Translations under genes and position numbers: made by a program
Part shown: positions 1 through 46,903 of the stretch, piece after piece
Layout: the number at the start of each line of letters is the position of its first letter
Numbering within the stretch: position 1 is the stretch's first letter
The notes under the pieces: generated by a model
Seen by the model: only the letters and a program-made list of their open reading frames with translations
What the model was told of the DNA's origin: nothing
Database searches by the model: none
DNA from: Lentisphaerae bacterium GWF2_49_21
Lineage (GTDB): Bacteria > Verrucomicrobiota > Lentisphaeria > Victivallales > GWF2-50-93
Direction: 5' to 3'
Assembly (NCBI GenBank): GCA_001804805.1
Contig: MHBH01000013.1
Location: forward strand, 1-46,903
DNA length: 46,903 nucleotides

Positions 1-1
1 G

Positions 2-1189
2 CCTCCGGTCGGAAAAGGGCTTGACGACCTTAAGCCCGGCTCCTTCTTTTATGATGGTGCTGCCGGACAACTCTATGTGATGCTTGAGAAAAAGGATGAT
101 CCACGCACCCACCTGATGGAGGCCAGCGTGATGGACTGGGTCTTGTCGGGGAAGGGTACGGAATATGTGACAATGCGCAATCTCTCCCTGATGCATTGCA
201 ATGGCAGCCGCATCGGTACTTATTCAGTTATGCTGACCACTGGCAAGTCGCACTGGACGGTGGAGGACTGCCGGATCGAATACGGCGACTTCGGCGGTTT
301 GTCCGCCGGGGGCAAGAACCACCGCATCGTCCGCTGCATCATCAGCAACAACGGCAACAATGGCGTCGCAATGAACAATTCCGATGCAGCGCATGGATGG
401 GCGTACTATCCGACCGCCCCCCGACAGGACACAGTTGTCGAGGACTGCGAAATAAGTGGAAACAACTACCGGAACTTCCAGGCGGCCTGGCATTCTGGTG
501 GGCTTAAGCTGATCCCGGCATCACGCGGAGTTACGGTGCGCCGTTGTATCGTCAAGGACAACAACGGGCCGGGAATCTGGTTCGACAACACAATAGGAGA
601 AAATACAATTGAAGATAATCTGTGCGACAACAACACTGCCGGCATCTTCTACGAAATTTCCAAGCCGAGCGAGGACTGCGCATTCAGCGCTATCATCCGC
701 AACAACCGCATTGTACGGAGCCGCGAACAGGGCATCTATGTTTCCGCCTCCAGCGGGGTGCTTGTGGAAAACAATACGGTGTATGACTCATGGGTGGGAA
801 TTGCAGTGCATGGGATGCCAAGAGGAAAGTTTAAGCTTGCCGATAATACTGTCCAAAACAACATTATCATGGGAAGATCGCATGCCGACGCGGTCATTTT
901 CGTCGGAGACAATGCCACGAACAACACCATGGACGGCAATTTCTATGTTACTGGTCCTGCCTCAACGTACAGCAAGAATGGTCTGAGAGTCTGTGTTGTA
1001 AAGGGGCAGGGGTACGACATTACGGATAAGACGCTGGAGTCTCTAAGGGTGAAAGGATATGAAAAGAATGGACTTGAAGGCGATCCCATGTGGGTGAATG
1101 CCGCCGCCTTTGACTTTCAGCTCAAGCCCGACAGTCCGGCCGCTGGCAAGGGATGGCGGAAGCTACCTGCTGTTGATGCTGCAAAATGA
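2..1189 (+). CDS. Right-handed parallel beta-helix repeat protein, 5'-truncated by window edge
   Basis: The reading frame is open from base 2 and the residues before the first possible start codon (GTG at 77) read as normal protein (GLDDLKPGSFFYDGA), so the true start lies upstream of the window. The body is made of short repeats rich in Asn and Gly with patterns such as NNG, DNTI, ENTI and NNTVYDSWVGI, the hallmark of parallel beta-helix rungs (NosD / pectate-lyase-like fold). Such proteins are usually secreted polysaccharide-binding or lyase-type enzymes; no catalytic residues can be assigned by eye. It is followed 134 bp later by a sugar ABC importer on the same strand, consistent with a glycan-use role (inference). 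The C-terminus ends with 'D.QLKPDSPAAGKG', a frequent closing motif of this family. Confidence 0.82.
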   Translation, partial: PPVGKGLDDLKPGSFFYDGAAGQLYVMLEKKDDPRTHLMEASVMDWVLSGKGTEYVTMRNLSLMHCNGSRIGTYSVMLTTGKSHWTVEDCRIEYGDFGGLSAGGKNHRIVRCIISNNGNNGVAMNNSDAAHGWAYYPTAPRQDTVVEDCEISGNNYRNFQAAWHSGGLKLIPASRGVTVRRCIVKDNNGPGIWFDNTIGENTIEDNLCDNNTAGIFYEISKPSEDCAFSAIIRNNRIVRSREQGIYVSASSGVLVENNTVYDSWVGIAVHGMPRGKFKLADNTVQNNIIMGRSHADAVIFVGDNATNNTMDGNFYVTGPASTYSKNGLRVCVVKGQGYDITDKTLESLRVKGYEKNGLEGDPMWVNAAAFDFQLKPDSPAAGKGWRKLPAVDAAK

Positions 1190-1237
1190 TCAAGGCAAGG
1201 GGAAATGGAAGCATTCGTTCCCTATGATCCCATTTTG

Positions 1238-1295
1238 TTTTATAAAAAGCATCTCCTCTGATTGAAATTGGGCGGCTAATATGCTTTTTTATAAA
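1238..1295. repeat. Inverted repeat upstream of the ABC importer
   Basis: The arms TTTATAAAAAGCAT (near 1239-1252) and ATGCTTTTTTATAAA (1281-1295) are inverted copies separated by about 28 bp, ending about 28 bp before the start of the solute-binding protein. They could form a hairpin in the leader or be a pair of operator half-sites for a regulator of the sugar importer. No convincing -35/-10 pair was found around it. Confidence 0.45.
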
Positions 1296-1323
1296 GATTT
1301 TTTCGTAACAAGGGGAACTTTTC

Positions 1324-2820
1324 TTGAAATACATTTTCATGGCCATTCTTGCTGTTCTTATTCTCGTCACCATTGGCACCGCAATGGTCAACAAGCAGAC
1401 CAGCAGCGGCAAGCCTGTCATATACTGGGTCACCGACAACAATCCTGCGCGCGCCCTCCAGATCAACACATTCCAGGCCTGGATGAAGAAGAAGGGTTAT
1501 CCTGACTGCGAGCTCAAGCTTGATACCGCCAACCGCGACGTCTCGAAGCAGATCATACAGAGCGTTTCCGGCGTAGGCGGCGACGTGATGGACTGCTGGA
1601 GCGGCGGCGGCGACATCATGTATTTCGCGGAGATGGGGATCATGGAGGATGTCACAGAGGACGCCAAGAAGCTTGGATTCGATCCGTCAAAGACCTTCCC
1701 TTCGCTTGAGGACGATCTCAAGGTCGGTGGAAAACAGTATATCTTCCCGTGCAACGTTGGCGCCAGCATGTATTTCGTGAACTGCGAGGTCTTCAAGCGG
1801 TTCGGACTTGAAACCCCTCCTATGACCTGGGACATTGCTGAATTTGAAAGGAGGGGAAAGGAATTTGTAGAGGTGGCCAACAAGGGGCTTGAAAGACGCA
1901 TGTTTTTCATGGCCGAGAACATTGATATGATTTCAACGATGCGTTCATATGGAAACGATGTGTTCAATGAGACTCTGACGAGATCCAGGATGACAGGCGA
2001 GGGAAATGAAGGATATCTGAAGGCCCTCAAGCTCAATAAGAAATGGATAGAGGAATACCACCTCATCCCTTCGGCCGCCGAAGTCCAGTCGTTTTCAACC
2101 GACAGCGGATATGGCGGTGCGACGTTGCAGCTTTTCTTCAAGGGCAACTTCGCAATGGTGAACATCGGACGTTACGCCCTCATTCAGTTCAGGCAGTTCG
2201 GCACGATGGATCTAGACGCCGTGCAATATCCGAACGGAGGATATCCCAACACCATAATCGCGACCCGTGCGGCCCTCGTCTACAAGGGGGGGAAGAACAA
2301 GGACCTCGCGAAATATTTCCTTGCGTATCTCGCAAGCGAAGACTACAACATGAACATTGTGAATGATGCCGACGCGCTTCCGCCGAATCCGGAATACACC
2401 AGGACGGAGGAGTATCTCCACCCGAAGGACTACCCGAACGAATGGAAAGTGCATAAGAAGTTTGCGCAGGATGCCGTGGACATTTCCATCGTCCTCACAA
2501 AATCACCGTTTGTCGCAAATAAAAGGGTATACAGTTATCTGGATGACGCAAGGCAGGCGGTGCTTTCAAAAAAGCAGACTCCTGAAGAGTCTGTGAAATA
2601 CTGCGAAACCAGGATCAACGAGGAGATAGACCGTAATCTTCTTGAGAAACCAAAGCTGAGACCGGAATATGACAAGCAGCTTGAGCTGCAGAAGAAGATT
2701 GATGAGTACCGGAAGACCGGCAGGAAGATCCCGAAGGATTGGATCAGCAATCCATACCATAAGAAATACTATAAGGATATGGGCTGGCTGGAGACGGAAA
2801 AGAATGCGAATATCCAATAA
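1324..2820 (+). CDS. Sugar ABC transporter, extracellular solute-binding protein (family 1)
   Basis: A 498-residue protein with a hydrophobic N-terminal segment (about residues 4-20, FMAILAVLILVTIGTAM) that acts as signal peptide or membrane anchor; no lipobox Cys is seen. The mature part has the family-1 solute-binding pattern: an early 'YWVTDNN.AR' strand, GGDVMDCWSGGGDI, a hinge region with 'FPCNVGASMYFVN', and a late 'FKGNFAMVNIGRY' motif. It would capture an oligosaccharide outside the membrane and deliver it to the two permeases that follow. The start is TTG at 1324, chosen because AAGGGGAA lies about 6 nt upstream and the signal segment begins there; ATG at 1339 is the alternative. The C-terminal 80 residues are lysine-rich and longer than usual. 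Substrate cannot be read from sequence. Confidence 0.85.
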   Translation: MKYIFMAILAVLILVTIGTAMVNKQTSSGKPVIYWVTDNNPARALQINTFQAWMKKKGYPDCELKLDTANRDVSKQIIQSVSGVGGDVMDCWSGGGDIMYFAEMGIMEDVTEDAKKLGFDPSKTFPSLEDDLKVGGKQYIFPCNVGASMYFVNCEVFKRFGLETPPMTWDIAEFERRGKEFVEVANKGLERRMFFMAENIDMISTMRSYGNDVFNETLTRSRMTGEGNEGYLKALKLNKKWIEEYHLIPSAAEVQSFSTDSGYGGATLQLFFKGNFAMVNIGRYALIQFRQFGTMDLDAVQYPNGGYPNTIIATRAALVYKGGKNKDLAKYFLAYLASEDYNMNIVNDADALPPNPEYTRTEEYLHPKDYPNEWKVHKKFAQDAVDISIVLTKSPFVANKRVYSYLDDARQAVLSKKQTPEESVKYCETRINEEIDRNLLEKPKLRPEYDKQLELQKKIDEYRKTGRKIPKDWISNPYHKKYYKDMGWLETEKNANIQ

Positions 2821-2915
2821 TGAACAAGGAATATCCAATGTCCAAATGAAATCCGATGGGAATTGGAAATTCCTTGTTGGATATTGGACATTCAAAAAAT
2901 TTAGGGTTTGAGATC
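2821..2915. repeat. Degenerate 'ATATTGGACATT'-type repeat between importer genes
   Basis: The gap between the binding protein and the first permease carries AAGGAATATCCAATGTCC on one side and TTGTTGGATATTGGACATTC on the other. These are partial inverted copies of the same short word set. Related low-complexity words recur in at least six other gaps of the window (near 17505, 19338, 20690, 22921, 24751 and 25078). Here the repeat sits inside an apparent operon. Confidence 0.5.
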
Positions 2916-4403
2916 ATGCTCAGCAAGAAGACATCGAATACGATTGCGGGAATAGCATTCCTGTCGCCTAATATCATAGGATTCCTGTGCTTCACCACCA
3001 TTCCCCTTGTCTTCAGCATGGTCCTTGCCTTCAGCAACTGGGATCTGACCTTGCACAATATGTTCCACGATGAAGCCATCAAGTTCGTGGGGCTCAAGAA
3101 CTTCATCCGCCTTTTCCAGGAACGTGATTTCTGGAAATTCCTGGGCAATACACTGTTCCTGATGATGGGCGCCCCGTTCGCCATTGCAGGAAGCCTTATT
3201 GCAGCCATACTCCTCAACAAGGATCTCAAGGGAAAGAAATCCGGCGTGTTCAAGATAATTCTGCCAGGCGCAATACTCTTCATTTCATGTGTGATGCTGA
3301 CTCTTGTTGGCATGGGTGCGGCCGCCCTGACCATTTTAATAGTGGGTGCAGTCGGTATGACCCTGATAAGCGGGATACTTTTCGGTCAGACAGTCTACAG
3401 GACGCTTTTCTATCTGCCGAACTTCACTTCCGGTGTCGCAGTATACATCCTTTGGAAAAAACTCTACAGCCCGCAGACCGGTCCGGTGAACGCAGTGCTT
3501 GATAAACCGGTATCAGTCGTTGGGAATATAGTGAACGCCACCCCCTCGTGGGTGCTCCTCGCAGGTGAATGGCTGTGCCTGTTAATCGGGCTTTTCATAA
3601 TGATGAAGGTGCTCAAATCCCTCTTCAACCACTGGAAGGAAGGGGATATCGGATCCTGCGGTCTTGTGCTTGCATTGTTCTTTGTGATGCTTCCTGCATT
3701 CTTTGCAATACTCTGGGCGCCTACGGCGGCTATGAAACTGGCGGTCCCGGCAATTGCGGTTGTCCTGCTTGTCTTCCATCTTGCCACAGACCTGAAGACC
3801 AGGGACTTCCCCTGCACCATCTGGCATGGGGTCGGCTCTGGATTCATGATTGCAATGATCTCCCTTATCCCTATGTTCATGTTCATCGGATTTGCCGCGG
3901 CAATTGCACACTTGGCTGATATAACAAGGCAAACTGACTTTTCGGTGCTCCCGCCGCCGGAATGGCTTGCGAGCTATGACTGGGCGAAACCTGCAATCAT
4001 GATCATGGGGCTCTGGATGGCAATTGGCTCCAACAACATGCTTCTCTATCTGGCCGGTCTCAGCAACGTCCCTCCTGAACTCGAGGAGGCCGCCGACATC
4101 GATGGAGCATCTCCCTTCCAGAAATTCTGGCATGTGACATGGCCCCAGCTCGCGCCGATCACATTCTTCATAGTTGTCATGACCGTCATCGGCGGACTGC
4201 AGGGCGGATTCGAAATGGCCAGGACCATGACGCAGGGCGGTCCCTTTGGTTCGACAACTACCTTGAGTTATTTTATTTACAACGAAGGTTTCGCAACCGG
4301 AAGGCTGGGATATTCCTCCGCCATTTCCTGGGTGCTCTTCATCATGGTCTTCTCGATAACCATGATCAACTGGAAATTCGGGAGCAAATATGTCAATGAC
4401 TGA
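2916..4403 (+). CDS. ABC transporter permease, MalF-like, with large internal insertion
   Basis: Polytopic inner-membrane protein of 495 residues. The MalF-type cytoplasmic loop that docks on the ATPase is present near the C-terminus (EEAADIDGASPFQKFWHVTW, the EAA motif). Typical family members are about 290-320 residues; here roughly 180 extra residues containing several additional hydrophobic segments (e.g. VLLAGEWLCLLIGLFIMMKV, LVLALFFVMLPAFFAILW) sit between the early FYLPNFTSGVAVY segment and the EAA half. The start is set at ATG 2916 rather than the in-frame ATG 2856, because the 20 upstream codons are translated repeat sequence. It partners with the next gene; their reading frames overlap by 14 bp, indicating translational coupling. 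Confidence 0.85.
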   Translation: MLSKKTSNTIAGIAFLSPNIIGFLCFTTIPLVFSMVLAFSNWDLTLHNMFHDEAIKFVGLKNFIRLFQERDFWKFLGNTLFLMMGAPFAIAGSLIAAILLNKDLKGKKSGVFKIILPGAILFISCVMLTLVGMGAAALTILIVGAVGMTLISGILFGQTVYRTLFYLPNFTSGVAVYILWKKLYSPQTGPVNAVLDKPVSVVGNIVNATPSWVLLAGEWLCLLIGLFIMMKVLKSLFNHWKEGDIGSCGLVLALFFVMLPAFFAILWAPTAAMKLAVPAIAVVLLVFHLATDLKTRDFPCTIWHGVGSGFMIAMISLIPMFMFIGFAAAIAHLADITRQTDFSVLPPPEWLASYDWAKPAIMIMGLWMAIGSNNMLLYLAGLSNVPPELEEAADIDGASPFQKFWHVTWPQLAPITFFIVVMTVIGGLQGGFEMARTMTQGGPFGSTTTLSYFIYNEGFATGRLGYSSAISWVLFIMVFSITMINWKFGSKYVND

Positions 4404-5268
4404 AAATAGCAAAAGAGATTCGGTCATGAACGTCTCCAAGGGCAGGACCCTCAAGAGGGAAATCATGGGGATAAGCCTTCTGCATATCCTGCTTGCAGGC
4501 ATGAGCCTTCTTTTCATGCTGCCGTTCCTGTGGATGGTCCTGACAAGCCTCAAGACGCTGGCGGAAGTCGGCCTTCCGGAGTGGATGCCGGCGGCTTTCC
4601 AATGGAAGAACTACCCGGAAGTCTTTGATGTCATTCCTTTTGCCAAGTTCTACTGGAACAGCATCCTGATCGCCTCCTGGGTCACCTTCCTCCAGGTCTT
4701 TACAAGTTCGCTCGCGGCTTTCAGCTTCAGCCGTCTCAACTGGCCTGGACGCGACAAGGTCTTCCTCATGTACCTTGCCACCATGATGCTTCCCGGTCTT
4801 GTCATGATGATCCCCAACTACCAGATAATGATCTCCCTTGGCTGGGTTGACTCTTTTGTCGGACTAATCGTGCCTGCATCGTTCTCCGCGTTCGGCACTT
4901 TCATGATGAGGCAGTTCATGATGACTATCCCCACAAGTCTTGACGAGGCCGCTGAGATCGACGGAGCAAGCAAGTGGCAGCTATACTGGGATGTCATACT
5001 TCCGCTCTCAAAACCCGGCCTTATAACGCTGACGATCTTCACGTTCATGGGCAACTACCAGAGCTTCTTCTGGCCTCTGGTCATGCTCAAGTCCATCGAC
5101 AAATATACGCTTCCTGTCGGACTCCTCTTCTTCGATTCGACACGCGGACAGACCACGCATCTCCTCATGGCCGGCGTTACCATGTCAGTCCTGCCGATGG
5201 TGATAGTGTTCATCATCATGCAGAAGCAGATGGTGAAGGGAATACAGCTTGGGGCGGTTAAGGGGTAG
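4390..5268 (+). CDS. ABC transporter permease, MalG-like
   Basis: A 292-residue inner-membrane protein of normal length for the carbohydrate-uptake MalG/LacG family. About six hydrophobic segments are visible, beginning with ISLLHILLAGMSLLFMLPFL. The EAA loop is clear (DEAAEIDGASKWQLYWDV), followed by 'LPLSKPGLITLTIFTFMGNY', the usual family signature. It overlaps the upstream permease by 14 bp and completes a binding protein / permease / permease unit. No ATP-binding subunit is encoded nearby, so a shared MsmK/UgpC-type ATPase elsewhere in the genome is presumably used (inference from the family's habit). Confidence 0.9.
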   Translation: MSMTENSKRDSVMNVSKGRTLKREIMGISLLHILLAGMSLLFMLPFLWMVLTSLKTLAEVGLPEWMPAAFQWKNYPEVFDVIPFAKFYWNSILIASWVTFLQVFTSSLAAFSFSRLNWPGRDKVFLMYLATMMLPGLVMMIPNYQIMISLGWVDSFVGLIVPASFSAFGTFMMRQFMMTIPTSLDEAAEIDGASKWQLYWDVILPLSKPGLITLTIFTFMGNYQSFFWPLVMLKSIDKYTLPVGLLFFDSTRGQTTHLLMAGVTMSVLPMVIVFIIMQKQMVKGIQLGAVKG

Positions 5269-5321
5269 GGGAAGACGACAGAGGACAGATGACGGACGAC
5301 AGCTTTAAGATTCAAGAATTT

Positions 5322-5459
5322 GTTCGTAGTAGTCCGCCTAGGCGGATTCGAGTGTTCTTGAAGTAGGGACGGGCTTTAGCCTGTCCCATTCTTTGGATTA
5401 AGCATGGTACATGCTAAAGCACGTACCTACTTAACGCGCAAGCATGCGCTACTACAAAC
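5322..5459. repeat. Composite REP/BIME element, GTAG-headed hairpins
   Basis: A 138-bp element with related ends, GTTCGTAGTAG (5322-5332) and CTACTACAAAC (5449-5459). Inside are four hairpins: TCCGCCTAGGCGGA (5333-5346), GGACGGGCTTTAGCCTGTCC after a GTAG head (about 5363-5386), GGTACATGCTAAAGCACGTACC (5406-5427) followed by CTAC, and GCGCAAGCATGCGC (5436-5449). The central part (about 5361-5434) is nearly identical, in inverse orientation, to 37541-37610. Non-coding. Confidence 0.75.
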
Positions 5460-5544
5460 GGAATACCCCTCTCGTTATTGAATTCATTTCTAAGCCTGAT
5501 GGGCTTGCAGCTGGCAAATCAAAAGAAGCAAGTTTGAAATTGCC

Positions 5545-6396
5545 TCACTTCTTTTCTTCAGCAATACTTGCTTCCGGTTCGACTTTAATAAATCCGAACA
5601 CCTTGTGCTTCTCAGCTATTCTCCTGATCTCATCCATCCTGCTGCTCGCCTTCTGGCTCTTCAATGATGCGTAGGCTTCGTTGAATATGTCAGATTTTGC
5701 TCGCCAGCTGCCACCGTCGGACTTTACATAGCCGGACTTGGCATAAAGCTCCTGCTCGATCCTTTTCCAGTTTTCCTCGTAGAACTTGTCGGCTTCAACT
5801 TTGTAGCTGCCTTTGATCTGCTTTATTTTTTCCTGTGTCTTGAAGGTCGCGGCATCGGAATCGAAGAGATATTTGAATTCGTCGTAGATATCCCGCATGC
5901 TGTATTTATCCATGTCGACCAGAACGAAAATTCCGTCCTTGCCCTTGTATGTCCCCTTCACCGGGCCGGATCTGTTCTTTGACAGGAACTCCACCTGCTG
6001 TCCGACGCTCGCCTCATTGAAAGACTTGATCGCGTCATCGATCTGCAACGCAATATTTTTCTGGTTGAACTTCTCGTCGGTCAGCTTCCTGGCTGTTTCG
6101 TGGGCTTCCCTGGTAATTTGGTCGGGAGTTTTCGAAGGAGGTTTCACCGGATATTCCATCTTTGCGGATTTCGCAGCCTCCTGCTTTATCTCCTCGTCAG
6201 AAATGATTTTGACTTCAGAGAGCTCCTTCACCAGGAGCTTCTGTTCATTCTTATACGCGGACTTATAATAAATGATTGTAGCGTAAATTATGAGGATTAG
6301 CGCTGCAGGGACAATTATCAGGCCTGACAGGACCTTTAAAATACCCGTGAAAGGAGAGGGGTGTTTTTTCCTATTTGGATTAACTTGATTTGCCAT
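5545..6396 (-). CDS. Membrane-anchored protein of unknown function
   Basis: A 283-residue protein that I do not recognise. It has a short basic N-terminus (NRKKHPSPF), one hydrophobic segment at about residues 18-46 (GILKVLSGLIIVPAALILII), and then a long charged, largely helical region with possible coiled coil (residues 55-130, many E/K), so it is probably anchored in the inner membrane with the bulk outside. A small beta-type patch (VKGTYKGKDGIFVLVDMD) and a second helical region follow, ending in EEKK. It is the only minus-strand gene between the ABC importer and the glycosidase. There is no clear ribosome-binding site before the ATG. The 3' end abuts a repeat-derived stretch (about 5517-5545) similar to those at 20976 and 24844. 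Confidence 0.7.
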   Translation of the reverse strand: MANQVNPNRKKHPSPFTGILKVLSGLIIVPAALILIIYATIIYYKSAYKNEQKLLVKELSEVKIISDEEIKQEAAKSAKMEYPVKPPSKTPDQITREAHETARKLTDEKFNQKNIALQIDDAIKSFNEASVGQQVEFLSKNRSGPVKGTYKGKDGIFVLVDMDKYSMRDIYDEFKYLFDSDAATFKTQEKIKQIKGSYKVEADKFYEENWKRIEQELYAKSGYVKSDGGSWRAKSDIFNEAYASLKSQKASSRMDEIRRIAEKHKVFGFIKVEPEASIAEEKK

Positions 6397-6517
6397 TTCA
6401 AAATACCGTTATTTACTTTTGCGCGCCATATGCTAATTTTGATTGGTTTATTTGAATTACTTTGTACCTGAATTTCAAAAACTCAAATTTTATACCGTCT
6501 ATAAAAGGATTTTTAAA

Positions 6518-8485
6518 ATGAATTCCTTCCAGAGAGTGTCTGAAGCGTTGACCAAATCCGGTTCATTCACAGTTGGCGCAAACTACTGGGCCTCCCACGC
6601 AGGCACGAACATGTGGAAGGACTGGCGCCCGGAAGTAATCGACAGGGATTTCAAGACTCTTTCAGCAGCGGGTGTCCAAGTCCTGCGCGTGTTCCCCCTC
6701 TGGCCGGATTTCCAGCCCCTCACAATGCAACGCGGCGGCGGTGGATGCCTTGCCGGACTCTTCTTCGGGGAAAATCCTCTGCCTGACACGGAAGCAGGGC
6801 AGGCCGGTGTCGATGAGATCATGATACAGCGCTTTGAGAAATTCGCGCAACTTGCTGAAAAACACAAGCTCTCTCTCATCGTAGGACTCGTTACTGGCTG
6901 GATGAGCGGACGGCTCTTTGTTCCGCCAGCATTTGAAAACCTCAACGTCCTGACCGACCAGCTTGCGATAAAATGGGAGGTGAAGTTCGTAAGATATTTC
7001 ATCAAGAAGCTGAAGAAGTATCCTGCGATCATCGCATGGGATCTTGGCAACGAATGCAACTGCATGGCCGGCGCTCCGCGTCCTGAAGACGCCTGGGCGT
7101 GGACATCCGCCATTGCGAGCGCAATACGGATTTCTGACAGTTCCCGTCCTGTTGTTTCCGGAATGCATTCTCTGATTCCTGAATTCAAGGGCGGAAATTC
7201 ATGGCTTATCCAGGACCAGGCCGATCTCTGCGACCTTCTGACGACACATCCCTATCCGATTTTCACTCCTCATGCAAAACATGACCCTCTCGATACGATC
7301 CGCTCGATCCTGCACGCGACTGCGGAAAATCATTTCTACAGCGACATCGGCGGCAAACCATGCTTCACCGAGGAAACTGGGACTCTTGGGCCGATGATTG
7401 GAAGCTATGAAAAAGCTTCAGCCTTTCTCCGGACAAACATGTTCTCCCTCTGGGCGAACGACTGCCGTGGGCTTCTCTGGTGGTGCGGTTTTGACCAGAA
7501 GCACCTAATGCACCAGCCTTATGTCAAGACCGCAATGGAATGTGAACTCGGACTTTTCACAAAGGATCATAAGCCCAAGCCAATGGCTGCGGAATTCGCA
7601 AAATTCAGGAAGTTCGTCGAGGCAATGCCTTTTGAAAAACTGCCGGAACGGACTGTTGAAGCCGTATGCATTCTTCCTGGTGGCAACGACCAGTGGGGCG
7701 CCGCCTACGGAAGTTTCATACTGGCAAAACAGGCGGGACTCGACATTGAATTCCAGTATGCCGCCCAGCCGTTGAAGGATTCAAAACTGTATATGCTCCC
7801 GTCGGCAAGCGGAATGCATTCTATTCTCCGTCCCAAATGGAACGAGCTTCTGGACAAGGTAAGGAAAGGCGCGACGCTTTATCTTTCCCTTGATGACGCC
7901 TACTTCACGGATTTCAACGAGACGTTCGGTGTGGATCTCCAGTCGAGATCAACTGGAACGTCGAAAGCGTCATTCGTCATGCATGGAATCAAGGACAGCC
8001 CGACAGTCTGCTTCAGCCCGAAGACATGTTTCTCCATGAAGGCGAAGAAGGCGGAAATACTTGGGAACAATATTGCCGGAAATCCAGTCTTCTTCAAGGC
8101 GAAATGCGGGAAGGGGACAGTTTACCTCCTGACATTCCCGCTCGAGCAGCTGATGATAACGACGCCTTCATCATTCCAGTCGGAGGAAACCTGCGATGCA
8201 TGGAAGATATACAGCCATCTCGCTGAACCTTTCCTCAGGAAAAGGGCATTGAAAAGCAATCATCCGCTGCTGAATGCGACGGAGCACGTAGCCGGAAAAA
8301 CAAAACGGATATATGTGCTGATAAATGTGACCCCGGAAGACATAGAGGCGGAATTGGATGTGGCAGAAGAATGGAAGATCGACAGGAAATATCCGGCGGG
8401 ATTGACTCTTGGAAATTTGTCGGGCGGAAATGCCAGGATCTCAATCGATGCCAACTCAGGAGCCGTGTTGATTTTAAGGAAATGA
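6518..8485 (+). CDS. Glycoside hydrolase, clan GH-A (GH5-like)
   Basis: A 655-residue enzyme with a (beta/alpha)8 glycosidase core. The early strand motif GVQVLRVFPLWPDF is followed by the acid/base motif AWDLGNECN (Glu about residue 179) and the nucleophile motif PCFTEETGTLG (Glu about 285). The last ~250 residues form accessory beta domains, including a GKGTVYLLTFPLEQ segment of the kind seen in GH42/GH5-type beta-galactosidases and mannanases. No signal peptide is seen, so it probably acts in the cytoplasm on imported oligosaccharide. The start is at ATG 6518, preceded by AAAAGGA 8 nt upstream; the longer frame from 6443 has no such site. It is followed 19 bp later by a sulfatase, forming a two-gene unit. 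Exact substrate is not readable. Confidence 0.8.
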   Translation: MNSFQRVSEALTKSGSFTVGANYWASHAGTNMWKDWRPEVIDRDFKTLSAAGVQVLRVFPLWPDFQPLTMQRGGGGCLAGLFFGENPLPDTEAGQAGVDEIMIQRFEKFAQLAEKHKLSLIVGLVTGWMSGRLFVPPAFENLNVLTDQLAIKWEVKFVRYFIKKLKKYPAIIAWDLGNECNCMAGAPRPEDAWAWTSAIASAIRISDSSRPVVSGMHSLIPEFKGGNSWLIQDQADLCDLLTTHPYPIFTPHAKHDPLDTIRSILHATAENHFYSDIGGKPCFTEETGTLGPMIGSYEKASAFLRTNMFSLWANDCRGLLWWCGFDQKHLMHQPYVKTAMECELGLFTKDHKPKPMAAEFAKFRKFVEAMPFEKLPERTVEAVCILPGGNDQWGAAYGSFILAKQAGLDIEFQYAAQPLKDSKLYMLPSASGMHSILRPKWNELLDKVRKGATLYLSLDDAYFTDFNETFGVDLQSRSTGTSKASFVMHGIKDSPTVCFSPKTCFSMKAKKAEILGNNIAGNPVFFKAKCGKGTVYLLTFPLEQLMITTPSSFQSEETCDAWKIYSHLAEPFLRKRALKSNHPLLNATEHVAGKTKRIYVLINVTPEDIEAELDVAEEWKIDRKYPAGLTLGNLSGGNARISIDANSGAVLILRK

Positions 8486-8504
8486 TTAACGAGGTGCAGA
8501 TTTT

Positions 8505-9938
8505 ATGAAGACTCCAAATATAGTATTCATACTTGTCGACGACATGGGCTGGATGGATCTCTCATGCCAGGGCAGCAAATTCTATGAGACACCGAACATC
8601 GACCGGCTCGCCCGCGAAGGATTGCGTTTTACGGATGCGTACGCATCATGTCCGGTCTGCTCGCCGACGAGAGCGAGCCTGCTGACAGGAAAATATCCTG
8701 CCCGGCTCGGTCTTACGCATTATATATGGAATAATCCCGTGCATTACAATGGAACTTATGAAAAAGGGAAGTTGCTGGGAGTGCCCTATGTTCCCTACAT
8801 GTCAACCCGCGAAAAATCACTTGCGTCGGCATTGAAACAGCATGGCTACAAGACTTGGCATATCGGGAAATGGCATCTTGGATCAGAGGAGTACTGGCCG
8901 GAAAAGCACGGATTCGACATAAACATCGGAGGCTGTGAGAAAGGTCATCCTTCCGGACGCGGACACTATTTCGTCCCATGGGACATCCCAACAATCCCTC
9001 CCAAGGAAGGAGATTGCTTTCTGACGGACCGTCTCGGAGACGAGGCTGTGGAGCGCATCATGAACAACGATGGGACTCCTTTTTTCCTCAACATGTGGTT
9101 CTATGCCGTCCACACTCCCGTCCAGGCTAAGCCAGAAAAGATAAAAAAATTTGAACTCAAGGCGAAAGAGATGGGAATTGACAAGATAAATCCCTTGGTC
9201 AAAGGGGATTGCTTTCCCAGCGAGCACAAGAAGAATCAGAGGATCGAACGCAGGATCATCCAGTCAAATCCCGCATATGCAGGTCTGGTCGAGCATTTGG
9301 ACGAGAATATCGGGAAGATACTTGACGCGCTTGATCGTAAGGGGCTGGCCGAAGACACGATAGTAATTTTTACTTCCGACAATGGCGGGCTCAGCACGGC
9401 TGAATCTTCTCCCACATGCAACACACCCCTTCAGGAAGGCAAGGGATGGATGTATGAAGGTGGAATCAGGGAACCATTGATTGTCAGGTGGCCCGGGAAG
9501 ATCAGACCGGGCGTCACCGATTCAGTCGTTACGAGCTGCGACTTCTATCCGACGATCCTTGAGGCATGCGGACTTCCGCTGGAGAATGCCCAGCATCTTG
9601 ATGGAAAAAGCTTCCTGCCTGTACTTAGAGGGGGGAAATATGATCGCGGATCCGTGTTCTGGCATTTCCCGCATTATGCAAACCAGGGAGGAACTCCGGG
9701 ATGTGCAATTCGCAGGGGAGACTGGAAACTGATAGAATTCTTCGAGCACGGGATCGAGCTGTACAACCTTAAAAATGACATAAGCGAGAAGGACAATTTA
9801 GCTCCAATCCATCCCGAACTTGCCGAATCGCTGCGCGCAGAACTGCACGGATGGCTGAAGGAGATGAACGCAATCGTGCCTGCGAAAAATCCTGAATGGA
9901 AGCCATGGCGGGATGCGGATCTGGATCCGCTGGATTAG
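8505..9938 (+). CDS. Sulfatase, formylglycine-dependent (arylsulfatase A type)
   Basis: A 477-residue type I sulfatase. The metal-binding start NIVFILVDDMGWMD and the modification motif C-S-P-T-R (Cys52, followed by ASLLTGKYPARLG) are intact, so Cys52 should be converted to formylglycine by a sulfatase-modifying enzyme not present in the window. Further family motifs are GKWHLG, TIVIFTSDNGG and the terminal 'RRGDWKLIEFFE.GIELYNL'. There is no signal peptide, so cytoplasmic action on imported sulfated oligosaccharide is likely. GAGGTG precedes the ATG. It shares a unit with the upstream GH5-like enzyme. Its TAG stop overlaps the TAA stop of the convergent GspE/PilB gene within the 4 bases TTAG (9935-9938). 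Confidence 0.92.
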   Translation: MKTPNIVFILVDDMGWMDLSCQGSKFYETPNIDRLAREGLRFTDAYASCPVCSPTRASLLTGKYPARLGLTHYIWNNPVHYNGTYEKGKLLGVPYVPYMSTREKSLASALKQHGYKTWHIGKWHLGSEEYWPEKHGFDINIGGCEKGHPSGRGHYFVPWDIPTIPPKEGDCFLTDRLGDEAVERIMNNDGTPFFLNMWFYAVHTPVQAKPEKIKKFELKAKEMGIDKINPLVKGDCFPSEHKKNQRIERRIIQSNPAYAGLVEHLDENIGKILDALDRKGLAEDTIVIFTSDNGGLSTAESSPTCNTPLQEGKGWMYEGGIREPLIVRWPGKIRPGVTDSVVTSCDFYPTILEACGLPLENAQHLDGKSFLPVLRGGKYDRGSVFWHFPHYANQGGTPGCAIRRGDWKLIEFFEHGIELYNLKNDISEKDNLAPIHPELAESLRAELHGWLKEMNAIVPAKNPEWKPWRDADLDPLD

Positions 9939-11710
9939 ATTTTCTTGTCGTCGCCTTTTTCGCCCATGTCATAGCTTATGAGGAAGTTTCCTGTTATCCT
10001 GCTGACCTCTTCAATGCTGGTGAGGCCGCGGCTGAGCTTTATCCATCCATCTTCGCGGAGTGTCTTCATTCCCTTCTGCCTGGCGGCCCTTCTTAATTCG
10101 CTTGAAGCCGCATGGGCTGCGGCAAGATCCTGGATCTCTTCGTCAAGCAAAAATATTTCATAGATGGCGAGGCGTCCCTTGTATCCAGTACTGTTGCATT
10201 TCGCGCAGCCTGCGCCCTTCCATGCCTTTACCTCCTCCGGCCTGACTCCGAGGAAATGGGATATTTCCGTGCGGATATGCGGAGTGATGTTTTCATCAAG
10301 TACTTTGCAGTTAGGGCATATTCTCCTGACAAGGCGCTGGGCGATACAGGCGACCAGCGAGGAGGCGAGAAGATATGGTTCGACTCCCATGTCGATCAGC
10401 CTGTTGACGGCTCCGACTGAGTCGTTCGTGTGGAGGGTGCTGAAGACAAGGTGTCCGGTCAGCGACGATCTGATTGCTATCTCCGCAGTTTCAGAGTCGC
10501 GGATCTCGCCGACGAGGATGATGTCGGGATCGTGGCGGAGTATGGAACGGAGCCCGCTGGCGAAAGTAAGTCCGATCTGGCTGTGCATCTGGATCTGGCT
10601 GACGCCCTGCATTTCGTATTCGACGGGATCCTCGACAGTGATTATCTTCCTGTCCTTCCTGGAATCTGCGATTTTCGCAAGAGCCGCGTAGAGGGTCGTG
10701 GTTTTTCCGCTTCCAGTCGGGCCGGTGACAAGTATGATTCCATGCGGGAGATCGATGAGCTTCTGCAGGATCCTCAAGTCCGAATCCTCAAGTCCGAGAT
10801 CGGACATTGAGAGGAAGACGGTCTTGCGGTTGAGTATCCTGAGGCATATGGTTTCGCCGAACCTGCTGGGCATTATTGAAATACGCAGGTCGAATTCTTC
10901 AGTGCCCGCCTTTACCGAGATCCGTCCGTCATGAGGCAGTCTTCTCTCGGCGATGTTCAGATCCGCCATGATCTTCAGCCTTGAAGTGATTGCCTCATGG
11001 AATTTGCGGACACCGTCCGGGACCGGGATGTCCTGCAGCATTCCATCTATCCTGTAGCGGAGCTTCACGCTGTCCTGGAAAGGTTCGATGTGTATGTCGG
11101 TGGCGGCCATTTCGAGTGCGTCTATGAGGATCTGGTTGACCAGGCTGATGATTGGTACCGACTCGTCGTCGACCTTGATGTCGCCGCCTGCGGATGAATA
11201 GCGTATTTCCCTGCTCTGCAGTCTTTCAGCGATCTTGGATTCACGGATTTTGATGACAGTTTCAGCTCCAAGGCCATAGACGCTCTTGAGGGTCATGTTG
11301 ATTTCATGGGAGGTGGCGAGGAGCGGTTCGATCCGTTTTCCGACGAGGAGGCGCAGGTTTTCCAGGACCCGCATCGACGGGGGGGTTGAGAAGGCGGCCT
11401 CGAGCGTGTTCTGCTTGAGCTTCAATGGGACGAACTTATAATGGATGGCGGTCTTGGCGGAGATGCATTTCTTTGCATCCTCCTCGATATTGATCTTGTG
11501 GAGGGATATCAACGGGAGTCCGGTGCATTCGCTGAGGGCCTTGTAGATCTCGTCCTGGGGGCAGCAGTCGAGTTCGATCAGCGACTGATGGGCGGGGATG
11601 CCCTCCCTTTTCATGCGTTTCTGGGCAATCTCGCCCTGCTGTTTTGTTATCCTGCCACGGCCTTCGAGCAGACTGAAGATATCGCCTTTGGTTGCAGTAT
11701 TCTCATTCAT
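9935..11710 (-). CDS. gspE: GspE/PilB-type secretion or pilus assembly ATPase
   Basis: A 591-residue hexameric traffic ATPase. An N-terminal GSPII_E_N-like domain (residues 20-145) precedes the ATPase core, with Walker A GPTGSGKTTT (residues 330-339), Asp box motif EDPVEYEMQGVSQIQ, Walker B DPDIILVGEIRDSETAEIA and the His box 'SLTGHLVFSTLHTND'. A tetracysteine zinc motif (CPNC ... CAKC, about 475-520) is intact, as in GspE/PilB. It powers pseudopilin or pilin polymerisation at the inner membrane. It is the last gene of a minus-strand operon and overlaps the preceding gene by 8 bp. Neither a GspF/PilC platform gene nor a secretin is in the window, so T2SS versus T4P cannot be decided. Confidence 0.95.
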   Translation of the reverse strand: MNENTATKGDIFSLLEGRGRITKQQGEIAQKRMKREGIPAHQSLIELDCCPQDEIYKALSECTGLPLISLHKINIEEDAKKCISAKTAIHYKFVPLKLKQNTLEAAFSTPPSMRVLENLRLLVGKRIEPLLATSHEINMTLKSVYGLGAETVIKIRESKIAERLQSREIRYSSAGGDIKVDDESVPIISLVNQILIDALEMAATDIHIEPFQDSVKLRYRIDGMLQDIPVPDGVRKFHEAITSRLKIMADLNIAERRLPHDGRISVKAGTEEFDLRISIMPSRFGETICLRILNRKTVFLSMSDLGLEDSDLRILQKLIDLPHGIILVTGPTGSGKTTTLYAALAKIADSRKDRKIITVEDPVEYEMQGVSQIQMHSQIGLTFASGLRSILRHDPDIILVGEIRDSETAEIAIRSSLTGHLVFSTLHTNDSVGAVNRLIDMGVEPYLLASSLVACIAQRLVRRICPNCKVLDENITPHIRTEISHFLGVRPEEVKAWKGAGCAKCNSTGYKGRLAIYEIFLLDEEIQDLAAAHAASSELRRAARQKGMKTLREDGWIKLSRGLTSIEEVSRITGNFLISYDMGEKGDDKKI

Positions 11711-12341
11711 CCAGCATCACCTTTTCGCTTGATTGGAGCGTTATGGCCTGTGTCTCGTTCTTCTTGTTGGTTATCATCAGCATGTCAGATGTGATCATGT
11801 CCACAGAGAGCCCGTCGAGCTTGTCTCCGGGAGCGACAGTGAAATCCTTTGTCTCCTTTGTCTTGCTGTCGAAGACCGATATGAGCGCGAGCAATTCTCC
11901 GGAAGCGGATTTTGTAACTCCTTTGAACTCGATGTTCTTGAATTCAGCATAGCGCATTGTCAGGACAGTTGTCTTTTTCGGCGGAGGAGGGGGAGGGGGC
12001 TTGGTTTCCGGAGGTTTCGGTTCCACTTTAGGAGGCTTGGGCGGCGGCGGTGTAACTTTTTTCGGCTGTTTTACGGCGAATGTCTTCTGGAAATAGAAAG
12101 GCTTCTCGTCCTTGCCCAGGGGCGGGACCGGATCCAGGAATGCAAGCGCCTTTTCGTTCAGCAGGGAGCGGGGTTTCGGGGCGTTCGTGGACATCGACAG
12201 GTCGGCATCCTTCGAGCTCATGAGGTCGAAGACAAAGAAGAATACAGCGGAAAGGAGCAGTATGATTGAAATACAGAAAATAGTTTTCTCCCAGTCTTTC
12301 TGGACGCTCTCATTCAGTTTTTTTGCATCCATGGTATTCAC
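11703..12341 (-). CDS. PilP/GspC-like inner-membrane protein with proline-rich linker
   Basis: A 212-residue protein with one membrane segment (about residues 20-42, TIFCISIILLLSAVFFFVFD), then a Pro/Lys linker (residues 95-125, e.g. PPPPKPPKVEPKPPETKPP), then a small C-terminal beta domain (residues 126-212, TMRYAEFKNIEFKG ... GELLALISVFD). Topology and position match PilP or GspC, which link the inner-membrane platform to the secretin; sequence identity to either is not obvious. It overlaps both neighbours (8 bp downstream, 4 bp upstream), so it is translated with them. Confidence 0.65.
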   Translation of the reverse strand: MNTMDAKKLNESVQKDWEKTIFCISIILLLSAVFFFVFDLMSSKDADLSMSTNAPKPRSLLNEKALAFLDPVPPLGKDEKPFYFQKTFAVKQPKKVTPPPPKPPKVEPKPPETKPPPPPPPKKTTVLTMRYAEFKNIEFKGVTKSASGELLALISVFDSKTKETKDFTVAPGDKLDGLSVDMITSDMLMITNKKNETQAITLQSSEKVMLDE

Positions 12342-13300
12342 GCTCCTTCAGGAAGTATTTTTGGCGGAGCCGGTTTGCTGCGCACTGGTTCGCCTGAACC
12401 TTCGCCCGTCGGAAAATAAAACGCCGAGCATTCGATTTCCACCTTGATGATCCTTGCTTCCACGGACAGCTGGGTGTCGTCGTTCCTGATGTCCGGGACC
12501 AGGGACATCTGTATCTGGGAGACGGGGAAGAAATTGTCGCCCGACTGGATTTTGCCAAGGAAGGAATATAGGCTTTCAACAGTTCCGTAGAGGGCAAGGC
12601 GGATTGGAATGGCCATTACATACGGAGACTTGTCCTCATCGTAGAGACGATATTCGGTGACTGGCATGAACTGCAGCCTTGCGGCCGGTTTTTTCCGTCC
12701 CTTCTCGTCCTGTATGATGACCTTGTCGTCGGCCTGGACGCGGAGTCCGCTCTGCGTCACGAGAGTTGTCAGCTTGTCCAGCACCCAGACCTGCAATACC
12801 AGCTGGTAGATGTTCTGTGTCTGTGTCTTTTCTCCGAGCCCGAGTATCGATTCTGAAAGATATATGTCCCTTGATGCCAGCTTGATCTCAAGGTTGTTGT
12901 ATTCCTCCTGGTAGTCGAGCCTTGTCACGTCATGCGTGAAGTCGGAATGGGTTTCAAAAATCTTCTTGACGCTGCTGCTGAGCGTGCCGGTGCATCGCTG
13001 CAGGATCTGCTGTGATTTCTGCTTTATGCCGGTTATTTCCTTCTTGTCCTTCAATGCCCCATCGGGCCTGCCGCCTTCCAGTTCAGTTTTTTTCAGCTGG
13101 ACATATGTCTCAAGCCGTCCCGGATCGAGAGGCCAGCCTGAATGGCCGAGTTCGTTCTTGGTATTGCTGATGTAGGCGCGGTCGCTGCGGACCTTGACCG
13201 CCAGAGGCCTGACAAAAAGAATATGCGTGGCGACAAGGACAACCAGCATGATGAGCAGGGCGATGAAGAGGCGGACATGCTGTCTGGGCCATTTTTTCAT
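12338..13300 (-). CDS. PilO/GspM-like inner-membrane protein
   Basis: A 320-residue bitopic protein: short cytoplasmic start (MKKWPRQHVR), a membrane segment (LFIALLIMLVVLVATHILFV, residues 11-30), a helical/coiled-coil region (35-110), and a C-terminal domain with a PilO-like pattern 'IPIRLALYGTVESLYSFLGKIQ'. In PilO the equivalent strand-helix unit forms the ferredoxin-like dimer. The last 40 residues are extended and proline-rich. It lies exactly where pilO is expected, between the pilMN-like fusion and the PilP-like gene, overlapping the latter by 4 bp (ATGA type). Confidence 0.68.
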   Translation of the reverse strand: MKKWPRQHVRLFIALLIMLVVLVATHILFVRPLAVKVRSDRAYISNTKNELGHSGWPLDPGRLETYVQLKKTELEGGRPDGALKDKKEITGIKQKSQQILQRCTGTLSSSVKKIFETHSDFTHDVTRLDYQEEYNNLEIKLASRDIYLSESILGLGEKTQTQNIYQLVLQVWVLDKLTTLVTQSGLRVQADDKVIIQDEKGRKKPAARLQFMPVTEYRLYDEDKSPYVMAIPIRLALYGTVESLYSFLGKIQSGDNFFPVSQIQMSLVPDIRNDDTQLSVEARIIKVEIECSAFYFPTGEGSGEPVRSKPAPPKILPEGA

Positions 13301-13302
13301 TT

Positions 13303-15144
13303 TTACTTGCCCTTCTTGATTTCGACGAGATTGGCCTGGTTGACGCTGTCTTCGGCAAAAGGCAGCTTGATTGCGAAATCGCGGAACCTCTTCCCGCCGA
13401 GCTGGGAATTGATTTCACGGTTGTTTACGACCTGCGAGATCCACGGGGATGACATTATATCCTCCCTGCCGGTTCTTTCCTCCTCGGAGAGGATGTCCAC
13501 CTCCTCGGTGTTTGAGCTGAAAAGAGGGACATTGCTCAGCTTTGTCTGTATCTGGCGGACCAGGTCGTAATGCTCCTTCTTGCTTGAGGAGATGGTGAAT
13601 CCAATGAGGACGAGGGAGCGGTTCTCGGTCATTTGATTTACGCAGACGGATTCGTTCCTGCCTCTTTTCATGAAGGAAGCAGGATCTTTTGCCGCCAGAT
13701 TTGCCATGAAGATGTTCTGGGTGTCCTTCGATGCGTTCTTCTCCAGTTTCAGCCCATGGAAGCTTTTTTCGTCGGCAAGATAGCTGAAGAAGAAATTATC
13801 CCCCTTTATCTTTCCGACTTCCCTGACGGCTGAAAGGAACCTGGGGATGTTGTTGCCGGTGATTGCGAACGGTACTATCATCTTTTCATAGTGCCTTATG
13901 TCATCGCCCAGCTTGTCCAGCTTTGGAATGAACACTTCGCAGGCCTGCAGGCGTGTGATTATCTTCCTGTTCTGGAGATCTTCTTTTTCCAGTTTCAGAT
14001 AGAAGTCGATGAGGTAGAGGAATATTGCGATCACGAAGATGAAGACCGCCGCTGAAATGAACTTGTAGTTCCTCTTCCTGAGCGAGACCCACCTTATCTC
14101 CGAAGGTGCGAGGGAGATGCGGATGTCCTCTATTTCCATGGCCTGGAGCGCAAGCCCGTATGCGCAGGCCAGTTCAGGAAGAAGTTTCCCTTCCTTGTCC
14201 ACCGGACCGAAAAGTTCGATTTCGCATTCCATGAAATTGGACATGAGTATTTCCGGCAGGCCACCGATAAGCGAGCCGCCTCCGCAGAGCCAGAGCTTCA
14301 CTATTTCCATTCCTGCCGTCTCGGCATTCTCGTGGATCTTCCATTGTTCCACGGCGTTCTTGAGTTCGGAGATGAGAGTCAAGGAGACCTTGTGCAAGGG
14401 GTGTTTTTTGTTCTTGGAGCTGATTTCAGCCTTCAGTTTCTCCTCCTCGGCCTTGGCCTCGTCCATCTCCATTGACTCCATAAGGGCGCGGTTGAACTTG
14501 TCTGATCCGAACAGGAGGCTGTTTATGGAGAGGATCTGTCCGCCGGCAAATATTATCACGGTGGAGTTTTCGGCGCCGATCTCGATTATCATCTGGGGCT
14601 TTTCGACGTCCTTTGTTTCAGGATGCAGATTGAAAAGGGCGTTTATGAGGGCCATGCTGTTCATGGTCATGTCTGCAGGAGTGACGCCGGCCGACTCGAG
14701 CACCTGCAATTTTTCAGCGACGACTGAATAGCGGGAAATTCCTATCAGTACGGGGTTGTTTCTTCCGTATTTCGGCGGCATGATGTGATAGTCATGGATG
14801 AATTTCTCCTCGGAGATTCCTGACAGCTGCTGCGTCTCATAGGCGATCATCTCCTCCAGCTTGGCCTCGGGAGCTACAGGGAAGTCCCTTACCTGGACAG
14901 TGGCGAGGTATTGTTGAAGCCCCAGGCATATGTCGCGGTTTTTCCAGCCATTCTGCTCCAGCCATGTGGAAAGGCTCTGGCTGAGTTCTTCATCATCGAG
15001 GATTCCTTCTGCGCGCAGTTTCAGCAGCTGGTGGGAAACGAGGCTGACTCCTCCTTCTTTTGTCCAGGAAAGCTCTGCAGCCTTAATAGTGCTGGAGCCT
15101 ATGTCGAGGCCGACCGCCTTGCGTGTTTTATTCTTCCAAAACAT
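13303..15144 (-). CDS. PilM-PilN fusion-type pilus/secretion assembly protein
   Basis: A 613-residue protein. Residues 1-370 have the actin-like PilM fold: KAVGLDIGSSTIKAAELSW (phosphate loop 1), CLGLQQYLATVQVRDFPV, 'MIIEIGAENSTVIIFAGGQ' and 'LCGGGSLIGGLPEIL'. A membrane segment follows (about 383-402, FISAAVFIFVIAIFLYLIDF), then a periplasmic region of about 210 residues with coiled coil and a PilN-like half. In most bacteria PilM and PilN are separate proteins; GspL is the natural fused counterpart. The start is ATG 15144 (MFWKNKTRKAVGLD), because the 26 codons upstream in frame overlap the pseudopilin coding end; AAAGGAA lies upstream. The stop is 3 bp from the next gene. Confidence 0.78.
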   Translation of the reverse strand: MFWKNKTRKAVGLDIGSSTIKAAELSWTKEGGVSLVSHQLLKLRAEGILDDEELSQSLSTWLEQNGWKNRDICLGLQQYLATVQVRDFPVAPEAKLEEMIAYETQQLSGISEEKFIHDYHIMPPKYGRNNPVLIGISRYSVVAEKLQVLESAGVTPADMTMNSMALINALFNLHPETKDVEKPQMIIEIGAENSTVIIFAGGQILSINSLLFGSDKFNRALMESMEMDEAKAEEEKLKAEISSKNKKHPLHKVSLTLISELKNAVEQWKIHENAETAGMEIVKLWLCGGGSLIGGLPEILMSNFMECEIELFGPVDKEGKLLPELACAYGLALQAMEIEDIRISLAPSEIRWVSLRKRNYKFISAAVFIFVIAIFLYLIDFYLKLEKEDLQNRKIITRLQACEVFIPKLDKLGDDIRHYEKMIVPFAITGNNIPRFLSAVREVGKIKGDNFFFSYLADEKSFHGLKLEKNASKDTQNIFMANLAAKDPASFMKRGRNESVCVNQMTENRSLVLIGFTISSSKKEHYDLVRQIQTKLSNVPLFSSNTEEVDILSEEERTGREDIMSSPWISQVVNNREINSQLGGKRFRDFAIKLPFAEDSVNQANLVEIKKGK

Positions 15145-15194
15145 ACGATTTCGGGTTCCTTTATCATCTGGATACGGCTTTTTGAGGGCGAAGG

Positions 15195-15893
15195 TTACGG
15201 TTCCCAGGCGCCGTCTTCCCATTTCGCCCTGCTCATGAAATAGTTACCGGCAAACCCGACGTTCAGGACAGGCGCTTCATTATTTGGAATAACTCTTGAA
15301 GGGGAATAGTCTTTAAGCCTTTTTACATGCCAGTAGCATCGGATCACCGGGAAAAGAGTCGGATCATAGCCTTCTCCGAGCGCATGGGTCCCGTCTCCAC
15401 CCTGCTTGAGCTGGATATTCTTCAATTGGGCCCAGGTGTAGGGGGAGGTGAGCCCGGATCCGGTGAGGTTCCAGGCGCAGTCGGAGTCAGTGAACTCATA
15501 GAAATAACTTACATTTCCGACAGCCGTGTTGGGATTGATATGGATTCCGGTATTTCCTTGGCGGTCATAGGCTGTTGAGTGCTGCTGGTCGGCCCTTGCG
15601 AGCCACGCGTTTGCGGGAGTGTTGGACGGGTTGGAGTCCGAAGGGCATAGATAAACTCCGGTGCTTGTCATGTAGTCGGGATACAGACGTGAAACCCAGC
15701 CCACATCCGCGTCAGTGTTGTCATGCTTATAGGTTATTATGGCAAGTCCTATCTGCTTGAGGTTGTTCATACAGCTGGCCTGTTTGCCCTTGTCCCTGGC
15801 CTTGCTGAGGGCGGGAAGCATAAGACCGGCGATTATTGCGATGATCGCAATAACGACAAGTAGTTCGATAAGTGTGAAAAGTCTTTTATTCAT
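15195..15893 (-). CDS. Pseudopilin-like protein, prepilin N-terminal methylation helix
   Basis: A 232-residue protein starting [18 protein letters not shown], the type IV prepilin helix with Glu at position +5 after the expected cleavage. The residue before Phe is Leu, not the canonical Gly, a departure common in Lentisphaerota/Planctomycetes pseudopilins. The rest carries the usual '[23 protein letters not shown]' start and 'YLCPSD' motif of the DUF1559-like/H-X9-DG-type pseudopilins of PVC bacteria. It is the first gene of the PilMN/PilO/PilP/GspE operon, so it may be the major pseudopilin or a co-expressed minor one. Confidence 0.88.
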
Positions 15894-16016
15894 TATTTCT
15901 CCAAAAATTAAAGAAATCCTTGAATGTATTATCGTACTCTAGCATAACGTATTTACATAGCAAGTTATTGCATTAAATCCGGAGAATTTTTCAAATTGGG
16001 TACAACGCTGAGTTTT

Positions 16017-16042
16017 GGCGACGGAATGTCACAGCCGTCGCC
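16017..16042. terminator. Hairpin after the leader-domain paralogue pair
   Basis: GGCGACGG (16017-16024) and CCGTCGCC (16035-16042) form a perfect 8-bp stem with a 10-nt loop, just 3 bp past the stop of the minus-strand gene ending at 16046. No T-run follows on the minus strand, so it is a weak terminator candidate or an mRNA-end stabiliser. It separates the leader-domain genes from the pseudopilin operon. Confidence 0.4.
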
Positions 16043-16045
16043 CGG

Positions 16046-16614
16046 TCATTTTTCTTGAATTTCGGTTATGGAACCGTCGGGGGAAAGTTTGAACGCCCTT
16101 CGGGTGCCGGGACGTTCACGATGACGTGCGATTGCAGTATAAGTCCTGCCGTCGGAAATGATTTCAAAGACGTATTTGGGATCCTTGTTGATGCTCTGTA
16201 TTATCTCTGCGGTATTCTTGTTGGCCGACAATGTCTGCATGTCGGCATAGCTTCCGTATTCACTCTTATATAGTTCCTGGACCTGTCTGATTGACAAGAG
16301 ACCGTGCGTGGCTCTTGCTTCCTCAGGAACATGCCAAGAGTCATGCCCGAAAGGATTGCGAGTATCGCAACGCCTGTCAGGATTGTGGTGAAATCTCCGG
16401 AGGAGTGTGAGAATTTCATCTGCCGCTTCCACCAGCCGTATTTGTCGATCATCTTTTCCAGCTGGGCGCTTGAAACCGTTTTCAACATGTTCTTCTCGGC
16501 TTCGGAAAGATCGAGATTGGCAAGTGTCGCATCGCGGTCGTTCATAAGGCTGTAGCGGAATACCACGTCCTCCGACGCGCGTTTCAGTACCGCCTGCAGT
16601 TTCTCGTCGTTCAT
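16046..16614 (-). pseudogene. Frameshifted paralogue: leader-like domain + TM + pilin-like domain
   Basis: Two frames are needed to read this gene. From 16614 the first frame gives MNDEKLQAVLKRASED, a helical N-domain with DLSEAEKNMLKTV and QLEKMI, then a membrane segment (TTILTGVAILAILSGMTLGM) up to RKQE near 16315, after which it turns to nonsense and stops at 16201. The adjacent frame carries the rest: LLSIRQVQELYKSEYGSYAD ... FKLSPDGSITEIQEK, ending at 16046 and aligning with the C-terminus of the intact neighbour. The junction at about 16300-16325 is best explained by loss of one base (or a sequencing/assembly error). Unlike its paralogue it lacks the Cys after the membrane segment. Its ATG overlaps the TGA of the upstream paralogue (ATGA). 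Confidence 0.75.
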
Positions 16615-17183
16615 GGTTTGATCTCGCTTGATTTTCCTTTTGAATCAATCAGGTAGATCGGCCGGTTTGAACGAGTCTTGTGCTTGGCGGTAATCAGGAA
16701 ATCGTCTTTCAGGACCTTTATCTCGTATTGATACTGGTCCTTTTCGGATAATTTATCGATGAAGTTGGCCTTAGTCAGGGATTCGATGTCAGTATATGTA
16801 CCATGTTTTTGGTAATAGGCCGCTTCAGCGAGGAAAAGCTGATTAAGTTTTGATTTCGCCACAACACCTGATGCAGTGCAGCCGGCGGTTGATGTTACCC
16901 CAATAAAAAGTCCGGCAGAAATCGCAGTTAAAGCAGCTGCGGTCACGGTTGCGGTAAGATATGGGAAAGAACTATTAGAACAAACCGTTTTTCCCCACCA
17001 TGCTGTTTTTAGTTTGAGCATTTTTTCCAGCTGCTCGTCCGAAACTGACTTGAGCATGTTCTTCTCGACATCCGAAAGGTCAAGCTCGTTGACAGTTGCA
17101 TCACGGTCTTTCAGAAGACGATAGCGGAACACTTCGTCTTCCGACGCGCGTTTCAGGACCGCCTGCAGTTTCTCGTCGTTCAT
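16611..17183 (-). CDS. Leader-like domain / membrane segment / pilin-like domain protein
   Basis: A 190-residue protein in three parts. Residues 1-57 are a helical, acidic domain (DEKLQAVLKRASEDEVFRYR, LDLSDVEKNMLKSVSDEQLE) that resembles NHLP/Nif11-type RiPP leader sequences and is shared with the genes at 16046-16614 and 19393-20625. Residues about 75-100 are a membrane segment ending in STAGC (Cys102), which could be a lipobox. Residues 108-190 resemble the globular part of type IV pilins (LNQLFLAEAAYYQKHGTYTD ... LIDSKGKSSEIK). CAGGA precedes the ATG. The first 42 coding bases differ from the paralogue at one position while later parts diverge. Function is unknown; an anti-sigma-like or small lipoprotein role is an alternative. 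Confidence 0.7.
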   Translation of the reverse strand: MNDEKLQAVLKRASEDEVFRYRLLKDRDATVNELDLSDVEKNMLKSVSDEQLEKMLKLKTAWWGKTVCSNSSFPYLTATVTAAALTAISAGLFIGVTSTAGCTASGVVAKSKLNQLFLAEAAYYQKHGTYTDIESLTKANFIDKLSEKDQYQYEIKVLKDDFLITAKHKTRSNRPIYLIDSKGKSSEIKP

Positions 17184-17243
17184 ATTTTTTCAATTCCTGA
17201 TTTCGTTTTGACGATTTAGCTTGTCTTTATCCCGGAGGGATAG

Positions 17244-17428
17244 AGTAATGAAGCCTGTGGTTTCAACCACAGGTAAATCATACATGAACAATCCGTCTTG
17301 AAGAGACGGAGTCATTCCTGGGTACAGTTCGTGTTTTTTGGGCATCTTATCCTATCCTCACTCCGTCCCTTCAGGACGAAACCATTTTTGTTACAGTACC
17401 TATGGTTGAAACCATAGGCTTCATCACT
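17244..17428. repeat. Hairpin-rich repeat element interrupting a leader-gene relic
   Basis: A 185-bp element with inverted ends AGTAATGAAGCC (17244-17255) and GGCTTCATCACT (17417-17428; one mismatch). Inside are hairpins CCTGTGGTTTCAACCACAGG (17254-17273), CCGTCTTGAAGAGACGG (17293-17309), CGTCCCTTCAGGACG (17364-17378) and CCTATGGTTGAAACCATAGG (17399-17418). This arrangement (outer pair plus inner pair of palindromes) is typical of interspersed BIME-type elements. It starts immediately after codon 14 of the relic at 17470. Confidence 0.65.
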
Positions 17429-17470
17429 ATACGCCTTCAGCGTTGAACTCTGTAGTTTCTCGTCAGACAT
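17312..17470 (-). pseudogene. Truncated start of a leader-domain gene, running into the repeat element
   Basis: ATG at 17470 is preceded by AAAGGG about 9 nt upstream and begins MSDEKLQ, nearly matching MNDEKLQ of the two paralogues; at base level GACGAGAAACTACAG matches them with one mismatch. After about 14 codons the frame enters the inverted-repeat element and ends at 17312, giving a 52-residue open frame with three Cys. Most likely it is a remnant of a further copy interrupted by the element. A short precursor-like peptide is possible but unlikely, because residues 15 onward are repeat sequence. Confidence 0.45.
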
Positions 17471-17584
17471 ATCTTATTGCCCTTTGAATTATGAAAAAAA
17501 TACATTCATTCGAAGTTGGAAGTTCGACCTGTCCCCCGTAGCCTTGGCGAAGGAGGAAGTTGAATGTTCGATGTTCAAGTCTTG
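17429..17584. other. Gap after the radical SAM gene: relic start plus degenerate repeats
   Basis: Besides the relic start codon region this stretch holds repeat words (GAAGTTGGAAGTTCGA, CCTTGGCGAAGGAGG, GAATGTTCGATGTTC) similar to other gaps of the window. The 'CCTTCGCCAAGGCTACGG' word (minus strand) is echoed near 39155-39180. No further gene is supported. Confidence 0.5.
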
Positions 17585-19066
17585 TCATCTCCCCGCCCTC
17601 GTCGCCAGCTCCTGCGGTGTGATGCGCGGAGAATGCGCCCCGCAGCTCTCGGATCCGTCGGACGGCTTCTTCTCCTGTTTCTCCGGATAGAATCCGAACT
17701 GGCGCAGCAGTTTCAGTTTCGGCAGGACATTGTTCTCCAGATCCATGTGGAAGAACCCCGAGAAGATGTCGGGATTGTCCATGATCATCTTGAAATATTC
17801 CTTGTACCGCTCCGGAATCTCCACCTCTCCGCCATAACAGAGCTCGTGTCCGGTGAAGACGAATTCCGGAAGGAGGTACGGACAGAATTCAAGCTTGTAC
17901 TTCTCCGACCATTCCTTGTAGAGATCCGTCTGGGGCAGCAGGGAAAGCAGGCTTGGCAGGATGCGTGCGCCCATCATGCGGAACGACACCATCTGGAACA
18001 GCGACTGGTTGAAGTCATCCATCGTCTCGAACGGGAATCCCCACATGAAGAATGCGTCCACCCTCGGAAAAATCTCAACTGCACGGGGAATTATCTCCAG
18101 GCTGTCGGCTGCGGTGAATCCTTTTTTCGTCAGGGCAAGCACCTTGTCGGAGCCCGACTCGATCCCGAAGCGGAGCTCCAGGCATCCGCAGTCGGCCATG
18201 GCGCGCATCATCTCGTCGTCAACGAGATTTACTCTTCCGAAGGCCTTCCACTCGACGTTCAAACCGGATTTGCGAAGTTCGCAGCAGAAGTCCATCACCT
18301 GCTTTTTCCCGGAAACGAAAAATTCGTCCTGGAAGAGGAAAAGATCGATGCCTGCCTCCTTGTTGAGGAAGCTCATTTCTTCGACGATGTTCTTTGCGCT
18401 CCTGGAATAGCTCTCCAGGAACCATACGGGCGCGACCGAGCAGAAAGTGCAGGGGTAGGGGCATCCGCGGCTGGTCATCATCCCGTAGCCGGCATATTTC
18501 TTCAGGTTGATCTTGTGGAATGACGGGAATGGAATGGAGTCCAGCTTGCATATTCGGTCCTGTTTCGGATTATGGCATATTCCGCCGTCGGTGTCGCGGT
18601 AGGAAATTCCTCTTATCCCTTCGAGCGAAGATCCGGACTGCAGGGCGCGCATCATTTCTACTCCGCTCCTCTCGCTTTCACCGCGGGCTATGATGTCAAC
18701 CCATGGAAAGCGTTTGAGGATTTTGTCTTCGACGGCTGTCGAACCGACTCCTCCGAGGACGACGACATGTTCCGGATAGCGCTGTTTCAGGGCGCGTATC
18801 GCTTGGATTGTGAAGGGGAGCAGGTTTGCCATGCATGAAAGGCCGATCACGGGTGCGGGATCCGCAAGGAAGTCCAGGAAGTTGTTCATGTCAAAGGGAT
18901 CATCGCAGGAGCATGTCTGGTAGTCACGGAAATCCACTTTGAATCCGGCGTCCTCGAGCGCCCGTGTGAGGTAGAGGGGGCCGAGCGGGACATGCAGTTC
19001 GCGTTCGATCTCCTCGCCGTAGCGCATGAAGAGCATGTTGAGATTGACAAGTGTAATGTCGGCCAT
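17585..19066 (-). CDS. B12-binding radical SAM protein
   Basis: A 493-residue enzyme. Residues about 25-145 form a cobalamin-binding Rossmann-type domain (VPLGPLYLTRALEDAGF, VIGLSCMANLLPF, HVVVLGGVGST), without a clear DxHxxG. Next comes the radical SAM core with C-x3-C-x2-C (Cys202, Cys206, Cys209 in SRGCPYPCTFC), a GESE-type bridge before it, and core motifs LELRFGIESGSDKVL and FFMWGFPFET. Such class B enzymes methylate or rearrange unactivated carbons, often in natural-product, lipid or RiPP pathways. GGAG lies 7 nt before the ATG. It sits between the large leader-domain protein and the small paralogues, all on the minus strand, suggesting that one or more of these is a partner or substrate (inference). 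The last 25 residues are polar and probably disordered. Confidence 0.88.
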   Translation of the reverse strand: MADITLVNLNMLFMRYGEEIERELHVPLGPLYLTRALEDAGFKVDFRDYQTCSCDDPFDMNNFLDFLADPAPVIGLSCMANLLPFTIQAIRALKQRYPEHVVVLGGVGSTAVEDKILKRFPWVDIIARGESERSGVEMMRALQSGSSLEGIRGISYRDTDGGICHNPKQDRICKLDSIPFPSFHKINLKKYAGYGMMTSRGCPYPCTFCSVAPVWFLESYSRSAKNIVEEMSFLNKEAGIDLFLFQDEFFVSGKKQVMDFCCELRKSGLNVEWKAFGRVNLVDDEMMRAMADCGCLELRFGIESGSDKVLALTKKGFTAADSLEIIPRAVEIFPRVDAFFMWGFPFETMDDFNQSLFQMVSFRMMGARILPSLLSLLPQTDLYKEWSEKYKLEFCPYLLPEFVFTGHELCYGGEVEIPERYKEYFKMIMDNPDIFSGFFHMDLENNVLPKLKLLRQFGFYPEKQEKKPSDGSESCGAHSPRITPQELATRAGR

Positions 19067-19392
19067 GAATTGAACTCCTATACAAAAAAGATAAGAACAG
19101 CTCTTGCGAGCTTAACTACGAACGAATGCTCAATTTGAAATAAGTTTATAGTTACTAATAAGGTCATTAAATAGTTTACGTTTTCTGGGTAGGGACGGCT
19201 CACCGAGCCGTCCGCACTTCGACACGCTCAGGATAAACGGCGCTCTCGGCGAGAGCGCCCTACCGTAAACAATATCATGCACACATTAGTAATGCCGCAA
19301 GGCATGTTCTCGGATTCAATTTTATTTTTCTTAAAATTCCTTACTTCAACATTCGATATTCAGTATTCGGAATTCGACATTCATTTTCTCAC
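19067..19392. repeat. Gene-free gap with paired REP hairpins
   Basis: Contains a single end unit AACAGCTCTTGCGAGCTTAA + CTACGAAC (about 19096-19122), then a symmetrical pair. The first half is GTAG + GGACGGCTCaccGAGCCGTCC (19189-19213); the second is GGCGCTCTCggcGAGAGCGCC + CTAC (19239-19263). The pair is bracketed by GTTTACG and CGTAAAC and by outer copies GTTTATAGTTACTAA (19144) and TGCCGCAAGGCATGTTCT (19293-19310). The last 50 bp (19338-19383) are degenerate 'ATTCGATATTCAGTATTCGG' words. No gene or promoter is supported. Confidence 0.7.
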
Positions 19393-20625
19393 TTACCGTA
19401 TCCCGAAGGAATAGTCCTTTTCCAGATCTCGGGGCTGCCGGATTTCCTTTTGCTTTATCATCTGGGCGAGCAGGGGTTCAGAGAGAGGTTTCGCCTGCCG
19501 GAAATATTCTGCCGCCTTGTTCTTCATCTTCTGCTGCCAGGAGACGACTCCGCAGAAAAGAGAACTGTCAATGGTGCTTGCCTCCTTGAGACGGGTGCTG
19601 ATTTCGGTGATTGATAATGAGCTCATCGGAATATTCTTCTGGATTACGACCGCCTCCATTTTCATTTCAACCTTCAGTTTTCCGTCTGCAACGCTGATTA
19701 TTGTCGCTGTCTCACCGGAGTTGTCAATTGCAAGGCTGATTTGTTTTCCGGCATCCTTCTCAAGGCTTTTGAGAAGAAAGGCGTTCAGTTTTTCCAGCGA
19801 ATCGAGGATGCGTGCGATCTCAGGATATTTGTCCTTGTCTTCGGATTTCGAATACTTCTCCCTGGCCTCTGCGAAATTGCCTTTGAGAATGGTTGCACCG
19901 AGTTCGTTCTTGTCCATGAAGGCGGACAACGCTTCACTCACATTCATTATGTCTGAACTGTCAATTCCACGCTCGGGCGGTCTGCTGCCGGCGGACTGTG
20001 CGAACTGGAGCTGACTTGGCAGGATAGTATTTGTATCCAGGGAATCCTCCCCGTTTGCGCCGGCGGGTGTAGGTTGTGCTTCTGTCGGTTCCACAGTCTT
20101 TGGGCGGTCCGGGCGGATGCCGCGCGACATATTGTTCGGAATGTCCGGACGTGAGCCTTTGGTCAAGGGCTGGTAGGAGTTGCTTGTGTCCTGAGTATTT
20201 TGCTGGACGGTGGCGTTCTGATTGCCCGGCTGGTCCGGCCGAATTCCCTGTGGAACATTATTTTCGCATCCCTGCAGGATTGATGCTCCGACGGCGGCAA
20301 GCATAAGGACTGCAGTTTTGCTCATGAAGGCGTTTTTCTGCTGTGGTGCGACTTTCGCAGAATCAATTATTTTCTCAAGCTGGTTTTCAGGGATGACGGA
20401 CAGCATTGCTGTTTCCGCAGGAGTGAGTTTCAAATTTATTGATTCGGCCGCCTTACCGCGTTCGCGGACCAGTTGTTCCTTGAATTCCGGATCGACCGAC
20501 GCCTTTTTCACCATGACCTCGATGCCGCGTGGGATTTCGCCGACCTTGGTGCCGCAGCCCGGAGGACGTCCGCCGACAATTGTAGTATATACGGCTTCCT
20601 TCTCTTCAATGCGTTCCTTCTTCAT
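19393..20625 (-). CDS. Large leader-like-domain protein with internal lipobox and GIRPD repeats
   Basis: A 410-residue protein that I cannot name. Residues 12-34 carry a Gly/Pro motif (YTTIVGGRPPGCGTKVG), then 35-90 a helical domain (PRGIEVMVKKASVDPEF, LKLTPAETAMLSVIP, NQLEKII) homologous in pattern to the N-domains of the small paralogues at 16046-17183. A hydrophobic segment (103-119) ends in ILQGC (Cys120), a plausible lipobox placed unusually far from the N-terminus. After it, four G-[IS]-R-P units (GIRPDQP, GSRPDIP, RGIRPDRP, GSRPPERG; residues 127-220) lead into a C-terminal alpha-rich domain (225-410). The GIRPD-type repeats and the N-domain together recall a PVC-group family seen in several genomes (from memory, unverified). 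It lies upstream of the radical SAM gene. Confidence 0.7.
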   Translation of the reverse strand: MKKERIEEKEAVYTTIVGGRPPGCGTKVGEIPRGIEVMVKKASVDPEFKEQLVRERGKAAESINLKLTPAETAMLSVIPENQLEKIIDSAKVAPQQKNAFMSKTAVLMLAAVGASILQGCENNVPQGIRPDQPGNQNATVQQNTQDTSNSYQPLTKGSRPDIPNNMSRGIRPDRPKTVEPTEAQPTPAGANGEDSLDTNTILPSQLQFAQSAGSRPPERGIDSSDIMNVSEALSAFMDKNELGATILKGNFAEAREKYSKSEDKDKYPEIARILDSLEKLNAFLLKSLEKDAGKQISLAIDNSGETATIISVADGKLKVEMKMEAVVIQKNIPMSSLSITEISTRLKEASTIDSSLFCGVVSWQQKMKNKAAEYFRQAKPLSEPLLAQMIKQKEIRQPRDLEKDYSFGIR

Positions 20626-21006
20626 GACAGCCGCTCCTTGTGAAAATAGGATTTAGGGTATGGTTCAATGTAGTTGGAATGGCAGAAAATTCAATTGCAA
20701 TTGATACTTGAAACTCGTAACTTGAAACTGGGATTTATTAAGAGTGTAGCATAGGCGTCCCGCCTGTGATTAGGATTTATGAAAGATAAGAAAAGAATTA
20801 CAGGCGAGACGCCTATACCACATTCTTTATTGCGGACAAGACGCCGGCAACTTGATTATTGCAAAACTACGAGAAAGGTTTTCTGTGGAGATATATCCCG
20901 TTGGAGTACAAGCTTTAGCTTGTCTTAGTCTTCAACAGTTTATGCAAGCCGAAGCTTGTACTCCAACTAAAGCAATCAACTCAAAAGAGGTAATTTTGCA
21001 ATTGCC
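20626..21006. repeat. Gene-free gap with GTAG and GGAG REP pairs
   Basis: Three kinds of repeat follow one another. First, degenerate words 'TTGATACTTGAAACTCG' (20698-20725). Second, an inverted pair GTAG-CATAGGCGtccCGCCTGTG (20746-20768) and ACAGGCGagaCGCCTAT..CCAC (20800-20821). Third, a 68-bp element with perfect 14-bp ends GTTGGAGTACAAGC (20900-20913) and GCTTGTACTCCAAC (20954-20967). Its right flank (20976-21006) is almost the same as the left flank, on the other strand, of a related element at 24844-24876. No gene is supported. Confidence 0.72.
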
Positions 21007-21291
21007 TTATCTATTTAACTCAGAACCCTTGACCGCTGCCGTGATCACGAACCCTGAGTTGATCCCCGCCGCAAGATTGATGGCCTCTTTGATGACAGCT
21101 TCATCGATCTTTGCCTGGTTCGCCTTGGCAAGACGCTTGGCGGTGCATTCCGGACAGCCCTTGGTGACAGCAACGGCAATTCCGATCAGATGCCGTTCCC
21201 GTTCAGTCAGTGCGCCGCTGTAGTTCCCGCCGAACATCGGGTCGCCAGCCTCGGCCTGCGCCTTAATCATTCCAAAATCATTGAATTTCAT
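21007..21291 (-). CDS. Carboxymuconolactone decarboxylase / AhpD-like protein
   Basis: A 94-residue single-domain protein of the AhpD-like superfamily, usual length for the short type. The family signature is present: LTERERHLIGIAVAVTKGCPECTAKRLAKA, with the redox pair Cys-x-x-Cys (CPEC) and a later 'AINLAAGINSGFVITAA' helix. Members act as thiol-dependent peroxidase partners or as decarboxylases; the CxxC favours a redox role. It appears monocistronic; its stop codon abuts the repeat-derived sequence at 20976-21006. Confidence 0.88.
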   Translation of the reverse strand: MKFNDFGMIKAQAEAGDPMFGGNYSGALTERERHLIGIAVAVTKGCPECTAKRLAKANQAKIDEAVIKEAINLAAGINSGFVITAAVKGSELNR

Positions 21292-21320
21292 TGTTCCTCT
21301 CTTTCAGTTTTGCAACGCTT

Positions 21321-21866
21321 TTAGCTCTCCGTCGAGGCTGTAACCGAGTTCGGAGTATCTGTTTTGTTAGAGTTTTTTTTCTTTATTATTAAAAACAAGG
21401 CAATAAGTGTAAGTATAAAACCCAGTACGATTGCAATGAAGACAAGCATTTGAGGTCCTATATTTTCACACCCGCAAACACCATACTTAAATAGCATTTT
21501 GCCATCGAATTGTGATTTTACAGCAACTATATTGTCACTCCCGACAGGACCACCGCCACGTGTTGTGGCCCCGTCTTTAAATCGAAGGTAAACAACTTCA
21601 TTCCCACGAATAAGCTCAACATTTGCATTTTTAATATCTTCATCAAATAAAGGTTCTGCATTTATTATTTGTGTCCCATGAGAATAAATATAGGAAATGT
21701 GAAATTCGCCAGCTTTCCCTACTTTTTTCCCTTCGGCTGTCAGCAAGATTTCATTTTGAGCATTTTGAAAAGCTTCATTAACCTGTTTTTTTACAATCAA
21801 TGAAAAAATCAAAATGCTAATAGCCAGCAAAATTAGGACCAAACCTATGATTTTTCTTGTGTTCAT
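21321..21866 (-). CDS. Small two-TM membrane protein of unknown function
   Basis: About 181 residues from ATG 21866 (MNTRKIIGLVLILLAISILI). The first membrane segment (4-25) is followed by an extracytoplasmic part of about 110 residues containing GEFHISYIYSHGTQ, a Gly-rich turn (TTRGGGPVGSD) and two close Cys (VCGCEN). A second membrane segment (LVFIAIVLGFILTLIALFLI) and a polar tail follow. The 35 codons available further upstream come from repeat-like sequence and are excluded. The base composition is AT-rich compared with the neighbouring metabolic genes, as is the next gene. It is only tens of bases from the PQQ-repeat-like gene on the same strand and may be co-transcribed. Confidence 0.6.
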   Translation of the reverse strand: MNTRKIIGLVLILLAISILIFSLIVKKQVNEAFQNAQNEILLTAEGKKVGKAGEFHISYIYSHGTQIINAEPLFDEDIKNANVELIRGNEVVYLRFKDGATTRGGGPVGSDNIVAVKSQFDGKMLFKYGVCGCENIGPQMLVFIAIVLGFILTLIALFLIIKKKNSNKTDTPNSVTASTES

Positions 21867-21945
21867 TGTTTTCACGTAGAACGCCTCGGCCTCTGGAACC
21901 GAGAGAAGCGAGGTTCCCGGAAGGCATATTGTTGGCAACTTATAT

Positions 21946-22314
21946 TTATTTAGGTTTTCGTGTTGGTTCAATCACAATAAATGATTTTATTTTGGGGTCG
22001 AGGGAGAAAGTTGTCCCATTTCCATTTACCACTATAATCTGTCCATTGCTTTCTGTTATTGATTGTATGTATATCCATTGCACATCTGGTTCGAGATCCT
22101 GGTCTATCTGAACTTTATAAAGTCGTGTCTGCCAAAGTAATTTTCCGGTTTTTGCGTCTATGGCATGGATTACGCCATCATCAGTTCGCACGGCTTTGTA
22201 TGTGACACCGTCATGAGTCAGTTCTGGAGGAGGATTGCTGAATTTGACCTTCGCATAGACAACGAAAGTAAATAATGCGACAAGACATGCACATATAAAA
22301 ATCATTTTTTTCAT
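21946..22314 (-). CDS. Short secreted protein with a single PQQ-like beta-propeller repeat
   Basis: About 122 residues from ATG 22314, chosen because GAGGAGA lies 6 nt upstream; the frame extends 6 codons further without support. A signal peptide (KKMIFICACLVALFTFVVYA) is followed by a mature part with one clear PQQ/quinoprotein-type blade motif, DGVIHAIDAKTGKLLWQTRL, and a second weaker one, NGNGTTFSLDPKIKSF. Full propellers have seven or eight such blades, so this is either a minimal relative or a fragment. AT-rich, like the following gene. Confidence 0.62.
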   Translation of the reverse strand: MKKMIFICACLVALFTFVVYAKVKFSNPPPELTHDGVTYKAVRTDDGVIHAIDAKTGKLLWQTRLYKVQIDQDLEPDVQWIYIQSITESNGQIIVVNGNGTTFSLDPKIKSFIVIEPTRKPK

Positions 22315-22498
22315 ATTTATCTCCTCTGCCAACTGTTATTATACGCAATTTCGCTTTTTCGTAAAATAGCACTTTTCCCGATGCAATACAATACGCATAA
22401 GACAGCTGGGATCTGCCCAAAAAATAAAAGCAGTTGTTTGTTATGCTGACAAGAAATAAGAGCAGTTGATACGTGTCTGTTGAAGAGTTGTCTTCATA

Positions 22499-22568
22499 GC
22501 TTGTAGTTAAGCCATTATTGGCTGTGTTTTTAGGCAAAGAAACACGCAAAAATGCGTTAACTACAAGC
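22499..22568. repeat. 70-bp nested palindromic element (REP pair)
   Basis: Perfect ends GCTTGTAGTTAA (22499-22510) and TTAACTACAAGC (22557-22568). Directly inside each end sits a small hairpin (GCCATTATTGGC; CGCAAAAATGCG), and inside those TGTGTTT and AAACACG pair again. Each half therefore reads GTAGTTAA-hairpin-TGTTT, the layout of a REP unit with a GTAG head, in inverted pairing. Confidence 0.8.
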
Positions 22569-22773
22569 AAATGCATCCGTAAAGAAATTCCTGCAAGTGC
22601 TCCATCACAGGCGAGAGCACAGTCATTTGACGTGACAAGCGCCTGTACCACGTTCTTTATTACCCCGAGCGCTGGCCCTCGGGACGCTCTGGGGGACACG
22701 GTCGCTCCCCACAGACATGGGGAAGCTATGGCGGACAGGCTACGAACATATGAAATTAAATTCTTATGAATTC

Positions 22774-22919
22774 GTTTGTAGTTAACGTCGCAAGACGTGC
22801 TCTTGATTGAATTAAAGAATGTAGCACAGGCACTTGCCTGTGCTACATTCTTAAGAGTTGCCGACGAGACGCCAACGCTCCGTGAGAATAGAACAGCTCT
22901 TGCGAGCTTAACTACAAAC
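22774..22919. repeat. 146-bp BIME with 12-bp perfect ends and an internal 18-bp-arm palindrome
   Basis: Ends GTTTGTAGTTAA (22774-22785) and TTAACTACAAAC (22908-22919). Next to them lie hairpins ACGTCGCAAGACGT and AGCTCTTGCGAGCT. The centre carries GTAGCACAGGCA/TGCCTGTGCTAC, with arms of 18 bp in total (22815-22832 and 22835-22852) and only 2 bp between. Related ends occur at 5322, 19113, 22499, 37511 and 39058. Confidence 0.8.
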
Positions 22920-23019
22920 AAGTTTAGATGTTTGGAAATTTCATTGTTTGAATACTGGAGCTTGTTTGGAATTTGGTAATTTGGAACTTGGAATTTACTT
23001 TAGAGGTTCCCTTTGCTGT

Positions 23020-24579
23020 CTACGGATCTTTCACGCAGTCCGGGGCTTCTTCCTTCTTGGAAAGTCCGTGGACGGTCTTCTCCCAGTAATACGGATTGGT
23101 GAAAAGCTGGATCAGTCCTTTCCAGGCGCCTATTGAGATCAGCACCCAGTAGAAGGGCATGAGGAGTGCGAAGGGCAGGAGGTAGTAGTATTTCCTTTTC
23201 AGGCATGCCAGGCAGTGGGAGAAGACGAACAGGAAATTCGCCAGGATGAGCACGCAGCCGATTGTGAAAAAGGTGATTGAAACAAGAGACCAGAACTGGT
23301 CCTGGTCCGTTCCGAGATAGAGCAGTGGCCATGCCTTGAAATGCCTGCCAAGAATCTGAAAGCCATCATAATTGTCCTGGATGGAGTTTGTGATCATTCC
23401 CAATATTGTCTGTCCATGGAAGAGTCCGTGTGCAAGCAAAAGAAGATAAAGCCCTCCCGCCAGCCAGTAAATCACGTTTATCACCATCATGAACGAGCTT
23501 GCGCCGACGCTCATATAGAAACCGAAAAGGCCCCATGGGCCAAGATCCCTCAGGGTCCTTATGGGATATCTCATGTGTGTCAGGTGCGTCTGGAAGAAAC
23601 CCTTTATCCATCTTGAACGCTGGCGTATCCAGTTCCAGACCTTTGAGTTCGCCTCCTCCCAGGTGGTGGAGTCCAGCATGCAGGTGCGGTATCCCTTTGA
23701 GTAGATCCTTATTCCGAGGTCGCAGTCTTCCGTGACGTTGAACGGATCCCATCCGCCGATCTTCCTGAGGCTCCCGGTGCGGAAATGGTTTGATGTGCCT
23801 CCGAGCGGGATTGGAATGTTCATGAGCTCCATTCCGGGAAGGAGTAGATCGAATGTGGTGCTGTATTCGATCGTGAACCACCGGGTCAGGAGGTTCTGGC
23901 GCGGATTGTAATAGTTCAGCTTCGCCTGGATGCAGGCGTAGTTCTCGGGAAGCTGGCGGAACAATATGACGGCCTTCTTCAGCTGGTCTGGCTCCGGCCT
24001 GTCCTCCGCATCGAAGATCACGCAGTACTCGCCTTTCGCATGCTTCAGCCCGAAATTGCAGGCCCTCGGCTTTGTCTTTGGAAGAAAGTCGGGGACGACG
24101 ATGACCTCGTAATATTCCGGGAGGACGGAGTCCTTGACGACATTGACGGTAGCCTGGTCGTCCTGTTCGAGGAGGAGTTTGACGTCGAGCTTGTCTTTCG
24201 GATAGTCGAGGCGGTCGATGTGCGTGATGATCTTGTCAGCGATATTGGCTTCCTTGTATAAGGGGATGAGGATCGTGTAGATTGGCAGATCTTCATCTTT
24301 AAGTTCCTGAATCTGCGTGGCGGATATTTTTCTTTCACCGCGTCCTGTGAATGAAACGAATACGGCAAGCCCTCTGAAGAATGCCGCGCTGAAATACCAG
24401 AAGGAGACATATAGCGTAACGAGGCAGAGCGCGACGTCCCAGCGGTAGGCGAGGACAAAAAGAAGGAAGCACGCGACAAGGCTGTAGAAGACTATCTGCC
24501 ACCACTTGAAAGTGACAACAGAGCAGTATCTTCCGTGTTCTAGGACGAATTCTTTCGTTACGTCGTCAAGTTTCATCAA
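23020..24579 (-). CDS. Membrane-bound glycosyltransferase family 2 (processive type)
   Basis: A 519-residue enzyme with two N-terminal membrane segments (about 28-75) and a cluster of about four at the C-terminus (residues 340-480). The GT-A catalytic region has IYTILIPLYKEANI, the nucleotide-binding Asp in LLLEQDDQ, the DxD-type motif FDAEDRPEPDQ, the acceptor/base motif TEDCDLGIRIY and the processive signature QRSRWIKG (a Q-x-x-R-W variant). This is the layout of cellulose/hyaluronan-synthase-like GT2 proteins that polymerise and export glycan. It is transcribed away from a secreted glycosidase-like gene across an 800-bp gap, suggesting a shared exopolysaccharide role (inference). The start could be ATG 24579 or 24576; no strong ribosome-binding site is seen. 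Confidence 0.88.
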   Translation of the reverse strand: MMKLDDVTKEFVLEHGRYCSVVTFKWWQIVFYSLVACFLLFVLAYRWDVALCLVTLYVSFWYFSAAFFRGLAVFVSFTGRGERKISATQIQELKDEDLPIYTILIPLYKEANIADKIITHIDRLDYPKDKLDVKLLLEQDDQATVNVVKDSVLPEYYEVIVVPDFLPKTKPRACNFGLKHAKGEYCVIFDAEDRPEPDQLKKAVILFRQLPENYACIQAKLNYYNPRQNLLTRWFTIEYSTTFDLLLPGMELMNIPIPLGGTSNHFRTGSLRKIGGWDPFNVTEDCDLGIRIYSKGYRTCMLDSTTWEEANSKVWNWIRQRSRWIKGFFQTHLTHMRYPIRTLRDLGPWGLFGFYMSVGASSFMMVINVIYWLAGGLYLLLLAHGLFHGQTILGMITNSIQDNYDGFQILGRHFKAWPLLYLGTDQDQFWSLVSITFFTIGCVLILANFLFVFSHCLACLKRKYYYLLPFALLMPFYWVLISIGAWKGLIQLFTNPYYWEKTVHGLSKKEEAPDCVKDP

Positions 24580-25383
24580 ATATGTTTTTCCGATGGTGAA
24601 ACGGTTAAGCTACCTTTTACAATGGACTCTTTCCAGTACATGCGCCATGAATCGCGTGAAAAAGTGGATGCCCAGCGCCGGAGCATATCCTGAAGCCATC
24701 TATTTGAGCATGGCCTCATGTTTGCTCGCCACATTTACAGCCTATAGGACAAATTCCAAGTTCCAAAACCCAAGCTCCAAACAATATTTAAAACTGGCAA
24801 GTTCCAGGCAATTCCTTGAAAAAACAAGAAAATCCATTGATTTGAGGCAATTTCAAAATTACCTCTTTTGAGCTGATTTCAAAAGTTGGAGCGCGCTGTC
24901 CCGACATCGCTGAGCCGGGATCTTAGACTTTAGCGTGTGTACCCTGTTGTCGAAGATCCCGGCCCCAACGGGTGTCGGGAAATACCAAGACACGCTGAAG
25001 CTGTGAACTCCAACAAGCGTTATTCTCGCAACAAACGGTTTTCGTATTTTTGAAATCAGCTTGCTTTACTAGTTTTTGTTTGGAATTTGTCCTCTGTTTG
25101 GAATATGGAACTTGTTTGTGATTTGGAATTTGGAACTTGGAATTTCCGGGACTGCCTCGCATCACACATGAAGCAATTGAAAAAAATCTGCACAAGTCAA
25201 ATTATGGTTATTCCTGTTAAATACGTTGGAACTGGTAGGAAAGTGACAGGGAAACAATAAGATTTCCACAATATTCCATCCGTTCTTGCGTTATTAAATG
25301 CCAAAAGCTATACTATAAACGGCAGATAATATTAAATTATTTTCCTTGATGCGTAACTTCTTTGGGAAAACTCCGTATTTATA
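24580..25383. other. Divergent 800-bp intergenic region: repeats plus a promoter
   Basis: Holds degenerate words (24751-24830, AAATTCCAAGTTCCAAAACC; 25078-25147, TTTGGAATTTGGAACTTGG). Between them lies a GGAG-type element with ends GTTGGAG (24885) and CTCCAAC (25008-25014), an internal CCGGGATCTTAG/GAAGATCCCGG stem, and a left flank (24844-24876) shared with 20976-21006. The last 130 bp are free of repeats and contain the promoter listed separately. The first 150 bp next to the glycosyltransferase hold nothing I recognise. Confidence 0.65.
25286..25314 (+). promoter_or_regulatory. Sigma-70-type promoter for the glycosidase/PA14 pair
   Basis: TTGCGT (25286-25291), a 17-bp spacer, and TATACT (25309-25314), both close to consensus. 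The predicted transcript would begin near 25321, leaving a leader of about 60 nt before the ATG at 25384. No clear ribosome-binding site precedes that ATG. Confidence 0.6.
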
Positions 25384-27813
25384 ATGATGGCGATTTCTAA
25401 GAAAAAAATATTGTTGGCGTTTTCGGCAATGCTTGTCCTGTTTGGAACGGCAGGACTGCTCTTTTCCATTGAAGACGAGAATTCTGAAAGCAAAAACTAT
25501 GACGGCGCCTGGTTCCTCCAGGTGAACAGCAGGACTCCCGAGGAGCTCGATCCCGAAGACGACGGGACAATTTCAGCCTCCTTCAAGCTCCCGGGAACCA
25601 CAATGGTCTATTTCGAAAGGAAGAGGGAGACCTTCCGTCCGCTGCCGGACGACTTCCGCAAGGACAAGCTGTCAATGGAGGTGAAGGCCGTAAGCGCCGA
25701 CGGGAAGCCTGTGAACGGCAGCATCTTCATCAAGGACAAGACCGGACTCTGGTTCCAGAGCCGTAGAATCTTTTCGCTGAACTCGGGAGAGTGGAGGAAG
25801 GTTGAGGTTGATCTCAAGGCTTCGACACATGAACTGAACCCCGAAGGGCATACTGCCGACTGGAACTGCCTTAACGCCGCGATGATGCTCACCATGGGCT
25901 TCAATGTTTTCGGACAGGAACCCAGGAACATCAAGTTTTCAATGCGCAATCTGGGCCTTTCCGGTGAAAGGATGCAGCCGGAATTATACATTGCCAACCT
26001 CGAATACCAGAAGAAGGGCCAGATGTATAAGATGATCGAGGGGAGCTTCGACCTTTCAAGGGAATATTTCAATCCTTTCGATGCCGAGGAGATCAAGGTT
26101 GATGTCCAGATCATAGGTCCGGATTCAGGAGAATACGCAGTTCCGGCATATTTCACGCAGGACTATGTAAGACAGCTCCATTTCAACCGTGAAATGAGGA
26201 CTCCTGCCGGCAAGGCCCACTGGGCTTTCCGTTTTACGCCGACCGGTCCTGGCACTTATAAGTTCCGCATCGCCGCAACCGACTCCTCCGAACCGCCGGG
26301 CAATGAGATCTCAACCCAATATTTCAAAGTGGAGGTTGAATCCTCGAAAAATCCCGGATTCGTCCGGGTGTGCAAGGATGATCCGCGCTTCTTCGAGCTG
26401 AACACAGGGGAGTTCTTCTATCCGATCGGATTCAACATCCATTCCGTCAAGGACCTCAGGAGCGAAAAAGAGCTCAAGATAGGATACCGTCCGGACAGAG
26501 GCACTTACTCCTACGAGGAATATTTTTCAGCGATGGCCAGGAACGGAGTCAATTCCGTCGAAGTATGGATGGCCGCCTGGTCGTTTGCGCTGGAATGGAC
26601 AAGCTCCAGGACCGACTACTACGGACTTGGACGCTATAATCTGTTCAACGCCTGGCGGCTGGATTTTGTCCTTGACGATGCATTGAAGAAGGGGATCTAC
26701 GTCCATCTCGTCCTCGACAACCACGGGAAGCTGTCAAGCCACTGCGATCCGGAATGGGACAATTCCCCATATAACAAGAAAATACCGTTTGCGGTCGCCG
26801 ACGGCGCCATGCTCGATCTGCCAAAGGACTTCTTCTCCGACAAGGAGGCCGAAAGATACTACCGGAACCGGAACCGGTATATCGCCGGAAGGTGGGGCGC
26901 ATATACGAACATCTTCGGAGTTGAATTATGGAGCGAGATCGATCTGATCACAAACCACAGGGATGTCTACGACAACGGCAAGAGTATTGAATGGCACAAG
27001 ATGGCCACGGAGCATTTCGCAGGCCTGGACAACAACAGGCACATACTCACCACGCATATATGCGGGGACTACAACAATTCGTACAACCACCGCAGATTCT
27101 ACGATCTTCCGCTGCTTTCCTATGTCGTCGGGGACGCATACCGCGACAACACGCCTTTTGTGGACCACATGCTGAAACACATCGAAAAACTGAAGGAGCT
27201 TAAAAAGCCCCTGCTGATAACGGAATACGGCGGCAGTCCGCATGCCGGGACTTTCAACAGGCTCGAGGCCGATCTCCATGCCGGAATCTGGTCGTCGTTC
27301 TTCTGCGAACAGGCGGGAACGCCGTTCCTCTGGTGGCACGATTTCATCCATGACAAGAACAAGTATCCCCATTTCCGCGGATTCTCGTTGTTCATGAAGG
27401 GGATTGATCCGCGGAACAAGGGATTCATATATTCCCAGCGTACGGTCAGCTCCACTGAGGGGCCGATCAACAGTTCCTACTCATGTCTCGCCGCCGGCAA
27501 CCAGAATGAATATTATGCCTGGGTCTTCAAGAAGACCCCCTTGGAGAATTATCCCGATGATCCTTCTTCGGTCGAAGAGCTCCAGAACCACATGATCACC
27601 CTGAAAGGGCTGTCGGCTACAGGCGGATACAAGGTTGATTTTTATGATACAATGTCCGGTGAAATCATCAGGTCGGACAAATTTACCGCCGTAAATGGAG
27701 ATTTGAATATCAACCTTCCTCCGTTCAAGATCGATATCGCCATGAAGGTTTCTCCTGAGCGGCAGGAGAACGGAAACAAAGCCCCCGTTCCCGCAGCAGT
27801 GGAGGCGAAATGA
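25384..27813 (+). CDS. Secreted multi-domain glycoside-hydrolase-like protein (DUF5060 + clan GH-A)
   Basis: An 809-residue protein. A signal peptide (KKKILLAFSAMLVLFGTAGL) is followed by a jelly-roll carbohydrate-binding-like region (35-215), an Ig-like DUF5060-type domain (about 220-320: EGSFDLSREYFNPFDAEEI, RFTPTGPGTYKFRI), and a (beta/alpha)8 domain from about 335. The latter has PIGFNIHS, the putative acid/base Glu518 in GVELWSEID, and the putative nucleophile Glu614 in PLLITEYGG, matching clan GH-A spacing. The C-terminus is beta-rich and ends in a low-complexity tail. It is translationally coupled to the next gene (ATGA overlap, 4 bp). With the divergent glycosyltransferase it suggests trimming or release of an exported polysaccharide. 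Confidence 0.78.
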   Translation: MMAISKKKILLAFSAMLVLFGTAGLLFSIEDENSESKNYDGAWFLQVNSRTPEELDPEDDGTISASFKLPGTTMVYFERKRETFRPLPDDFRKDKLSMEVKAVSADGKPVNGSIFIKDKTGLWFQSRRIFSLNSGEWRKVEVDLKASTHELNPEGHTADWNCLNAAMMLTMGFNVFGQEPRNIKFSMRNLGLSGERMQPELYIANLEYQKKGQMYKMIEGSFDLSREYFNPFDAEEIKVDVQIIGPDSGEYAVPAYFTQDYVRQLHFNREMRTPAGKAHWAFRFTPTGPGTYKFRIAATDSSEPPGNEISTQYFKVEVESSKNPGFVRVCKDDPRFFELNTGEFFYPIGFNIHSVKDLRSEKELKIGYRPDRGTYSYEEYFSAMARNGVNSVEVWMAAWSFALEWTSSRTDYYGLGRYNLFNAWRLDFVLDDALKKGIYVHLVLDNHGKLSSHCDPEWDNSPYNKKIPFAVADGAMLDLPKDFFSDKEAERYYRNRNRYIAGRWGAYTNIFGVELWSEIDLITNHRDVYDNGKSIEWHKMATEHFAGLDNNRHILTTHICGDYNNSYNHRRFYDLPLLSYVVGDAYRDNTPFVDHMLKHIEKLKELKKPLLITEYGGSPHAGTFNRLEADLHAGIWSSFFCEQAGTPFLWWHDFIHDKNKYPHFRGFSLFMKGIDPRNKGFIYSQRTVSSTEGPINSSYSCLAAGNQNEYYAWVFKKTPLENYPDDPSSVEELQNHMITLKGLSATGGYKVDFYDTMSGEIIRSDKFTAVNGDLNINLPPFKIDIAMKVSPERQENGNKAPVPAAVEAK

Positions 27814-30188
27814 GGAAACTGCTCGTTATTTTCCTCCTCGTGTCGGCCGTTCCGGCGTTTGCAATATGGCACGACGATCTCGCCAAATTCCGTCTGGAAG
27901 TGAAGCCCGAGAAGGCGGATGTGATACTCATGATCGAACTGCACGGCATGATATTCCCGTCCTCTCTCAAAAACGGAGTGGCTGTCTACAGCGGCGGGAA
28001 GAAGCTTGCCCATCACCTTGACAAGGAAAGCAATGTGCTTTTCACCGGTAAAGTCCCCCCGGGGGAGAACAGCTTCGTCTATTTCGGATTTGATGAGCCA
28101 CGTCCTTTTGAAAATTGGAACGAGGCCGAACTCGGCAAGATTCCCGAACCCCAGAAGCTCCGGCTGCTGTTGAACAACGGCAGGCTGGACAATACACAGG
28201 AAGCGGACATGCTGGCGAACAGGAATTACATGAAATACCTCGAAATAAAAAAGATGGAGATGAAAATATCCGCCATTGAACAGGATTTCCTCCTTTCAAA
28301 GAGGAAAATGACCGATGCGGATAAAATGGACTTGGAGGAGCGCAGGGCCGATGTAAGGCACAAGTCCGCGCCCGCGAACATTCCGGCCTCCGACCTGAGG
28401 AGGTTCAGGGAAAGGGAGAGGGAGATGGAAAGATTCTTCAGGCAGGACATGGTGCCAAACGAGGTTTCAAGCGTAAAAAAAGTTCTTCTCGACCAGACGC
28501 CGTCATCGAAGAACAGGAACTTCGTGGCCCAGTTCACGGGCAGTCTTCTAATAGCGGAGGCGGGAATATATTCGTTCGCGATCAATTCCCGCAATGCAAG
28601 CCATCTTGTCATCGACGACAAGCTTGTTGTCGCCTGGCCCTTCAACCATGAGAAGTCCGAAGGGTGGGAGAAGACAGGGGATGTATATCTTGAGCCCGGC
28701 CTCCACGTCCTGTCATATTGCTTCCATAGGAACAGAGGAGTCCCGTATGCCGCCGCAGCATGGAAGAGGAATGACGAGAAGGAGTTCAAGATCCTTGCGG
28801 AAAAAGATTTCACCCCGGCGTATCGTGCATCCATACTGAACTGTTCCGACAAGAACGGGATCCGGAATCCCATAGTGAAGTATGAGATCAAAGGGCATTT
28901 CTTCATCGACCGCGAGAAGAAGGCCGACTGGCTCCAGTGCGAAGTTGAGAAGGCGGGCAATGATTTTACCCCTGTCTGGAAAGCCGGTTCTGAAATCGTC
29001 TCTGAAAACCTGAAGGCGTCTTTTGCGCTGGAGCGGAAATCGGACATCCCGGTCTACCTTTCCTCCAAGGAAAATGCATTTCCCGACATAAAGATTGAGA
29101 TCCCGGAAGAGCTCGTGAAGGAAAGCGATAGCAAGATCATTGAGCCCGACCTCTACATGAAACTCAGGGCGCCTTCATTCATATTCGACGATGAGACGCT
29201 TGAAATGGACGTGGAAATATACTCGGGACTGCCACTGGAGACGCTCGTGCTGCTGAGGACCAGTCCCAGCGGTATCAATCCCATGTTCAAGAAGGATGTT
29301 TCCTGGATCGAACTTGAGCCCCGGAAGGACATCAAGACGAATCCTTTCACGCAGGAATTTGTCTACAAGAAGAAATTCGAACTCAATGGCGGATTCTTCG
29401 CCAGGGGGCAGTTCAAGGTCAAATTCACACTTGGCGTTCCGCCTATGACAATGTCGGATGAGAGCATCCGTTTCGTCCTTCTCGCAGAATGCCCTGAACT
29501 GAAATGCGACAACTATGGAATGTTCTACGATATGCAGGGAAAGAGGGTGGTTCCGGTACTCCATCGTCCGACCCTGGCGGAAAAACGCACATGGTCGTTT
29601 GCAGAGTCGCTGGTGAAGGAACTGACCCCGACACGGAAGATCCTTGTTGTTGCGGACGATTTTGGAGAGGATGAAAATTTATTTTCAGCCAGGCTGGGAA
29701 AACTTCTCAAGGGAAAAGGCATCGGCCTTGAGTTCGCCGCCTGGACGAGGGAGGAAAATACGCCAGCCATGTCAGCAAGCCTCGGGAACATGATGCGGAT
29801 AATAGCCAAGTCCGACGCGGACAAGGTGGTCATAATCCCTTCTGCCTGGGACAACAGGATGTCAGTGTCCTCCAGACAGCAGATAAGGACATTGTCGGCC
29901 GTCATCCAGACGGTTCAGGCGAACAAGAAGGTCAAGTCGCTCGTCCTCTCAACACCTTATCCCACGCTTGACGACAATCCGATTGAGACGGAAGTTGTGA
30001 AGGGGGTCAGGCAGGATTTGAAAAGGGATTATGGCATCGAAGAGATACTCGACCTTAATTCCTATCTCAGGAGCCGGCCCGGATGGAAGGCTTCCTATCT
30101 CAGGAATTCATCCTCGCCATCGCTCTATACTTCCTTTCCGGTAAATCTGGCGGATGAGATCTGCAAGATGGTCCTCGATTCAAACTGA
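27810..30188 (+). CDS. Secreted PA14-domain protein of unknown function
   Basis: A 792-residue protein with a signal peptide (RKLLVIFLLVSAVPAFA). Domains seen: a beta-sandwich start (25-95), a charged helical stretch (115-210, many E/R/K), and a PA14-like domain (about 235-335) with 'FTGSLLIAEAGIYSFAINSR', 'HLVIDDKLVVAWPF' and 'YLEPGLHVLSYCFHRN', the usual PA14 carbohydrate-binding pattern. Further beta-rich modules follow, then a C-terminal alpha/beta domain (about 610-792) with ILVVADDFGEDE and 'DADKVVIIPSAWDNR' that may be an SGNH- or Rossmann-like hydrolase fold (uncertain). It overlaps the upstream gene by 4 bp and probably acts with it on the same extracellular glycan. Confidence 0.7.
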   Translation: MRKLLVIFLLVSAVPAFAIWHDDLAKFRLEVKPEKADVILMIELHGMIFPSSLKNGVAVYSGGKKLAHHLDKESNVLFTGKVPPGENSFVYFGFDEPRPFENWNEAELGKIPEPQKLRLLLNNGRLDNTQEADMLANRNYMKYLEIKKMEMKISAIEQDFLLSKRKMTDADKMDLEERRADVRHKSAPANIPASDLRRFREREREMERFFRQDMVPNEVSSVKKVLLDQTPSSKNRNFVAQFTGSLLIAEAGIYSFAINSRNASHLVIDDKLVVAWPFNHEKSEGWEKTGDVYLEPGLHVLSYCFHRNRGVPYAAAAWKRNDEKEFKILAEKDFTPAYRASILNCSDKNGIRNPIVKYEIKGHFFIDREKKADWLQCEVEKAGNDFTPVWKAGSEIVSENLKASFALERKSDIPVYLSSKENAFPDIKIEIPEELVKESDSKIIEPDLYMKLRAPSFIFDDETLEMDVEIYSGLPLETLVLLRTSPSGINPMFKKDVSWIELEPRKDIKTNPFTQEFVYKKKFELNGGFFARGQFKVKFTLGVPPMTMSDESIRFVLLAECPELKCDNYGMFYDMQGKRVVPVLHRPTLAEKRTWSFAESLVKELTPTRKILVVADDFGEDENLFSARLGKLLKGKGIGLEFAAWTREENTPAMSASLGNMMRIIAKSDADKVVIIPSAWDNRMSVSSRQQIRTLSAVIQTVQANKKVKSLVLSTPYPTLDDNPIETEVVKGVRQDLKRDYGIEEILDLNSYLRSRPGWKASYLRNSSSPSLYTSFPVNLADEICKMVLDSN

Positions 30189-30390
30189 GCTTCCGAAGCA
30201 GTCTTCCCTGCTGATTGGACAAGCAAGGCTTTGTCATCATAGCTGACGGGGCTCCGCTGGAAGGCGGGGTGAACTCGAACTTTATCCCGCCGGTGACGGG
30301 ACCGCGACCTTCCCGGGACTCCCGAGCGCTTGCGCCTCGGGACGTGCTCGGGACGCTCCGAGCAGGGGATTGGTATTCCAACAGAGAAAA
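30189..30390. repeat. GC-rich hairpin repeats downstream of tRNA-His
   Basis: Contains CCGAGCGCTTGCGCCTCGGGAC followed by GCTCGGGACGCTCCGAGC (about 30323-30365), a family also seen at 22660-22700, plus GCTGACGGGGCTCCGCTGG, which resembles the 3' end of the neighbouring tRNA but does not fold into one. No gene is supported. Confidence 0.5.
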
Positions 30391-30468
30391 TGGGGTGGCT
30401 GACGGGGCTCGAACCCGCGACCTGATGAGCCACAGTCATCCGCTCTAACCAACTGAGCTACAGCCACC
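30391..30468 (-). tRNA. tRNA-His (anticodon GTG)
   Basis: On the minus strand the sequence folds as a full cloverleaf. The acceptor is GTGGCTG/CAGCCAC with an extra 5' G at position -1 opposite discriminator C (the tRNA-His identity pair). The D-arm is GCTC..GAGC, the anticodon stem GATGA/TCATC with loop CTGTGGC (anticodon GTG), and the T-arm GCGGG-TTCGAGC-CCCGT. CCA is encoded (30391-30393). It lies 48 bp downstream of tatA. Confidence 0.97.
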
Positions 30469-30515
30469 ATTTGAAAAAGGCGTGTAAATTAGTGCAGGAA
30501 GGCCTGACCTTCAAA

Positions 30516-30731
30516 TCAGGTTTTGTCTTTTTCTTCCGGTTTGTTTTGATTCGGCTTTTCAGTGGAGCTCAGTTCTTTTTTGATTGAATCCTCAACTCCA
30601 TCCTTTGCCTTCTTGAACTCATTTACGGCCTTGCCCATGCCTTTTGCAAGTTCAGGCAGCTTGGCTCCCCCGTAGATGAGAAGAATGATGAAAAGAATGA
30701 CTAGAAGTTCTGGATAGCCTATTCCAAACAT
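30516..30731 (-). CDS. tatA: Sec-independent translocase subunit TatA/TatE
   Basis: A 71-residue protein of typical TatA length. The N-terminal membrane helix (FGIGYPELLVILFIILLIYG) is followed by the hinge GGAKLPELAKGMGKAVNEFK, the family signature, and a charged amphipathic tail rich in Lys and Glu. It forms the protein-conducting oligomer of the twin-arginine pathway with the TatC encoded just upstream. AGGAAAGGA precedes the ATG. A short stem (CCTGA..TCAGG, 30503-30520) covers the stop codon. Confidence 0.95.
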   Translation of the reverse strand: MFGIGYPELLVILFIILLIYGGAKLPELAKGMGKAVNEFKKAKDGVEDSIKKELSSTEKPNQNKPEEKDKT

Positions 30732-30749
30732 GTTTACAGTCCTTTCCTG

Positions 30750-31511
30750 TTATGTGGATAACCTATCACTGTTTTTCGGTTTTTGAAGTGATGCCGCCAA
30801 TATTCCCAGCTCATACAGGAGAATCATAGGCAAAGCCACTACTATCTGGGTGACTGCGTCAGGGGAAGGTGTTATGACCGCAGCCAGTATGAACGCTCCG
30901 ATGACCGAATATGGCCTTGCTTTCTTGATGGTCTTCAGCTGTATCAGCCCCAGCCGCACGATTATCACGATCACAAGAGGCAGTTCGAATATGAATCCGG
31001 CTCCAAGAAGCCACATGAATACAAAGTCGATGTAGTCCCTGAGCCTCCACAGGTTTTCCGCACCCTGCACCCCGAACGAGGTCAGCACCGGCAATACCAG
31101 GAAAAGTGCGGCATATCCGGCAATTATGCCCAGCGTGAAGAGGATCGTAATTGAGGAATACATCCACCAGAACGCCTTCCGCTCATTGATTTTCAGTCCT
31201 GGCGCAATGAAATCCCATATGATCAGGATCAGAAGAGGAAGGCTCAGGGCGATACCTCCAAGTATTCCCACCTTCATCTTGATCATCACCGCGTCAAAGG
31301 GACCAGTCTGTGTCAGTGTTATCGGATGCTTTGACAATGTATCAATGAACAGGGGAAGTGACAGCATTCCTATTGCATCATCAACATGATAGAGGGAGTA
31401 TCCGGTGAAGGCCAGAAAAATTAGCAGGAGCTTGAAAAGAGTCCAGCGGAGCTCCTCAAGGTGCTCCCACAAGCTCATTTTTTTCTCTTCTTCAATCATT
31501 CTTTCATCCAT
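30750..31511 (-). CDS. tatC: Sec-independent translocase subunit TatC
   Basis: A 253-residue membrane protein with six hydrophobic segments. Family motifs are SLWEHLEELRWTLFK at the N-terminus (the signal-peptide-binding region) and APGLKINERKAFWW in the following loop, then FGVQGAENLWRLRDYIDFV and 'ILAAVITPSPDAVTQIVVALP'. It recognises twin-arginine signal peptides. It sits 18 bp upstream of tatA and 11 bp downstream of the TPR lipoprotein, as part of a close-packed minus-strand run. Confidence 0.96.
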   Translation of the reverse strand: MDERMIEEEKKMSLWEHLEELRWTLFKLLLIFLAFTGYSLYHVDDAIGMLSLPLFIDTLSKHPITLTQTGPFDAVMIKMKVGILGGIALSLPLLILIIWDFIAPGLKINERKAFWWMYSSITILFTLGIIAGYAALFLVLPVLTSFGVQGAENLWRLRDYIDFVFMWLLGAGFIFELPLVIVIIVRLGLIQLKTIKKARPYSVIGAFILAAVITPSPDAVTQIVVALPMILLYELGILAASLQKPKNSDRLST

Positions 31512-31522
31512 AAATAATTATA

Positions 31523-32176
31523 TCAGGGTTGTTTTTTCAACTTGCTCTTCATGCTGGCAAGGTAGTCCGGAGGGATCTTATAGTTGAGCTCATTCGCTTT
31601 GACAAGCTTGTTCCAGGCCTCATCGTATCTTTCCTGATGGTAGAGGCATACCGACCAGTTGAAGAAGAACGTACCTTTCGGATTTATCTTGCTGCACGCA
31701 GTTGAAAAAAGATCCTCGGCGGCCTTCAGCAGGGTGGCTTTTTCTTCCGCGTCCTTCCTGTTGACCGCGCTTTCGGTAAGCACCTTGCCCAGTGCGTTCA
31801 TTATCGAGGGGTTCAATGGATCCATGGCATTCGCCTTTTCGAGGATCTTTAAGGAGGCCTCAAGCTTTTCAAGGCTGTTCTCCTGCAGGGCTTCGGCCTC
31901 GAGCACCACCCCGATTCCCCAGTATGCCTGGGGATTGTCGGAATTGTTGTACCATGCCTCGTTAAAATGTTTCATCGCATTGTTGTAGTCCCTGTTTATG
32001 TGGAAATCTTCCCATCCTGCCTTGATGTCATTATTGCTGACCCCCTCTTTTTTCTCCTTCAAGGGTTCACAGGTTCCGCCATACATCGGCTCCTCGTATG
32101 CGAACGGATCCACATTTGTCTTGCATCCGGAAAGGACAAGCAGGATCAGCGTCAGGGATAAAAATAGTTTTTTCAT
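31523..32176 (-). CDS. TPR-repeat lipoprotein
   Basis: A 217-residue protein with a lipoprotein signal peptide (KKLFLSLTLILLVLSGC, Cys18 as lipidation site). The mature part has tetratricopeptide-like helices: DYNNAMKHFNEAWYNNSDNP, AYWGIGVVLEAEALQ, ASLKILEKANAMDPLNPSIM, 'NWSVCLYHQERYDEAWNKL'. TPR proteins hold other proteins; the partner is unknown. It lies between recD2 and tatC with gaps of 15 and 11 bp, so it is probably co-transcribed with them. Confidence 0.82.
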   Translation of the reverse strand: MKKLFLSLTLILLVLSGCKTNVDPFAYEEPMYGGTCEPLKEKKEGVSNNDIKAGWEDFHINRDYNNAMKHFNEAWYNNSDNPQAYWGIGVVLEAEALQENSLEKLEASLKILEKANAMDPLNPSIMNALGKVLTESAVNRKDAEEKATLLKAAEDLFSTACSKINPKGTFFFNWSVCLYHQERYDEAWNKLVKANELNYKIPPDYLASMKSKLKKQP

Positions 32177-32191
32177 ATTGACTTTCTTCCT

Positions 32192-34417
32192 TTAAAATTT
32201 CTTTAGCCTGTCCAGCAGCATGGAGAACCTCGGCTCGAGGCGGGTGTTGTTCACCGCCATGCCGAGTGCCTTCTTGCTTCCGATGATCACAAGCAGCTTC
32301 TTCGCCCTCGTCATCGCCGTGTAGAGCAGGTTCTTCTGCAGCATCATGAAGTGCTGCGTGAGCATCGGGATTATCACCGCAGGAAATTCGCTGCCCTGCG
32401 ACTTGTGCACGGTTATCGCATACGCCAGGTTCAGCTGGTCGGCCTCGATGTAGTCATAGTCGACCATGCTGCCCTCGAAGGCCACCCGGAACTTCTTGTC
32501 CTCGTGCATTATCCCTATGATCCTGCCCATGTCCCCGTTGAAGACGCCCTTGTCATAATTGTTGGAAGTCTGCATCACCCTGTCTCCGGACCTGTAGATC
32601 ATGTCCCCGAAAGTAAAATGCATGCGATGCTTGTCCTCGGGATTCAGCTCTGACTGCAGGAGCTTGTTGAGGGCTATCGTCCCGCAGGACGCACGGTTCA
32701 TCGGGCTCAGCACCTGTACGTCGCGCATCGGATCAAATCCGAAACGCTTCGGAATCCTGTCACGTACCATGTCGCAGATCGTCTTCAGCACCTGGTCCGG
32801 CTCTTCCTGTTCGATCCAGTAGAAATCCGTGAGGACATCTTTCGGGACCGGGCTTATGTCGGGAAGCCGTCCCGCATTCACCGCATGGGCGTTGGTGATT
32901 ATCCTGCTTCCTTCCTTCTGCCGGTAGATCTGCGTGAGATGTGTGACCTTCGCCTTGCCAGACATGATCAGGTCGGCCAGGAACGTACCAGGGCCCACCG
33001 ACGGCAGCTGGTCGGAATCTCCGACCATTACGACAGTCGTCCCCTGCGCGATCGCCCTGAAGAGATATAGCGCAAGCGGAATGTCCAGCATGGAGACCTC
33101 GTCGACGATCAGCAGGTCGCAGGGCAGGGCGATCTTAGAACCGTAGTAGAAGGATCTCTTTTCAGGCTCCCATTTCAGCATCCGGTGGATCGTCATGGCG
33201 ATCGACTTGCAGGATTCGCTCAGGCGTTTCGAGGCGCGCCCGGTCGGTGCCGCAAGATAGACCTTCAGCCTTGCGAATTTCGCACGCCTGACGATCTCCC
33301 CGACGACGGTCGTCTTTCCGACGCCCGGTCCGCCGGTGATGATGCTCAACGGAAACTGTGCGACGCTGTCCACGGCCTGGAGCTGTCCGGGATTGAAAAG
33401 TATCTTCGATTGAATCTCCGCTTCCTTTATCTTCTGGCCATGATGGACTTTTACATTGCATAGTCCGTTCAGGATGGAGGCAAGCTCCTTTTCAGCGTTG
33501 TAGAGGTATGTGCTGTAGATCATCTTCTTGGAAAGGACGCCGTCGGAACTTTCATTTATCGTCTCCCTCACCGCATAACCTTTTTCAATCGCTATGTCAA
33601 GTCCACGCACCGCATTGGCCTCCTCCACATCTAGGAGCTTGGCGGTGTTCTTGATGAATTCGGATTCGGGATAGCAGACATGGCCGGCCTCGCTCAGGCG
33701 GTTGAGCGAGTAGAGGACTCCTGCCGAAAGCCTGGCGTCATCTGTCTTCTGCAGGCCGAGGCTCCCGCCGATCTTGTCGGACATTATGAATCCGATCCCG
33801 TCGACCTCTTCAGCGAGACGGTACGGATTCTCCCTGATGACCTGCGGTGACTTGTCGCCGTAGACCTTGTATATCCTTATCGCATAGGCGGTGCTTATCC
33901 CGAGGCTCTGTAGGAAGATGAAGATGTCGCGTTTCTGTTCGTGCTCCTTCCAGGCGGTCTTCACCATCTCGACACGCTTCTTGCCGAGTCCGGGAATTTC
34001 GTTGAGGCGGGAGGAATAATTATCGAGGATATCAAGCGTCCTCTCACCGAACTTGTTCACTATCGCCTCGGCGTATTTCGGACCGATGCCGTAGATCAGC
34101 CCTGATGACAGGTATCTCTTGATTCCGTCGGGAGTGCTTGGAAGAATATACTTGTAGCTTTTCGCCTTGAACTGCCGCCCATGCTCGCGGTGATTCTCCC
34201 AGATGCCGAGGACTTCGATGCCCTGTCCGGCATAGGCTCCGGTGATCGGGCCGACGACGACATGCTCCGCGCCCTTCGTGTCGATAAGCTTCAGGACGGT
34301 ATACGTCTCATCGTCGCTTGCAAACACGACATTCTTTATTTCGCCGCGGAGGGAATGTTCGAGAATGCTCCCGGCCTTTTTTTCTACTTCAGTATTTGTC
34401 AGGTTCAAGTCGTCCAT
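32192..34417 (-). CDS. recD2: RecD2-type ATP-dependent DNA helicase
   Basis: A 741-residue SF1 5'-3' helicase of normal RecD2 length. The N-terminal part (1-330) has an OB-type region and tandem helix-hairpin-helix units (YGIGPKYAEAIVNKFG, IPGLGKKRVEMVKTAW) that distinguish RecD2 from RecBCD's RecD. Then come Walker A (ITGGPGVGKTTVVGEI), motif II (CDLLIVDEVSML), motif III (GTTVVMVGDSDQLPSVGPG) and the C-terminal motif VI region (LAYAITVHKSQGSEFPAVI ... YTAMTRAKKLLVII). It acts in DNA repair and does not need RecBC. It follows azoR by 23 bp. Confidence 0.95.
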   Translation of the reverse strand: MDDLNLTNTEVEKKAGSILEHSLRGEIKNVVFASDDETYTVLKLIDTKGAEHVVVGPITGAYAGQGIEVLGIWENHREHGRQFKAKSYKYILPSTPDGIKRYLSSGLIYGIGPKYAEAIVNKFGERTLDILDNYSSRLNEIPGLGKKRVEMVKTAWKEHEQKRDIFIFLQSLGISTAYAIRIYKVYGDKSPQVIRENPYRLAEEVDGIGFIMSDKIGGSLGLQKTDDARLSAGVLYSLNRLSEAGHVCYPESEFIKNTAKLLDVEEANAVRGLDIAIEKGYAVRETINESSDGVLSKKMIYSTYLYNAEKELASILNGLCNVKVHHGQKIKEAEIQSKILFNPGQLQAVDSVAQFPLSIITGGPGVGKTTVVGEIVRRAKFARLKVYLAAPTGRASKRLSESCKSIAMTIHRMLKWEPEKRSFYYGSKIALPCDLLIVDEVSMLDIPLALYLFRAIAQGTTVVMVGDSDQLPSVGPGTFLADLIMSGKAKVTHLTQIYRQKEGSRIITNAHAVNAGRLPDISPVPKDVLTDFYWIEQEEPDQVLKTICDMVRDRIPKRFGFDPMRDVQVLSPMNRASCGTIALNKLLQSELNPEDKHRMHFTFGDMIYRSGDRVMQTSNNYDKGVFNGDMGRIIGIMHEDKKFRVAFEGSMVDYDYIEADQLNLAYAITVHKSQGSEFPAVIIPMLTQHFMMLQKNLLYTAMTRAKKLLVIIGSKKALGMAVNNTRLEPRFSMLLDRLKKF

Positions 34418-34440
34418 TCAGTTCCTGGGCTTTTTCCGTT

Positions 34441-35064
34441 TTAGATTTGTGTGGCGAGGGTTCTGGCCTTTTCCTGCGATGCAATGATGCTTTTCTTCTG
34501 AAGTTCCTCGCCGTAGGCCATCTGTTCGGCATTTATGAAGGTGATATCGGTGATGCCCACGAATCCGAATGCGGAACGCAGATACGGTTCCTGGAAATCC
34601 ATCTTCTTCCCTTCCGCGGAGCTGTAGTCGCCTCCGCGGCTGGTGATGACCACCATCTTCTTGTCCTTCAAAAGACCTTCCGGACCGTTCGCCGTATAAC
34701 GGAAAAGGTATCTCGGCTGTATTATCACGTCCATGTAATGCTTCAAGGTATAAGGGATGCTGAAGTTCCACATCGGAACGCTGATGAGATACACGTCGGC
34801 AGAAGTGAAACGTTCTATCTGCGAAACTATCTCGTTCCATGACTCCTTCATTTCTCCAGAAAGGTCCTTTCCGTTAAGCAGGGCATATTTGCCGTCGACC
34901 CTTTTTACGGTCATGGAGGGAATCTCCTCCTTTGTAAGATCCAGCTCGTCAACGGTCCATCCTTGATGCTTCTGCCTGAATGCTACAAGAAACGCCCCGG
35001 ACACCTTGAGAGTGCTCGATGCGTCTCCGCGCGGCGTCGCAATGATGTGCAGAAGTTTTTTCAT
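34441..35064 (-). CDS. azoR: FMN-dependent NADH-azoreductase (flavodoxin-like fold)
   Basis: A 207-residue protein of standard AzoR length. The FMN-binding start reads LLHIIATPRGDASSTLKVS, followed by the characteristic 'ISVPMWNFSIPYTLKHYMDV' (flavin and substrate site), the 'TSRGGDY' loop and 'YLRSAFGFVGITDITFINAE'. It reduces quinones or azo compounds, probably for quinone/thiol stress defence. It is 15 bp downstream of the AraC-type regulator gene, which may control it. Confidence 0.92.
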   Translation of the reverse strand: MKKLLHIIATPRGDASSTLKVSGAFLVAFRQKHQGWTVDELDLTKEEIPSMTVKRVDGKYALLNGKDLSGEMKESWNEIVSQIERFTSADVYLISVPMWNFSIPYTLKHYMDVIIQPRYLFRYTANGPEGLLKDKKMVVITSRGGDYSSAEGKKMDFQEPYLRSAFGFVGITDITFINAEQMAYGEELQKKSIIASQEKARTLATQI

Positions 35065-35079
35065 AGGTTGCCTCCAGTT

Positions 35080-35955
35080 CTAATATACCATTTTCTTCGC
35101 CTTCAGCCAGCGAAGGAAGACGGAAAGGGAAGAGAAACCAAGCTCGTCGGAGATCTCGGTCATGTTGCATCCCTTCTTTTTAAGTTCAGCTGCCTTCTTC
35201 AGCCTGCACTTGTCTACGAAGCCGTGCAGTGTCTCTCCGGCGTATTTCCTGAACATCCTGTGGAAATGGTATTTGCTCATTCCTGCGAGCTTCGCAGTCT
35301 TCGCAAGGTTGAAACCGTGCCCGCCGGTAGTCCGGATGTTCTGCATCAGACTTTCGAATATTTCTTCCTTGTAGTTGAGATCGTCCCTCGGTTTTTCACC
35401 TGAATATCCTTTCCCGGCGATGTTCAGAAGCAGGACGGAGAATGAGGAAATTATTTTTGCACGTTGGAATTCAACAGGCAGATTTCCCTCCAGCGCCGAA
35501 TCCCATGCGCATTTGAAGGAGAGGGAAGAAGGATCGTCCTTCATCAGGAAGCTTCCAACAAGCGAGGATTTCCCTCCTCTTATATTATATAGGTGGGCGA
35601 CGGTCATGTTGTTCAGGAATATAAGCCACATGTGGACCGAATCCGGATAATGCGACGGGTAGAGCCTGTCATGCGATTCGAACGAATCGAAGAAGAAGAC
35701 AGTGCCGGGATCGCAGAGATAGATCCTGTCCTTGAACCCGCAGTACGCCTTTCCCGAGAAGCAGACCAGCGCCTCGCGTGCCGGATGGCTGTCGCTGTGC
35801 GTCTTCATCCAATTGCCATGTTTTTCATTTTGTATTAAAGGGCATTCAGGTTTCAGGAACGAGGAAACGAGCCTCCATTTTTCAGGATGCTCGGTCAGCT
35901 CCAGCATTTCTTCTGTGAAATATCTGTTCCTCATTGCTTCGAGGCCTTTCATCAT
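35080..35955 (-). CDS. AraC-family transcriptional regulator
   Basis: A 291-residue protein with an N-terminal cupin-like sensor domain (about 20-170: ALVCFSGKAYCGFKDRIYLC, GTVFFFDSFESHDRLYP) and a C-terminal double helix-turn-helix domain: NLAKTAKLAGMSKYHFHRMF (first HTH) and 'MTEISDELGFSSLSVFLRWL' (second HTH). The chain stops soon after the second HTH and lacks the usual F..GMTP.EYR end. GGAG lies about 7 nt before the ATG. It is divergent from the ceramidase-like gene across 214 bp and in line with azoR, so it could control either. Confidence 0.88.
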   Translation of the reverse strand: MMKGLEAMRNRYFTEEMLELTEHPEKWRLVSSFLKPECPLIQNEKHGNWMKTHSDSHPAREALVCFSGKAYCGFKDRIYLCDPGTVFFFDSFESHDRLYPSHYPDSVHMWLIFLNNMTVAHLYNIRGGKSSLVGSFLMKDDPSSLSFKCAWDSALEGNLPVEFQRAKIISSFSVLLLNIAGKGYSGEKPRDDLNYKEEIFESLMQNIRTTGGHGFNLAKTAKLAGMSKYHFHRMFRKYAGETLHGFVDKCRLKKAAELKKKGCNMTEISDELGFSSLSVFLRWLKAKKMVY

Positions 35956-36169
35956 AAAGAATCTCCGAGCCGCGCCAATGAGCGCAGAAGTTCTTCCGCA
36001 TCCCCGTTATCTGTAACTGGGAGCATGGATGGACATAGGGAGATTCTTTATTAGCAACAATTGCACAACTTTAGCAATATTTGTTTCTTGCCAATATACA
36101 CTGTAAAGCTAGATTTGAAATAAACAGGAAAGCATTTATTGCACACTTTTATAGAAGGAGAATGCCATA
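35956..36169. promoter_or_regulatory. Divergent control region between araC-type and ceramidase-like genes
   Basis: An AT-rich 214-bp gap. Two similar words, ATTGCACAACTTT (36060-36072) and ATTGCACACTTTT (36138-36150), repeat in direct orientation, with a partial TTAGCAA/TTTAGCAA pair near 36050-36076. They are candidate regulator sites. AAGGAG (36155-36160) is the ribosome-binding site for the gene at 36170. No confident -35/-10 pair was found. Confidence 0.35.
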
Positions 36170-37495
36170 ATGAAATTTGGATTTGCAAAAAGAGATATCA
36201 CTCCGCGGGTAGGGGTGGAGCTGTCAGGATTCGGGCCATATCTGCACAGACAGTCGATCGCCGTGCGCGACAGGCTCTCCGCAAGGGCCATGGCGTTGAA
36301 TGATGGAAAGAAGACCGTAGTCCTGCTGAGCCTTGATCTCCTCCTCGTCAGCCGCGAGGTAACCGAGAAGGCCAGGAAGCTGGTCAAGGAAAAATATTCC
36401 GGGACCTGCGATGTGATAGTCCATTGCACTCATACGCACAGCGGTCCCGCGATCCTCGGGATCGAGGGCTGGGGCGAAGTCGATGTCCCTTACTGCGAAC
36501 TCCTCCCGAACCGTCTGGCGGAAACATGCCTTGAAGCGATACAGAATATGAAGGAAGCTTCCGTCTCCCATGCCGAAGTCCCATGCGTAGGTATCGGATT
36601 GAACAGGGAATACGACAAGGATGCTCCGCCGATTAAAGATGTAATCAGAGATGACTGGCGTCCGGCAAAACCCGAGTTTACGGAAACGACCTGCCATGTC
36701 CTGAAATTTGAAGTGGATGGCAAGATGATCGCTTTCCTCAGCCATTTCGGATGCCATCCGGTGGTGTGCTGCCAGCAGACCCGCTATATCCACGGAGACT
36801 ACTGCGGAGTCGCCACGAACATCCTCGAAACGGAGAATCCCGGGACGACCGGACTTTTCCTGCAGGGCGCCCTCGGTGATGTGAACAGCTGCTGCGTCCA
36901 CAAGCCGGAGAAGGAATCCCTTGAGGCCTTGGACATCATAGCCGCAAGATATGTGAAGGCGGTCCAGGAAGGCCTAAGGCAAGCGAAGTCTATTTCCATT
37001 GACAAAATTTCATTTGCTAAATCCCTCGTGAAGTTCACCAGGAAAACTCTCGACGCCGGACATTTCAGGAAACTGCTGACGGAGAAGGAAGCGTTGTTCG
37101 CCCAGGAAGATGCCAGCGATGAAGACAGGAATCTCAGGATGGCCGGAGTATATGTGACCAACCTTAGGAAACTTGTCAGCAGATTGGAGAAAGACGGATT
37201 CAAGGACGACTCTGCGGAACTCAATGCGCTTCAGATCGGGCCTATTGCGATCTTCGCAACTCCGTTCGAGGTGTTCCAGGCGATCAAGAACGACGTTAAA
37301 AAACAGAGCAAATTCAAAACCTCATGGGTGCTGAGCGTAACTAACGACTATAAAAGTTACGCTCCGGACGGTACGACGGCCAAACGGGGCGGATATGCCG
37401 CAGACCAGGTCCCGATGATGATCGGCGAACCTCCATACGCGGATATCCACGGCGAACTTGTGAGGGCGTTGATTGAATTGGAGAAGAAGCTTTAA
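36170..37495 (+). CDS. Neutral/alkaline non-lysosomal ceramidase-like hydrolase (N-terminal domain only)
   Basis: A 441-residue protein. It starts with the family pattern FGFAKRDITPRVGVELSGFG and VRDRLSARAMALND, then 'VVLLSLDLLLVSREV', the zinc-site segment VIVHCTHTHSGPA, a further His in SHFGCHPVV, and FLQGALGDVNSC. True neutral ceramidases are secreted and about 650-750 residues long with a C-terminal Ig domain. This one is short, lacks a signal peptide and is of the cytoplasmic 'neutral/alkaline ceramidase N-domain' type common in PVC genomes, where the substrate is unknown. AAGGAG lies 9 nt upstream of the ATG. Divergent from the AraC-type regulator. Confidence 0.85.
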   Translation: MKFGFAKRDITPRVGVELSGFGPYLHRQSIAVRDRLSARAMALNDGKKTVVLLSLDLLLVSREVTEKARKLVKEKYSGTCDVIVHCTHTHSGPAILGIEGWGEVDVPYCELLPNRLAETCLEAIQNMKEASVSHAEVPCVGIGLNREYDKDAPPIKDVIRDDWRPAKPEFTETTCHVLKFEVDGKMIAFLSHFGCHPVVCCQQTRYIHGDYCGVATNILETENPGTTGLFLQGALGDVNSCCVHKPEKESLEALDIIAARYVKAVQEGLRQAKSISIDKISFAKSLVKFTRKTLDAGHFRKLLTEKEALFAQEDASDEDRNLRMAGVYVTNLRKLVSRLEKDGFKDDSAELNALQIGPIAIFATPFEVFQAIKNDVKKQSKFKTSWVLSVTNDYKSYAPDGTTAKRGGYAADQVPMMIGEPPYADIHGELVRALIELEKKL

Positions 37496-37510
37496 TTGAA
37501 TTATGAATCC

Positions 37511-37645
37511 GTTTGTAGTTAATGTCGTAAGACATGTTCTTAAGTAGGTACGTGCTTTAGCATGTACCATCTTTAAGAAAGGGACAGCCTAAAGACCGTC
37601 CCTACTTTAAAGAAACAGTCCTTGCAGGCATAACTACGAGCGAAC
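37511..37645. repeat. Composite REP/BIME element
   Basis: Starts GTTTGTAGTTAA (37511-37522) with hairpin ATGTCGTAAGACAT next to it, then GTAGGTACGTGCTTTAGCATGTACC (37544 onward) and GGGACAGCCTAAAGACCGTCCC + CTAC, and ends AGTCCTTGCAGGCATAACTA + CGAGCGAAC. The central 70 bp matches the reverse complement of 5361-5434 almost base for base, so these are two copies of one mobile repeat. Confidence 0.78.
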
Positions 37646-37704
37646 CCATAAATAATAATAAACAGGCTGGAAAGCCTGTCTTACTTAAGAAAGGAAGATG
37701 TGTC

Positions 37705-38949
37705 ATGAAAAATATCAAAATGGAGAAACTTGCGATAGCCGGAGGAAAACCAGTATCGGTAAAACAGCTCAAGCCGATGGACTGGCCGCCGAGGGATAAG
37801 GCGACGGCGAAAAAGCTTTGTGAAGTCTATATGAGCGGAAAATGGTCCTTCAACGGGACCGAGGAACAGGCTTTTGTAAAGGAATACGCCAAATTCCACG
37901 GCGCGAAATACGGAGTGTTCATGGTCAATGGAACCGTAACTCTCCAATGCGCGTTGGCTGCATGCGGTGTTGGGCCTGGAGATGAAGTCATTGTTCCAGC
38001 ACTCACATGGCTGGCGACTTCCACTGCCGTCAACCAGATTGGTGCAAAGACCGTTTTTGTGGATATTGATCCTCTGACTCTCTGCTTGGATCCGCAGAAG
38101 TTCAAGGAAGCGATCACTCCAAAGACAAAAGCGGTCATTCCCGTCCATCTCTATGGATCAAACGCGGATCTCGATGTGATTATATCGATTGCAAAGAAGC
38201 GCGGAATATTTGTCATCGAGGACTGTGCCCATGCGCAGGGAGGAAAATGGAAGGGACGCGGACTAGGAAGCTGGGGTGATATCGGCTCGTTCAGTTTCCA
38301 GCAGTCAAAGACACTTTCCTGCGGTGAAGGCGGGATCTGCCTGACCAATGATGAAAAACTGGCGGGACTTCTTTACCGTCTGAAACACATCGGTTATGCA
38401 GCCAACACTGCCCAGGGAAAAGCGGCAAGCGGACCACCGGCGGGACTTCTCTGCAACAATTATCGTGCAACTGAATTCCAGGCGGTGATTTTGCGCGGAC
38501 AGTTAAAAGGCTTGGCTAAACTCATTGCCCTTTATAACAGGAACGCCCTTCGTCTTGAAAAACAGCTTGCCGGAATACCAGGACTCCGCGTCCAGGCGCG
38601 TGGAAGACTGGCAGGACCGCAGAGCTATTATGGATGGGCGGTGACATTTACAGATGATGTCTTTGCCGGTATCCCCTTCAGTAGCATCCAGAAGGCGATG
38701 ACTGCCGAAGGCCTATCAACTTGGGGTACTTACGGTCCTGTGTACAAGCATATGCTCTATAACCTGCCTAAGAATTCCGCATACAGGATTGCGAACGGGA
38801 AATGTCCGGTGGCGGAAGGCATTGCTTCATCAAAGACGGCAGTCCTTCCCCATCCGTGGCTTGGCTCGGATGCTGCGACAATAGATTTGATCGCAAGGAT
38901 CTTTGCGAAGATCGCAGGGAACGCGGATGCGCTGAGGGCCGTGAAATAG
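37705..38949 (+). CDS. DegT/DnrJ/EryC1/StrS-family PLP aminotransferase
   Basis: A 414-residue sugar-aminotransferase-type enzyme. Recognised motifs are MSGKWSFNGTEEQAFVKEYA, 'GDEVIVPALTWLATSTAV', VDIDPLTLCLDP, VIEDCAHAQGG, and the PLP lysine Lys202 in FSFQQSKTLSCGEGG. Members transfer an amino group to keto-sugars or oxidise amino-cyclitols; the specific sugar is not readable. AAAGGAAG precedes the ATG. It stands alone between repeat elements; the Gfo/Idh/MocA gene further along is a frequent functional partner of this family, but here it is 4.6 kb away. Confidence 0.92.
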   Translation: MKNIKMEKLAIAGGKPVSVKQLKPMDWPPRDKATAKKLCEVYMSGKWSFNGTEEQAFVKEYAKFHGAKYGVFMVNGTVTLQCALAACGVGPGDEVIVPALTWLATSTAVNQIGAKTVFVDIDPLTLCLDPQKFKEAITPKTKAVIPVHLYGSNADLDVIISIAKKRGIFVIEDCAHAQGGKWKGRGLGSWGDIGSFSFQQSKTLSCGEGGICLTNDEKLAGLLYRLKHIGYAANTAQGKAASGPPAGLLCNNYRATEFQAVILRGQLKGLAKLIALYNRNALRLEKQLAGIPGLRVQARGRLAGPQSYYGWAVTFTDDVFAGIPFSSIQKAMTAEGLSTWGTYGPVYKHMLYNLPKNSAYRIANGKCPVAEGIASSKTAVLPHPWLGSDAATIDLIARIFAKIAGNADALRAVK

Positions 38950-38961
38950 GTTGCTTTCTGC

Positions 38962-38996
38962 CCTTTCCCCCTCTGCTTCAAACGGCGGGGGAAAGG
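38962..38996 (+). terminator. Strong hairpin after the DegT-family gene
   Basis: CCTTTCCCCC (38962-38971) and GGGGGAAAGG (38987-38996) form a perfect 10-bp stem with a 15-nt loop, 12 bp past the stop codon. No T-tract follows, so termination would have to be of a non-classical kind; it may instead protect the mRNA end. Confidence 0.42.
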
Positions 38997-39344
38997 ACTT
39001 AATCAATAAAAGATTGTGCCAAGTGGCATGTCCGCAAATTCCAGGATTGAGCCTTTTGTTTGTAGCGGCCTACTGCGGTGACCGCAGTTTTATCAATAGG
39101 AAACTTTTACCGGTTAAGTAGGGCGGTCATTCCTGGCCGCCATCTTGTCGGGCTTCCGCCTTCGCTAAGATGCTACGGCGGGACAAGGGAAAGCCCGACC
39201 TGCTTCAAAGGCAAGTTTCAAAGGAGTAGGCGAATTTATACGCCGTTATTGGGAACGTGCAATAAATTGTACTACGAACAAATTCCCAATTGTCCTGCAA
39301 TTTCGTTATAAATAAATGAGCCTGAATTCCGGTTCATTTATTTA
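38997..39344. repeat. Gene-free gap with a 222-bp composite REP element
   Basis: The element runs from GTTTGTAG (39058-39065) to CTACGAAC (39272-39279). It contains CTGCGGtgaCCGCAG (39073-39087), GTAG + GGCGGTCAttccTGGCCGCC (39118-39141, the same ATTCCT centre as the repeats around the RAYT gene), a TTCCGCCTTCGCTAAGATGC word (39155 on) and GTAGGCGAATTTATACGCCG (about 39226 on). No coding frame is supported. Confidence 0.65.
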
Positions 39345-40571
39345 TCAGTCCGCCAGATACGGGCCCATTGCCGCTTCGAAGGCTATTAGTGAATATGCTG
39401 TGACAAGCTCCGGAATAGTCTCCATCCAGCGGCCATGCTTGTCGTTGTACCATTCACCGTTGGTCTTCTGGAGCTCGAGCAGCTTCTTGATGAGATCGAC
39501 GCGCCATTGGACTTTCTTGCCGTCGGGAAGGGTGATGAATTCCTCGCCGAGTACGGCATTGGCTTTTGCAAAAGTTATAAGGTAGTAGTAATGGCCTTCC
39601 GCCCCCATTCCGGGATTCTGGTCGAGGGTATAGTTCTTACTCGCCCATTCGACTGCGGCCTTGACTCTCTGGTCGTCCTTCTTAAGCTTCGCGTAGATCA
39701 TGCTCTTGAGTCCGGCATAGGTCATGCTTCCGTATGAACGTAGGCCTTTCTGCTCGAATTTCTCATCGGCCTTGCTCTCGTCGGGCTTGTAGACGAAACC
39801 CCCGTAGTTCGGATCGCTCTTGTCCTTGACTACCCAGACCTGGTCGTTTGATTCGGGGACGTGCTGGAGACGGCTGAGGAACATTACCGCATTGCTCCAT
39901 GCAAGATCGGCCTTCTTTGAGTCTTCAGGATTTTTGGCCTTGGGTTCCTTGTCGAGATAATCGGTAAGATATAATGCTTCAAGCGCCCACTGCGTGTTTG
40001 AAAGGTCGGGTGCCGCCGGACCTGCTTTTCCATAACCCACTCCGCCAAATGCGGGATTGTCCTTATTTGCAGGAGCGGCTTTGTTGTCCTGGTCAACCTG
40101 CGAGTCGATCAGGAATTTCCTGGCATTGCGGAGGACTTGTTCGTCTTCCGGCTTGTTGATTATGGCGAGTGTTGCGAGACAGATCGATGTCGTGTAGTTC
40201 GGATATTCCTTTTCGACATTGGCCATCCAGATCGAACCATCCTTCTGCACGAATTTGAGCATGAACAGCCTGGCTTTTTCTACAGCCGCCTGCCTGATCT
40301 CAGGATTAAGTTTTGAATGGCTGTTGTGGAGGGCCATGACGACGAGTCCGGTTATGGCGGGATGATGCAGCCACGAACCGTCGTCCATCTGCTTGTCAGT
40401 GAGATAATTCACTCCGCGCTGGATTGAAGCGGTGGCTTCACGGATAAGAGTCTCGTCGATTTTCGGAAGCGAGCTCGCAATAGGTTTTTCATCTGCGCAG
40501 AATCCGTATGTTGAAATAAGAAATCCGGACGAAAGAACCAAGGCCAAAGAAAGATTTTTTAATGTTTTCAT
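39345..40571 (-). CDS. Secreted prenyltransferase/squalene-oxidase repeat protein
   Basis: A 408-residue protein with a signal peptide (KTLKNLSLALVLSSGFLIST). The mature part is built of alpha/alpha-barrel repeats with QW-like motifs: IQRGVNYLTDKQMDDGSWL, 'NYTTSICLATLAIINKP', SNTQWALEALYLTDYL, GLRSYGSMTYAGLKSMIYA, and 'LLELQKTNGEWYNDKHGRWM'. This is the squalene-hopene-cyclase / prenyltransferase beta-subunit fold, but without the DxDD catalytic motif, so it is likely a non-cyclase member; many PVC genomes carry such periplasmic proteins of unknown role. Monocistronic by layout. Confidence 0.85.
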   Translation of the reverse strand: MKTLKNLSLALVLSSGFLISTYGFCADEKPIASSLPKIDETLIREATASIQRGVNYLTDKQMDDGSWLHHPAITGLVVMALHNSHSKLNPEIRQAAVEKARLFMLKFVQKDGSIWMANVEKEYPNYTTSICLATLAIINKPEDEQVLRNARKFLIDSQVDQDNKAAPANKDNPAFGGVGYGKAGPAAPDLSNTQWALEALYLTDYLDKEPKAKNPEDSKKADLAWSNAVMFLSRLQHVPESNDQVWVVKDKSDPNYGGFVYKPDESKADEKFEQKGLRSYGSMTYAGLKSMIYAKLKKDDQRVKAAVEWASKNYTLDQNPGMGAEGHYYYLITFAKANAVLGEEFITLPDGKKVQWRVDLIKKLLELQKTNGEWYNDKHGRWMETIPELVTAYSLIAFEAAMGPYLAD

Positions 40572-40865
40572 TGTTTGAAATACCCTCCTGAGTTTTATGC
40601 TTAAGTATTTTAATTAAAAGGTAACGCCATTCAACGCTCTCCGCAAGACCGCAATATTAAATTTAACAAATTTAGCGGATTTGCGCAACCGTTAAGCTGG
40701 GTAGAATGAGGCTGTTTATCCTTGAAAGTATGTCGGGTTTTAACCCGACACTTGGTTGGCGGTTTAAAAACCGCCCTACTTTTGAGTCAAAAAGCCCAGA
40801 TTAACGGTTACAGATTTATCGCTTGTTGACTTGGATATAAAATTGCATCCCCCGATGAAAATTTA
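40572..40865. repeat. Gap holding a 123-bp MITE-like element
   Basis: Terminal inverted repeats AACCGTTAAGCTGGG (40687-40701) and CCCAGATTAACGGTT (40795-40809) differ at one position. Between them are GTCGGGTTTTAACCCGAC (40732-40749) and GGCGGTTTAAAAACCGCC (40758-40775), the latter followed by CCTAC, i.e. a GTAG-headed REP on the minus strand. The bases on either side (40572-40686, 40810-40865) hold nothing recognisable. Confidence 0.68.
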
Positions 40866-41216
40866 TCAGTAGCAATGAATGACGGCAATGAGCTCAAGCG
40901 GTTCTGTCCCAACTGACTTTATCGAATGTCCGGCCCCACCGCCAGTGAGGATCGTGTCGCCCGGGAATAGTTTTTCAACCTTTCCATTGTCCTCGGCCTC
41001 TGCTGCACCACGGACAATTATGTAGACTTCCTCCTCGTTGTCGTGATTGTGGAATCCGATGCTGTCACCCGGTTCGAGCGTCAGCTTTGCGCAGAGCCTG
41101 GTCTTTGCCTTGAGCTCCGTCTTCGGTTCCCAGAAATGTTCGATCTTGACCTTGCCGTTTCCCCCGCGCATCTTCTCGCGGATTTCGCACTTAAGATCTT
41201 TTGCACGATGAATCAT
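40866..41216 (-). CDS. Small cupin-domain protein
   Basis: About 116 residues from ATG 41216, preceded by GGAGG 6 nt upstream; the frame extends 21 codons further, but those come from the repeat at 41265-41292. It is a single cupin barrel: motif 1 'GDSIGFHNHDNEEEVYIIVRG' has the metal ligands His, His and Glu, and motif 2 is 'LFPGDTILTGGGAGHSIKSVG'. Such proteins bind a metal and act as isomerases, dioxygenases or sensors; the specific activity cannot be told. Confidence 0.85.
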   Translation of the reverse strand: MIHRAKDLKCEIREKMRGGNGKVKIEHFWEPKTELKAKTRLCAKLTLEPGDSIGFHNHDNEEEVYIIVRGAAEAEDNGKVEKLFPGDTILTGGGAGHSIKSVGTEPLELIAVIHCY

Positions 41217-41264
41217 GGAAAACCTCCAATGATAATTACACCCACAGATTACACAGAATAATAT

Positions 41265-41405
41265 AACCACGAAACACACGAATCACACGAAAAAATAATA
41301 ATTGTTAATTTTTTACTACGCAAAAACTTAACAATTGATTTTGTGATAAGTCAGGAGGGAAAAAGTTTGATTAAAACTTTCGTGTAGTTCGTGTGTTTCG
41401 TGGTT
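41265..41405. repeat. 141-bp element with 28-bp terminal inverted repeats
   Basis: The left arm begins AACCACGAAACACACGAA (41265) and the right arm ends TTCGTGTGTTTCGTGGTT (41405). The two 28-bp arms match at 26 positions. An inner pair AATTGTTAA / TTAACAATT (about 41302 and 41328) deepens the symmetry. The right arm ends on the first base of the DUF362 stop codon (read on the plus strand). There is no transposase inside. Confidence 0.75.
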
Positions 41406-42553
41406 CAGCTTTTTTTCTTGAAGAGATTCAAGAATGCCATGAATTTCTGGAATGGCGATCTCAGTTCCACCGCCTTTACCGGACACGCCTCCAGACAGCA
41501 CATGCAGAGGATACATTTTTTCTTCAGGACCCGAAAACTTCCACCTTCAGAAAGGATCGCCTTCTGGCTGCACGCCTTGAAGCATTTTCCGCATTTTATA
41601 CATGTTTCCTGGATGATGAACGGACGATAAGTCATGATCAGTGTCAGCATATGGAACATTGATTCAGGGAAACGGTGTAGGATGTCGGATTTGGATCTCG
41701 GTATCTTCAATTTTCCAAGCCTTTCGGCGGCATCGCCTACAAGATCAATATTTTCCCGCCGGATATCACCAAAACCGAGTTCGGCGACCTTCACGAGGAG
41801 TTGTATGTCCTGCGGCTTGTAGCCGTACGCCGTGCATGCGCATGCATCGATAGCGACAGCGTCATAGCCCGCCATGACTATGCCTGATTTGAAAGGTTTT
41901 CCGTTCGCAGGACCGTCGCCCTGCATGGATTCGATGGCGTCAACTATGACGAAATCGGGCTTGATCTTTCCATATACCGCAGCGATAAGATTGGACATCT
42001 TCCTCGGCGATGGCGCGGTGGCATGGAACGCGCTCTTTGATTCGCCGACGATGAGGCCGTAGGAATTCTTGACGGCTACCGTGATCTTCGTGAGAATATG
42101 CGTCTTGAGCTTGGGAAGGGATATGAAGACGTCGAAGTCCTTGAGTTCTTTAAGGAGAGGGATGTATCCGTGTCCGGGAACTTCCACCCTTTCGAAGTTT
42201 TCAAGCGGCAGGAGTTCGACCTTCTCCTCGTCGGCAACTTTCTTCATTCCGGTCTTTTCCCAGAGCTCCTCCCAGGTATATATGCCTGCCGGACTGTCGG
42301 CAATGGTAATCTTTTCAACGCCTTTTTTGCGAAGTTCGCGGATGACGGCGCGGACGAGTTCCGGATGGGTCGTGACGCACTGGTCAGGAGTTTTTGCGCT
42401 AAGGAGATTGGGTTTCAGAAGAACTTTTGCGCCGGGCTTTATTTTTTCAGGCCAGCCGCCGGCAAGTTCCACGGCAGTCCTGATCTTCTCCTCGAGAAGA
42501 GGAAGATCGTATGACTCGCAGTTCACCGCCGAAACTTTTGTCTTTTGTTGCAT
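41405..42553 (-). CDS. DUF362 protein with two 4Fe-4S ferredoxin motifs
   Basis: A 382-residue protein. The DUF362 domain (1-290) shows VLLKPNLLSAKTPDQCVTTH, ITIADSPAG, 'DVFISLPKLKTHILTKIT' and 'DFVIVDAIESMQGDGP'. The C-terminal ferredoxin part has two cluster motifs, CIKCGKCFKAC and CILCMCCLEACPVKA, each with the C-x2-C-x2-C-x3-C spacing for [4Fe-4S]. Such proteins are presumed to be iron-sulfur oxidoreductases or assembly factors; the reaction is unknown. The extreme C-terminus (FKKKS) touches the inverted-repeat element. Confidence 0.9.
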   Translation of the reverse strand: MQQKTKVSAVNCESYDLPLLEEKIRTAVELAGGWPEKIKPGAKVLLKPNLLSAKTPDQCVTTHPELVRAVIRELRKKGVEKITIADSPAGIYTWEELWEKTGMKKVADEEKVELLPLENFERVEVPGHGYIPLLKELKDFDVFISLPKLKTHILTKITVAVKNSYGLIVGESKSAFHATAPSPRKMSNLIAAVYGKIKPDFVIVDAIESMQGDGPANGKPFKSGIVMAGYDAVAIDACACTAYGYKPQDIQLLVKVAELGFGDIRRENIDLVGDAAERLGKLKIPRSKSDILHRFPESMFHMLTLIMTYRPFIIQETCIKCGKCFKACSQKAILSEGGSFRVLKKKCILCMCCLEACPVKAVELRSPFQKFMAFLNLFKKKS

Positions 42554-42557
42554 TCTG

Positions 42558-42673
42558 GTAGCACAGACATTCCTGTCTGTGTCCTTTTTCAGTCTATAAT
42601 TATTATTCTTCCATATCCACGGACAGGAATGTCCGTGTTACCAAAATACTGCAGACAGGAATGTCCACGCTAC
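42558..42673. repeat. REP cluster on the 3' side of the RAYT gene
   Basis: Three units in the order plus, minus, minus: GTAG-CACAGACAttccTGTCTGTG (42558-42581), CACGGACAggaaTGTCCGTG (42618-42637) with GTTAC, and GCAGACAggaaTGTCCACG + CTAC (42651-42673). The last unit touches the RAYT stop codon. The same trio in the same order lies on the other side of the gene. Confidence 0.85.
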
Positions 42674-43270
42674 TTACTTAATCCATTCCCAGTCGTTCCA
42701 GTTCTTTACAAGGCCTGCTTTGACTGGATTATTTCGGATATATCTCTTGACCTTGTCTTCTTCTTCTGCCGTCCTGCACCATCTTTCGAAACTTTCAGGT
42801 GCCCAGAAAGAACCAGTTCTGCCAGTCATCTTGTTTGCCTCTCTGCCTGTCCAGCCTTTCAACATCTTTAAGGTCTTGACAAAGTTCACCTTTGCCTCTG
42901 AGCCGACCATTAGGCAATGGACATGGTTTGACATGATGACATATGAAGGGAACCTCCATCCGTAGTTGTCCTCAATCCACGCCATGGATTCCACAATCAT
43001 GTCCGAAATTTCTTCGTTTATCTTAAGATTAGAATATTTACAGCCATCAAGAATTTGTTCAACCTTCTGGAAATGTTTTCTTTCAATTTCTGTAAGCTGC
43101 AATGCGGATTCAGTCTTGGCCAGGGCAATTTCATATTCCGCTTTCAGCTCAGTGTACACATCTGCAGGGATTGAGTTTTTCAGGCGAAAAGTAACAAAGT
43201 AAGAATGTCCGACAACGTGCCAGTGCGGGAGCCCTCTCCTGTAGAATGCTGTTGTCTGATAATCTTTCAT
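42674..43270 (-). mobile_element. REP-associated tyrosine transposase (RAYT, IS200/Y1-like)
   Basis: A 198-residue protein of the Y1 HUH transposase family, in the single-copy domesticated RAYT type. The metal-binding HUH motif is His116-Val-His118 in IMSNHVHCLM, the likely nucleophile is Tyr177 in KRYIRNNPVKAGL, and the N-terminus carries the family pattern 'GHSYFVTFRLKNSIP'. RAYTs recognise and process REP palindromes with GTAG/GGAG heads; here such palindromes sit directly at both gene ends. The ATG is only 1 bp from a REP unit, so there is no ordinary ribosome-binding site and translation may depend on, or be limited by, that hairpin. It appears intact. Confidence 0.92.
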
Positions 43271-43271
43271 G

Positions 43272-43385
43272 GTAGTACAGGCATTTCTGTCTGTGGTCTT
43301 TTCTTCTTCCGTTGTTTACCTAATAATGCCACGGACAGGAATGTTCGTGTTACACAAATGCCGCAGACAAGAATGTCTGCGCTAC
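43272..43385. repeat. REP cluster on the 5' side of the RAYT gene
   Basis: Units in the order plus, minus, minus: GTAG-TACAGGCAtttcTGTCTGTG (43272-43295), CACGGACAggaaTGTTCGTG (43330-43349), and CGCAGACAagaaTGTCTGCG + CTAC (43362-43385). The spacing matches the cluster at 42558-42673, so the gene is bracketed by two direct copies of a REP array. Confidence 0.85.
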
Positions 43386-43414
43386 TAAAAGTAATCGAAA
43401 TCAAAAATTATCAT

Positions 43415-43480
43415 ATGAAAAAGGAATATCAACGTCTCGTCGCAAAAGTAGCTGCAGGCGTTGAAAGGCGTGCAGATTAA
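43415..43480 (+). CDS. Possible 21-residue peptide, weak support
   Basis: ATG 43415 opens a short basic helical frame (MKKEYQRLVAKVAAGVERRA) ending at TAA 43478-43480. No ribosome-binding site is visible and no relative is known to me. It may be a chance frame or a gene fragment between the REP cluster and the oxidoreductase. Confidence 0.15.
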   Translation: MKKEYQRLVAKVAAGVERRAD

Positions 43481-43521
43481 AGATATAGTCATACTGCAAC
43501 TTAAAGCGAGGGATATTGCCT

Positions 43522-44784
43522 ATGAGTTCAAAACCTGTTACTCTTGCGGTCTGCGGGGCTGGAAGCAGGGGACTTCTTTCCTATGCCCCTTATGCATTGA
43601 AACATCCGGATGAATTGAAGGTTGTTGCTGTTGCCGAACCAAGGGAATGGTTCAGGAATGAGGCCATGAAAAGGCACAAGATCCCTGAGAAGAACGTCTT
43701 TTCCGACTGGAGGGAAATGGCCAGGAAGGAAAATCTGGCCGATGCCGTTCTCGTTGCGACACAGGACTCACAGCACAAGGAGCCGGCCATTGCGTTCATC
43801 AGGAAAAATTATGATGTACTTCTCGAAAAGCCCATGGCGTGCAACGAGGCCGACTGCCGTGAAATAGCAGAAGCTGCGAGGGGAAGAAAGAGCATCTTCG
43901 CGCTCTGCCATGTCCTGAGATACACTCCGTATTTCAGGAGAATTAAGGCCATTGTAGAAAGCGGGGTGCTTGGACAGATCGCAACGGTCAGGCATATCGA
44001 GCCGGTCGGATTCTGGCATCAGGCCCACTCATACGTCAGGGGAAACTGGCGAAATGAAAAGCTGTCATCCCCTATGATCCTTTCCAAATCCTGCCATGAC
44101 ATGGATATCCTGCTCTTCATCCTCGGGAAGAAATGCCTCCGCATTTCAAGCTTCGGTTCCCTGATGCATTTCCGGAAGGAGAACAAGCCTAGGAATGCCG
44201 CAGACAGATGCATTGACTGTCCTCTGGCGGATAATAAATGTCCGTATTCAGCTAAGGCATTTTACATGAAAATGGTCAACGAGGGAAACTTTGGATGGCC
44301 GCTGAGCGTCATTTGCACTGATATGACCCCGAAAGGTGTCGAGAAGGCCCTGCGTGAAGGTCCATATGGGCGCTGCGTCTACGCCTGCGACAACGACGTC
44401 GTCGATCACCAGGTCGTCTCGATACTTTTTGAAAACGAGACTACTGCGTCGTTCACAATGACCGCATTCACCCCGAAGATGCACCGTGAAACGGATATAT
44501 TCGGCAGCCACGGATGCCTCAGGGGAGACGGCAATATAATCAAGGTGACAACTTTCCTGACCGGCAAGACGGACGAGTTCGACGTCAACCGTGAAGCGGG
44601 CGACATAACCGGGGGACACGGGGGCGGAGACGAAGGCCTTATGAAGGATTTTGTCAAAGCTGTCAAAACCCGTGATTTCTCGATAATGTCCTCAGGTCCT
44701 GAAGTTTCCCTTGAGAGCCATATGATGGCATTCGCCGCCGAAAGGGCCCGCAGGAACGATACCGTCGAATCCATTAAACTGTAG
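43522..44784 (+). CDS. Gfo/Idh/MocA-family oxidoreductase
   Basis: A 420-residue protein with an N-terminal Rossmann fold (VTLAVCGAGSRGLLSYAPYA, NAD(P)-binding GxGxxG), then 'DAVLVATQDSQHKEPAIAFI' and the EKP motif in 'YDVLLEKPMACNEADC', and the central 'SCHDMDILLFILGKK'. A Cys-rich insertion 'CIDCPLADNKCPYSAKAFY' (about residues 230-250) is typical of a PVC/Firmicutes subgroup. These enzymes oxidise or epimerise sugars or inositols. The start is ATG 43522, with AGCGAGGGA 8 nt before; TTG 43516 is the alternative. Confidence 0.92.
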   Translation: MSSKPVTLAVCGAGSRGLLSYAPYALKHPDELKVVAVAEPREWFRNEAMKRHKIPEKNVFSDWREMARKENLADAVLVATQDSQHKEPAIAFIRKNYDVLLEKPMACNEADCREIAEAARGRKSIFALCHVLRYTPYFRRIKAIVESGVLGQIATVRHIEPVGFWHQAHSYVRGNWRNEKLSSPMILSKSCHDMDILLFILGKKCLRISSFGSLMHFRKENKPRNAADRCIDCPLADNKCPYSAKAFYMKMVNEGNFGWPLSVICTDMTPKGVEKALREGPYGRCVYACDNDVVDHQVVSILFENETTASFTMTAFTPKMHRETDIFGSHGCLRGDGNIIKVTTFLTGKTDEFDVNREAGDITGGHGGGDEGLMKDFVKAVKTRDFSIMSSGPEVSLESHMMAFAAERARRNDTVESIKL

Positions 44785-44908
44785 AATATGTATGATGGGG
44801 GGCGGCATATATTCAGGGCCGTCCGATGACAGCGTCCTTGGGGAGCCGGTGCTTTTTTATACTGTCATGCTTGATTCATGTTACACCTTTGGCTATCTTT
44901 CCGTAGAT

Positions 44909-46807
44909 ATGAAAATGAAAATCAGAAATCCCATCAGCAAGAATCATGGTTTTGTCCTGGTCCTCCTTGCTGGACTGATCTTGTTTGTGCCCTGGTGTCC
45001 GATCATTGCCACATTCTATTATGAATATTGTATTCATCTGGCGACATGCGAGGGCTGGCAATTTGGAACGGATATAATTTCCACCTATGGTCCCTTTGGA
45101 TTCGTAGGTCTTCCTTTCTATCGGGCTTCAACTTATCCAAGCATGATTTTGCTCAATATCTGCCTGTACGGAATCATGGTGGCGTTTCTTTGGGAGTTCT
45201 GGCAGAATATCGTGAATCCTGCACGTCCATCTGCCGTTTGGATTGTGATAATTCTGCTGTTGCCAGGCTTCGGACCGGCAATGGAATGGTCGCCTGTTCT
45301 TTTCACCCCATATGTTTTGGTGAATCTCTTTGTCCTGCGTCATTTTTTTGGGAAAACGGCTCCCTCTTACTTGTATCTTTTCATGTTTGTCATCGTTCTT
45401 GGGATGTTCGTCCTGGTCAAAGGGACTTTCATTTTTCTGATCTTAATGACCATTGTAGTTGTTTCAGCCGATCAAATCATCAACTCAAAGAAGGTGCCGT
45501 GGATTTTTCCGGGATTTATTGTAGGCGTATTGGTCTTATGGGTGGTTTCCAGCCAGAAAACTGGAAATATCCTTGGTTATTTTTTAAGCACTGCTGATTT
45601 GATAGCGGGCTACAAGGACGGTGCGGGAAGCTTTGAAGGCACAAAACTGGGAATTGCCCCTGTTGTTTTTGCGCTAGGTAGTCTTGGACTTATCGGAACT
45701 TTCCTTTTGACGGTTCGAAAACTTCTTGGTTGGCGTAGCATATGGCCGGCGAGTATTCTTGCCGCCACATTATATGTAATGTTTCAACATGGTTTTGTGC
45801 GCCAGGATCCGCAGCATTCCGTGTCTGCATGTCTCTCATTTTGCTGTTTATATGTGTTGATGCTTCCGTTATTGTGGGTTCTATCTGGTGGAAATAAGAC
45901 ACTGCGCCGGGTGTTGGTGGCTAATGGAACTGTGGGAATTATTATTATAGCCACTTGCTGGTTGTCAGGTGGCGGAAGACCGGTGGTGAATTCATTTTTT
46001 CAAAGAATCAAAGGGATTCCTGCACTGATGACTCAAGGAGTTTCGGCGTTGGAAACTGCCAGGGAAGCTCACTTGCAATTGCTTAAGCAAAAATTCCCGT
46101 TGCCACAATTTGATGGAAGCATGGAATCCTCCACTTTTGACGCAGGTGTGGCAGAAGCCTATGGAAATTATAGCATGGTCCGGCCCACTGTGACATTATA
46201 TGTTGCATATACATCCAAAATGTCTATGCGAAACAAAGATTATCTCGAGGATGCTTCAGGACCGGGGGCGATCCTGTTTTCCATCCCGGTTGCCATTGAT
46301 GGGCGCTACCCGGCGGCGACAGATTCAATTGGATTGTTAGCCCAGAAAACCCATTTCTCCGCTATTGGAAGGGTTGGCAATCTTTTGGTTCTAGAACGCC
46401 GGGCAAGACCGCTTAAACTGAAATCTGAAAAACTACAGGAACTCGACGTGGATGTTAACGGTACAATATCATTGCCTGATCCGGGGAAAGGCATGGTTTT
46501 TGCGCAAATCGAAATAACGCCAACGATAGCTGGAAGACTTTTCAGCCTGCTATATAAGCCTGCAGCGACATTTATTATTGTCAGCGTTGGCACAGAGGAA
46601 GCCAGATTTCGTTTGATCAGGGCAACGGCCAAGGAAGGAATGCTTCTATCCCCGCTTCTATGTGATCTTCCTTCCTTTCAAGCCTTTTACAGCGATTCGA
46701 ATTCCAGTCTAAAATTATCAGGTTTCCGGATTGAATATGAGAAGGGCAGGGAGTGGTGTTATCAAAATAAAATAAAAGTGGTGCTATCCAAAGTAAATGT
46801 AGATTAG
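44909..46807 (+). CDS. Polytopic membrane protein of unknown function (glycosyltransferase-C-like layout)
   Basis: About 632 residues from ATG 44909 (KMKIRNPISKNHGFVLVLLA); the frame opens at 44792, but the extra N-terminal residues are not hydrophobic and no ribosome-binding site supports either start. About ten hydrophobic segments fill residues 10-370, with a periplasmic-loop signature 'EGWQFGTDIISTYGPFGFVG' after the first one, reminiscent of GT-C-type membrane glycosyltransferases. The last 250 residues are soluble and beta-rich. Codon use is more AT-leaning than in the neighbouring oxidoreductase, suggesting different origin. I cannot name it. Confidence 0.65.
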   Translation: MKMKIRNPISKNHGFVLVLLAGLILFVPWCPIIATFYYEYCIHLATCEGWQFGTDIISTYGPFGFVGLPFYRASTYPSMILLNICLYGIMVAFLWEFWQNIVNPARPSAVWIVIILLLPGFGPAMEWSPVLFTPYVLVNLFVLRHFFGKTAPSYLYLFMFVIVLGMFVLVKGTFIFLILMTIVVVSADQIINSKKVPWIFPGFIVGVLVLWVVSSQKTGNILGYFLSTADLIAGYKDGAGSFEGTKLGIAPVVFALGSLGLIGTFLLTVRKLLGWRSIWPASILAATLYVMFQHGFVRQDPQHSVSACLSFCCLYVLMLPLLWVLSGGNKTLRRVLVANGTVGIIIIATCWLSGGGRPVVNSFFQRIKGIPALMTQGVSALETAREAHLQLLKQKFPLPQFDGSMESSTFDAGVAEAYGNYSMVRPTVTLYVAYTSKMSMRNKDYLEDASGPGAILFSIPVAIDGRYPAATDSIGLLAQKTHFSAIGRVGNLLVLERRARPLKLKSEKLQELDVDVNGTISLPDPGKGMVFAQIEITPTIAGRLFSLLYKPAATFIIVSVGTEEARFRLIRATAKEGMLLSPLLCDLPSFQAFYSDSNSSLKLSGFRIEYEKGREWCYQNKIKVVLSKVNVD

Positions 46808-46903
46808 TGGTATCCGGTGCCAAGCCTGTGACAAAATAAGAATGCCTGCGCCACCATTGCTGTCCTAAATAAGCTTCAAGTTTAGATTTGGGACGGATTT
46901 TTC
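46808..46903. other. Window end: weak REP-like sequence
   Basis: Contains GTGGTATCCGGTGCCAAGCC and GAATGCCTGCGCCACCA, resembling half of a degenerate REP pair (GGTGGCGCAGGCATTC on the minus strand). No gene is seen before the window ends. Confidence 0.35.

Follow-up and report, generated by a model that had tools for sequence, protein, structure and literature searches.

A RiPP-type leader domain and an adjoining B12-dependent radical SAM enzyme suggest an undescribed way of marking whole exported proteins

What might a B12-dependent radical SAM enzyme modify when the genes around it encode proteins with a leader-like domain followed by a membrane segment? The question is raised by a locus in a stretch of 46,903 nt (the window; contig MHBH01000013.1, assembly GCA_001804805.1) from the 5.9-Mb genome of Lentisphaerae bacterium GWF2_49_21, where an original prediction, made from the sequence, had proposed three proteins with a shared N-terminal domain clustered with such an enzyme. 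All genes concerned lie on the minus strand and run, in the direction of transcription, from P0004 through P0005 and P0001 to a second P0001-like gene:

19393..20625, minus strand: P0004, candidate leader-bearing substrate, 410 aa, intact
20368..20526, minus strand: leader domain of P0004 (NF038399 E = 1.6e-6, whole-genome search)
17585..19066, minus strand: P0005, class B (B12-binding) radical SAM enzyme, 493 aa, intact, Pfam domains above cut-off
18440..18463, minus strand: CPYPCTFC, the 4Fe-4S motif CxxxCxxC, P0005 residues 202-209 (alignment of 19 loci)
16611..17183, minus strand: P0001, 190 aa, with leader domain, hydrophobic segment and type IV pilin-like domain, no GxRPD, intact
17019..17174, minus strand: leader domain of P0001 (NF038399 E = 1.9e-7, whole-genome search)
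16046..16614, minus strand: another pilin-type leader gene, with a frameshift around 16300-16330 (from the reading frames)
16450..16605, minus strand: leader domain of the frameshifted gene (NF038399 E = 6.4e-6, whole-genome search)

The last gene spans 569 nt (16046-16614) that need more than one reading frame, the leader and hydrophobic segment being open in one (16201-16614) and the pilin-like C-terminal part in another; either the gene is frameshifted or the sequence contains an error. The three proposed proteins share one leader family, with one of them encoded in broken frame, and the domain is not strictly N-terminal in P0004, where it starts at residue ~34, after a conserved TTIVGGRPPGCGxxVGxIPRG.

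Family and fold of the leader domain and the enzyme

Each of the three domains independently matches NF038399, the NCBIfam model of Os1348-type NHLP leaders (E = 1e-7, 2.3e-6 and 2.2e-6), over 53-54 of its 63 positions. Their bit scores (27.6-34) lie under the curated cut-off of 40 bits, and by this measure they are best described as divergent relatives of the family, not curated members. Across the whole genome, full-length matches to the model occur only at these three domains (1.9e-7 to 6.4e-6), the next match being partial (E = 0.13). This shared HMM match matters because direct similarity between the P0004 domain and the other two is weak (E = 0.007-0.2). NF038399 is also matched by all 14 relatives of the leader (best E = 4e-11), eight of which match the nitrile hydratase alpha model as well and three the NHLP leader model, and PF14407 (RiPP) or PF02979 is weakly matched by 10 of 10 relatives scanned. 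No HMM match to an anti-sigma or other non-leader family, an outcome that the original prediction had named as one that would count against it, was found for the window domains or the 14 relatives.

Structural comparison relied on an AlphaFold model of P0001 with low overall confidence (pLDDT 61). From a shallow alignment, this model places the Os1348 crystal structure 6lk7 at Foldseek ranks 3-5 of 350,542 chains (E = 0.13-0.33), and its leader residues align to OphA (Z 6.9), SonA (4.9) and Os1348 (4.3 in VIA, 58 residues), again with a shallow-alignment model. A phmmer search of P0001 against the PDB gave no useful match. These structural matches are weak, and with a domain that is a small helical bundle they would not settle the question by themselves. 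The N-domain is supported as a RiPP-type leader of the NHLP clan by sequence and, weakly, by predicted fold, and the leader resemblance first proposed is borne out to that extent. Small helical bundles do look alike, and LigA-like DesB domains also score against the leader in a structural second look (Z 4.9-5.3), as would be expected if the domain were an anti-sigma-like or LigA-like helical module lying beside the radical SAM gene by chance. We regard this reading as very improbable: the Os1348 leader model is matched by every one of the 14 relatives, and the genomic association described below already contradicts an incidental position.

P0005 exceeds the Pfam cut-offs for PF02310 (B12-binding, 1.6e-11) and PF04055 (Radical_SAM, 2e-16). 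Across 19 loci the CxxxCxxC cysteines do not vary, nor do C295 and C395, and a C-terminal SCGAH tail is present in 18 of the 19. The top folds for its predicted model are OxsB, TsrM, CysS, MgmA and TokK. By domains, cysteines and fold search, P0005 is a class B (B12-dependent) radical SAM enzyme with an intact CxxxCxxC lying among the leader genes, as anticipated. Its nearest curated families, ApyD, BchE and HpnJ, are all matched far under cut-off; the best of them in NCBIfam, ApyD (NF050148), scores 163.9 bits (5e-48) against an equivalog cut-off of 750 bits.

Leader–enzyme pairing across genomes

In a genome of the same family (G004, contig L047, an uncultured Lentisphaerae bacterium), the order is leader protein, radical SAM enzyme (75% identical) and leader protein. 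A census of 84,980 species genomes, with the P0004-type leader as the sole seed, recovered 17 loci in at least six phyla, from Lentisphaerae, Planctomycetota (Phycisphaerae and Pirellulales), Verrucomicrobiia, Muiribacteriota, Zixibacteria, Coatesbacteria, a Desulfomonile bin and one bin named Nealsonbacteria; these are MAG names as deposited, and single contigs may be misbinned. The enzyme gene stands beside leader genes in all 15 loci with long enough contigs, two others (L057 and L063) having been left out as they stop at a contig edge. Specifically, 14 loci hold a full enzyme, 68-75% identical to P0005, that directly adjoins one to six leader genes, and in the fifteenth (L062) the start of the enzyme is visible before masked sequence. 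The proposed co-location with a B12 radical SAM enzyme thus recurs wherever the contig allows it to be seen. The 15 host genomes hold 40 leader matches; three lie elsewhere in enzyme-bearing genomes, and the other 37 either at the locus of the enzyme or at the edge of a contig.

The reverse test, with an enzyme profile against 780 genomes, gave two strong matches, the window itself and G395, in the 388 genomes from the phylum to which the window belongs, and seven above 700 bits among 392 Planctomycetota. Leaders lie beside the enzyme in nine of these nine, five of which (G395, G454, G482, G567 and G759) had no part in the construction of either profile. Nine of the 392 Planctomycetota have leaders, namely the seven enzyme-bearing genomes together with G611 and G710. 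The last two were rejected as cases of an enzyme-less leader: G611 holds a deletion remnant in which the leader runs on in frame into what is left of the enzyme, its final ~60 residues, and G710 a partial remnant with only the end of the leader and the hydrophobic segment. Save for these remnants, the N-domain was not seen without a radical SAM enzyme in the genomes searched, the other outcome that would have spoken against the original prediction. The co-occurrence (Fisher's exact p = 1e-13 in 392 genomes, a value overstated by related genomes and by the three that seeded profiles) and the adjacency in some 20 loci argue against a domain placed there by chance. Leader and enzyme divergence are also correlated (Mantel r = 0.85, p = 2e-4, 19 loci), a result for which shared ancestry alone would suffice.

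Among 21 neighbourhoods, no other specific gene is conserved; only leader genes, the radical SAM gene, generic regulators and antisense ORFs recur. Since nothing else is conserved, the leader genes and the enzyme gene look like a real, conserved two-part system. In a separate search of 149 relatives, NF038399 matches in five genomes (G017, G023, G028, G061 and G071) were set aside as separate RiPP clusters; these matches are short and partial and lie on ordinary tandem NHLP-type precursors (one locus was examined in full).

Downstream segments, repeated motif and cargo

P0004 combines a GGRPPG segment, an NHLP/Os1348-type leader, a hydrophobic segment with a lipobox-like LQGC, GxRPDxP repeats (three strict copies and one degenerate) and a C-terminal domain. 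The following features, all on the minus strand, were read from its sequence, the first also from related segments in 27 relatives:

20530..20586, minus strand: conserved pre-leader segment TTIVGGRPPGCGTKVGEIP, residues 14-32
20266..20334, minus strand: hydrophobic segment NAFMSKTAVLMLAAVGASILQGC, lipoprotein-like or Tat-like signal
20227..20247, minus strand: GIRPDQP motif, proposed modification site
20137..20157, minus strand: GSRPDIP motif, proposed modification site
20101..20121, minus strand: GIRPDRP motif, proposed modification site
19969..19989, minus strand: GSRPPER, degenerate copy of the motif

As predicted, hydrophobic segments follow the leader domains. Their pattern is FLGKxAAxMLAALG, ending in many members with a lipobox-like cysteine, and a Tat-like RRxF[LM] stands ahead of the segment in 11 of 55 leader proteins. 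None of the leader proteins in the window has twin arginines, and the Pfam TAT_signal model matches one protein, at no better than E = 0.067. An export signal ~90 residues inside a protein is unusual, and the segment may be a plain membrane anchor.

Behind this segment, a consensus repeat [T/S]-[K/R]-G-[I/S]-R-P-D-x-P is found. The strict form, GxRPD, occurs in 57 copies in the C-terminal parts of the 55 leader proteins, compared with 0.3 in composition-preserving shuffles; a G stands two residues upstream in 57 of 58 occurrences of RPD, and a P two residues after in 53 of 57. At least one strict copy is present in 35 of the 55 proteins, and a motif-like copy lies at the C-terminus or a few residues from it in 14. 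The repeated G[IS]RPDxP is the strongest feature of P0004 and was missing from the original prediction; literature searches for GIRPD and GIRPDRP returned unrelated papers only. The pre-leader segment echoes the motif: ahead of the leader, about half of the members (27 relatives) carry a related GGRPPG segment that is nearly invariant where present and has the GxRP core in common with the repeats.

Three ordinary domains found between motif copies score over their Pfam cut-offs, TonB_C (1.5e-6), CarboxypepD_reg (1e-12) and PP-binding/ACP (5e-6), and members bearing such cargo, or pilin-like domains, reach 620 aa. The P0004 C-terminal part resembles parts of two leaderless proteins of its own genome, one of which has a kinase-like N-terminal part. 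In P0001, the C-terminal part matches Pilin_GH (E = 0.0015) and ComP (E = 0.006), both below Pfam cut-off, and over residues 97-190 of the P0001 model the best VIA matches are type IV pilins (Z as high as 9.7 over 86 residues, 3.2 A); the domain is predicted, from this model of low to moderate confidence, to have the pilin globular fold. P0001 has no class III prepilin peptidase site (G/F, TLIE...). A T4P/T2SS operon (T2SSE, PilM) lies immediately downstream of the leader and enzyme genes, and a DUF1559 pseudopilin at 15195-15893 does have such a site. Pilin-type leader proteins recur in two planctomycetes, as the same tandem pair directly after the enzyme (L048) and as a single protein (L102). 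In these loci and in the window they lack GxRPD, placing the window's own pilin-type members among the 20 of 55 leader proteins without it, and since they keep the leader, the motif is not obligatory.

From their sequences, the parts behind the leader look exported or membrane-bound rather than like small peptides, in line with what had been proposed. A conventional RiPP pathway would instead have a protease free a small peptide with modified GIRPDRP cores, the large cargo being accidental fusions. The leader family, the multiple tandem precursors per enzyme and several short precursors (135-200 aa) with GIRPDRP at the end all fit it; yet neither a protease nor a peptide exporter is conserved beside the pair in the 21 neighbourhoods, recognisable folded domains lie between motif copies in many members, and a hydrophobic or lipobox-like segment stands between leader and motifs. 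We consider this pathway unlikely. The motif could alternatively be an unmodified sorting or anchoring signal on proteins whose leader does dock them, with the enzyme modifying the cargo or GGRPPG instead. Its frequent C-terminal position (14 of 55) is reminiscent of a sorting tag, the retention of the leader in motif-less pilin-type members would be compatible with this, and so would the near invariance of GGRPPG. We nevertheless judge it slightly less likely still, in that no sortase-like or other conserved partner gene was found near the pair in the 21 neighbourhoods and the GxRP core common to the pre-leader GGRP and the repeats is what would be expected if one enzyme read both.

A proposed model of leader-directed modification and its known relatives

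The model that we propose, to which we give slightly better than an even chance, is a leader-directed, two-component modification in which substrates dock, are modified at the motifs and are then exported. The ~55-residue NHLP/Os1348-type helical domain would serve as the docking tag for the adjacent B12-dependent radical SAM enzyme, a step that is well supported. In the cytoplasm, the enzyme would then modify GxRPDxP residues on flexible segments around the cargo, and possibly the pre-leader GGRPPG copy too. The chemistry would most likely be C-methylation of an unactivated carbon, favoured because it is the commonest reaction of the B12-dependent radical SAM class; both this reaction and its target residue are putative assignments from enzyme class and motif conservation. 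Export or membrane anchoring would follow via the hydrophobic segment, which in many cases bears a lipobox-like cysteine and sometimes a Tat-like RRxFL, and the modified proteins would in this way reach the envelope. The cargo appears interchangeable and ordinary (pilin-like, TonB_C, carboxypeptidase-regulatory or ACP). In the window, P0004 would be the substrate that bears the motif, and P0001 and the frameshifted gene beside it would be pilin-like members that have none; with 20 of 55 leader proteins lacking strict GxRPD, the motif cannot be the sole substrate feature.

NHLP leaders normally guide enzymes to small cores: Os1348 is an 85-aa protein, and Os1348/PosA-type precursors are modified by HEXXH and MNIO-nitroreductase enzymes (PMC7726476, PMC12636437). 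The window proteins resemble these in having a helical leader at the N-terminus, homologous on HMM evidence and with a weak fold match to 6lk7. They differ in what comes after it, an export or anchor segment and in many cases large cargo, and in the adjoining enzyme, a B12-dependent radical SAM protein. ApyD, which makes beta-methyltyrosine (PMC11117315) and is the best NCBIfam match to P0005, is likewise a B12-dependent radical SAM enzyme acting on a ribosomal substrate; its substrate is a small peptide and its cluster encodes several enzymes, whereas no partner enzymes are conserved here. Radical SAM methylation of a whole protein has precedents in MgmA and Mmp10, which act on methyl-coenzyme M reductase (PMC11796369, PMC5943407); MgmA, one of the top folds found for P0005, methylates a glutamine (PMC11796369). 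Each of the two is dedicated to a single substrate that has neither a leader nor a repeated tag motif.

The nearest analogues are substrates of MNIO enzymes, which do modify exported or lipidated RiPP-type proteins, namely bufferins (PMC12452194) and DAG-RiPPs, as well as proteins over 30 kDa (PMC12636315). These too are ribosomal substrates with export or lipoprotein signals, some large and some with motif repeats. They differ in having an N-terminal Sec/SPII signal or a C-terminal recognition motif and an MNIO enzyme beside the precursor, whereas here an NHLP leader precedes the signal and the radical SAM gene is the only enzyme gene conserved at the loci; exported or lipidated hybrids are, moreover, expected to be leader-independent (PMC12636315). 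With type IV pilins and pseudopilins, P0001 shares the predicted fold of its C-terminal part and a T4P/T2SS operon close by; it differs in lacking a class III prepilin leader and in placing an NHLP domain and a hydrophobic stretch ahead of the globular domain.

The leader proteins thus have a leader and an adjacent modifying enzyme, as RiPP precursors do, together with folded cargo and no conserved protease or exporter in place of a small peptide product, and by sequence they would work like RiPP precursors rather than being RiPP precursors. The literature searched, drawn mostly from non-subscription journals, held no matching arrangement of RiPP leader, radical SAM enzyme and pilin, lipoprotein or Tat features. 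The novelty originally proposed is narrowed by the known MNIO systems: what appears undescribed is no more than the joint presence of four elements, a folded NHLP leader, an export or anchor segment within the protein, large cargo and a B12-dependent radical SAM enzyme.

A broader reading, which we hold more tentatively and rate a little under an even chance, is that the RiPP-type folded leader is a portable tag, attached to almost any exported domain (pilin-like, lipoprotein, TonB-like or ACP), that recruits a B12 radical SAM enzyme to place a radical-chemistry mark at GxRPDxP before export. Our results suggest that, through the leader–enzyme pairing, whole exported proteins are chemically marked in an undescribed way. 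If the enzyme acts on the leader proteins, a RiPP-style leader that otherwise serves to make small peptides would here have been turned to the marking of entire exported proteins, and the system would need a single enzyme, a single leader and a seven-residue motif in repeated copies. The pairing would also link pilin-like proteins to RiPP-type recognition, of which no description was found in the mostly non-subscription literature searched. With two genes the system is compact; it is kept at high sequence identity between distant phyla and lends itself readily to testing, and it could yield leader-programmable installation of radical-chemistry modifications on arbitrary proteins. Should the portable-tag reading be true, leader-programmed modification of whole proteins would exist in at least six bacterial phyla.

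C-terminal tail of the radical SAM enzyme

The class B (B12-binding) radical SAM enzyme P0005 has an almost invariant C-terminal tail with a conserved cysteine (ESCGAHSPR, window 17627-17647), which was present in 18 of the 19 loci compared; the tail is modelled with low confidence and is probably disordered. At L106 (8722-9198, minus strand), a leader and hydrophobic segment are joined in frame to the radical SAM enzyme's C-terminal tail, with the end ESCGAHSPRGQDLATR; this fusion is apparently a deletion remnant. A second, decayed copy of the radical SAM C-terminal tail lies downstream of the intact enzyme at L049 (10291-11043).

Surroundings of the pilin-type leader genes

Features of the window flanking or lying within the leader genes are as follows.

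9935-15893, same strand as the leader genes and immediately downstream of them: type IV pilus/type II secretion operon, including a T2SSE ATPase, PilM and a DUF1559 pseudopilin with an N-methylation motif
16300-16330, minus strand: the second of the two pilin-type leader genes is split here by a frameshift
17195-17450: approximately 250-bp element with 40-nt inverted repeats, between the genes for the radical SAM enzyme and the leader protein P0001
about 17469: short stretch reading MSDEKLQ, just upstream of the element

The frameshift could be either a real mutation or a sequence error, the DNA alone being compatible with both. The element has 91 matches in the genome, many of them partial, and the MSDEKLQ stretch, which resembles the P0001 start (MNDEKLQ), is perhaps a third leader copy disrupted by it. 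Type IV pilus/type II secretion genes were not seen downstream of the pilin-type leader pair of the planctomycete locus L048.

Related genes in other genomes

Clusters of ordinary tandem NHLP-type RiPP precursors occur in five genomes of the same order (L039-L043; G017, G023, G028, G061 and G071), with no sign of the P0005-type enzyme. Related B12 radical SAM genes form tandem pairs at L117-L119 and L121-L123 (G637, G595 and G699), and in each of the three genomes the second gene of the pair contains a TGA codon in frame; these pairs may belong to the CUAEP-tail family of radical SAM selenoproteins, which is already known.
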